A DNA stretch of 41,537 nucleotides from Methanosarcinales archaeon (GTDB taxonomy: Archaea; Halobacteriota; Methanosarcinia; Methanosarcinales; Methanocomedenaceae): NCBI GenBank assembly GCA_021108405.1, contig JAIOQW010000090.1, positions 1 through 41,537 of the forward strand. Reading direction: 5' to 3'. The notes under the pieces are model-generated. The model was given only the letters and a program-made list of their open reading frames with translations, was not told the origin of the DNA and made no database searches. This document shows positions 1 through 41,537 of the stretch, piece by piece (position 1 is the stretch's first letter; each line of letters opens with the position of its first letter). The translations under genes were made by a program, and so were the position numbers.

Positions 1-1031
1 CTCCTGCACTGACTGATCAAAGCTCGAACATCATTCATTAGAAACCGTGTTTTAACCCCTAATCTATAATCAAGAACAGGCTCAATATCTCCATCTACTG
101 CCATTTTATAAAGAAGATATGGGAAATCAACACCAGACGTGATAGCCTGATTTATTGAACCCCAGAACCTTGGATTAACCTCTATCAAATATGGCTTATT
201 AGTATGTTGATCAAGTTTAAATTCCACCATTGCTAACCCATGCCATTTAACATGTTCTAATAATTTCACAGCTATACTTTCCATTTCCTGGTGTCTGATA
301 CTCTCTCTTAATGTAGCCGGCCCCCCTGTTACCGGAAACTCCCTTAAGCGTTTATGAGTGAATAATGCCCTGACTTCACCATGGTTCATTAACAATGACA
401 CCCCACATCCAATACCATGAATATATTGTTGTATAATAGGATAATCCAAAGGATCCAGATTAAACTGTTCAATTGTTTGTTTATATTTCAATATAAATTC
501 ATCTGGCGAATATATATAATTTATACCTATACTACTTGAAGATTCCTTTAATTTTATTACTACCGGATAGTCCACAGAATTGGCAAATTGTTCAACATCA
601 TTGAGATCATTTATTATATATGTTTTTGGAACAGGTATATTTATTTCATCTGCTAATTTCGCTAATTCTCCTTTGTCATGTAATTTGATCATTTTTGAAT
701 AATTAACAAAAGGTACTTTAGTATATGGAGTAAATTCATCTTTATGTTTGGAGATCAATAACGTTTCAATACTATTTACAGGCATAAGAACATCAATTTT
801 ATTCTTTTTTATATATGTCAAAATAGCCTCAATATATTCATCAGGAAAATCCTCAGGGGATGGGCATAAAAAATGTCTATTTGAATACCGTGAAAAAAAG
901 GCTGCTGAATATCTTTCATAGTCAGTATTAATAACACTGATTTTTCTTCTTCCAAGGCTTCTCGTTATTACTAACGATTTTGCACCTTTTGCACTGGCAA
1001 CTAATACATTCATATTGCAATACCGTTTCAT
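1..1031 (-). CDS. ATP-grasp carboxylate-amine ligase-like protein (partial, runs off the window)
   Basis: The reading frame enters from position 1031 and stays open to base 1, so the C-terminus lies outside the window. The N-terminus shows the opening beta-strand of an ATP-grasp preATP domain (MNVLVASAKGAKSLVITRSL). Further on are a lysine strand (YPVVIKLKESSSSIG), a strand with HKRLREFPVTGGPATLRES, and the metal-binding LIEVNPRFWGS, all typical of carbamoyl-phosphate-synthase-like ATP-grasp enzymes. These join a carboxylate to an amine at the cost of ATP. The substrate cannot be read from sequence; neighbours suggest surface-glycan or cell-envelope modification. The ATG at 1031-1029 overlaps the TGA of the upstream PHP gene (ATGA), which argues for translational coupling and for this start rather than the internal ATG at 1013. 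Confidence 0.85.
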   Translation of the reverse strand, partial: MKRYCNMNVLVASAKGAKSLVITRSLGRRKISVINTDYERYSAAFFSRYSNRHFLCPSPEDFPDEYIEAILTYIKKNKIDVLMPVNSIETLLISKHKDEFTPYTKVPFVNYSKMIKLHDKGELAKLADEINIPVPKTYIINDLNDVEQFANSVDYPVVIKLKESSSSIGINYIYSPDEFILKYKQTIEQFNLDPLDYPIIQQYIHGIGCGVSLLMNHGEVRALFTHKRLREFPVTGGPATLRESIRHQEMESIAVKLLEHVKWHGLAMVEFKLDQHTNKPYLIEVNPRFWGSINQAITSGVDFPYLLYKMAVDGDIEPVLDYRLGVKTRFLMNDVRALISQCR

Positions 1032-1738
1032 ATGGACTTATAGATTGAGCTTATAATTCCTGGCACTCCATCCCTGTTATATCTACCCATTCCCCTACTT
1101 AACATACGAACATGAAATGAAGATTCTTTACCGAAAGGTATACATGATCCACCAAGCAGGTTTTTTTTGATTATTTCAATATCTAATTCTCCTGATGGTA
1201 GTTGATTCCGTACCATTCCGATTTCAAATAATGTATGTGCATCACTTCCGGCAGTAATGGGGAGTCTAAATTTTTCAGCCAGTAAAGATGCCTTTTTATT
1301 CATCTCCGGTTTTATCCTGGCATTCAGCACTTCGATCATGTCCACTTCCTTAACTAAAAGTTCTTGATTTATTATTCCTTTTTTAAAAGGATGGGGAAAT
1401 ATAATTAATCCTCCCTGACCCTTTATTTCATCTACCACACTATAAAAATCATTTGATTTTATTTCATCATTTAGAAAAAGTCCAATAATCTCTCCCTTTT
1501 CAGTTTTGATTTCTGCTCCAATAATTATTATAAAATCATCATTTGAAATAGACTCTGCCGCAATGGCACCTTGTATGGTATTATGATCCGTTATTGCAAC
1601 TCCGGATAATCCTTTTTTTTTTGAGCGTTTTATTATAGTCTCAGGTTTCATCTTAGAATCATGAGAATAGATACTATGAACATGCAGATCGATATATATT
1701 GGGTCATTTTCTAATTTCTTACAGCTGGTGATCAACAT
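1028..1738 (-). CDS. PHP-domain metal-dependent hydrolase
   Basis: This 236-residue protein carries the full PHP metal site: HVHS near residue 19, TDHNT near 50, GAEI near 73, FPHPF near 115 and GSDAH near 164. PHP proteins are phosphoesterases or similar hydrolases using two or three metal ions. Length fits the stand-alone family (220-280 residues). The gene sits in a three-gene minus-strand operon: its ATG shares a base with the stop of the deacetylase gene upstream (TGATG), and its own stop overlaps the ATG of the ATP-grasp gene. The substrate is unknown; a phosphorylated sugar or nucleotide intermediate is a reasonable guess from context, but is inference only. Confidence 0.85.
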   Translation of the reverse strand: MLITSCKKLENDPIYIDLHVHSIYSHDSKMKPETIIKRSKKKGLSGVAITDHNTIQGAIAAESISNDDFIIIIGAEIKTEKGEIIGLFLNDEIKSNDFYSVVDEIKGQGGLIIFPHPFKKGIINQELLVKEVDMIEVLNARIKPEMNKKASLLAEKFRLPITAGSDAHTLFEIGMVRNQLPSGELDIEIIKKNLLGGSCIPFGKESSFHVRMLSRGMGRYNRDGVPGIISSIYKSI

Positions 1739-2526
1739 CAGGTTTTCCTATACTTTATCATGGATTTTCCTTTATTCTTAATATTCTGCCAAATAAGTTC
1801 GAACATCCAGGCACCAAAATTATCTGTCCATCTATTCGGGTGAGTTAATATACAAATATTTTGTTGTGTCTGGCTTTGAATCAGGTCTATTAATTCATCG
1901 GTTGACCTGATAGTACCCTTATAGGGATTGTCCTCTACAATATCTTTTATACTATGCTTGGAACTGTTCCATGCACGACCGGTATCTGAAAAATATGATA
2001 CATTACTATAATCTATAGATAGATATGCTTCACCGATTATCCCAAAGTCATTAAAATCATATTTATTCCATATATCCCGGTTTATCCATGATGATAATGG
2101 ATTGCCGTGCATGCATATAGTAGTAATTTTTGCAATTTTTCTTAACTCTTCCAATTCGCTCTTAAATAATAGTATTGCTTTATTCTCATCACCCTTTGCT
2201 TTATCCAGTACTTCATAATGAAAACCGATCTCATGACCCAGATCTGAAATATCCCTAATAATACCAGGCTGAAATACTTCTTTGACAGTTCTGAAATAAT
2301 ATGTTGAAGTAATACCATGATCATGTTCAATATGGGCCATTTTCTGTGCCCTATCCGGTTTTCTATCAACATCATGACGCAGGATAATGCAGTTATTAGC
2401 ATATCCCTGTGTAAGATAATCATGGACATTTAGCGCAACATATCCGGACGATACTATTGCCTGACAGACATCTCTATATTTACTAAGAGTGAAATCACAT
2501 TTCATTGGAATTATATACGCCCCCAT
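1738..2526 (-). CDS. polysaccharide deacetylase-like protein
   Basis: The 262-residue protein has the NodB-like metal motifs: RHDVD at about residue 50, with the paired aspartates, and a second motif HEIGFHY at about 100. Further on are a conserved CMHGNPLS segment and ILTHPNRW near the C-terminus. This pattern matches short polysaccharide deacetylase-like proteins found in archaeal and bacterial surface-glycan clusters, which hydrolyse N-acetyl groups of sugars. It is the first gene of the minus-strand trio with the PHP and ATP-grasp genes. Two starts are possible, at 2526 or at the second methionine (2505); no strong Shine-Dalgarno sequence decides between them. Confidence 0.8.
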   Translation of the reverse strand: MGAYIIPMKCDFTLSKYRDVCQAIVSSGYVALNVHDYLTQGYANNCIILRHDVDRKPDRAQKMAHIEHDHGITSTYYFRTVKEVFQPGIIRDISDLGHEIGFHYEVLDKAKGDENKAILLFKSELEELRKIAKITTICMHGNPLSSWINRDIWNKYDFNDFGIIGEAYLSIDYSNVSYFSDTGRAWNSSKHSIKDIVEDNPYKGTIRSTDELIDLIQSQTQQNICILTHPNRWTDNFGAWMFELIWQNIKNKGKSMIKYRKT

Positions 2527-2579
2527 ATATTATATAACCATAGAATCCTTAATAAGTAACCAAACTAATCATAATACTC
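2527..2579. promoter_or_regulatory. divergent promoter region
   Basis: These 53 bases separate the minus-strand glycan trio from the plus-strand flippase. The stretch at about 2526-2535 (atattatata) is a good TATA-box candidate for the flippase, about 45-50 bases before its ATG. The box for the minus-strand trio is less clear. Assigned by composition and position only. Confidence 0.35.
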
Positions 2580-4013
2580 ATGTCCCTTAAAACTATAATA
2601 CTACAAGGAGTTTTATGGGTTTCCCTATCAACAGGTTCATTAAAAATAATTAATGTTATTATCGGTATCATTCTTGCAAGGCTACTTGAACCTGAAGATT
2701 TCGGATTGGTAGCGTTAGCACTTATCACCGTGAATTTTTTCGAAATGTTTCGTGACCTTGGTATCGGCTCAGCCCTTATACATAATAAAAATGAAGAGGA
2801 TATTGCGGCCGATACCGCTTTTTTTATTTTTCCTGTTATTGGTATTGTTTTTTATGCCATTTCATATTCCATAGCACCCACAATAGCGGATTTTTTCAAA
2901 GAAGATGAACTGGAAACAATCATAAGAGTGCTTTCATTAGCTTTTGTAATATGGTCATTCGGCAGCCTGCCCAGAACACTACTGATAAAAGATTTGAAAT
3001 TTAAAAAGATGGTAATTCCCAAGGTACTTCCAAAAATAGGTTATGCTGCTACGGCTATAACAATGGCCTTCCATGGTTTTGGGGTATGGAGCCTGGTATT
3101 TGGTCGGTTAGTCCTTGAGGTATTAAGTGTTATCACCATCTGGCATGCATCTGATTGGAGGCCATCCCTGAAATTCAATCGAAAAATTGCTGTTATGCTA
3201 TTTAGCTTTGGGAAACACGTAATGATAGGAGCTTTTATAGTCTTTTTAATTTCAATTGTGGACATAACCTTTATAGGGCGTATATGGAGTTCTGATATCC
3301 TGGGGTATTACATTATAGCTCTGAGCATCTCAGGACTGTTTACCACCCAGATAGCAGTAATACTCTCAGAGGTGTTGTTTCCGGCATTTTCCATGATACA
3401 GGATAATAAAGAAAAATTGGGTTGTGCTTATCTTTCTACCATGAAATACCTATCAATCGTAATCTTTCCGGCAGCCTTTGGCTTAATGACAGTAGCATGG
3501 TATTTTATCAAAGTGGTCTATGGAGATAAATGGCTGCCTGTTGTAGATGTACTTGAGATCCTCTGCATATACGGAGTAATCAGGGCCATGTTAAAAATAT
3601 CTGAAAACCTGTATCTTGCTGCCGGAAGGCCTGAAATTATAACCAGGATCAATTGTTTACAGTTAATCTTAATACTTATCCTGATATACCCACTTACGTT
3701 TCATTATGGCATACTTGGGACAGGCATATCTGTCACCCTTCCTTCCATATTCATACTAATATTAGGACTGGTTGAATCCGGTAGGATCATAGATAAGTCT
3801 TTGCTATCCATAATAAAGACTATATTACCGGGTCTGTGTGGTTCCGTAATAATGGTAGTAGTAGTATTAATGCTGCAGAATCTCATTTCCTCATATTCTC
3901 CTGTTTTAATATTAATACTTTCAATTGCTATGGGAAGTTTTTCATATTTCATTTTTCTTTGGATAGCGCAAAAAGATAAACTTGAAGAATTGAAACATAT
4001 TATTGCCAGATAG
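2580..4013 (+). CDS. Wzx-type polysaccharide flippase (MOP superfamily)
   Basis: A 477-residue integral membrane protein with about twelve to fourteen hydrophobic segments spread along its length. The N-terminal GVLWVSLSTGSLKIINVIIG and the following ARLLEPEDFGLVALA are characteristic of the polysaccharide-biosynthesis (Wzx/RfbX) branch of the MOP exporters. Such proteins flip lipid-linked oligosaccharide across the cytoplasmic membrane. Length is normal for the family (420-500). It is divergent from the deacetylase/PHP/ATP-grasp operon and is followed after 67 bases by an archaeosortase on the same strand. This fits a role in delivering glycan to surface proteins. The specific oligosaccharide is unknown. 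Confidence 0.88.
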   Translation: MSLKTIILQGVLWVSLSTGSLKIINVIIGIILARLLEPEDFGLVALALITVNFFEMFRDLGIGSALIHNKNEEDIAADTAFFIFPVIGIVFYAISYSIAPTIADFFKEDELETIIRVLSLAFVIWSFGSLPRTLLIKDLKFKKMVIPKVLPKIGYAATAITMAFHGFGVWSLVFGRLVLEVLSVITIWHASDWRPSLKFNRKIAVMLFSFGKHVMIGAFIVFLISIVDITFIGRIWSSDILGYYIIALSISGLFTTQIAVILSEVLFPAFSMIQDNKEKLGCAYLSTMKYLSIVIFPAAFGLMTVAWYFIKVVYGDKWLPVVDVLEILCIYGVIRAMLKISENLYLAAGRPEIITRINCLQLILILILIYPLTFHYGILGTGISVTLPSIFILILGLVESGRIIDKSLLSIIKTILPGLCGSVIMVVVVLMLQNLISSYSPVLILILSIAMGSFSYFIFLWIAQKDKLEELKHIIAR

Positions 4014-4080
4014 CTCCAGCCAAACAATTAATAAGCATTATCGCTTTATTACATAATTAAGTATTATCGGGTTTAATTGA

Positions 4081-4935
4081 ATGGATGATAATAATAATAA
4101 TAAAGGCAAAAATATAGCAATCTCACTGCTGATATTAGCACTTTTTTTAGGTGGTACGGTCGAGATCAGTGAAGGATCCAAAACTCTTGGAATGGTCTAT
4201 CTATTAATTGCCTTAATAGCAATAACAAGGATCAAGATAAGTGGGTCAGGTAGAATTAAAAAGATCAAACAGCCGTATTTATTAATCGGTTTAGGTATTG
4301 TGATCAGTGATATTTTATTCAACCTCGCAGACAATAGTAAACTCGGAACACTTGATATTATGACTTTTTTATTTGGCTCATCACTAATTTCCATGGGTAT
4401 TAATAATAATGAATTAAGAAGAATGGGTCAGTTCACTGCATATCTTTCTGCCACATTTATTACATTATATCTCATTTTTTTTACCTTGTTTAATATACTA
4501 AATATCAATTTTACACATGTTTTTGATCATTATTTTATTCTTATGCCAGTTGTGTATATACTCAGAATTATAAATATACCAGTTGAAATAATAGATATTG
4601 AAACAATCCGGATACAAGGTGTGGAAGAAATGAGCGTTGTGATTGGTGGCCCCTGTTCCGGGCTTTATTCTATGTTTCTATTGATCGGGATTATTGTAGG
4701 TTATGCCAAGATGGAAGAACTTGACAAAAAGAATATTGTTGCAATGCTACTGATAACTATTATTGTTGCATATATATCTAATTTGTTTCGAGTTACTACG
4801 CTTTATCTTAGCGGGTTCTATTACGGATCCGATGCAATGATGTTTGTGCATACCCACCTTGGTTGGTTGATCTTTGCAGTTGTAGCTGGTATTTTAATAT
4901 ATTTATTAAATAAGATGGTACAGCATCAGAATTAA
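4081..4935 (+). CDS. archaeosortase family protein (exosortase/archaeosortase)
   Basis: This 284-residue polytopic membrane protein contains the three invariant residues of the exosortase/archaeosortase transpeptidase family: Cys192 in GGPCSGLYS, Arg237 in SNLFRVTTL, and a histidine in FVHTHLGW (His257 or His259). Archaeosortases recognise short C-terminal sorting signals (PGF-CTERM, PEF-CTERM and similar) and are thought to transfer the processed protein to a lipid. About eight membrane segments can be counted. No protein in this window shows a clear C-terminal sorting tripeptide with a following hydrophobic helix and basic tail, so its substrates must lie elsewhere. Its stop codon overlaps that of the convergent small membrane protein gene (4932-4935). 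The subfamily (ArtA to ArtE) is not resolved here. Confidence 0.88.
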   Translation: MDDNNNNKGKNIAISLLILALFLGGTVEISEGSKTLGMVYLLIALIAITRIKISGSGRIKKIKQPYLLIGLGIVISDILFNLADNSKLGTLDIMTFLFGSSLISMGINNNELRRMGQFTAYLSATFITLYLIFFTLFNILNINFTHVFDHYFILMPVVYILRIINIPVEIIDIETIRIQGVEEMSVVIGGPCSGLYSMFLLIGIIVGYAKMEELDKKNIVAMLLITIIVAYISNLFRVTTLYLSGFYYGSDAMMFVHTHLGWLIFAVVAGILIYLLNKMVQHQN

Positions 4936-5132
4936 TCTAACTTTATTTTAAAAATAATTAACATAATAACCAGGTAGCTAATCAATACAATAATATATGG
5001 CACACTGATCATAACAGTACGTGAAAAATCAAAGTCCTGATAGTAAAACGTAACAAGTACAACTATTACAAACAGCACAATCATATATGCAAGAAAACTG
5101 AAAAACAACGCTGTTATCCATTTTAGGCTCAT
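4932..5132 (-). CDS. small two-helix membrane protein
   Basis: The 66-residue product has two strongly hydrophobic segments (about residues 8-28 and 42-62) joined by a short loop containing YYQDFDFSRT. I recognise no family. Its ATG at 5132 overlaps the TGA of the M48 peptidase gene (ATGA), so the two are almost certainly translated from one message. A small membrane protein coupled to a membrane protease could be a partner or regulator of it; that is inference from gene order. Its stop overlaps the convergent archaeosortase stop. Confidence 0.65.
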   Translation of the reverse strand: MSLKWITALFFSFLAYMIVLFVIVVLVTFYYQDFDFSRTVMISVPYIIVLISYLVIMLIIFKIKLD

Positions 5133-5917
5133 TTATCAATTTCCTCCAGACGACGGATCCTTTTCTCAATAGATGGGTGTGTATTAAAAAGCGAATTAAG
5201 TATATTATCACTCAATGGATTTACGAAAAATAGTCTGGCATGTGTAGGGTTTACATCCCATATCCGATTACCCGTATCCATGTACTTAAGTGTGTTTACC
5301 AGTACATTAACTCCACAAAGCCGGGCACTATATTCATCTGCAATATATTCTCTTGATCCGGATGTAGTTAACTGGATCAAAGCTGCAGTAAGTGGTCCTA
5401 CCAATGCCATTACATAAGATCTGACAAATTGAGGTGCATTATCATCTTCCTGTCCGAAACCGCATAAAAGTGCTGCCCACAGAGCAATAGTAGTTGGTAG
5501 AAAAAGCAACCCTGACAGTACCGAAGTAAATGAACCGGGTTGGTTTGAATGTTTTATATGTCCTAGCTCATGTGCTATAACTGCTTCAAGTTCTTCCGGT
5601 TTCAGTTTATTAACAGCAGTAGTCGTAAGTAAAATAGCTTGTCTTTTTTTCTTAGTAATAGAAAAGGAATTTGCTATTGGACTTTCAAATAAATATAATT
5701 CGGGTGTTTTAGTAATTGCTTTTTCAGTGAGTTTGCTCATCACAGTATAGACGAATTCGCCTGATTCAACCTTTTGAGCATTATATCTGCGAAGCAGGAT
5801 TTCATCAAAAGAAATAGAACAAATAAATAATATAGTTATTAATATAATCAGTATTATGATTATTAATATATATACATTAATTGGTATTGAATATAGTATA
5901 GAGGTAATTTCATCCAT
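5129..5917 (-). CDS. M48-family membrane metalloprotease (HtpX-like)
   Basis: The 262-residue protein carries the zinc-binding HEXXH as AVIAHELGHIKHS, at about residue 150. The likely third ligand is in SREYIADEYSARLCG, the ExxxD motif typical of M48. A hydrophobic N-terminal segment (about 10-32) and a second hydrophobic block (about 165-200) place it in the membrane, with the active site probably on the cytoplasmic face as in HtpX. A C-terminal THPSIEKRIRRLEEI is also typical of the family (NPLSxHPPxxxRI). HtpX-type enzymes degrade damaged or unassembled membrane proteins. It lies 29 bases downstream of the DUF1616/S-layer fusion gene and upstream of a small membrane protein, so quality control or maturation of that surface protein is a possible role. 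Confidence 0.88.
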   Translation of the reverse strand: MDEITSILYSIPINVYILIIIILIILITILFICSISFDEILLRRYNAQKVESGEFVYTVMSKLTEKAITKTPELYLFESPIANSFSITKKKRQAILLTTTAVNKLKPEELEAVIAHELGHIKHSNQPGSFTSVLSGLLFLPTTIALWAALLCGFGQEDDNAPQFVRSYVMALVGPLTAALIQLTTSGSREYIADEYSARLCGVNVLVNTLKYMDTGNRIWDVNPTHARLFFVNPLSDNILNSLFNTHPSIEKRIRRLEEIDK

Positions 5918-5946
5918 TGTTTATTTTCCTATATTATAATGGTCGT

Positions 5947-8900
5947 TCATTCAAGTCTTTTATAAACATACGGAGTTGCTTTAGTTCCGCTAACATCAAA
6001 TTTTATCCAGTTATCCATTATTGATTTTCCGTCAGAGATAGTTATTTGCTCTCTATTAGCCATTACTATCTCATTATTTGTGATTGTTATGATCTCAAAA
6101 TCTCCATATCTTCGCCCTATGGAAAGTTCTATCGGATCTTCGGAATATTGTTTAATATAATCAATAAAAATCACCCCTCCAACTATGTTTTCAAAAATAC
6201 ATTCAAAGATAGGGACTTCCATATCATTGAATATTTTGTTAAAAATTATATTATCTCCTTGATTGTATATTTCCGATTCAATTAATTTTTCATCCTTGTG
6301 GAGTTTAAATACAGCAGTAACACCTGTAATATCGCTTACTGATAAAACGTAGCCATTCTTCAATAATAGTGGTTCACCAATACGCAGTGATCTTTCTTCC
6401 TCATCCAATAGGATCTTAGTTAGAATAAAAGTATTTTCATAGTCGTGCATATGATATATATCACCTAAAAAGCTTACTTCATTAGTATCTACGGAGGCTG
6501 TATATTCCGCATAATTCCTGGTAATGGATCCATCACCGGAGAAATACATATTTAATGATTCATATGACATATCTTTATTAAGGTTAAACCCAAAACCCGG
6601 AAAATTATATCCGGTCAAATTCATCCATTTGCCTGTTTTAATCTCATATGAGTCACCCTTTATCTTATATTTATCCGGTTTTGTCTTTAAAGTATATGAA
6701 TAAGCGATTTTTTTATTATCTGCCACTCTGAACTTTATTCTGTTATCAAGGATTCCCATTGTATCGATAAACTTAATATCTTCTATATTTTTGAAAATAA
6801 TTCGGTCTGTTTTGATCTCATCTACCTCAAATTCTCCATATCGGTCCCCTATATTGACCTGGTGTGGAGATTCAGAGAAAAGATAAAGATTGTTGATCTT
6901 AACACTACTTAATTTTATATTATCAATATCAAATGAGAGCATTTTAAATTTTTTTATGCCATCCACCTCTGGTTCATACTCGTATGAGTCACCTTCGTAA
7001 AATATATCAGAATCGATAAGACCGTCCTTTCCAATAAATTCCAGTACTACAGAATTGCCTTTTACAGCAATAATCTTTATACTATAATCATTTCCTAGCT
7101 CCCATTCATCATTTGCTTTTAATGTTTTTGATTTCTTATTTACAATAATCTTACTTAATAAATCGGCTTTTGAAGGATCGACCAAACGATATTTTGTACC
7201 TTGATACCATAAATAACGATAATTATCATCTTTAGTTGTATATGTTGCATCCCCTTTATCGACTAAACCATTTTGTGAAAATTTTAATGTAAGCTCTTCA
7301 CTTGATTTAAAACCTCCATAAATATCATCATCTATCTCAACCGTGTCATCAGCTTTAATCGAAAAAATCTTTCCTCTTATCTCGAGTCCAGTGACTTCGT
7401 CGGGGGTTGGAGATGGAGTTATAACCTCATCATTTTCTTTTTTTGAAGTGAATGGTTTAAACTCAATGTCATCCCACCACACAATCATATCATCAGAATT
7501 GTCTTTACGCATATATACATGCATACATAGTCGATTGTTTTTCTGTAGCATAACAGGAACTTCGTTATGCATCCAGCCTTCGTCACCAGCAGCATCATCC
7601 TCCCATACAACCCTATCATTAAGTAACACTTGTTTTGTAAAACAACTTTCATCTTTTGACTTGATCGAATCTTTCACATTAAAGGAAAGTAATACCAATC
7701 CCTTTTCCTCAGAAAGAACATCTTGATAAAAAGACCCAAAATCCCCGTCTGTTGATTGTACGTCAGGAAGTAGCCGCAACTCATATGAGATTATCGGTGA
7801 TTTTGAAATAGAGTCAGTATATAGACCACTAAAGTTTGTTCCTTCAAATTCCCACATCGAAGTATATTCCATATTACTATTAAGTATTTCAGGAGGTGTT
7901 ACCACACATGCCTGTGCAGTATCAAGATTATCATAGTCAATTGAAGAAGAAACTGACACGTGAGTTGTTCGATATGGTTCATTCCAGTCTCCATATTTAT
8001 ATAACAATGCTTCTATTTTTATATTAGACCCAACTACTTCAGGAGTAAAGGTTATTGTTTCCATCCAGTCTTCACGGCCGTCAAGCCTGACCCTCATTAA
8101 TTTTATAGGTATATTGTCAACCCGTATCTCCAGGTCATACTCTGTATAATTATTTTCATAATTTTCAATGGCTATAGTAATATCGGTAGGTACTCCTAAA
8201 GTTAAATTCGAATCCCAGTTCTTAAAGTTCATTGTGGTAAGGGTTTTAAACCTGACATTATCAAACCAGACTTTCACATTGCCATTTTCAATATTATCCT
8301 GTGCATAAACACGCAGTATCAAGCGATTAGTTTCAGACAGTCTGACCAGGAAGTTGACATTTTGCCATCCTTCATTACCCTCAGCATCATCTTCCCATAC
8401 AACTTTATCATTGAGTACAATTTGTTTCAAATATTTTCCGCTGTCATCTGAAGTAATAGAATCCTTTATGTCAAGTGACATTATTGCCAGTCCTTCTTCT
8501 TGTGAAGCATCAATATCCTGATAAATACTACCATAATCGCCTTTATTTGCATCTGATGCTAAGGATATCTCATATGAATGTGACTTTGAAACATAGATAT
8601 GGTCTACATAATTCCCGGTAAAACTACCTTTTTTATCAAATATCCAATAACCATCTTGTTCCATATTGCCGTTTGCAATTTCAGGTACGTCAATTAGGTA
8701 ATTCTCCATATCATCGATCTGACTATAATCAACCGCTGATGAAACACGAAGATGTACTGATCGATACTTATCATCACTTTTTTCTTTATATAAATTGAAT
8801 TCAAGTGTCAGATCCGAACCCATGACATCAGGAATGTATGATACATCGTTGATCCATTTTTCATCATGATCCAAACTTATATCCTGTCTTGTAAGTTCTC

Positions 8901-9585
8901 TCCCGTTAAGTACTACTTGTAGGATATAGTTGACATGTTCATGCTCATAGTTCTCAATACCTACTATTGTAGAAGTAGACTCACCAAAGAAATATTCAGT
9001 CTGATATCCTTCTGCCTTTTGGTCCGGTCCCAGTATATATAGTGTAGTAAATTTTTCATCCTCGTAATTAATTTTTGCATATGCCAGCATTCCACTAGCT
9101 ATAATGATCGATCCTACCATTGTTATGATCAATGCTTTCTCGATATCGGTCGGCTCGTTTTTAATTTTAATTGATCTAATAAGGGGTGTGATATCAGGAT
9201 TAAAACGGCGTTCATGTGGTACCCTACTCCGGACTATAAAAGCTAATATTACAAAAACCAGAATAATTATTGAAAGTGAAACTACTATAGACATGGGTCT
9301 GAAAAGGTATTCGGTCATACTGACCGCAATACCATCAAACACTGTTATAGCAACACTCATTCCCACGCTCAATGTGAAGCGTTCAATACCAGTGATATCC
9401 CGCCCCGGGTAAAACGCTGCAGTAAGAGCATATCCAGGGAGAAATAGTAATAATACCAGTGCAAATGGAATCCTGAGCTGGATCTGATCAAAAGGAGGGA
9501 TAAGGATAAAAACTATAGCTAAGAGTGTGGTAATCAGGACTAAATAGAGATCTATCCAGGAGGATTGAAACAATTTTTTTATCAT
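5947..9585 (-). CDS. DUF1616 membrane protein with duplicated extracellular modules and tandem S-layer-like domains
   Basis: A 1212-residue protein. Residues 1-180 have about five hydrophobic helices and match the DUF1616 membrane domain (LLLFLPGYALTAAFYPG is typical). The outer part starts with LYILGPDQKAEGY, the usual DUF1616 extracellular domain. It is followed by a module with GNMEQDGYWIF and VVWEDDAEGNEGW; the pair is then repeated (about 200-455 and 455-720; second copy SNMEYTSMWEF, VVWEDDAAGDEGW). A short Pro/Thr-rich linker (ITPSPTPDEVTG, about 735) leads to two domains resembling the Methanosarcina S-layer family (DUF1608; about 745-955 and 960-1212). Each of these has a TLK/SLR strand, an ELG/LKNGY strand and a RYGxFEV strand. 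There is no C-terminal anchor; the N-terminal helices anchor it. Start ATG at 9585. Function is probably structural at the cell surface. Confidence 0.8.
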   Translation of the reverse strand: MIKKLFQSSWIDLYLVLITTLLAIVFILIPPFDQIQLRIPFALVLLLFLPGYALTAAFYPGRDITGIERFTLSVGMSVAITVFDGIAVSMTEYLFRPMSIVVSLSIIILVFVILAFIVRSRVPHERRFNPDITPLIRSIKIKNEPTDIEKALIITMVGSIIIASGMLAYAKINYEDEKFTTLYILGPDQKAEGYQTEYFFGESTSTIVGIENYEHEHVNYILQVVLNGRELTRQDISLDHDEKWINDVSYIPDVMGSDLTLEFNLYKEKSDDKYRSVHLRVSSAVDYSQIDDMENYLIDVPEIANGNMEQDGYWIFDKKGSFTGNYVDHIYVSKSHSYEISLASDANKGDYGSIYQDIDASQEEGLAIMSLDIKDSITSDDSGKYLKQIVLNDKVVWEDDAEGNEGWQNVNFLVRLSETNRLILRVYAQDNIENGNVKVWFDNVRFKTLTTMNFKNWDSNLTLGVPTDITIAIENYENNYTEYDLEIRVDNIPIKLMRVRLDGREDWMETITFTPEVVGSNIKIEALLYKYGDWNEPYRTTHVSVSSSIDYDNLDTAQACVVTPPEILNSNMEYTSMWEFEGTNFSGLYTDSISKSPIISYELRLLPDVQSTDGDFGSFYQDVLSEEKGLVLLSFNVKDSIKSKDESCFTKQVLLNDRVVWEDDAAGDEGWMHNEVPVMLQKNNRLCMHVYMRKDNSDDMIVWWDDIEFKPFTSKKENDEVITPSPTPDEVTGLEIRGKIFSIKADDTVEIDDDIYGGFKSSEELTLKFSQNGLVDKGDATYTTKDDNYRYLWYQGTKYRLVDPSKADLLSKIIVNKKSKTLKANDEWELGNDYSIKIIAVKGNSVVLEFIGKDGLIDSDIFYEGDSYEYEPEVDGIKKFKMLSFDIDNIKLSSVKINNLYLFSESPHQVNIGDRYGEFEVDEIKTDRIIFKNIEDIKFIDTMGILDNRIKFRVADNKKIAYSYTLKTKPDKYKIKGDSYEIKTGKWMNLTGYNFPGFGFNLNKDMSYESLNMYFSGDGSITRNYAEYTASVDTNEVSFLGDIYHMHDYENTFILTKILLDEEERSLRIGEPLLLKNGYVLSVSDITGVTAVFKLHKDEKLIESEIYNQGDNIIFNKIFNDMEVPIFECIFENIVGGVIFIDYIKQYSEDPIELSIGRRYGDFEIITITNNEIVMANREQITISDGKSIMDNWIKFDVSGTKATPYVYKRLE

Positions 9586-9826
9586 AATTAATTTTCCTGT
9601 TGAGAGGTATTATCTTAATTTGATTGTATATATAGTATTATTGTCGGCTCGAGTATGTTATATTTTTTGGTAGTGAATTGTTCAATTCAGGTTTTTCCCT
9701 AACTTTACGCCTTTAACAGCAGGTTTTTTCTGTCATTATAAAAGACATAAAGATTAAGCAAAGTACATTAAAGTAATTAATAAAATTTTTGTATTTGTAT
9801 AGCTCAGTTTGTGTATCTTTACTAAC

Positions 9827-9933
9827 CAGACTGTCACAAAAGTAGAAAATTTGGAAAATTTCTGCCTTTGTTCTTGATTTAAAGGCCTAATTGAACTTAT
9901 TTTTCATAGATATTATAGTTTTTGGACCGTCTG
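9827..9933 (-). mobile_element. 107-bp MITE, copy 3 (diverged)
   Basis: Ends CAGACTGTCAC and, inverted, CAGACGGTCC match the ends of two near-identical copies at 31387 and 31967. All three are exactly 107 bp. The inner segment TTCTTGATTTAAAGGCC is shared. Flanking bases are TAAC and TAAT, an imperfect 4-bp duplication. This copy has the orientation of the 31967 copy and is older, judging by its many differences. Confidence 0.75.
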
Positions 9934-10017
9934 TAATGATATTATCATATATGAATTCATATGTGAATTAAAGATGAAGAAATTATCAAGGTTGGAATCA
10001 CAGATGAGCGGATATAC

Positions 10018-10064
10018 TCCCTCCTACGGAGATGAAGTCCTGCTACGCTTGAAAGGCGTACAGG
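10018..10064. repeat. double-hairpin repeat, copy 1
   Basis: A short CTCC-tac-GGAG stem is followed by a CCTGCTACGCTT/AAAGGCGTACAGG stem (10039-10064), then GTAACGCAGATT. The same two-stem layout occurs at 22557-22606 followed by GTAACACAGATT. It is a dispersed repeat of unknown function. Confidence 0.6.
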
Positions 10065-10156
10065 TAACGCAGATTGAATGAATAAACGGCAGAGTATTAT
10101 GCTGAATTATAGTATGTTCACAATTTTTTTATCTTCAGATCCTTCGGAGCTTCAGC

Positions 10157-10175
10157 GAAGATTCTACGAATCTTC
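10157..10175. repeat. perfect 8-bp hairpin downstream of cfbC
   Basis: GAAGATTC and GAATCTTC enclose a three-base loop (TAC). It lies about 65 bases beyond the cfbC stop codon and together with 10206-10234 could help end transcription of the F430 operon. Function is inferred from position. Confidence 0.5.
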
Positions 10176-10205
10176 TAATCTTCCATTCCTCTGGAATATC
10201 AGTCA

Positions 10206-10234
10206 AGTAAATCCGAGCGAAGCGAGGATTTACT
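10206..10234 (-). terminator. hairpin directly after cfbC
   Basis: AGTAAATCC and GGATTTACT form a 9-bp stem around an 11-base loop (GAGCGAAGCGA), starting five bases beyond the cfbC stop. A closely related hairpin sits after the PAN gene (38531-38570). The position right after stop codons suggests a role in 3'-end formation, but it also belongs to a dispersed repeat family. Confidence 0.45.
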
Positions 10235-10239
10235 GGTAA

Positions 10240-11025
10240 TTAATCAGTCAGTTCCCTAAGTCTCTTATCAGTAAGAGGTTCAGGCTCACAGCCCGTATCA
10301 CGCTCCATAATAGCTCTGGCAAGTCTTCTATACACACCTGCAATTTCACTATCCGGTTCCTTCTCAATAACAGAATATCCAGCTCTCTCACATGTCTGGA
10401 CAATAGGATCCTTAGGAATAAATGCCAGTAATTCACTTCCTAATTCCTTTGCAAAGGCACTGACTATAGCCTCTTCATTTAAAGCATTCCTGCTGTTGCA
10501 GATAACACCATACAATTGATTATTCAGCCTGGCAAATCCCTTGCAAATATTATTTGCCGCATACAACGGCATATATTCCCCTGATGTCAGCACATACGTT
10601 TCATTGACCAGACCTTTACGTATCGGAGCAGCAAACCCGCCGCATACGATATCCCCCGGCACATCATAAATAACAAGATCGCTGTCGGTCATAACAGAGG
10701 ATTTCTTTTGCAGCATCTTTATAGCTACAATGATACCTCTACCTGCACACCCTATACCTGGCTCAGGTCCGCCCACTTCCACACATTTTACTCCTTTATA
10801 ACCTTCAAACACCACATCGGGTTCTGTTATATCCACGCCTTGCTGCAACAGTTCCATAACTGTAGGGATGCGCTTTCCTCCAAGCAGGGTGATAGATGAA
10901 TCACTCTTTGGGTCACAGCCAAATATAGCCACTTTATATCCTTCATCAGCACAGGCTGCAGCAATATTTGATGCAGTACTGCTCTTGCCAATACCTCCCT
11001 TTCCATAGATTGCTATCTGCTTTAT
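10240..11025 (-). CDS. cfbC: Ni-sirohydrochlorin a,c-diamide reductive cyclase, NifH-like reductase subunit CfbC
   Basis: CfbC is the ATP-dependent iron-sulfur electron donor to CfbD in F430 synthesis. The frame gives a complete NifH-like protein only if it starts upstream of the GTG at 10932: the P-loop GKGGIGKSS (residues 8-16) lies between that GTG and the start of the frame. Cys93 (GIGCAGRG) and Cys128 (DIVCGGF) are the expected ligands of the bridging 4Fe-4S cluster. The best start is an ATA at 11025-11023, six bases after a strong AAGGAGGG, giving 261 residues beginning [12 protein letters not shown]. No ATG, GTG or TTG precedes the P-loop in frame. ATA overlaps the TAA of cfbD (ATAA), where most archaeal operons would show ATGA. 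Last gene of the operon. Confidence 0.93.
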
Positions 11026-12152
11026 ATTGATCCCTCCTTTGCAATTTCCCGCAGTGTAGCTCCGAACTCGGACTCTACGATATGACTGACGCCCAGCGTC
11101 TTCGGATGCAGATCAATTTCTACAATAACATGATCATGTCCCATTTCTTTTAGGGGCAGTACCTGTCTTGGTCCGTTTGTAACTGAGAATATTTCCATGC
11201 CCTGCAGATTATCCATAGAAATGGCATGTGGTACACCTGTGATCACAGCAAAATCAAAATCATTATATTTTTCCTTAATAAGCCTGTTGACCGTGTCGTT
11301 CACTACTGGATATTCGTCAAGTCCACCTATGATCTCATGTACAGTAATTCCCATATCCTGTAGATCACCGGCAATATTTCTTGCATGCGCCCTGACCCTG
11401 TCAAGTCCAAGAGTATCATCAAGATTTGCCATATTGATCAGTTCCGATCCTGATTGTAGCATGCTCGCAGCCTGGTTCACTGCCGCATTGATATCAGCGA
11501 ACATATATCCTGTCTCCTTTTTAGCATTAAGGATAGTAATACCTTTTTTACCCTGTTCTAATAACTCGATGATCCTTTTGGCGACGGTATATTTTGTATC
11601 GCCGCGGCTGGGTTCCAGATATTCCTTACTGGCTGCACCATGACGTTTCTCTACTTCAGTAGCCTCTTTTAATAATACTTTTTGGCGTGTGAACTCTTCA
11701 TTGCTAAGGATGCCTGAAGCCAGTGCGGATTCCAGTGTAATGATCACTCCTTTGGTATTGTCAGGATATCCGGCATGTACTTCCACTTCTATCACCGGTA
11801 CATCAGGATTAACCTCAAGTACAGCCTCGTGAAGTTCCTCACCGATTATCATACTGGCACATGTACCTACGATCCCTATTGATCCCGGATTGAACATCTC
11901 AATGACCTTCTCAAGCACATTTACCAGTTGATCATGCCCTCCGAATACAAAACCCGACTCATCCAGGGCTGTAGTAACCACACGCAGTCCGTCCTCTTCC
12001 AGGAGTCTGGCGTGTTTAAAACTGCATCCGGGAGGACCATGCAGTATGACAACATCAACATTGAGATCACGTAATGTGTATAGTGCAGCTACAATAGAAC
12101 TGGGCCTGGGGTGCATGATAATAGGTTCCTTGGGTTTTACTACTGGGTTCAT
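11022..12152 (-). CDS. cfbD: Ni-sirohydrochlorin a,c-diamide reductive cyclase, NifD-like catalytic subunit CfbD
   Basis: A 376-residue NifD-like protein. CfbD binds a 4Fe-4S cluster and, fed electrons by CfbC, reduces Ni-sirohydrochlorin a,c-diamide to a hexahydro derivative and closes the lactam ring, giving 15,17(3)-seco-F430-17(3)-acid. Visible conserved features are [19 protein letters not shown] at the N-terminus, the cysteines in [11 protein letters not shown] (about 45) and [11 protein letters not shown] (about 98), and the C-terminal [11 protein letters not shown]. The ATG at 12152 follows a GGAGG by eight bases and lies 16 bases after cfbE. Its stop overlaps the apparent start of cfbC. 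No NifK-like partner gene is present, in line with the homomeric CfbD known from methanogens. Confidence 0.93.
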
Positions 12153-12168
12153 TATATATTCCTCCGGT

Positions 12169-13518
12169 TTATCTGAAACATTTAACGCATGAAATGATTA
12201 TATCATTTTTGCTGGTTTTGGCTCTTGCATTCTCAATAGCAGTTTCAAGGCTTGAAAAATGCGAAATCTTATTTCCTTTTATTATTTGCATACGCTCACC
12301 CACAAGAAAGATATTATCTACTTCACTAACATGATCTGTAATAAAAACACTAACGTCTTCCGGGTCAAGACCTTCACATACCTGCTGTGCTTCCTCTCCG
12401 AGTACCAATAATAATCTGCTGCTTTTTGAAGTAAATTTTTTTGAATAATCCAGGGCCTGTTCAACTGATCTGATATTCATCCCTGAATTAGAGTTATCCA
12501 CTATTGTCCGGCCCTGGAGTTCTTTTAGCCTCATTCTCCCGTCCACACCTTGAAAAGCCTGTAATGAAGACCTGATCGTATCAGGTTCGATCCCAAGAAC
12601 AGTTGCAGCAGCAGCAGTACATGCTATGGCTGTGGAATATGCAGATGGGTCATAGCCAGTACCGGGTGTGAAACTAATATCCATACCTGAATAATGTATG
12701 GACCTAACACCTGTACCAGGATCTTCCAGATACACATCTGCCTCTTTTGAGGTATCACTGAAAGTCACTGTCCGGACACTATCCCGGGCATCGATCGTGT
12801 CCTTAGACAGAGCATTAACTGATAGAGCATTGACTATTAGTGTACTTCCTTTTCTTGAATACCCGACCATCTGGTTCTTGGCAGCAGTAGATGTTGTGGT
12901 GCCATTGGCAATAGCATATTCATTTTCCAATGTGGTAATGATACCTATATCAGCTGCACCGGTGCCTCCTAATGATATCTCAAAAATATAAAGATCAGGA
13001 TTTATATTCAAAGTATGTTCCAGTGCTTCAAGTATACTGCCCGGTGCAATACTAAGTCCTTGATATACCATCTTTGGTACACCATTTGACCAATGCTCCA
13101 CGCCATGAGTGGTATGGGATACTACAGACATACTGCGAGATGCCATATCTGCCAGCAGAACTGCTGAGCTGGTCTTGGCACCTGTACCTGTTATCTCAAT
13201 GATCCCGGAGCCCTTTATACCATTTAATAAAAGTTCTCCTACTGCCATATGGTGTGTTATAACTGGACAGCTTAATAGATCAGGCATCAGGGCCGGGTCC
13301 ATGTGTACCGGTGCGACTACCAGGTCGGGATCAATATTGTTTAAATTATCTTTGATAATAATTTCATCCTTTTCAAGATCCAGCAATACCTCTTTATCTA
13401 TAGTACCGTATACATCTATGGCTGTCACTCTATTTGCCTGATGGGCAATAGAACGAGCTAAAGGGATGCCACCGTGGGTTAGGTCCAGTACTGCTACATC
13501 TTTATTGGAAAAAAGCAT
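12169..13518 (-). CDS. cfbE: coenzyme F430 synthetase CfbE (Mur-ligase-like)
   Basis: CfbE uses ATP to activate the propionate of seco-F430 and close the six-membered carbocyclic ring, giving F430. The protein (449 residues from the ATG at 13518) has the Mur-ligase P-loop [10 protein letters not shown] at about residue 117, a central [12 protein letters not shown] segment and a C-terminal domain containing [13 protein letters not shown] chose 13518 rather than the upstream in-frame start at 13554, because the latter lies inside cfbA, whereas 13518 is seven bases past the cfbA stop and the product then begins [17 protein letters not shown] as expected. Second gene of the operon. Confidence 0.92.
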
Positions 13519-13525
13519 ATTAACT

Positions 13526-13924
13526 CTATTCGAGTGCTTGCATAGCCCTCTCATATGCCAGATCAGCTATCAACGGGTGGGCACCTAAAGGTTCTGCATA
13601 CACTAACGTAACATCAGTTCCGTTAAGATCAATTGATGTCTTTCTATCCTCTCTACTAATCCCAAGTATCTGGGGTATATCTTCTGTAGTATGTACACCA
13701 TGGGCCAGGAAAATGGGTACAGCTATAATAGTAGATACACCAGTACCTTCAAAGCCTTTTAAGCCCTCATCCATGGTAGGATCATTCATGTTCATAAATC
13801 CGATCCTTACAACTGTGTCTTGATATTTTTCAGCGATCATATCAGCAACTCCACTCAACATTTCTTTATTATACGGGAGTTTGCTTCCATGCCCTAATGC
13901 CAGTATTCCTATTTTTTCCGTCAT
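13526..13924 (-). CDS. cfbA: sirohydrochlorin nickelochelatase CfbA
   Basis: A short single-domain CbiX-type chelatase of 132 residues, the usual size of the archaeal small form. The metal-site histidines are visible in ALGHGSK (His10) and LAHGVHTTEDIP (about 74-77). In this operon it inserts nickel into sirohydrochlorin, the first committed step of F430 synthesis; a similar enzyme can insert cobalt for B12. It is the first gene of a minus-strand operon cfbA-cfbE-cfbD-cfbC. The next enzyme of the pathway, the amidotransferase CfbB, is not encoded in this window. The sequence upstream (about 13945-13957) is AT-rich with taatatataa on the coding strand, a plausible TATA box. Confidence 0.92.
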   Translation of the reverse strand: MTEKIGILALGHGSKLPYNKEMLSGVADMIAEKYQDTVVRIGFMNMNDPTMDEGLKGFEGTGVSTIIAVPIFLAHGVHTTEDIPQILGISREDRKTSIDLNGTDVTLVYAEPLGAHPLIADLAYERAMQALE

Positions 13925-14133
13925 GATATTCCTCAGTTTTTTGTTATATATTATTATTGAAATACTTTATCATACAAAGTATTACAAATAGCCCGCATAT
14001 GTAATATCTAATTGAATATAATTGTTTTGGAAAAAAGAGGATATTTTTAATATTTTGCGATTGTTGTTGTCCATAAAGGCTGTCCAGCAATCAACTAATT
14101 ATTATTAGAAATGGCCTATTGGAATATAGGGCA

Positions 14134-14751
14134 TCAATAAATTTTTTTAATCGTGACGATCCGGTTTTTTTTTGCATTCCAGGCATTCAAGAACGCTTCT
14201 GATGTACAATAAAGAAGTTTTCCATCCTGGATATTCGGGTCATTGTATACAATCATGTTATCCCGGACATTGACTATCACTATAAAATGTCCGTTGTTGT
14301 CTATGCTCCTGTTGTAAATATACTCAGGATCTATAAGTACAATTACAGGTCTATCTGCATTTATTTCCTGCTTAATATCACTAATATTAGCATTCTTAAT
14401 AGAAACCCCTTGCAGGTTAAATTCACGTGCGGCAATTGATAATTGTCCGGGAGAAGTACCACGTTTCGTACAATTAGATATTGTTATTAATTCATTTTCT
14501 GTTTGATTGATCCCATAGAAAGCCAGTACCATTCGCAGACATGCCGGCCCGCATGTGTACCAGTTTTCTTGTTCAAAATATGGAACTGATAAGTTATATA
14601 TGCCGTTGGAGTTGTTTTGTGTAGTATTGACCAAAACTGATGTTGCTGTATTGTCTACATGTTTCGCTGAATGAAAGGGATTTGCCATTACAATTGCAGA
14701 GGAAGCAACTGATAATAGTAATACAAGAAGTATAAAATTTGTTTTTTTCAT
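14134..14751 (-). CDS. secreted C39-like cysteine peptidase
   Basis: The 205-residue protein starts with a signal peptide (KK, then a hydrophobic stretch LLVLLLSVASSAIVMA; cleavage probably after residue 23). The mature part has the papain-like C39 pattern: nucleophile Cys in NWYTCGPACLRM (about residue 67), with GHFIVIV (His, about 154) and a following NDPN (about 172). C39 domains cleave at double-glycine leader sites, but stand-alone secreted C39-like proteins often have unknown substrates. It lacks the ABC transporter part found in bacteriocin exporters. The gene is apparently monocistronic, 209 bases upstream of cfbA on the same strand. Role at the cell surface is inferred. Confidence 0.8.
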   Translation of the reverse strand: MKKTNFILLVLLLSVASSAIVMANPFHSAKHVDNTATSVLVNTTQNNSNGIYNLSVPYFEQENWYTCGPACLRMVLAFYGINQTENELITISNCTKRGTSPGQLSIAAREFNLQGVSIKNANISDIKQEINADRPVIVLIDPEYIYNRSIDNNGHFIVIVNVRDNMIVYNDPNIQDGKLLYCTSEAFLNAWNAKKNRIVTIKKIY

Positions 14752-15280
14752 GTTTTTTTCATGTTTTTTCCGTCGCTTTATGTAAAACCCGACATATAGG
14801 CATAGCTTACACTAACAGAGTCAGTGATACCAGACTGGTCGAAACAAGTAACTGCTAAATTTTTTGCAGTTACGTGAGTATATAATCCTGTGGAATATTT
14901 GCAGTTAAGAAAAACATAAATATGTTTCCTTAATTATATTAATAGAATAATATTTATAATATATATACTTTCCTACTTTTTTTATGATGATGGCGATCAT
15001 TATTATCGGTTTTTTTTATGTTGCTATTAAAAAAAAGGAAATTGTTCAGTTGAACTTCATTTGTGATCAGTTAAGGAATTTTAATCTGTGTTAATCTGTG
15101 TCTGAAAAAAAGCTTTCAGACTCTATCAAGATTACTTTCCATTCTATAGAAAGTGTAATCCGAGATAAGAATCGTAAGCAATTTACACTTTCTTGTTAGA
15201 ATTTATTTGTTTAGACACAGATTTACACAGATTTCACAAGAGGCAATACTTCTTTATATATTCAAGTGTAAAACAATACA
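14752..15280. other. intergenic region, promoter of the peptidase gene and a repeat
   Basis: No gene is visible. The part next to the peptidase start is AT-rich and repeats tttttcatg. Positions 15082-15233 are a dispersed element (listed separately). A run of weak TATA-like stretches lies at 14940-14970. Confidence 0.5.
15082..15233 (+). repeat. AATCTGTG-ended dispersed element, copy 1
   Basis: The element starts AATCTGTGTTAATCTGTGTC and ends CACAGATTTACACAGATT, so its ends are inverted repeats made of the 10-base unit AATCTGTGTT. The interior includes GCTTTCAGACTCTATCAAGA and AAGTGTAATCC. An inverted copy lies at 22406-22554 and a partial one at 22731-22785. It carries no open frame and could be a non-autonomous mobile element. 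Confidence 0.7.
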
Positions 15281-15457
15281 AGAAAATGCTCACTTCATTC
15301 GCATTTACTTGAGATATGTTTTATTAAATATATACAGCAAGAAAATATTCACTTCGTTCGCATTTACTTGAGATATGTTTTATTAAATATATACAGCAAG
15401 AAAATATTCACTTCATTCGCATTTACTTGAGATATATTTTATTAAATATATACAGCA
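15281..15457 (+). repeat. three tandem copies of a 59-bp unit upstream of the AglD-like operon
   Basis: Copies are 15281-15339, 15340-15398 and 15399-15457, differing at only a few bases. Each contains a segment like CACTTCGTTCGCATTTAC, related to the hairpin repeats elsewhere in the window, and then TTTTATTAAATATATAC, a strong archaeal TATA-box candidate. The last copy ends 23 bases before the start of the glycosyltransferase gene, so this could be a triplicated promoter. Confidence 0.85.
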
Positions 15458-15467
15458 AGAGAAAATC

Positions 15468-15480
15468 AGGAGGATCAGCC
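15468..15480 (+). promoter_or_regulatory. Shine-Dalgarno sequence that sets an AUU start
   Basis: AGGAGG at 15468-15473 is followed by seven bases and then ATT (15481). It is the only strong ribosome-binding site near the gene start, and there is no ATG, GTG or TTG between it and the conserved beginning of the protein. Confidence 0.7.
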
Positions 15481-17220
15481 ATTACTATTGAAGTTTCACT
15501 TGTATTACCAGCCTATAACGAAGCCGATCGTATTAAGGATACTGTTACCACTACGGCTGAAACGCTATCCGGTATAACCGATTCCTATGAGATCATCATT
15601 GCCGAAGACGGCAGTACTGATGGAACTGAGAGTATTGCATCTCAATTAGCTGAAGAACTGGATTATGTGATACACCTGCATAGTGATCTCAGACAGGGGA
15701 GGGGGACGGCACTTAATCGTGCCTTTAAGGCATCAAGTGGGAGAATATTGTGCTACATCGACGTAGATCTGGCCACGGACATGGTTCATTTACGTGAACT
15801 TATCGAAGCTATCAGAACAGAAGATTATGATTTTTCTACAGGCTCCAGAATGATGCCCTCCAGTGATGTCAAACGATCTGCAAAGCGTGGTTTTGCATCA
15901 AAGGGTTTTAATTTTTTCACACGCAGCTTATTAAGTTCCGGATTATATGACCATCAATGCGGGTTTAAGGCTTTTAAACGTGAATCTCTAATGTCACTCA
16001 TTGATTCAGTAGAGGATAAACACTGGTTCTGGGATACTGAAGTACTGATAAGGGCCCAGCATACTGGCTATAAAATAAAGGAATTCCCTGTCAAGTGGCG
16101 ACATGGCGGAGCTACTAAAGTAGACCTGGTCAAGGATGTATTCGGCATGGGGAGCCAGATAATCAGGCTGTGGTGGCAATTGAAGGGATCACATGTCGGT
16201 GGTAATCGTAAGATCATTCTTGCATTTATTTTATCAGTGATACTGCTGACCCTGATATTCATAATAGTTGGTATAGAAGATGTCTGGCATGCAATTGTAT
16301 CAGTGTCCCCTATTATAGTAGGAATAGCAGTATTGATCTACCTATTATCCTGGCCCATAAGGGGGCTGAGATATAAACACATACTAAGCCAGTTAGATTA
16401 TAATAAAAGCCTGAACTTTATCACAGGCTCAATATTTATCAGTCAATCAGCTAATGTTATCCTTCCGGCTCGTATAGGTGATATTACCAGGCCATATATT
16501 CTTAAGAAGAAAAAAAAAATACCCCTGACCACTGGCATGTCCTCGATAGCTATTGAAAGGATATTTGATATTATCGCTATTACAGTTATTGGAATACTGT
16601 CGGTATTGATAGTGATGGGGGAGATGTCAATAGATGACTGGGTGATACCGGTTATGCTCTCTTCTGTTACTGTAATAATAATATTCTTTTGCGCTATTTT
16701 CTTTTTTGCATCTAAAGGAAAAGATGGATTATCACCAATCGAGCGTATTAGCAAACGATTCTTAAGACCAGGCGATCGTACTGACAAAATAGTAAATATT
16801 GCCGAAAAGTTTGTTGAAGAGATATATATTATATCAACAAATCCAAAGAGTTTTTTAGTAGTTTCTTTTTCTTCACTATTGATCTGGAGTGTGGATATTG
16901 CTACTTGTTATATAGTACTTATGGCATTTCCATCTGTTCAAAATACCGTATCTCATATAACTTTAATAGCAGTAGTATTCCTGGCAGTAGCAGTAGGTAA
17001 CCTTGTAAAGATGATTCCCACAACCCCGGGTGGTATTGGTACATATGAAAGTGCCCTAACAGTAGTATTGTGCATTGCCGGCATCCCGCCACATATAAGT
17101 GCTGCTGCTGCTGTGATAGATCATTTTATTAAGAATTCCATTACATTAGTATTTGGTGTACTATATCTTATTTCCTTTAATATGAACTGGCGTGAAGTGT
17201 TGAAAATAAAAGATGAGTAG
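15481..17220 (+). CDS. AglD-like glycosyltransferase: GT2 domain fused to an LPG-synthase/flippase-like membrane domain
   Basis: Residues 1-235 are a family 2 glycosyltransferase (VSLVLPAYNEADRI, EDGSTDG, DxD-type CYIDVDLATD, FWDTEVLIRA). Residues 245-575 are a membrane domain of the UPF0104/lysylphosphatidylglycerol-synthase type. The same two-part architecture is seen in Haloferax AglD, which adds a hexose to dolichol phosphate for S-layer N-glycosylation. The start is unusual. ATT at 15481, seven bases after AGGAGG, gives 579 residues beginning TIEVSLVLPAYNE. The nearest standard start is a TTG at 15427 that lies inside the 59-bp promoter-like repeat and lacks a Shine-Dalgarno sequence. 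A second ATT at 15487 is the alternative. First gene of a three-gene operon. Confidence 0.88.
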   Translation: MTIEVSLVLPAYNEADRIKDTVTTTAETLSGITDSYEIIIAEDGSTDGTESIASQLAEELDYVIHLHSDLRQGRGTALNRAFKASSGRILCYIDVDLATDMVHLRELIEAIRTEDYDFSTGSRMMPSSDVKRSAKRGFASKGFNFFTRSLLSSGLYDHQCGFKAFKRESLMSLIDSVEDKHWFWDTEVLIRAQHTGYKIKEFPVKWRHGGATKVDLVKDVFGMGSQIIRLWWQLKGSHVGGNRKIILAFILSVILLTLIFIIVGIEDVWHAIVSVSPIIVGIAVLIYLLSWPIRGLRYKHILSQLDYNKSLNFITGSIFISQSANVILPARIGDITRPYILKKKKKIPLTTGMSSIAIERIFDIIAITVIGILSVLIVMGEMSIDDWVIPVMLSSVTVIIIFFCAIFFFASKGKDGLSPIERISKRFLRPGDRTDKIVNIAEKFVEEIYIISTNPKSFLVVSFSSLLIWSVDIATCYIVLMAFPSVQNTVSHITLIAVVFLAVAVGNLVKMIPTTPGGIGTYESALTVVLCIAGIPPHISAAAAVIDHFIKNSITLVFGVLYLISFNMNWREVLKIKDE

Positions 17221-17225
17221 AATGT

Positions 17226-19433
17226 ATGGAATGGTTTGAAGTATTAAAATGGTGGCTGGTCCTTGAAATAATAGGATTTGCAGCAATTCCGCTAACTGCC
17301 TGGGTATTTCGGAATATGGCTGGTAAAGGTTTATCCCTTTCGAAGATCCTGGGTCTCATGCTTATAACTTACTTTTCATGGGTACTGACACACCTGGGCT
17401 GTAGCTACGGCAATACAACTGTTGGAATTTCATTATTATTGGTGATCGCTGCATCATTGATAGTATTATCACGATATGGGTACTCCTTTGATAAAAAAGA
17501 ATTTATCACGACTGAGCTGCTGTTCACAGCAGCCTTCCTGTGCTTTGTTGTTTTACGGGCTTATTGTCCACAGATTTACTGGACCGGTGGTGAAAAGTTA
17601 ATGGATATGAGTTTTATTAACATAATATTACGCAGCACCAGCTTTCCACCTATGGATCCCTGGCTCTCGGGTGAGCCGATGCAGTACTACTATTTCGGAT
17701 ATCTGGCAGCTGCTAATCTTATTAAGCTATCTTTTGTACCTCCTACGATCGGGTTTAACCTGGGAGTAGCTTCCATGTTCGCCTTATCCGCAACTGCAGC
17801 TTATGGGATCGGTAGGGATCTGACTCATAGCAAGGTCTTTGGGATAGTTATTATGGCATTTGTAGTGATCCTCGGTAACTTAGCAGGTTTCTTACAACTT
17901 ATAGTAATACTATTCATTCCAAAATATTACTATATTTTCAATGTACCTGATGTGGATCTCTGGGGACGGTTAAGCACTTATTACTACTGGTCTTCCAGCA
18001 GGGTGATCCCGGATACTATTAATGAATTTCCTTACTTTAGTTTTATCCATGGTGATCTTCATGCCCATATGATAGGCATTGCCTTCCAATTACTAATGAT
18101 CGCATTACTGTTTCACCTGCTTCGCCAAAAAAAGGAATGGCATATTCCCACACTTGCCATGATCACTCTTTTGTTGGGGTTCATGTTCCTTATTAATTCA
18201 TGGGATTATCCTACTTATGCTGTTTTTTTTATAATTGTCCTGGCAGCATGGAGGATACGGGTTCTTGCTGCAAGTAAAAATATTCAGGGCTTTACCGAAA
18301 GAGCCTTAAATCTGCCTGTAATGGAACTACTTAAAATAATAGGTGTAGGAGCCGGTGTGGGAATGTGCAGCATTGTGCTGTATCTACCATACCATTTAAA
18401 TGCCGGTATGTCCCATCCTCTTTGTCTGGTTACTTACGGCCAGACTCAATTATTCTTTTATCTTGGTGTGTTCGGCATAATGCTTATTCTTATTATGCTA
18501 TTTGTCATTCTTAATGTATGTGATATGTATTATCCGGATATGAAGATCATACTCACAGGACTTGCAATAACAATGATAGCAGCATACTTGACCGATATCC
18601 AGATACTCATCATCATTCTGCCACTTATTATTATGTCGATCTATTGCCTGATAAAAGAAAAAGAACCAAATCTTCAGTTCATACATCTTTTGATACTGTT
18701 CGGTGCTTTACTTTCCCTATTCTGTGAATTGTTCTATATTCAGGATTCCTTCGGTATCTACTCACCACAATACATCAGGTTTAATACTGTTTTTAAGATC
18801 TATATCCAGAACTGGATCGTCTGGGCTCTGGCAGCAGGGGTTTCTTACTATTATCTATGGCAAAGAATAAACACATCAGATAAACGCAACTTAATGTTTG
18901 CAGTGGCATTGGTTTTATTAATTCTGGGTGCAATGTCTTATCCTGTATTTGCCACATATTCCCGCAGCCACCAATTTGATGGGGAACCCACTCTTGATGG
19001 TGTTGTTTATCTTGCGCAGCAATACCCCAATGAATTTAATGCAATACAATGGCTTAATAATATAAGTGGTACGCCGGTAGTACTTCAGAGTCCGGGACAA
19101 ACATATAAACTAAATACCCATATTACAGCTTTTACAGGTCTACCTACTGTAATTGGCTGGGCCGGTCATGAGAAGAACTGGAGGAATAGAGCCAGGACAA
19201 TTGATGAACGGTGGTCCCAGGTCCCTAAAGTCTATACATCTGACGATATTAATGAAGTGGACCGGATACTTATTAAATATCAAGTAGATTATATCTATAT
19301 AGGTGAAGTGGAGGAAGAACGATACCATGGCCATAATGCCAGAAGGCTCTTTGAGAATTATCCAGATAGGTTTGAACTGGTATACCACAATCCCAATGTC
19401 CATATTTATAAGGTGATAGAACAGGATGCCTGA
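17226..19433 (+). CDS. DUF2298 (Chlor_Arch_YYY) polytopic membrane protein, GT-C-like
   Basis: A 735-residue protein with about fifteen hydrophobic segments. It has the motif that names the family, GEPMQYYYFGYLAAAN (about residue 150), an FSFIHGDLHAHMI segment (about 275) and a soluble C-terminal part (about 590-735). The family resembles GT-C glycosyltransferases that use polyprenyl-phosphate sugars on the outer side of the membrane; the exact reaction is unknown. Its ATG is five bases after the AglD-like gene, and its end overlaps the next gene by eight bases, so all three form one operon likely devoted to surface protein or lipid glycosylation. Confidence 0.85.
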   Translation: MEWFEVLKWWLVLEIIGFAAIPLTAWVFRNMAGKGLSLSKILGLMLITYFSWVLTHLGCSYGNTTVGISLLLVIAASLIVLSRYGYSFDKKEFITTELLFTAAFLCFVVLRAYCPQIYWTGGEKLMDMSFINIILRSTSFPPMDPWLSGEPMQYYYFGYLAAANLIKLSFVPPTIGFNLGVASMFALSATAAYGIGRDLTHSKVFGIVIMAFVVILGNLAGFLQLIVILFIPKYYYIFNVPDVDLWGRLSTYYYWSSSRVIPDTINEFPYFSFIHGDLHAHMIGIAFQLLMIALLFHLLRQKKEWHIPTLAMITLLLGFMFLINSWDYPTYAVFFIIVLAAWRIRVLAASKNIQGFTERALNLPVMELLKIIGVGAGVGMCSIVLYLPYHLNAGMSHPLCLVTYGQTQLFFYLGVFGIMLILIMLFVILNVCDMYYPDMKIILTGLAITMIAAYLTDIQILIIILPLIIMSIYCLIKEKEPNLQFIHLLILFGALLSLFCELFYIQDSFGIYSPQYIRFNTVFKIYIQNWIVWALAAGVSYYYLWQRINTSDKRNLMFAVALVLLILGAMSYPVFATYSRSHQFDGEPTLDGVVYLAQQYPNEFNAIQWLNNISGTPVVLQSPGQTYKLNTHITAFTGLPTVIGWAGHEKNWRNRARTIDERWSQVPKVYTSDDINEVDRILIKYQVDYIYIGEVEEERYHGHNARRLFENYPDRFELVYHNPNVHIYKVIEQDA

Positions 19434-20403
19434 TATAGAACAGCCCGGATCTCCAATTAGCAAGCTCACTGAGCCAAGGACTATTATTTCATTCATCATT
19501 GCTATAATTTTACTTTATTTTTTATTTTTACAAGTTGATCTTAGAATCATAATTGAGGTTATAAAAGAAGCAAATTTAATTTACGTTGCTGCTGCCGCAT
19601 GTGTCTATTTCGGCTCACTTCCTGTACGTGGTATGCGGTGGAAATTACTGCTTGATAATGTTAGAGTGAAAACATCAGTGAGTGATGTTAGTGAAATATA
19701 CTTACTGGGCTGGTTTGCCAATTGTCTTATACCTGCTAAGATGGGGGATGTATATAGGGCATATCTTGCAAAAAAAACATGGGGATTACCAATTTCAAAA
19801 GGATATAGTACAATATATATTGAACGCATCTATGATGTACTGCTATTGGTATTTCTAATGGGTATCTCCAGTATCCTGGTATTTGGTATGGATATTCCAC
19901 CTGAGATACGGTTTGCACTGGCAGCGGGTTTTTTAATTGTGAGCATCCTCATAACATCAATTATAGTGTTCTCATCAGGAAAAACAGCTATTTCCAATAG
20001 ACTTCCATCAAGGATCAAACAGATTTTCATTCGTTTTACAGAAGGACTGCAGGAATCATCCGGAAGAAAGTATATGTCGTTAATAATATTATTTACAGTA
20101 TTAATGTGGGCTATGGAAATCGCTCGCCTGTACTTTGTGGTAGAGTCACTCTCTTCGATCGGCAATTTTAGCATAAGCATATCAGTGATCATATTTGTGG
20201 CATTATCTTCATCGCTGCTTTCAGCATTACCTATTACACCGGGTGGACTGGGTGCTGTGGAATTTGCCATTATGGGAATATTATTGTTAGTAGGTCTGGA
20301 TAGCGGGATATCAGCCAGTATTGCCATACTTGATAGAGCCATCAGTTACTGGGGTTTGGTTATAGCAGGAGGTGTGGTATATATCTTTAGTAAAAAGAAA
20401 TAA
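19426..20403 (+). CDS. UPF0104 / lysylphosphatidylglycerol-synthase-type membrane protein (flippase-like)
   Basis: A 325-residue membrane protein with eight or so helices and family signatures RGMRWKLLL, CLIPAKMGDVYRAYL, a YIERIYD segment and ITPGGLGAVEFAI. It corresponds to the C-terminal half of the AglD-like protein two genes upstream (compare LPARIGDITRPYIL and IPTTPGGIGTYESAL), so the operon holds two paralogous membrane domains. A flippase or lipid-handling role is often proposed for the family. The ATG at 19426 lies within the end of the DUF2298 gene. Confidence 0.85.
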   Translation: MPDIEQPGSPISKLTEPRTIISFIIAIILLYFLFLQVDLRIIIEVIKEANLIYVAAAACVYFGSLPVRGMRWKLLLDNVRVKTSVSDVSEIYLLGWFANCLIPAKMGDVYRAYLAKKTWGLPISKGYSTIYIERIYDVLLLVFLMGISSILVFGMDIPPEIRFALAAGFLIVSILITSIIVFSSGKTAISNRLPSRIKQIFIRFTEGLQESSGRKYMSLIILFTVLMWAMEIARLYFVVESLSSIGNFSISISVIIFVALSSSLLSALPITPGGLGAVEFAIMGILLLVGLDSGISASIAILDRAISYWGLVIAGGVVYIFSKKK

Positions 20404-20460
20404 GTACTTTATTAACCAGTAGATTAAGACCATGGCTATTCCGTTTGCAGGTTTATAATT

Positions 20461-20480
20461 AGAAATTTATATAACTTATA
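20461..20480 (+). promoter_or_regulatory. TATA/BRE region of the PCNA-primase operon
   Basis: The stretch gaaatttatataacttataa has a purine-rich BRE-like lead and a TATA box. It is about 70 bases before the PCNA ATG, which leaves room for a leader holding the GGAAGGAGG ribosome-binding site at 20522-20530. Confidence 0.55.
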
Positions 20481-20537
20481 ATCACATTATATAATAAAAA
20501 TCTCCGGTTTTTAACTATTCAGGGAAGGAGGCAGTAT

Positions 20538-21275
20538 ATGTTCAAGTCAATCATTGAATCAGAAAAATTAAAAGAAATGATCGAAGCCGTTTCCAGTATC
20601 GTTGATGAGGGCAAACTCAATCTTTCTTCTGATGGGATATCCATAAGGGCTGTAGATCCATCTAATGTGGCGATGGTATCATTGAATCTTAGTTCCAGTG
20701 CATTTGAAGAGTTCAATGCATCCGATGGTGAACTGGGTATAGACCTGAAGAGATTTGGTGATATTGTGGATATGGCTCAAAAAGCAGAGATGGTAGAACT
20801 GGAACTGGATGAAGAACTGCATAAACTTATTATTCGTATGAGTGGGCTTACCTATAAGATCGCACTTCTTGACCCTGCATCGATACGTAAGGAGCCGAAA
20901 ATACCGCAACTTGAGCTTTCTGCAACAGTTATACTATCAGGTAATGACCTTAAACGAGCTGTAAAAGCTGCCGAGAAAGTATCAGACCATATGCGTATGG
21001 GGGTAGAGGGTGAGATATTCTATCTTGAAGCTGAGGGTGATTCGGATAGAATGCGCCTTGATATTCTAAAAGATCAATTGGTCAGCATTAGTCCCGGTGA
21101 TGCACGTTCATTATTTTCACTTGATTACCTATCGGATATGATCAAAGCTGCAGGTAAAGCCAATGAAGTGACTATAGAACTGGGAAGAGATTTTCCAACC
21201 AAGATCAACTTCCAAATAGCTAACGGAAGCGGTGATGTGAGTTATCTCTTAGCACCCAGGATCGAATCAGATTGA
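20538..21275 (+). CDS. pcn: DNA polymerase sliding clamp (PCNA)
   Basis: The 245-residue length is normal for archaeal PCNA. The N-terminus reads MFKSIIESEKLKEMIEAVS, followed by SSDGISIRAVDPSNVAMVSL, the interdomain region with ARDP-like spacing, and the C-terminal NGSGDVSYLLAPRIES, all typical of PCNA. The homotrimer encircles DNA and tethers polymerases, FEN1, ligase and RFC-dependent factors. A strong GGAAGGAGG precedes the ATG by seven bases. The primase large-subunit gene follows after six bases, giving a replication operon. Confidence 0.96.
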   Translation: MFKSIIESEKLKEMIEAVSSIVDEGKLNLSSDGISIRAVDPSNVAMVSLNLSSSAFEEFNASDGELGIDLKRFGDIVDMAQKAEMVELELDEELHKLIIRMSGLTYKIALLDPASIRKEPKIPQLELSATVILSGNDLKRAVKAAEKVSDHMRMGVEGEIFYLEAEGDSDRMRLDILKDQLVSISPGDARSLFSLDYLSDMIKAAGKANEVTIELGRDFPTKINFQIANGSGDVSYLLAPRIESD

Positions 21276-21281
21276 TCTATA

Positions 21282-22283
21282 ATGGAAATAGTAAAACTTT
21301 CACATTATCCATTCTTAACCCAAACAGTTCAGTATGTTGCAGATATGGGTACTCCGGTTGATAACATACTTACGTTGAGAAGTTTTGATATTACCAGATA
21401 TCGTGCCAGATCAAGGGTCCTACAGGCTGTTCATGGAGAGATACAACATGATGATACAGTGAATTTCACAGTTGAACTGCTCTCATATCCGGTTGCCCGT
21501 ATTCTGGTCTCATGTCTGGATGATGCTTTTCTTACCAGACGGTATTCTCTTGCAGAAGCTAAGTATGCATATCATATGATGAAACAAGAGAATAATGAAG
21601 TACTTCAGGAGATTGGAGAGGATTTACATATTGTAGCGAGTGTGACCGAATCTGGATTATTTGATCTGCATTTTACTGATTATATAAGAGGAGCTGTGGG
21701 GTTGCGCTCAATTCAATGGAAGCTGATAAACCGCATTTTACATTCAGGGTATGTCAGTATCACTAAAGAAGAATATGCCCGACTGCTTCAGGAAGCTGTA
21801 CGAGCACGGATAATAGGCGTTTTACCTCTAAATGTGCCGGATGAATTCTGTCAGGCTTTGAAAAATTATCTACTTGAAATAAAATCAACTGTGGATGTTT
21901 CCAGGACCGAATTTGATGAAGCAGGATTCGGAAATGTCGAACCTGAACATTTTCCGCCTTGTATTGTACATCTGCTATCCAATGCCCAGGGCGGAATTAA
22001 CCTTGCTCATTCAGCAAGATTTGCACTGACGTCATTCCTGTTGAATATTGGTATGTCAGTGGACCAGATAGTCAGTCTATTTAATGTATCACCTGATTTC
22101 AATGAAGAGAAGACACGGTATCAAGTAGAACATATTTCCGGCTCAACAGGTACCACCTATAAACCTCCGTCATGTACTACGCTGATAACTTATGGTAATT
22201 GTTATGGTAAAGATAAACTTTGTGAGTCCATTCGTCACCCACTTACGTACTATAAACGAAAAAAGACAGGACCTGCTAAATGA
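21282..22283 (+). CDS. priL: DNA primase large subunit PriL
   Basis: The 333-residue protein has the four cysteines of the PriL 4Fe-4S cluster in its C-terminal half: FPPCIVHLL (about 227), KPPSCTTL (about 300), YGNCYG (about 308) and DKLCESIRHPLTYY (about 315). It also has the helical HSARFALTSFLLNIG segment conserved with the eukaryotic p58 subunit. PriL pairs with the catalytic PriS to make RNA primers; priS is not in this window. It is co-transcribed with PCNA. The intergenic region after it is crowded with repeats. Confidence 0.93.
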   Translation: MEIVKLSHYPFLTQTVQYVADMGTPVDNILTLRSFDITRYRARSRVLQAVHGEIQHDDTVNFTVELLSYPVARILVSCLDDAFLTRRYSLAEAKYAYHMMKQENNEVLQEIGEDLHIVASVTESGLFDLHFTDYIRGAVGLRSIQWKLINRILHSGYVSITKEEYARLLQEAVRARIIGVLPLNVPDEFCQALKNYLLEIKSTVDVSRTEFDEAGFGNVEPEHFPPCIVHLLSNAQGGINLAHSARFALTSFLLNIGMSVDQIVSLFNVSPDFNEEKTRYQVEHISGSTGTTYKPPSCTTLITYGNCYGKDKLCESIRHPLTYYKRKKTGPAK

Positions 22284-22295
22284 TCTGAAGAGAAC

Positions 22296-22379
22296 AAAAT
22301 CCTCCCTTCGGTCGGATTTTCTTGACTGAAGCTTCGAAGAAGCTGAAGATTAGAAAATGTGAATGGAGTGAGCATTTTC
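22296..22379. repeat. hairpin (REP-like) cluster after priL
   Basis: Stem AAAATCC/GGATTTT (22296-22302 with 22314-22320, loop TCCCTTCGGTC) is followed by a GAAGCTTC-rich segment and a stem GAAAATG/CATTTTC (22353-22379, loop TGAATGGAGTGAG). The same composite occurs at 37754-37899. It may act as a terminator for the pcn-priL operon. Confidence 0.7.
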
Positions 22380-22405
22380 GATATATCAAATACTGCCTCT
22401 TGAGA

Positions 22406-22554
22406 AATCTATGTAAATCTGTGTAAATCCGTGTCAAAACAAATAAATTCTAACAAAGAAGTGTACATTGCTTACGATCCTTATCCAGGATTACACTTTC
22501 TATAAAATCGAAAGTAAACATGATAGAGTCCGAAAGCTTTTTTCAGACACGGAT
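22406..22554 (-). repeat. AATCTGTG-ended dispersed element, copy 2 (inverted)
   Basis: Reverse complement of the 15082-15233 element: it begins AATCTATGTAAATCTGTG, contains GGATTACACTTTCTATA and GAGTCCGAAAGC, and ends TTTTTTCAGACACGG. It is diverged but collinear along its whole length. Confidence 0.7.
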
Positions 22555-22556
22555 AC

Positions 22557-22606
22557 ACTCAACTCCTATGGAGTTGAGTGCCTGCTACGCCTAAAGGGCG
22601 TGCAGG
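22557..22606. repeat. double-hairpin repeat, copy 2
   Basis: ACTCAACTCC/GGAGTTGAGT is a perfect 10-bp stem with a three-base loop (22557-22579). It is followed by CCTGCTACGCC/GGGCGTGCAGG around a TAAA loop (22581-22606). A degenerate copy lies at 10018-10064. Confidence 0.65.
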
Positions 22607-22652
22607 TAACACAGATTTACACAGATTATTGAAAAAAAGGATATGGTATTTC

Positions 22653-22742
22653 ATGACAGAGTCAAAAAATCATCATATTACTGAAAAAATCATTGGAGCC
22701 GCTTATTTAAATCAATACCAATTAACAATAAATCCGTGTTAA
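22653..22742 (+). pseudogene. truncated GxxExxY-family gene start
   Basis: The ATG at 22653 begins a 29-codon frame MTESKNHHITEKIIGAAYLN, which matches the N-terminal signature of GxxExxY proteins (ITEKIIGAA). It then loses similarity and runs into the AATCCGTGTTAATCTG repeat, ending at a TAA within it. The conserved GxxExxY motif itself is gone. It is a relic flanked on both sides by AATCTGTG-type repeats. Confidence 0.6.
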
Positions 22743-22785
22743 TCTGTGTTAATCTGTGTCTGAAAAAATGCTTTCGAACTCTATA
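22731..22785 (+). repeat. AATCTGTG-ended dispersed element, partial copy 3
   Basis: AATCCGTGTT-AATCTGTGTT-AATCTGTGTC followed by TGAAAAAATGCTTTCGAACT matches the left end of the 15082 element for about 55 bases. Its right end touches the stop codon of the methyltransferase gene (22781-22783). Confidence 0.65.
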
Positions 22786-23497
22786 AAGAGGTGCTAATTA
22801 CCCTTAGATTTGAAGTGGATACAAAAATCACACCATTTGCCATCAGAACAGTTTTTTGTGAAGATGAGGGGGCAATATCCATTGGTCTTTGAATATGAAC
22901 AACCGGCTGCATACCTAAAGCGACAGAGAATTCTTCTAATAAAAAAAATTCATTCGAAGGATGGGAATGCCCAAAGACCGATTCTGTCAATTTACGCTGT
23001 CTGTCAATCTCTGACTGTGTGGCTCCTTTATAGTAGTTAGGAAATCCGATTATGATAATCCCATTGGGTTTGAGGTTCTTTTTTATAAAATTATTAAGAT
23101 CCTCGAAAAATACTCTTTTATTTTCAAAAGCCTGTGCATTATTACATAGTGCAATCTCATGGGCCGAGCTTACCATTAACAGGCAGTCGGGGGTATATGG
23201 CATTTTGACATTAAGTGCTTCTTTCATGGACATCTTTAGAGGTATATATTCCACTGTTGATAATTGAGGAACATCATAGATGGTGGTGGATGGCTCAATA
23301 TTTATTACGACTGCCTTTTTTCCCAGATCTTCAATGATCCTGGCACCCATACCAGGACCGCCTCCTATGTCAATTACGATATCTCCATCACAGATGTGGT
23401 CTTGCAATAGGGTTTTAATTAGCTCATGCATAGTTGAGATCTTACTGGCAAAGGATTTCATATAATCTATACCGTCAAATTTAGTATTTTGTTCCAT
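22781..23497 (-). CDS. class I SAM-dependent methyltransferase
   Basis: The 238-residue protein has a clear SAM-binding motif I in DGDIVIDIGGGPGMGARII (about residues 38-56), then VVINIEPS as the acidic end of strand 2 and CLLMVSSAHEIAL as motif IV. Target unknown. The last residues (VSTSNLRVISTSL) are encoded next to a repeat fragment, so the C-terminus may have been altered by repeat insertion. It is divergent from the diphthine synthase gene, with 82 bases between them. Confidence 0.8.
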   Translation of the reverse strand: MEQNTKFDGIDYMKSFASKISTMHELIKTLLQDHICDGDIVIDIGGGPGMGARIIEDLGKKAVVINIEPSTTIYDVPQLSTVEYIPLKMSMKEALNVKMPYTPDCLLMVSSAHEIALCNNAQAFENKRVFFEDLNNFIKKNLKPNGIIIIGFPNYYKGATQSEIDRQRKLTESVFGHSHPSNEFFLLEEFSVALGMQPVVHIQRPMDIAPSSSQKTVLMANGVIFVSTSNLRVISTSL

Positions 23498-23579
23498 TTA
23501 TAAGCCCTTCAATTAAGTGATCGATTTTTTTCTAGTGTCACGTCAATACATTTATCCCTTATAATTCCAAACTACCACT

Positions 23580-24350
23580 ATGCTCACCTTTATAGGCATT
23601 GGCCTCTATGATGAAAAGGATATCTCCATCAAAGGCTTAGAAGCTGTCCGGGCAGCAGACCGTGTATACATTGAATTTTATACTTCCACATTGTCGGGTA
23701 CTTCCATAGAGAAATTGCAAACGTTCTACGGACGCAAGATCAATCTATTAACAAGAGAAGATGTGGAGCAAAACCCTGACTGGCTTCAACATGCTAAGAT
23801 AGAGAATATTGTCATGCTTACCGGTGGGGATGCCATGGTCAGTACTACTCATGTAGACCTGCGACTGCGTGCTATTGATCTGGGTATTGAGACTGTGATA
23901 ATTCATGGTCCTTCTATTATAAGTGCAGTGCCGGGCCTGAGTGGACTTCAGAACTATAGGTTCGGAAAATCCGCCTCAATTCCGTATCCGTATACCAGCA
24001 AGGGTAAGACCATTATATCCCATACACCCTATGATATCATCACATCAAATTTACATGCAGACATGCACACGCTTATCTTTTTGGATATTGATCCTGAAAA
24101 GGGATATATGACAATCAGACAAGCCTGTGAACTTTTGCTTACAGTAGATTCTCTTCGTAAAGAACTTGATCTTAAAAGTAGATTAGCTGTAGGCATAGCA
24201 AGAGCCGGCTCACCCGATCCGGTGGTAAAGGCTTTACCTCTTAACAAATTAATGGATTTTGATTTTGGCGCTCCACTTCATATACTGGTAGTGCCGTCAC
24301 AGCTTCATTTTATGGAAGCTGAGGCGCTGGTCAAACTGGCAGAGGCTTAA
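23580..24350 (+). CDS. dphB: diphthine synthase (Dph5/DphB)
   Basis: The 256-residue tetrapyrrole-methylase-fold protein begins MLTFIGIGLYDEKDISIKGL and has the SAM-binding MLTGGDAMVSTTHVDLRLRA (about 80-100) and the GPSIISAVPGLSGLQNYRFG signature (about 113-132), all diagnostic of archaeal Dph5. It methylates the 3-amino-3-carboxypropyl group on the elongation factor 2 histidine, the second step of diphthamide synthesis. Normal length. It is convergent with the MutS-like gene (eight bases between the ends). Confidence 0.94.
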   Translation: MLTFIGIGLYDEKDISIKGLEAVRAADRVYIEFYTSTLSGTSIEKLQTFYGRKINLLTREDVEQNPDWLQHAKIENIVMLTGGDAMVSTTHVDLRLRAIDLGIETVIIHGPSIISAVPGLSGLQNYRFGKSASIPYPYTSKGKTIISHTPYDIITSNLHADMHTLIFLDIDPEKGYMTIRQACELLLTVDSLRKELDLKSRLAVGIARAGSPDPVVKALPLNKLMDFDFGAPLHILVVPSQLHFMEAEALVKLAEA

Positions 24351-24358
24351 AGGGATAT

Positions 24359-26467
24359 CTACTTGAACTTTTCCAGCAGCCGATTATAGAAGTCTTTCTT
24401 CTCGCCCTTAGCCTTGCGTGTCAATCTCTCGAGGATCAACTCCGGTGTACTTTTGGCAATATAATTGTATTTAGGGTTCCTGTCAACAATCAGGTTCAGA
24501 TCCTCATCAAGTCCCTGTGCTTCAATACCATCTACCCGCACAGTTGCTGAGGTTTGTTCTATTATATTCTCTGCCAGATGGCTTACAAATACACCTGAGG
24601 CTAACGGATTCTCAGTTAATGCTTCTAATATACCACTAATTATCCTGGCTGATGCACCTGGTTCTGTGATGGATTCCAGCTCATCTACCAGTATCATTAT
24701 CCTTCCGGTACCTGAGACAACTGAGAATTCCATGATAGTGGATTCAAAAGCTCCGGCATCCATACTACCCCTTGATTTTCCGAAATAGTACAGCTTATCT
24801 ATTGAACCCACAGCTGCCCGGGTAGCAGGGACCGGAAATCCCATATGGGACAACACCAGGACCTGTGCTATAAGGTCAAGCATTGAGGTCTTTCCACCCG
24901 AGTTCACACCGCTGAGTATTGCTACTCTTTCCGGTGAATAGCTATCTATTGCAGCTTCGATTTGTTTCTCACCTAAGGAATAATCAACCGGTTCGATATC
25001 TCCTTTAATAAATATGTTTTTACCTTTAATTATTTCAATGCCTGCCTTATCATACAGCTTCGGGATCACAGTTCCCCTGTCCCTTGCAAACAGCCCGATA
25101 GCAAACCACATATCCAGTTCCATTGCCTCAGATACAAGCTGGCTGGTTATGTGTTTAAGTTCTAAGAGATTACGGGCGGATTTCCTTAGTATCTTCATGC
25201 GCTGTCCTGTCAGTTGGATGTTCAAGAACTGCCTGAGATGTTCTACTGCACCCGTGTCAGCCTGTATCATTGTCTTGATATCATTACCAAATAAACTATC
25301 AAGCAATAGTGCTTCTTTCGAATTCAACTCAAGAGTCGTTGTGATGCAGGATAAGGCATTTTTTATTATTTCCCTGTATCTACCGGCAATTTCCTTATTC
25401 AGCAGGTCTTTTGCACCTGATTCAACTGCGCTTAGCAGATCCTTTCCACTAAGAGTAACTGTACAGCTTTCCAGATATTCTTTAAATTGTGTATTAGCTT
25501 TTTGCTCGACAGTCTTTATGCAGCTATCTAGTCTCTTTAGGGCAGATTGTATTCTATCGATCTGCTCATCTGATCCTGTCTCCACATTACCCTTATCATT
25601 TATTACAGCCAGTGTGGTTTCAAGGCAGTTGACACTGGCGGGATCAATAGTTGAAAAAAAACTGTTGTTTTTTTCTATTATAATGTTATATACCTGTACT
25701 GCCGAGATTATGCTTGCAAGGTTGTGAGAGAAAAAATTAATTTCCTGCTCAGGAACAGCATACCATGTTTCAAGCCTGGTTATATCCAGATATTCGATAT
25801 TTGCATCAAATGAAATATCCACACCTTCCAGGTCCATGGAAGCTATAACATGATGATATGATGCAACAGCATCTATTAGTTCTCGCGGGGATTGGATAAG
25901 TAGCACATCTACTGCGTGCCCGTATTCTGATAAGGCCGATTGGTATTCCTTTTGGCTCGCAGTTACTATAACCCTCTCTCTTATCTTTTTAGTAGTTACT
26001 TTCTTGATCGGCTTAAGATGTTTCAATTTTTTTCTAAGTTGCTCTATTTCACCTTCATTTAGTGCAACAGTATTGACAAGGCTGCATGCAGCTTCTACAT
26101 CACCTATCACTGATCTGATCCTGTCATTTTCAGAAGATGGCAGAGGAAAAAATATGTTTAGCTTATCTTTTGCATATGTCGTACTGGTATAGGATCGAAT
26201 GATATCAAGAAGATCTTTATAGACTCTTAATCCCTCTTTGGTCTTTAAAAAATCACCTGGTGATATGTTCTCATCCTTGAAAATAAAACTCTGCATTAGG
26301 CTTATAGCATTTTTCTCACTGATTCCCGGTACACCTGCAATAGCTGCTATGTCATTACGTGAAAATGCACTCATAACTGCTTCTTCGGATTTAAAATGCT
26401 CTACAAGACGCCGGGAAGTTCTATCTCCTATCCCGGGAATATTTGTTAATGAGTTCATTGTATTCAT
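24359..26467 (-). CDS. MutS-family ATPase with N-terminal helix-hairpin-helix
   Basis: A 702-residue protein. Residues 1-50 carry two helix-hairpin-helix motifs (NIPGIGDRTSRRLVEHF and IAGVPGISEKNAISL), which bind DNA backbone. The middle is a helical core/lever region. The C-terminal ATPase has Walker A LSGVNSGGKTSMLD (about 515), Walker B MILVDELES (about 592) and the STxE-like ESTIMEF segment. It lacks the mismatch-binding domain I of MutS1 and the Smr nuclease of MutS2. It belongs to the archaeal MutS-related group of uncertain function, perhaps in recombination or replication-fork processing. ATG at 26467. Confidence 0.85.
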   Translation of the reverse strand: MNTMNSLTNIPGIGDRTSRRLVEHFKSEEAVMSAFSRNDIAAIAGVPGISEKNAISLMQSFIFKDENISPGDFLKTKEGLRVYKDLLDIIRSYTSTTYAKDKLNIFFPLPSSENDRIRSVIGDVEAACSLVNTVALNEGEIEQLRKKLKHLKPIKKVTTKKIRERVIVTASQKEYQSALSEYGHAVDVLLIQSPRELIDAVASYHHVIASMDLEGVDISFDANIEYLDITRLETWYAVPEQEINFFSHNLASIISAVQVYNIIIEKNNSFFSTIDPASVNCLETTLAVINDKGNVETGSDEQIDRIQSALKRLDSCIKTVEQKANTQFKEYLESCTVTLSGKDLLSAVESGAKDLLNKEIAGRYREIIKNALSCITTTLELNSKEALLLDSLFGNDIKTMIQADTGAVEHLRQFLNIQLTGQRMKILRKSARNLLELKHITSQLVSEAMELDMWFAIGLFARDRGTVIPKLYDKAGIEIIKGKNIFIKGDIEPVDYSLGEKQIEAAIDSYSPERVAILSGVNSGGKTSMLDLIAQVLVLSHMGFPVPATRAAVGSIDKLYYFGKSRGSMDAGAFESTIMEFSVVSGTGRIMILVDELESITEPGASARIISGILEALTENPLASGVFVSHLAENIIEQTSATVRVDGIEAQGLDEDLNLIVDRNPKYNYIAKSTPELILERLTRKAKGEKKDFYNRLLEKFK

Positions 26468-27252
26468 TTGGTCGGTTAATTGATATATGTGTTATTGTTG
26501 TTGGGGAATGATTGTTAATTAGAGTGGACATTGTATTTATATTAATTTAATGAAAAATATATGTGAATATTTAGTGTTAGTCCTTCCTCCCTTCGGTCGG
26601 AAGAACAAAATGTGAACGGAGTGAGTATTCTCAATATATTGTTCTTCAATATATACAGAGAATAATTTATAAGAAACTGGATATTGAGATTATTGATATG
26701 AAAATTAATTTGTTCTAAGAACAGACCCTCTGCATAAAGTATTTATATATATCCCACCATATTAATATGTGCTACACAGCATTACAAAACCAATAGCAAG
26801 TGTTTGAATAGATGAGTGTGTAGAACAGACTCCAAAAAGGTAGTGTTTTGATGCTATCGATTTTATTTTAAATTGGCGAAGATGGGTTATAAAGTAGTGT
26901 AAATAAAGTCTTTGGGCACCAACTTGTTATTATGGAAGTGTTAGATATGGTTGAGAAGTTGTTGAAAATTATATTGCCGGATAAGATAGAAAAATGAAAG
27001 GTAGAGGTGTAATAACAGGCCTGGGACTTAAGTCCGAGGTATAGTGACTTCAATATCTTGATACCAATATTTTTTTCAGATTTTGATAAATAAATGAATA
27101 ATATCCAGTTTGAACTTGATTTGCATGCTATTTAGCAAAAATATGTGTTTCAAATCTCACTTCCCACAATCTATGGCGTGAAAAATGTTAACACAAAGTT
27201 TAAACAATTTGTTGTAATTTGGTTCTTACCTCAGTCTAGGAAGTGAAGTAAA
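26468..27252. other. long AT-rich intergenic region with relics
   Basis: This is the 785 bases upstream of the MutS-like gene and of the DUF4062-TPR gene. A hairpin CTTCC/GGAAG (26583-26603) followed by AACAAAATGTGAACGGAGTGAG belongs to the REP-like family. Positions 26908-26997 read on the plus strand as a short degenerate frame (VFGHQLVIMEVLDMVEKLL) that could be a transposase remnant, but I cannot name a family. No intact gene, tRNA or CRISPR repeat is visible. Confidence 0.5.
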
Positions 27253-30200
27253 ATGGTTCGGGTTTTTGTGTCTTCTACCTATAAAGATTTGAAAGACTAT
27301 CGTGAACAGGTTATAATTGCGTTGAGGAGGATGAAACAAGACGACGTATCAATGGAATACTTTGTTGCAGATGCTCAAAAACCTGTAGACAAGTGCTTGA
27401 AAGATGTTGCTTCATCTGATCTTTATATTGGTATTTTTGCATGGAGATATGGTTCTATACCGGAGGGATATGACAAGTCCATTACAGAACTTGAATACAG
27501 AGAGGCATTTAATTCCAAAAAAGATTGTCTAATATTTTTGCAAAACAAAAGTGCTGAATGGCCTTCTGAATTAAAAGATGATGATCTTACAAAAATCGAA
27601 AATTTGAGATCTGAATTTAAAAAAAATTTTACGGTAGATTATTTCGAATCGCCTCATGATCTTGCTTGTAAGGTAGCTACGTCTGTACACAATTGGTTAA
27701 TAGAAAATAAAATTATTTCTGTTGAAAAGCCATGTTCCTTATTTGAAGAGCCAAAATCTTCTAACTATAGTAAAATTCGTGATGGTCCATATAAAAGCTG
27801 GACGTGTGAAACTTCAGAATCAAGGCAAAATAAGGATATTTTCAATCGTGCATTATCGTATTATTCGGAAGGAAATTATCGTAAGGCACTGGAAACATTT
27901 GAAAAAATATTGAAAGCAAAACCGGACTTTGCAATAGCATATTTTTATAAGGGGGACATCTTAGCTGATATTGGTGAATATGAGGCAGCGGTGGATGCTT
28001 TTGATCAAGGTGTCGTGATAAATTCTAAAGATCCAATAGCATGGTATAATAGGGGAATTATACTTGCTTCAAAACTTAAAAAATTCGTCGAAGCAATAGA
28101 CTCTTTTAACAATGCAATAGAAATAATTCCTGGTTTTGATGCTGCTTGGGCCTGTAAGGGTAGTGCATTTGGTGACTTAGGTAAACATGAAGATGCCTTA
28201 AATGCTTATGACAAAACTATAGAAATTAATCCAAATAGTGATTTTGCATGGTATAATAAAGGCAATGCTTTTGCAAATCTTAAAAGATATGATGAAGCAC
28301 TTGAAGCATATAATAAGACCATATATCTTAATCCGAGAAATGCATTCGGGTGGTATGATAAGGCTAACGTGCTTTATATGATGTCTCATTATGATGAAGC
28401 ACTTGAAGCTATTGAAAAAACAATTGGATTAAAACCTTTTTTTGAAGATGCATGGCTTCTTAAGGCAAGAATATTTCATGAAACTCAACAAAATAATAGA
28501 GAATTAAACGCAATCAATAAAATACTTGAACTAACTCCAAATGATTTCAGTATGTGGCATTCAAAAATTGGCATCCTTACTAAGCTTAAAAGGAATGATG
28601 AAGCACTTGAAGCCATTGAAAATACACTAACAATAAAACCAGACGATTTTAATGTTTGGAACCTTAAAAGTATCGTCCTATATGATCTTAATAGATATGA
28701 TGAAGCACTAGAAGCTATCGAAAAAGCACTTGAAATAAAATCAAGTGTTGCTGAAACATGGGCCATAAAAAGTGCCATTCTTTCTCAGCTTAATCAATAT
28801 GAAGGGGCGCTTAAAGCCATCCTAAAAGCAACTGAATTGAATTTAGATAATCCTAAAGTATGGTTCGATAAAAGTGTTGTTCTCTTTACTCTTTCTAGAT
28901 ATGAAGAAGCATTAGAAGCTATAAAAAAGGGAATAGAATTAGAGCCAGATAATGCAGAAGCATGGGATTTTAAAACCACAATTCTTGTTACCCTTAATCG
29001 GAATGATGAGGCACTTGAAACTATTGAAAAAACAATTGAATTGAATAAAGATATTGTTAATGTAGAATCAAAAAATGGTAACAAGTCTTCAACAATCAAA
29101 AAAGATAATGGAATGATAATTCCTACTTCTAACTCATCCAGAATAATTCCTGATTATAGTAGCAGTGAACAGTATCTGAAAGTTGCACTCCTTTCTAACC
29201 TAAATAAAAATGATGAAGCACTGAATATTGTTGAAAAATCAATTAAATTAGAACCAGATAATGGGGATTTATGGTTTTTAAAAACAAATATTCTATTAAA
29301 AGTTAATCGAAATAGTGAGGCACTTGAAGCTATTGAAAAAACATTGCGCTTAAAGACAAAACATGAAAAAAGTTTGTGTCTCAAAGCAACCATCCTTTTT
29401 AATTTGAATCGGCAGGAAGAAGCACTAATGGTTTATGATAAAGTATTAGACATTAATCCAAAAAATGTTGATGCATGGTGCAAAAAAGGATTAATTTTGT
29501 ATAACCTTAAAAAATATGAAGAATCACTTCAATGTTATGAAGAAACAGTTGAGATTGAACCCGAAAATGCTCAGGGATGGTATTTCAAAGCTTTGATTTG
29601 TAATGAACTGGGTAAAAAAGATGACGCACTTGAAGCAATTCAAAAAACATTAGAATTAAAGTTCGCAGATATCGATTCTTTATATTTGAAAATTAGTATC
29701 CTTGATGAACTCAATAAATATGATGAATGCCTTGAGACAGTAGACAAGATATTATCTTTCAATGTAAATGATTCTCAATTATGGTTTTTCAAAGCGAAAG
29801 TTTTTTTCAAATTTGATAGAGATAATGAAGCACTTGAAGCGATTAATAAATCAATTGCAATTAATCCAAATTCGATTGAAACATATATTCTTAAAAGTGT
29901 TATTCTATCAAAAGTTGGTGAAGATGATGAGGCTTTAGATGCACTTGAAAACGTATCTCGATTAAAATCAAACGTTGCTGATAAATGGTCTAAAAAATCT
30001 GTCATTCTTTCTCAGCTTAATCAATATGAAGAGGCGCTTAAAGCTATTGAAAAATCAATTGAATTAAATATATATGACTATAAGTTGTGGTATGCAAAAA
30101 GTATTATTCTCCATAAAGCAGGAAAGAATGATGAAGCTCTTGAGGCTCTTGAAAATGTGATTTGTTTAGAGCCAATGTATGCTAATGCTTATAACACAAA

Positions 30201-31374
30201 AGGAAATATTTATTATGAATCAAATGAAACTAAAAAAGCTTTGGATGCTTATGATAAAGCATTGGAATTAGATTCAGAACTTAGTGATCCATGGTCCAAC
30301 AAGGCTTCAATTTTATTTATACAGAATAATTATGAAGAAGCGCTTGAAAATATAGAAAAAGCTTTGGCTTCAAAACCAAATTTTGTTTATTATTTGTCTC
30401 TAAAAAGTAATATCCTCATTAAACTTAAGAAAAATGATGAGGCACTTAAAGTCATCGAATCTGCAATATCATTGGATTCAAATTTTGATAATATATGGGC
30501 AATAAAAGCTAGTGTTCTTTCTCAACTTAATCGACAAGAAGAGGCACTACTCTCGTATGATAAGGCATTAGAAGTAAATCCAAATGACCTTGATAGTTTG
30601 TATAATAAAGGCATTATCCATGAAAATTTAGGGGATTTTGAAGAAGCATTAGATACATACAATGAGGCATTAACACAAAAACCAAATTCTGTTGATTTCC
30701 TGAACAATAAATATGATGCTCTTACTAAACTAAATAGAGTAGATGAAGCACTTGAAACTGTTGACAAAATATTGGAAGAATATCCAAATGATGCAAACTT
30801 ACTAGTAAAAAAATTCGGACTACTTTCACACTCAAATAGGGATGATGATGCGTTAAAAGTTATCAGAAAGGCACTAGCTATAGAACCAAATAATCCCGAG
30901 ATGTGGGGTTATCAGGGATCCACAATGTATAGGCTTAATCAAAAAACTGAAGCATTTAAGGCATTTGAAAAATCATTGTCTTTAAATCCATTTGCTCCAC
31001 TACTAAATTTAATAAGTCTCATTTACTTAAAAGAAAAAAGATATGTCCAAGCGCTAGAAATTATCGATAAAACACTCAAAATTGAACCAAATAATGCTGA
31101 AATATTGCTCATAAAATACAATGTCCTTATTGGACTTGATAGAAATGAAGAAGCTTTAGAGGTTATCGAGAAAGCGCTGGAAATTAAACCTAATAATGAT
31201 CAGGTATTGTACAAAGGCGCATGCATATATTCCCTTATGAAAAATAAGGAGCAAGCGATCCATTATTTAAAGCGTGCTATTGAATTTAATTCGTTCTATA
31301 AAAAAGAAGCAGAAAACGATAGATACTTTAAAGATTTCTTGAAAGATAAAGATTTTAAAAAACTAATTGAATAA
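27253..31374 (+). CDS. giant DUF4062-TPR protein
   Basis: A 1373-residue protein. Residues 3-155 match DUF4062, a TIR/SEFIR-like domain: VRVFVSSTYKDLKDYREQV, SDLYIGIFAWRYGSIP and SITELEYREAF are its hallmark motifs. From about 190 to the end there are some 33 tetratricopeptide repeats (34-residue period, recurring NDEALEAIEKT and LNPNN-like turns), interrupted by a non-TPR, Ser/Asn-rich linker at about 602-640. DUF4062 occurs at the N-terminus of many NLR-like and TPR proteins linked to stress or defence. A role as a sensor with the TPR solenoid as ligand-binding part is inference. AGGAAG precedes the ATG by nine bases. It stands in an accessory island with transposon debris. Confidence 0.88.
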   Translation: MVRVFVSSTYKDLKDYREQVIIALRRMKQDDVSMEYFVADAQKPVDKCLKDVASSDLYIGIFAWRYGSIPEGYDKSITELEYREAFNSKKDCLIFLQNKSAEWPSELKDDDLTKIENLRSEFKKNFTVDYFESPHDLACKVATSVHNWLIENKIISVEKPCSLFEEPKSSNYSKIRDGPYKSWTCETSESRQNKDIFNRALSYYSEGNYRKALETFEKILKAKPDFAIAYFYKGDILADIGEYEAAVDAFDQGVVINSKDPIAWYNRGIILASKLKKFVEAIDSFNNAIEIIPGFDAAWACKGSAFGDLGKHEDALNAYDKTIEINPNSDFAWYNKGNAFANLKRYDEALEAYNKTIYLNPRNAFGWYDKANVLYMMSHYDEALEAIEKTIGLKPFFEDAWLLKARIFHETQQNNRELNAINKILELTPNDFSMWHSKIGILTKLKRNDEALEAIENTLTIKPDDFNVWNLKSIVLYDLNRYDEALEAIEKALEIKSSVAETWAIKSAILSQLNQYEGALKAILKATELNLDNPKVWFDKSVVLFTLSRYEEALEAIKKGIELEPDNAEAWDFKTTILVTLNRNDEALETIEKTIELNKDIVNVESKNGNKSSTIKKDNGMIIPTSNSSRIIPDYSSSEQYLKVALLSNLNKNDEALNIVEKSIKLEPDNGDLWFLKTNILLKVNRNSEALEAIEKTLRLKTKHEKSLCLKATILFNLNRQEEALMVYDKVLDINPKNVDAWCKKGLILYNLKKYEESLQCYEETVEIEPENAQGWYFKALICNELGKKDDALEAIQKTLELKFADIDSLYLKISILDELNKYDECLETVDKILSFNVNDSQLWFFKAKVFFKFDRDNEALEAINKSIAINPNSIETYILKSVILSKVGEDDEALDALENVSRLKSNVADKWSKKSVILSQLNQYEEALKAIEKSIELNIYDYKLWYAKSIILHKAGKNDEALEALENVICLEPMYANAYNTKGNIYYESNETKKALDAYDKALELDSELSDPWSNKASILFIQNNYEEALENIEKALASKPNFVYYLSLKSNILIKLKKNDEALKVIESAISLDSNFDNIWAIKASVLSQLNRQEEALLSYDKALEVNPNDLDSLYNKGIIHENLGDFEEALDTYNEALTQKPNSVDFLNNKYDALTKLNRVDEALETVDKILEEYPNDANLLVKKFGLLSHSNRDDDALKVIRKALAIEPNNPEMWGYQGSTMYRLNQKTEAFKAFEKSLSLNPFAPLLNLISLIYLKEKRYVQALEIIDKTLKIEPNNAEILLIKYNVLIGLDRNEEALEVIEKALEIKPNNDQVLYKGACIYSLMKNKEQAIHYLKRAIEFNSFYKKEAENDRYFKDFLKDKDFKKLIE

Positions 31375-31386
31375 ATTTTTACTAAA

Positions 31387-31493
31387 CAGGCTGTCCCAAA
31401 ACTAAAATTTCCATGAAAAAAGAGCTCAATTAAGCCTTTAAATCAAGAACTAAGGTCAAAAATTTTAATTTTTTGGACTTTTGGGACAGCCTG
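31387..31493 (+). mobile_element. 107-bp MITE, copy 1
   Basis: The perfect 15-bp terminal inverted repeat CAGGCTGTCCCAAAA is flanked by TAAA on both sides (31383-31386 and 31494-31497), a 4-bp target duplication. It lies 12 bases after the DUF4062-TPR stop. It differs at two of 107 positions from the inverted copy at 31967-32073. Confidence 0.85.
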
Positions 31494-31521
31494 TAAAGTT
31501 GATTCATAGATTGCCTATAAT

Positions 31522-31724
31522 ACAAAAAAGGAGCTGCTAAATGTGCAAGGATACTATACTTATCGCTCACCTGAAGATCCTGATGGAGGGGTTGACATTC
31601 TCGCCGGTCGTGTTCCGATGGGATTTGGTGAAGCACGTTTATGTGTACAAGTCAAATCGGGGGTATTCAAAATGATATATCTATTCGGGAACTTGATGGT
31701 GTAATGGGTCGGATAGGTGCACAA
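31522..31724 (+). pseudogene. Mrr/restriction-system-like endonuclease fragment, frameshifted
   Basis: In frame from 31522 the sequence reads KKELLNVQGYYTYRSPEDPD, then GGVDILAGRVPMGFG and LCVQVKSG, the D-x-(Q/E)-x-K catalytic core of Mrr-type nucleases (about 31582-31655). After about 31658 the frame shifts and continues as ISIRELDGVMGRIGAQ, also expected in the family. Both the N-terminal and the C-terminal parts are missing. The break at 31725 coincides with an IS21-like end. Confidence 0.7.
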
Positions 31725-31878
31725 TGAAAATTCCCACTTAAAATTGACCCCTTTTTCCCATTGAAAATTGACCCCCCCTATTTATCAAAAGACCCCTGTT
31801 TTATTGCAGGAGGTTTTGGGGTGATCTCAATGGAAGATTGGATAACAATAAGAAACCTAAAGAAGCGAAATCCGGGAT
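31725..31878 (+). mobile_element. left end of an IS21-like insertion sequence with the start of istA
   Basis: The element starts TGAAAATTCCCAC and has two near-repeats of AAAATTGACCCC, as at IS21-family ends. An AGGAGG (31808-31813) precedes a GTG at 31821. The frame from there, VISMEDWITIRNLKKRNPG, matches the N-terminus of IstA transposases. After codon 19 it is replaced by another repeat, so the element is a remnant that had inserted into the Mrr-like gene. Confidence 0.6.
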
Positions 31879-31888
31879 CGATGACTGC

Positions 31889-31966
31889 AATAATATCGCG
31901 AGTATGGACATCCAAGGCAACAGTGGGGATGCCCCGGACTTGCAGTCCGGTGGTGGAACGGCTGGG
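31889..31966 (+). repeat. GATGCCCCGG repeat, copy A
   Basis: ATAATATCGCGAGTATGGAC, then ATCCAAGGCAACAGTGGGG and the palindrome CCGGACTTGCAGTCCGG (31934-31950). Related copies lie at 32083-32165 and 34109-34195. The MITE copy 2 is inserted at its right end. Confidence 0.65.
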
Positions 31967-32073
31967 CAGGCTGTCCCAAAAGTCCAAAAAATTAAAATTT
32001 TTGACCTTAGTTCTTGATTTAAAGGCTTAATTGAGCTCCTTTTTCATGGAAATTTTAGTTTTGGGACAGTCTG
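31967..32073 (-). mobile_element. 107-bp MITE, copy 2 (inverted relative to copy 1)
   Basis: Same length and ends as copy 1. It is flanked by TGGG on both sides (31963-31966 and 32074-32077), a second independent 4-bp duplication. The two differences from copy 1 suggest recent activity. Confidence 0.85.
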
Positions 32074-32082
32074 TGGGGCTCG

Positions 32083-32165
32083 TAATATCGCGAATATGGA
32101 TATCCAATGCAACATTAGGGATGCCCCGGAATTTATTCCGACGGTGGCGTGGTTGGGGCTGTTAG
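32083..32165 (+). repeat. GATGCCCCGG repeat, copy B
   Basis: TAATATCGCGAATATGGATA, then GATGCCCCGGAATTTATTCC and GGTGGCGTGGTTGGGGCTG. It follows the MITE after a few bases, so the MITE sits between two copies of this repeat. Confidence 0.65.
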
Positions 32166-32268
32166 ATGGGGAGGTTTATGCTCGTATATGTAAATGTATT
32201 TTTACAAGATATTTATGCACAAATTTAGTATCTATTAATTTCGTAAGCTATATTTAGGTTAGAATATT

Positions 32269-32895
32269 ATGAACCATATGATTGAATTTGTTTTTGATGC
32301 AAATGTTCCTTGGGATTTGGAAAAAATAAACAAACTTGACAAAATAATGCAGGTACTAGATAATTCTAATTTTAAGATTTGCATGTCTTATGATAATTTT
32401 ATTGAAATGCCTCATAATGTACGTAATAAATTTAGAAACTATCAATTTGTTGTTATAGATGAACCAGATGAAATGGACTTCAAAGAATTTAGGACTAGAA
32501 TACGAAATGAAAAAATCATTTTAGACAAAAAGGATTCTGCTGTGTTATATTCTTGCAATAAAACTGATGCTGATTTTATCGTAAGCTCAGATACACATTT
32601 TTTATTGGAAGCCAAAAAGTATATAAAAATTTTTAACAGAAAAACACGAGCATTTCACCTTTTGGATGTAATAAAATATTTGAAACAAATGGAAATTTTA
32701 GATGCAAAATCTTGTGTAAATACATCCCTTGATTTGTATAAAAAGAAAGAAATACCACATTTGGTTACTAATCATGGAAATGAGCTAATAGATGATACCC
32801 TTAAGCGAAATGATTGGATTAATAATGAAACAAAATCCTGTATGAATACATTTAATAATTATAAGCAACACATATTTAGCTATTATCAATTATGA
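32269..32895 (+). CDS. PIN-fold nuclease-like protein
   Basis: The 208-residue protein has the acidic residues of a PIN domain in the right order: EFVFDANVPWD (Asp10), NFIEMP (Glu43), DKKDSAVLYSC (about Asp87) and DFIVSSDTHFL (about Asp106). PIN domains are metal-dependent ribonucleases, often toxins. The C-terminal 70 residues have no recognisable domain and are rich in Lys and Asn. It is the first gene of a three-gene operon (14 bases to the next gene; then a 4-base overlap). Start at 32269 or at the second ATG (32278). Most VapC-type toxins follow their antitoxin; here the PIN gene comes first. Confidence 0.7.
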   Translation: MNHMIEFVFDANVPWDLEKINKLDKIMQVLDNSNFKICMSYDNFIEMPHNVRNKFRNYQFVVIDEPDEMDFKEFRTRIRNEKIILDKKDSAVLYSCNKTDADFIVSSDTHFLLEAKKYIKIFNRKTRAFHLLDVIKYLKQMEILDAKSCVNTSLDLYKKKEIPHLVTNHGNELIDDTLKRNDWINNETKSCMNTFNNYKQHIFSYYQL

Positions 32896-32909
32896 GGAGT
32901 ATGTAATTT

Positions 32910-33269
32910 ATGGAGTCTACAACAAAAGAGGTCATGGATGGACTGTTTCAAGGAAATTTAACAATTTTAGAAGCATCTGAAAAATTAGGTGTATCTGAAG
33001 ATGAAATTCATAATATGATAGACGATTATGAATATGTACCCACAGCAACAGAAATTTATGAAATTGGCAATATAATTCAAGAAAATTTGAATTATATTGA
33101 AAATGACATTTTTATACCTCATAAAATGACACATGCACCCTTCGATAAACCCACAACAACCGATGTTTTAGCTGGAGGTCAAATTGATTTTGAAAGACGT
33201 CCATCAGCGCCAACAGATGCAAACAGTGTTACTATCCCTTATCCAGAAAACAACCCTTATCATTGGTGA
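32910..33269 (+). CDS. small HTH-like protein downstream of the PIN gene (possible antitoxin)
   Basis: 119 residues. The N-terminal 45 residues (LFQGNLTILEASEKLGVSED) look like a helix-turn-helix of the kind found in UPF0175-type antitoxins and small regulators. The rest is acidic and ends in a proline-rich tail (TIPYPENNPYHW), which looks disordered. GAGGAG precedes the ATG by about eleven bases. I do not recognise the full-length family. Pairing with a PIN protein makes an antitoxin or adaptor role plausible, but this is inferred from context. Confidence 0.6.
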   Translation: MESTTKEVMDGLFQGNLTILEASEKLGVSEDEIHNMIDDYEYVPTATEIYEIGNIIQENLNYIENDIFIPHKMTHAPFDKPTTTDVLAGGQIDFERRPSAPTDANSVTIPYPENNPYHW

Positions 33270-33697
33270 GAATTGTGAATATTTCATCCGAATATAGAAC
33301 GATTTTAGCAGATGAGATTAATTACTGCCGAGCTAAAATTAATGCCGAGAGTGACCTACGAAAAAAGGCTTATTATTATAGTTCTGCTTATGGGATGACT
33401 CGACGAATTTTTAATTTGGAATTCGACCCTCAATTGCAATTTATTGATTTTATCCTTAACAGTTCATATCAAGCAATTTTCAGTCGCATAGCTATCCTCA
33501 TGTCTGGTGATAATACAATTCCGATTACAGATGAATTTTTCGATGGACTAAACAATTGTCTTGAATTATTAGAAGACAGAATAAGAAATAATGAAGATAC
33601 TTATGACGTTCTTGAAAAAATTGTTAATTTAATGTCTACAATTGATGGAAATGGATATTACCTTATGCAGAAGGGAGTTCCAGTTTACACTGAATAA
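33266..33697 (+). CDS. conserved-looking hypothetical protein, third gene of the PIN operon
   Basis: The 143-residue, mostly helical protein begins at GTG 33266, which overlaps the TGA of the preceding gene (GTGA). A TTG at 33263 is possible but less likely. No family recognised: there are helices around YRTILADEINYCRAKINAES and DEFFDGLNNCLELLEDRI, with no catalytic motif, membrane segment or signal peptide. The overlap implies coupled translation with the HTH-like protein. Confidence 0.6.
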   Translation: MRIVNISSEYRTILADEINYCRAKINAESDLRKKAYYYSSAYGMTRRIFNLEFDPQLQFIDFILNSSYQAIFSRIAILMSGDNTIPITDEFFDGLNNCLELLEDRIRNNEDTYDVLEKIVNLMSTIDGNGYYLMQKGVPVYTE

Positions 33698-33774
33698 TTA
33701 ATTCCAAACATTTCTTTTTTTACTTTAAAGTAAAGTATATACATGAAATAGTAAAAATTAATATATTTATAAAA

Positions 33775-33876
33775 GGCCAATATGCTGATCGAGCGTGTCC
33801 AATTTGTCAGACAATGATGCCATAAATTGAAAAAACATGTCCAAATTGTAAAACCCGAGTTGGAAGAGTGTCCTAA
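33775..33876 (+). pseudogene. zinc-ribbon gene fragment with an in-frame stop
   Basis: The frame reads GQYADRACPICQTMMP, stop, IEKTCPNCKTRVGRVS, stop. Two CxxC knuckles (CPIC and CPNC) spaced as in a double zinc ribbon are split by a TAA at 33823-33825. No start codon with a ribosome-binding site precedes it, so it looks like the decayed end of a gene. Confidence 0.45.
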
Positions 33877-34067
33877 AATTCAGAATTCCCAGTATCTTAT
33901 AAGGGTTGAATACAAAAACGCTAGAACTTCATTGCCCAAAATTAACTGATTTTACAGATTAGTCTAGACATTCAACTGTTATAAAAAGAGAAGGAACCGA
34001 TACAACTATAGAAAATTGATACATGCGTCTCATTGGGAAAATTAATGACAAAACACCTCCCCTGATG

Positions 34068-34096
34068 CCCCGGACAGAGCGAAGCGCCGTCCGGGG
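34068..34096. repeat. strong GC hairpin
   Basis: CCCCGGAC and GTCCGGGG form a perfect 8-bp stem around AGAGCGAAGCGCC in otherwise AT-rich DNA. It begins with GATGCCCCGGA, as in the neighbouring repeat copies, and the loop has the GAGCGAAGCG theme of other hairpins in the window. Confidence 0.6.
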
Positions 34097-34108
34097 TCAT
34101 TGACTCGT

Positions 34109-34195
34109 AATATCGAGAGTGTAGACATCCAATACAAGGTTGGGGATGCCCCGGAATTTATTCCAGCGGTGGTACGGTTGGGGCTGCAGAATGGG
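34109..34195 (+). repeat. GATGCCCCGG repeat, copy C
   Basis: TAATATCGAGAGTGTAGACA, then GATGCCCCGGAATTTATTCC and GGTGGTACGGTTGGGGCTG. It is closest to copy B. Confidence 0.65.
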
Positions 34196-34212
34196 AACTC
34201 TAAAATATAAAA

Positions 34213-34292
34213 AAAACCCCGTCCCTCTGAGACATGTTTCTCATAAGCCAACCAAGCTTAGCACAAAAGGTCAAGCTTGAATGAGGGGTTTT
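34213..34292 (+). promoter_or_regulatory. structured leader just before the DUF3467 gene
   Basis: AAAACCCC (34213-34220) pairs with GGGGTTTT (34285-34292), four bases before the ATG. Inside are GAGA...TCTC around ACATGTT and CAAGCTT/AAGCTTG (34253-34259 with 34273-34279). This is the layout of a small branched RNA that would cover the ribosome-binding region. It could also be an operator or the end of a decayed mobile element. Confidence 0.4.
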
Positions 34293-34296
34293 AAAT

Positions 34297-34641
34297 ATGA
34301 ACAAAAAAATTGATAGTGAAGAAATTGTACCAGTCATTAGAGTTCCAAATTTTACAAAATATTATGTAACCAACATCAAAGGTGGGCTAACTACACAAGA
34401 TTTTAGATATGAATTAATGAATGAAAAAATCTATGATGAAGAAGAAGATGAGTGGACATATATAGCCGATGCGATGATTATTTTATCACCAACAGCAGCT
34501 AAGAGATTATTCGATACACTTGAAAGCAATATCGAATTATATGAAAGAGAACATGGTGAAAGTCGCACGTCCAGAGTTGTTGACTTGAATATTAAAGAAC
34601 TACCAATAAACTACCAAATTGGTAGAAAAGACCAGGATTAA
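34297..34641 (+). CDS. DUF3467 family protein
   Basis: The 114-residue protein matches the small DUF3467 family: YYVTNIKGGLTTQDFRYEL at the start, then DAMIILSPTAAKRLFDTL and NIELYEREHGE, corresponding to the family's usual MSPQHAKxLxxxLxxNIxxYE. Function is unknown; the fold is probably a small beta-helical module. It lies in the accessory island, separate from the PIN operon by 600 bases of repeats. Preceded by GAGGGG within the structured leader. Confidence 0.8.
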   Translation: MNKKIDSEEIVPVIRVPNFTKYYVTNIKGGLTTQDFRYELMNEKIYDEEEDEWTYIADAMIILSPTAAKRLFDTLESNIELYEREHGESRTSRVVDLNIKELPINYQIGRKDQD

Positions 34642-34778
34642 GAATAAATTCATCTTTAAATTATCAGAATATAATATCAACAGATAGATCTCATCAGTCG
34701 ATGTAGCCAATATCTCACACACAGAAATGAGGTCGTTGGATTTAAGTATGGTAACGGTGTTTATCCACATGAGATAAA

Positions 34779-35279
34779 ATGGTGAAAGAAAACAGCCCAT
34801 TCACACCCGGGATACCAGTACCAATAGATTATTTTATTGGCCGTACAAGCGAAATTAAGCGAATTGATCGAGCTATTTTACAGACTTCCACGGGTAGAAA
34901 TGAAAATATTTTCCTAACTGGTGAGCGCGGAATTGGAAAGAGCTCATTGGCTGCCCTCACACGTTACATTGCAGAAGAAAAATATCAGCTTATTGGAACC
35001 CACTGTTATATAGGATCGGCAACGAATATCAGAGATGTTTGCCGGATTGTGCTTACAAAGATACTACAGGCAATGCCCAATAAAGACCTTTTTAATAAAG
35101 CAAAGACAGTAGTCGGAAAATATATAAAAGGGATTCAGCTTGGAGTTTTTGGCGTAGGTATGAGCATCGAATTTACCGACGATCAAAAACTACTTGAAGA
35201 TTTGCCTTTGAATTTTTTATCCACTCTCATCAACCGCACAGGCAGCCATATCCAACAACTGAGCTTCACCTTCAAGTGA
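34779..35279 (+). pseudogene. truncated AAA/STAND-type ATPase
   Basis: The frame of 166 residues shows an N-terminal P-loop ATPase: PVPIDYFIGRTSEIKRID, Walker A FLTGERGIGKSSLAALTRY (about residues 45-63), and then GTHCYIGSATNIRDV. The Walker B, sensor and arginine-finger regions expected after about 170 residues are missing. At about 35217 the frame runs into the 3' end of the convergent PhoU-TrkA_C gene, and the last 20 codons are the antisense of that gene. Intact relatives have 350-450 residues. It is most likely a gene cut off at the island boundary; whether the fragment is translated is unknown. Confidence 0.7.
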
Positions 35280-36428
35280 TCCCCGAACGATCATGGCATC
35301 ACCGCCGGCTATTCCAGTCCTGGCATCAGGTCTGTATATCCATCGACTGCCCCTTCTTACTGCCATTACGAATATACCGGTTTCTGTCTCAAGTTGCAAT
35401 TCACCTAGTGTCTTATCAACAAGAAATGACCCTTTTGTTACATTAACCCTGGTGATGACCTCATCCGATTCCCTGACCGCCATCATGAAAATGGGATGAA
35501 GTTCAATATCTCTAAGAACAATATCAGCAATTTCATATGCAGCATCTGAAATAGATTCAGAGGCGTTTGCCAGATGCAACAGACCCCGAAGATCGTCCAC
35601 ATCCTTTACATGCCTAGCACTTTCAAGTACCCAGTGCTGAAGTTCATATTTCATCTGGTCCATCTCTTCTTCCAGGATCCTGACCTCATCTGCGATCTCT
35701 TTATTATAGAATAGCACAGCCGAATATGCCAGACCCACAGAGAGCTCGGCTTTATTCTTCATTTCAATAATAATATCAACAGCTTTATCCAGGCTGTTCA
35801 TCTCATCAAAAGTACTTGTCGGTGTGTATGCACGCGTCTCAAAAGGTTTGCCGGTAACATATTCAGTAAACAAGGACAGTCCATCGTCATGTCCTCTTGC
35901 AAATAAAATATCACCGGTAAGGATGGATGTATCATCTTCCGGATCATATATCCAGGAAGACCCATGACGTATAGCAATAACCCGCATACCGGTTTCGGTC
36001 TCAAGTTTGAGTTCACCCAGTTCCTTTCCAATTATCGGGCTTTGCGAATCAATAATAATCCTTGTAACGGTTTCCTCAGCTTCCCTGATATCTGCCTTTA
36101 ATTCAGGGGGAATACCCATCTTTATTAGGGCAATATTAGCAATATCTCCTGCGGCATTAGCAATATTTTCTGCAGCCGATGCGGCTTTTAACACTCCTGA
36201 CAGTTGGTGTGCCTCATCTAACCTCCGGGCAGCCTGCATAGCTGAGATCTTCATATAATACTCAAGAGTATCCATCTTATCTTCCAGACGGAGTACTTCT
36301 TCCGCAATATCCTCGTTATCATAGATCATGGCAGAATAAGCCAGATCAAACATTAACTCGGAAGTATCCTTCATCTCTACAAGGAGTTCTTTCATATTAA
36401 GGGAACAATGCTCAATTTTTTTGGGCAT
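35217..36428 (-). CDS. duplicated PhoU-TrkA_C regulatory protein
   Basis: 403 residues from the ATG at 36428 (the frame extends 18 codons upstream, but MPKKIEHCSLNMKELL is the natural start). It has two copies of PhoU-like helical domain plus TrkA_C domain. The first copy has SELMFDLAYSAMIYDNEDIA and then GKELGELKLETETGMRVIAI. The second has AELSVGLAYSAVLFYNKEIA and then DKTLGELQLETETGIFVMAV. TrkA_C (RCK_C) domains bind small ligands and regulate ion channels and transporters. The gene is divergent from an MgtE-like transporter across 70 bases, and the two probably form a regulated cation-transport unit, as in other methanogens. Confidence 0.85.
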   Translation of the reverse strand: MPKKIEHCSLNMKELLVEMKDTSELMFDLAYSAMIYDNEDIAEEVLRLEDKMDTLEYYMKISAMQAARRLDEAHQLSGVLKAASAAENIANAAGDIANIALIKMGIPPELKADIREAEETVTRIIIDSQSPIIGKELGELKLETETGMRVIAIRHGSSWIYDPEDDTSILTGDILFARGHDDGLSLFTEYVTGKPFETRAYTPTSTFDEMNSLDKAVDIIIEMKNKAELSVGLAYSAVLFYNKEIADEVRILEEEMDQMKYELQHWVLESARHVKDVDDLRGLLHLANASESISDAAYEIADIVLRDIELHPIFMMAVRESDEVITRVNVTKGSFLVDKTLGELQLETETGIFVMAVRRGSRWIYRPDARTGIAGGDAMIVRGSLEGEAQLLDMAACAVDESG

Positions 36429-36498
36429 AATAAATCTTACCTGATATAGGAGTTTATTTAAATTAACAATACATAAAACCACCGATGAGGGAGAAATA
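36429..36498. promoter_or_regulatory. divergent promoter region of the PhoU-TrkA_C and MgtE-like genes
   Basis: A 70-base AT-rich spacer. The run tttatttaaatt around 36450-36462 is a TATA candidate for the minus-strand gene about 25 bases from its ATG, which would give a nearly leaderless message. GAGGGAG before the TTG at 36499 is the ribosome-binding site of the plus-strand gene. Confidence 0.35.
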
Positions 36499-37749
36499 TT
36501 GACAGAACTTAGGGAAGAGTCAGTAGAAACGATTTCGTTCGGGGAATCTCTTCGTTACCACATCCCTCTTTCTACATTAAAGGAAGGTTTTTTCAGTCTC
36601 TCTATTATGAGTTTAATGAGTTTAGTAGCTGGCGTAGTACTGGGAATGATGATAGATGTACTACAGGCCTTACCTGGTTTATTTCTACTTATCACTCCTG
36701 CTATTGGTATGAGGGGTAATATTTTCGGTGCTATGGGATCACGCCTTGGTACAGCACTACATACTGGTATGTTCAGTACATCATTAAAAAATAACAGTAT
36801 CCTGACCCAGAATATCTATGCTTCCATGATCAATACCGTATTGATATCTTTTGCACTGGGCATGATCGCCTGGCTTTTTGCCATGCTGCTAAGAATTGAA
36901 AGTATAGGTGTAGTAGAATTTGTATTGATCTCCATGATCGGAGGGATCATCTCAAGTATCTTCGTACTACTGATAACAGTAGGTGTAGCTGTCATGGGCT
37001 ATAAACGTGATTGGGATATCGATAATATAAGTGCTCCTATAATCACGGCTGCTGGAGATATGATAACACTGCCTGCACTATTTATAGCGATAATATTAAT
37101 AGGAAACGAATCTTCGACTCTTCACAATATACTATTTATTCTGTTCGCAATACTGGCTGTATTGAATATAATCGTGACCATAGCCTCTAAACTGGATATT
37201 ATGAAACGTATCATCTATGAGAGTATTCCAGTACTGCTTCTGGCAGGGGTAATGAGTACTGCTGCAGGAATTATCATCAACTCAAAACTAGAAGGTTTTT
37301 TAGCAGTTCCTGCACTGTTGGTAATGGTCCCATTATTCCTGGAAAAAAATAATGCATTAGGGGGAATTCTTACATCCAGGTTGTCCTCCATGCTCCATAC
37401 AGGTCTGTTTAATCCCGGTATACTGCCAGGGAAAGAAATACTGCCAAATGTTCTATTGATATATATTTATTCTATAGTTATCTTTCCTTTAGTCGGAGTC
37501 ATGGCATTTGCAGTAAGTGTATTAATGAAGATTGAAACACCAGGTTTGGTCAATATGGTATTTATCAGTACAGCAGCCGGTTTTATTGCTGTTGCTGTGG
37601 TAAATGTAATTGGATATTATATTGCCATTTCTGCTTATAAACTCAGACTGGACCCTGATAATCATTGCATACCTATGATGTCAAGTATTATTGATGCTTT
37701 TAGTGCTATATGTCTGGTGGGCATGATCATGGTAGTGGGCATAATTTAA
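36499..37749 (+). CDS. MgtE/SLC41-like divalent cation transporter (membrane part only)
   Basis: A 416-residue membrane protein with two homologous halves of the MgtE transmembrane domain: LLITPAIGMRGNIFGAMGSR and LGTALHTGMF in the first, LVMVPLFLEKNNALGGILTS and RLSSMLHTGLF in the second. It lacks the cytoplasmic N-terminal and CBS domains of bacterial MgtE, as in SLC41-type proteins. It probably carries Mg2+ or another divalent cation. The start is TTG at 36499, five bases after GAGGGAG; no ATG fits. The missing cytoplasmic sensor may be supplied by the divergent PhoU-TrkA_C protein (inference). Confidence 0.85.
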   Translation: MTELREESVETISFGESLRYHIPLSTLKEGFFSLSIMSLMSLVAGVVLGMMIDVLQALPGLFLLITPAIGMRGNIFGAMGSRLGTALHTGMFSTSLKNNSILTQNIYASMINTVLISFALGMIAWLFAMLLRIESIGVVEFVLISMIGGIISSIFVLLITVGVAVMGYKRDWDIDNISAPIITAAGDMITLPALFIAIILIGNESSTLHNILFILFAILAVLNIIVTIASKLDIMKRIIYESIPVLLLAGVMSTAAGIIINSKLEGFLAVPALLVMVPLFLEKNNALGGILTSRLSSMLHTGLFNPGILPGKEILPNVLLIYIYSIVIFPLVGVMAFAVSVLMKIETPGLVNMVFISTAAGFIAVAVVNVIGYYIAISAYKLRLDPDNHCIPMMSSIIDAFSAICLVGMIMVVGII

Positions 37750-37753
37750 AAAC

Positions 37754-37899
37754 AAAATCCTCCCTCCGGTCGGATTTTCTAGAGCCTGAGGATCTTAAAA
37801 GAGCTAAAGAGAACAAAATTCTCGCTAACGCTTGAATTTTCTTGACTGAAGCTCCGAAGGAGATGAAGATTAGAAAATGTGAACGGAGTGAGCATTTTC
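37754..37899. repeat. cluster of three REP-like hairpins after the MgtE-like gene
   Basis: The stems are AAAATCC/GGATTTT (37754-37778), AAAATTC/GAATTTT (37815-37840) and GAAAATG/CATTTTC (37873-37899). The first and third match those after priL. The cluster lies between two convergent genes and may serve as a bidirectional terminator. Confidence 0.65.
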
Positions 37900-37910
37900 G
37901 ATGTATTAAG

Positions 37911-38495
37911 TTATATTTGATATACTTTAAAAATCTGCCCTTCAAAAGCACATACCTGCGTATCAGGATCAAACCAGGCATCAGGAGGCAGGCCTGCTTT
38001 CATACAGGTCTGGGTAAGGAAGTCCTCTGCATCAAAACCATGTTCTTCAGCTACTTGAGGAAGTAGTAGTCCGGAATAGAATCCTTTTTGTACGATCAGG
38101 CCATGCCTGCCTATTTCAATTTTTCCAGGCAGTTCTTCCGGTCTGCCTTCCAATTTATATGGCATGGTAAGTACAGTGACCTCTATCTCAATATCATCCA
38201 TCTCCTTAATAGTAACAGATCCAAACCTTGGATCTTCAGTGGCTGCATTAATAGCAGAAATGATAATAGCATCACCTAATGGCATAACAGGATATGGTCT
38301 TCCGATGCAGCCCCGCAGTTCCTTTATAGTTTTAATTCTTTTATTTAAAGTGACAAATACTCCTCTGTTCTTATAAAAAACCGAAGGAAGATTATCTGCA
38401 TTGAGAGTCCTCTTGCTGGTTAAATATTCAATTATAGCTCTTCTTGCTAATTCGAGAGCAATATTTCCTTCTTCTTTGGTAAGCAATTCAGTCAT
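37911..38495 (-). CDS. AMMECR1 domain protein
   Basis: The protein has the family's LRGCIGRPYP signature (about residue 60; the invariant motif is LRGCIG) followed by EDPRFGSVTIKEMDDIEIEV and the GLIVQKGFYSGLLLPQVAEE segment, all conserved from archaea to humans. Function is not established; it is often next to MEMO1-like genes, which are absent here. I chose the ATG at 38495 (194 residues, MTELLTKEEGNIALELARRA) over a TTG at 38522. It follows the PAN gene on the same strand, with a hairpin between them. Confidence 0.9.
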   Translation of the reverse strand: MTELLTKEEGNIALELARRAIIEYLTSKRTLNADNLPSVFYKNRGVFVTLNKRIKTIKELRGCIGRPYPVMPLGDAIIISAINAATEDPRFGSVTIKEMDDIEIEVTVLTMPYKLEGRPEELPGKIEIGRHGLIVQKGFYSGLLLPQVAEEHGFDAEDFLTQTCMKAGLPPDAWFDPDTQVCAFEGQIFKVYQI

Positions 38496-38530
38496 GTTAA
38501 ATGAATATATTTTTTTACTCAATATTTCAA

Positions 38531-38570
38531 ACTCAAATAAATCCGAGCGTTAGCGAGGATTTACTTGAGT
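38531..38570 (-). terminator. hairpin at the end of the PAN gene
   Basis: ACTCAAATAAATCC and GGATTTACTTGAGT form a 14-bp stem with one mismatch around GAGCGTTAGCGA. It begins at the PAN stop codon. It is related to the hairpin after cfbC (10206-10234). Confidence 0.5.
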
Positions 38571-39796
38571 TATATGAACATATCATGTGGGACATCTTCT
38601 ATGTCCTCAATAATGACCTTATTATAGGCCTCAAGAAAATCACTCATCTTGATCTTTTTACCGCGTCTCCGAATTACAAACATTCCGGTTTCTGTTACTA
38701 TGGCTTTGATATCAGCACCGCTTAAACCATCGGTCATTAATACTATTTTATTGAAATCCACATCCTCATCCAGTGACATTTTCCTGGTATGGATCTTGAA
38801 TATTTCCATGCGTCCTTTACTATCAGGCATGGGTATTTCTATGATCCTATCAAACCTCCCGGGGCGCAGCAGGGCAGGATCAAGCAGATCGATCCTGTTA
38901 GTTGCTGCAATGATCTTGATATCACCACGCTCTTCAAAACCATCCAACTCAGCCAGTAACTGTATCATTGTCCTGTTCACTTCAGCAGAACCTGTAGTGC
39001 CGTCATGGGTCCTGCGGCCGCCCACAGCATCTATCTCATCAATAAAAACTATACTTGGTGCTTTCTCTGCTGCCATCTGGAATAAATCCCGTACCAGCCT
39101 GGCACCCTCTCCAACAAATTTTTGGACGAGTTCAGATCCTGACATCCTGATAAAGGTAGCTTTAGCACGACTGGCAACTGCCTTAGCAATAAGAGTTTTT
39201 CCTGACCCAGGCGGCCCATGGAGTAGTATACCCTTGGGTGGTTCAACACCCACTTCCTCGAAAAGCAGTGGATCTGTTAAAGGAAGTTCAACGGCCTCTA
39301 CTACTTCCTTAATCTGCTGGTCAAGACCGCCAATGGAATTATAATCTACTTTTGGCGCTTCAATGAGCTCCATTACTCTTGCCCTTATGTCCGCATGTCT
39401 GGATAATAATGTTATAATACCAAAACTGTTATTTACGGCGACCCTCATGCTTGTTTCTATCTCACCTATAAGTTCATCGGGGATCTGTGTAATAATTTCC
39501 TGATTACTTCCATGCTGACGCAACAGGACCATATCATCAATAATTTCTATAACTGTTGCAATAAACAATGGAGGTTTTTTTAATTGCTGTACCTGTTCTT
39601 TGAGCTTCTGGATATTCTGAAGATAGCTACTGTTAGCTACAGCAGCATCAAGCAGTCTTTTCTGCAGCAGATCATTTTGCTCTTCCAAATGGTCAATTTT
39701 AGTTCTTAGTGATTGTATATCATTTTCATCTTCCAGCGCATTACTCGAATCTGTAACATTTGATTCGGTTGACGTGTGTACTACTGTATTGTCCAT
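38570..39796 (-). CDS. pan: proteasome-activating nucleotidase PAN
   Basis: 408 residues, as expected for PAN. An N-terminal coiled coil (about 25-75, IQSLRTKIDHLEEQNDLLQK) is followed by an OB domain and an AAA+ ATPase with Walker A HGPPGSGKTLIAKA (about 195), Walker B IVFIDEIDAVGG (about 250) and the second-region-of-homology arginines in ALLRPGRFDRIIEIP. The hexamer unfolds proteins for the 20S proteasome. The C-terminus is DMFI, so the docking motif (hydrophobic-Tyr-X) has Phe instead of Tyr. It is transcribed divergently from the KaiC-like gene. Confidence 0.95.
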   Translation of the reverse strand: MDNTVVHTSTESNVTDSSNALEDENDIQSLRTKIDHLEEQNDLLQKRLLDAAVANSSYLQNIQKLKEQVQQLKKPPLFIATVIEIIDDMVLLRQHGSNQEIITQIPDELIGEIETSMRVAVNNSFGIITLLSRHADIRARVMELIEAPKVDYNSIGGLDQQIKEVVEAVELPLTDPLLFEEVGVEPPKGILLHGPPGSGKTLIAKAVASRAKATFIRMSGSELVQKFVGEGARLVRDLFQMAAEKAPSIVFIDEIDAVGGRRTHDGTTGSAEVNRTMIQLLAELDGFEERGDIKIIAATNRIDLLDPALLRPGRFDRIIEIPMPDSKGRMEIFKIHTRKMSLDEDVDFNKIVLMTDGLSGADIKAIVTETGMFVIRRRGKKIKMSDFLEAYNKVIIEDIEDVPHDMFI

Positions 39797-39843
39797 ATGG
39801 TAGTAATTGTATTATCATCCAATATAAAGATTGGTGATATTTC

Positions 39844-39926
39844 AGTATATCAAGTTATACTTGCTATACTAGAACAAAATCCTCCCTTCGGTCGGATTTT
39901 CTTGAGTACATCAAGTTATACTTGAT
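39844..39926. repeat. three hairpins in the PAN/KaiC divergent region
   Basis: AGTATATCAAG/CTTGCTATACT (39844-39870), AAAATCC/GGATTTT with loop TCCCTTCGGTC (39876-39900), and ATCAAG/CTTGAT (39910-39926). The middle one is the REP-like hairpin also found after priL and the MgtE-like gene. Because the flanking genes are divergent, it cannot be a terminator for either of them here. Confidence 0.65.
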
Positions 39927-40081
39927 ATACTATTAAAAAGAAAAATTATATTTGTTCTGAGAATCTTATAGGGTATACTATAAACATATTTTTAAATACT
40001 ATGATTATAATAATAATGATAAAACTATTTGATCAAATTAATTTCCTAATATTTAAAATAGAAAATTCCGGATGAATAATA

Positions 40082-40849
40082 ATGGATGAATTTGAAAATA
40101 ATTATGAACAAGGAGATAACCGTTCGCCGACAGGCGTAGAAGGCTTTGATGAGCTTTGTGGGGGAGGACTGCTTAGAGACCGTACATATTTATTATCAGG
40201 TACGTCAGGAGCTGGAAAAACAATCTTTGCACTTCAATTTATTTATAACGGGATCACCAAATATGGCGAAAGCGGTATTTTTGTAGCAACAGAAGAAAGA
40301 CCGGAACATATCAGAGAACATGCATTAGCCTTCAACTGGGATCTTCAGGCACTTGAAGATGAAGGAAAACTTGCTATTATTGATGCTGCATCCACAAAGA
40401 TCGGTATCCCATCCCAGGAGAAATATGTAGATGTGAGACCATTTGATATGCGCTCGATGATGGACCAGGTTATAATGATCCAGGAAGAGATCGATGCCAA
40501 AAGGGCAGTTGTGGATTCATCTACTTCCATAGGTTTTTATCTTCAGGACCCTGCTAAGATCCGTGTAGAACTGTTGAAATTAGCTACCACTCTTGAGATA
40601 CTTGGCCTTACATCCCTTATGACATGTGAGATAGTTGATGATGATCATCCCAGTCGTTTCGGTGTTGAGAATTTTGTAACCGAAGGTACTGTTGCAATGT
40701 ACTATAAAAGGATGGAGAACGTACGTATAAGAAGTATAGAGATCTATAAAATGAGAGGTTCGGACCATAGTAAAAAGATCCACCCCTATGATATCACTAC
40801 TGACGGCATAATTATACATCCACATGAAGAGGTTTATACAGTTTTTTAA
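40082..40849 (+). CDS. KaiC-like RecA-superfamily ATPase (single domain)
   Basis: The 255-residue protein begins PTGVEGFDELCGGGLLRDRT and has Walker A SGTSGAGKTIFALQF (about 39-53), the catalytic glutamates in GIFVATEERPEHI (about 75) and a Walker B-like AVVDSSTSIGFYL (about 142). This is one KaiC domain, against two in cyanobacterial KaiC. Archaeal single-domain KaiC proteins are commonly signal-linked ATPases of unknown output. It stands alone, divergent from PAN, and its stop overlaps the end of a convergent zinc-ribbon gene. Confidence 0.88.
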   Translation: MDEFENNYEQGDNRSPTGVEGFDELCGGGLLRDRTYLLSGTSGAGKTIFALQFIYNGITKYGESGIFVATEERPEHIREHALAFNWDLQALEDEGKLAIIDAASTKIGIPSQEKYVDVRPFDMRSMMDQVIMIQEEIDAKRAVVDSSTSIGFYLQDPAKIRVELLKLATTLEILGLTSLMTCEIVDDDHPSRFGVENFVTEGTVAMYYKRMENVRIRSIEIYKMRGSDHSKKIHPYDITTDGIIIHPHEEVYTVF

Positions 40850-40986
40850 TCGGTAAATTGCTCTTCATGCCCGCATTCAATGCATTTATATATTACTAAT
40901 TTTCGACCATGATGGTCGATTCTTTTTAATACAGGATATCTAAAAAAGTTCATCCTTCCTTCGCACTCCGGACAATATCGCATCAT
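40846..40986 (-). CDS. 46-residue zinc-ribbon protein
   Basis: The ATG at 40986 opens a 46-codon frame beginning MMRYCPECEGRM and containing YKCIECGHEEQF. The two CxxC knuckles are 26 residues apart, as in a small zinc ribbon of the TFIIS/RpoM C-terminal kind. The stop at 40846 overlaps the stop of the KaiC-like gene. It could bind nucleic acid or a protein partner; the function is unknown. HisI lies 58 bases upstream on the same strand. Confidence 0.75.
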   Translation of the reverse strand: MMRYCPECEGRMNFFRYPVLKRIDHHGRKLVIYKCIECGHEEQFTD

Positions 40987-41044
40987 GAGTTTACAACCCC
41001 CTGGTTAGTCAATATTACACAGTTTATATGGTTATTGTTTAAAA

Positions 41045-41425
41045 TTAATATACATCTTCGGGGTTAAATACTTTCTCTCCTACGATATTACCGTCAATTG
41101 TACGGTAAAAACAAGATCTATAACCAGTATGACAGGCACCGCCAGCTATTTGTTCAACCTTCATTACCACAGCATCCGCATCACAGTCTATATACATCTC
41201 ATGCACGATCTGTATATGACCCGAACTCTCACCTTTTAGCCATTGTTTAGCACGACTGCGGCTGTAATAATGAGCTTTTTCGGTTTCAATTGTCTTTAGT
41301 AAAGCCTCAAGGTTCATGAAAGCGACCATTAATATTTCATTTGTCTTAAAATCCTGGGCAATAGCTGTCAGTAATCCCTTATCATCAAATTTTAATTCCT
41401 TAAGTATCTCATCTGATATTTTCAT
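41045..41425 (-). CDS. hisI: phosphoribosyl-AMP cyclohydrolase HisI
   Basis: The 126-residue protein has the zinc and magnesium site of His[17 protein letters not shown] (Cys and Asp ligands) and [14 protein letters not shown] (the two C-terminal cysteines). It also has the substrate-binding [16 protein letters not shown] segment. It opens the purine ring of phosphoribosyl-AMP in histidine synthesis. Only the cyclohydrolase domain is present, without the HisE pyrophosphatase domain, as usual in archaea. No other his gene is in the window. Confidence 0.95.
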
Positions 41426-41488
41426 AGAAACCTATTGATGTATTAGTAGAATAAAATCGTTTGGTTATTAATTCCCATAATTGAAGCA

Positions 41489-41525
41489 ATCAAATTAGAA
41501 TGTAATCTGGCGTTTCTAATTTGAT
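41489..41525. repeat. perfect 12-bp inverted repeat near the window end
   Basis: ATCAAATTAGAA (41489-41500) and TTCTAATTTGAT (41514-41525) flank 13 bases. It lies about 65-100 bases upstream of hisI, so it may be an operator or the terminator of a gene beyond the window. Confidence 0.5.
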
Positions 41526-41537
41526 AGTCCGATTATA

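Follow-up and report, generated by a model that had tools for sequence, protein, structure and literature searches.

The bacterial infC gene begins with ATT in E. coli and with ATC in Streptomyces, codons that, like those described below, depart from AUG at the third position. The archaeal initiation-factor set differs from the bacterial one, with aIF1 rather than IF3. In Sulfolobus, aIF1 favours discrimination against non-canonical starts (PMC6237735). AUU starts were recorded among bacterial and archaeal genes by Belinky et al. 2017 (PMC5622118), who called AUU genes few and found one AUG-to-AUU switch among 61,358 reconstructed AUG starts, such starts being reported as very rare; that survey rests on existing annotation and, we infer, would tend to miss cases such as those reported here. 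For unannotated small ORFs of M. mazei, a Ribo-seq study reports ATG, TTG, GTG and CTG as starts (PMC11456600). Our literature search found no report of AUH starts (AUA, AUU or AUC) for these archaea.

The window, by which we mean the whole analysed stretch of 41,537 nucleotides, is part of a draft genome (G000; 3.67 Mb, 363 contigs). It carries a perfect AGGAGG Shine-Dalgarno (SD) sequence (15468..15473, + strand), followed by the 7-nt spacer ATCAGCC and by ATT-ACT-ATT-GAA from position 15481, the point at which homology to relatives begins. The frame read from this ATT (start codon 15481..15483, coding sequence 15481..17220, +) encodes 579 residues with a Glycos_transf_2 (GT2) domain at the N-terminus (PF00535, 97.4 bits, cut-off 23.3) and an LPG_synthase_TM membrane region (PF03706, 176.8 bits, cut-off 33.4). 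By these domain matches the product is an AglD-like GT2 glycosyltransferase with a C-terminal LPG_synthase_TM region, whose sugar transfer in protein N-glycosylation is putative. A gene for a DUF2298 membrane protein comes next, and 3' of it lies a second protein (19426-20403) that resembles the membrane half of this enzyme (31% identity over query 244-565). Upstream of the ATT, the frame stays open back to TAA at 15325, and the only standard start codon between that stop and 15481 is TTG 15427; downstream, the first in-frame ATG, GTG or TTG is GTG 15667 (codon +62), which falls after the catalytic motifs LVLPAYNE and EDGSTDGT. The gene has no usable ATG, GTG or TTG at its conserved N-terminus and no SD-supported standard start. 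AGGAGG occurs 14 times in the window on both strands, and in two of these cases an ATH codon follows 7 nt later, at the conserved N-terminus of a long gene in which no standard start has SD support; the two genes are the glycosyltransferase and cfbC.

In the family of this archaeon, the codon at the glycosyltransferase start is ATT in all 14 genomes with a readable start, which represent four genera. Upstream sequence is available for 13 of them, since in G001 the gene starts at a contig edge, and an SD core precedes the ATT in each of the 13 (AGGAG in 12, GGAG in G016). From the AGGAG core to the ATT the distance is 8 nt in most family genomes and 10 in G003. This agreement exceeds chance, and codon identity is not a general property of the isoleucine positions of the protein: among 22 other all-Ile columns, 19 mix codons and 3 use a single codon. 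Outside the family the start is mixed, with ATA, ATT or ATC candidates in some members of families f5 and f2 while other members have ATG or GTG; at named loci of other archaea, standard starts prevail. The initial annotation had read AUU, 7 nt behind a perfect AGGAGG and directly at the conserved beginning, as the apparent start of this gene, and this observation is confirmed. On comparative grounds it is close to certain that the glycosyltransferase begins at AUU 15481, although experiment has yet to prove it.

The second gene of the window, cfbC (10240..11025, - strand, 261 codons plus stop), was identified by the profile NF033200 F430_CfbC (405.8 bits, over the cut-off), whose position 1 aligns with CfbC residue 2. 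Its AUA start codon (11023..11025, -) overlaps the cfbD stop in ATATAA and follows by 7 nt an AGGAGG (11033..11038, -) that lies within the end of cfbD. That cfbC shares the anomaly, as had been claimed, is supported by G001, the nearest genome and the other one of the genus, which has ATA at the same place. In the 12 other family genomes read, this codon is GTG (11) or ATG (1), behind GGAGG-type SDs.

The widest distribution was found for rfcS, encoding the replication factor C small subunit. Its start codon is AUH in 16 of 16 genomes of the own family (AUA in 10, AUU in 6) and in three of three genomes of f2 (AUC, AUC, AUU). In f4, which we infer to be Methanosarcinaceae, 30 genomes have AUA (13), AUU (9) or AUG (8) at the same codon, hence AUH in 22. 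The AUH codons of these three families stand nearly all behind GGAGG-type SDs. AUC is the rfcS start in three more distant genomes, two of the same class and one of the same phylum, while f3 has TTG in three genomes and ATA in one and f5 has ATG one codon upstream. Half of the f4 AUH cases (11 of 22) have an in-frame ATG or TTG upstream, and the other 11 have no standard codon after the in-frame stop; in the one-contig genome G071, for instance, the codons run TAA-ATA-AAA-GAA-GAG-ATA-TGG. The gene starts with ATT, with ATA just before it, in G000 and with ATA in G002, a genome of a second genus. In G069 (L330), an in-frame ATG overlaps the SD (ATGGAGG) five codons before AUU and is likely an annotation trap. 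AUH starts of rfcS thus appear, from these comparisons, to span most of an archaeal order and to reach three distant genomes, a wider scope than the initial annotation held; as a lineage-wide habit, such starts are well supported for rfcS and suggested for other genes.

Further AUH genes were sought in 836 kb of G000 (about a quarter of the genome) and in 1.55 Mb of G002, by comparing 279 reciprocal best pairs and listing SD-plus-codon sites. Many of the flagged pairs were ordinary ATG genes, whose alignments had extended upstream by chance. Cases were curated if an SD supported the codon and no standard start lay close by; they comprised in G000 rfcS (ATT), an ABC ATPase (ATT), a WbuX-like amidotransferase (ATA), CbiG (ATA), an unnamed protein (ATT) and a cobalt-transporter-like ATPase (ACG), and in G002 rfcS (ATA), the same ABC ATPase (ATT, and so in both genera), an MraY-like gene (ATT), a roadblock-like gene (ATC) and AtwA (ACG), the last two having ATG in their G000 orthologs. 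The refuting condition named by the initial annotation, that no other such genes exist genome-wide, therefore fails, as further SD-plus-AUH genes occur in the sampled quarter of G000 and in the second genus as well. Together with the two window genes, the curated cases of G000 amount to about 1% of the roughly 700 genes that its sample contained; this figure is approximate, having been obtained by inspection and without a matched outgroup. Counting codons behind SD cores gave too much noise to be informative alone. Before the first standard codon, SD plus ATA was found in 8 of 69 cases against an internal background of 38 in 1049, and SD plus ATT in 5 of 69 against 46 in 1049; this bulk excess is only mild, so the genome-wide rate depends on the curated cases. 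Of the two ACG cases, AtwA (L271:11992 in G002; methyl coenzyme M reductase component A2) has this codon behind AGGAGG, and in G000 the cobalt-transporter-like ATPase (L131:16422-17351, -) has ACG 7 nt after GGAGGTG, with the next standard codon 46 codons later.

Very probably, translation of the glycosyltransferase mRNA begins at AUU 15481 through its SD and the normal initiator tRNA-Met, with the third-position mismatch tolerated, an N-terminal Met as the outcome and the same relaxed third position used by other genes of the lineage. The perfect SD would position the small ribosomal subunit at the AUU, and the initiator tRNA-Met (anticodon CAU) would pair with the first two bases and tolerate the mismatch at the third, placing Met at the N-terminus; other genes would use AUU, AUA or AUC in the same way, generally behind a strong SD. 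What is observed is the anatomy of the DNA and its conservation, the absence of usable standard starts and, in relatives, the exchange of AUH with AUG or GUG at one and the same codon; the AUH codons of the glycosyltransferase, cfbC and rfcS are either conserved or swapped for a standard start. Initiation by ribosomes at AUH, insertion of Met and compensation of the weak codon by a strong SD are inferences; there are no transcript, ribosome-profiling or peptide data. In G000, one initiator-type anticodon arm, GGGCTCATAACCC, was found, in a tRNA-Met gene; there was no clear sign in this genome of an initiator tRNA with another anticodon, the other pattern matches being without the initiator-type arm GGGCTCATAACCC. 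Nor was a duplicated or missing aIF1 found, each genome searched, G000 included, having one copy over the cut-off. Relaxed pairing, not a new tRNA, is in our inference the simplest account. RNA editing of A was discarded; it could make AUA AUG-like and cannot account for AUU.

Initiation at AUU by relaxed pairing leaves room for a purpose. The AUH codon might be a regulatory device like that of infC, by which start-codon discrimination, in archaea through aIF1, throttles initiation for low or fidelity-coupled expression; this possibility would add to the preferred explanation and not replace the AUU start. The invariant ATT of the glycosyltransferase speaks for it, as do the bacterial precedents infC and sigR (PMC5472188) and the discrimination by Sulfolobus aIF1. 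Yet among relatives the codon of rfcS and cfbC drifts between AUA, AUU, AUC, AUG and GUG, a pattern closer to tolerance than to a fixed device, and we hold the proposal only tentatively. Low or regulated yield would be a plausible, though conjectural, reason for keeping AUH codons. Equally speculative is a broader possibility, that in Methanosarcinales and some neighbours relaxed third-position start recognition is a standing feature of translation on which an appreciable share of genes relies, the clamp loader among them, and that selection keeps some of the codons as a control of expression that aIF1 reads.

A leaderless or near-leaderless transcript that starts at the AUU or close to it, AGGAG then being promoter DNA and not an SD, is very improbable. 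Some g2 relatives do have a TATA-like stretch whose centre lies about 26 nt ahead of the AUU, so that it is not settled where the glycosyltransferase transcript begins; g1 and g4, however, lack this spacing, while nearly all relatives preserve both AGGAG and its distance to the AUU. For rfcS, promoter-like BRE/TATA elements, read by eye, lie further upstream, about 50-70 nt before the gene, so that the SD is expected on the transcript. Even with a leaderless transcript, AUU would remain the start codon.

Translation of the glycosyltransferase from TTG 15427 (15427..15429, +), which would add 18 residues, is very improbable. It is true that, once past the upstream stop, the frame offers no other standard start before the conserved N-terminus, but this TTG has no SD and, as the initial annotation had noticed, sits within a tandem repeat, more precisely in the third copy of an AT-rich 59-bp repeat (15279..15460; 3.1 copies, 95% match) directly 5' of the gene. 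A standard codon upstream of the ATT is found in three of the 13 family genomes, G000 (TTG), G011 and G012 (both ATG); in the other ten, the stretch from the in-frame stop to the AUU contains no ATG, GTG or TTG, and an N-terminal extension is therefore impossible there. A start at TTG would, moreover, leave the AGGAGG without a role. A sequencing or assembly error hiding a true ATG, conceivable in a draft of 363 contigs, can practically be dismissed, as the initial annotation had argued from two genes, since AUU is kept across four genera in 14 separate genomes, the cfbC ATA in both separate genomes of the genus, and AUH in rfcS of one-contig genomes too.

Gene finders limited to ATG, GTG and TTG would misplace or drop AUH starts, which implies wrong N-termini across a major methane-cycling order, cultured methanogens probably included. 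Conserved AUA or AUU in an essential replication gene, rfcS, also makes archaeal start discrimination (aIF1, SD strength) directly testable in the genetically tractable Methanosarcina.

Compared with the known systems, infC is one gene, autoregulated by IF3 (PMC5472188), whereas the archaeal AUH starts belong to several unrelated genes; these encode a glycosyltransferase, CfbC, RfcS and other proteins, not a start-discriminating initiation factor as infC-type autoregulation would require. The closest proven parallel is Streptomyces sigR, which has a strong SD, an annotated standard start inside that SD and a true, non-canonical start (GTC), a layout like that of rfcS in G069. Unlike the archaeal genes, sigR is bacterial and encodes a regulator, and N-terminal sequencing and mutation have proven its start (PMC5472188). 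On genomic evidence, without expression data, several unrelated genes of these archaea would seem to use non-canonical initiation, for which bacterial infC has been the main example.
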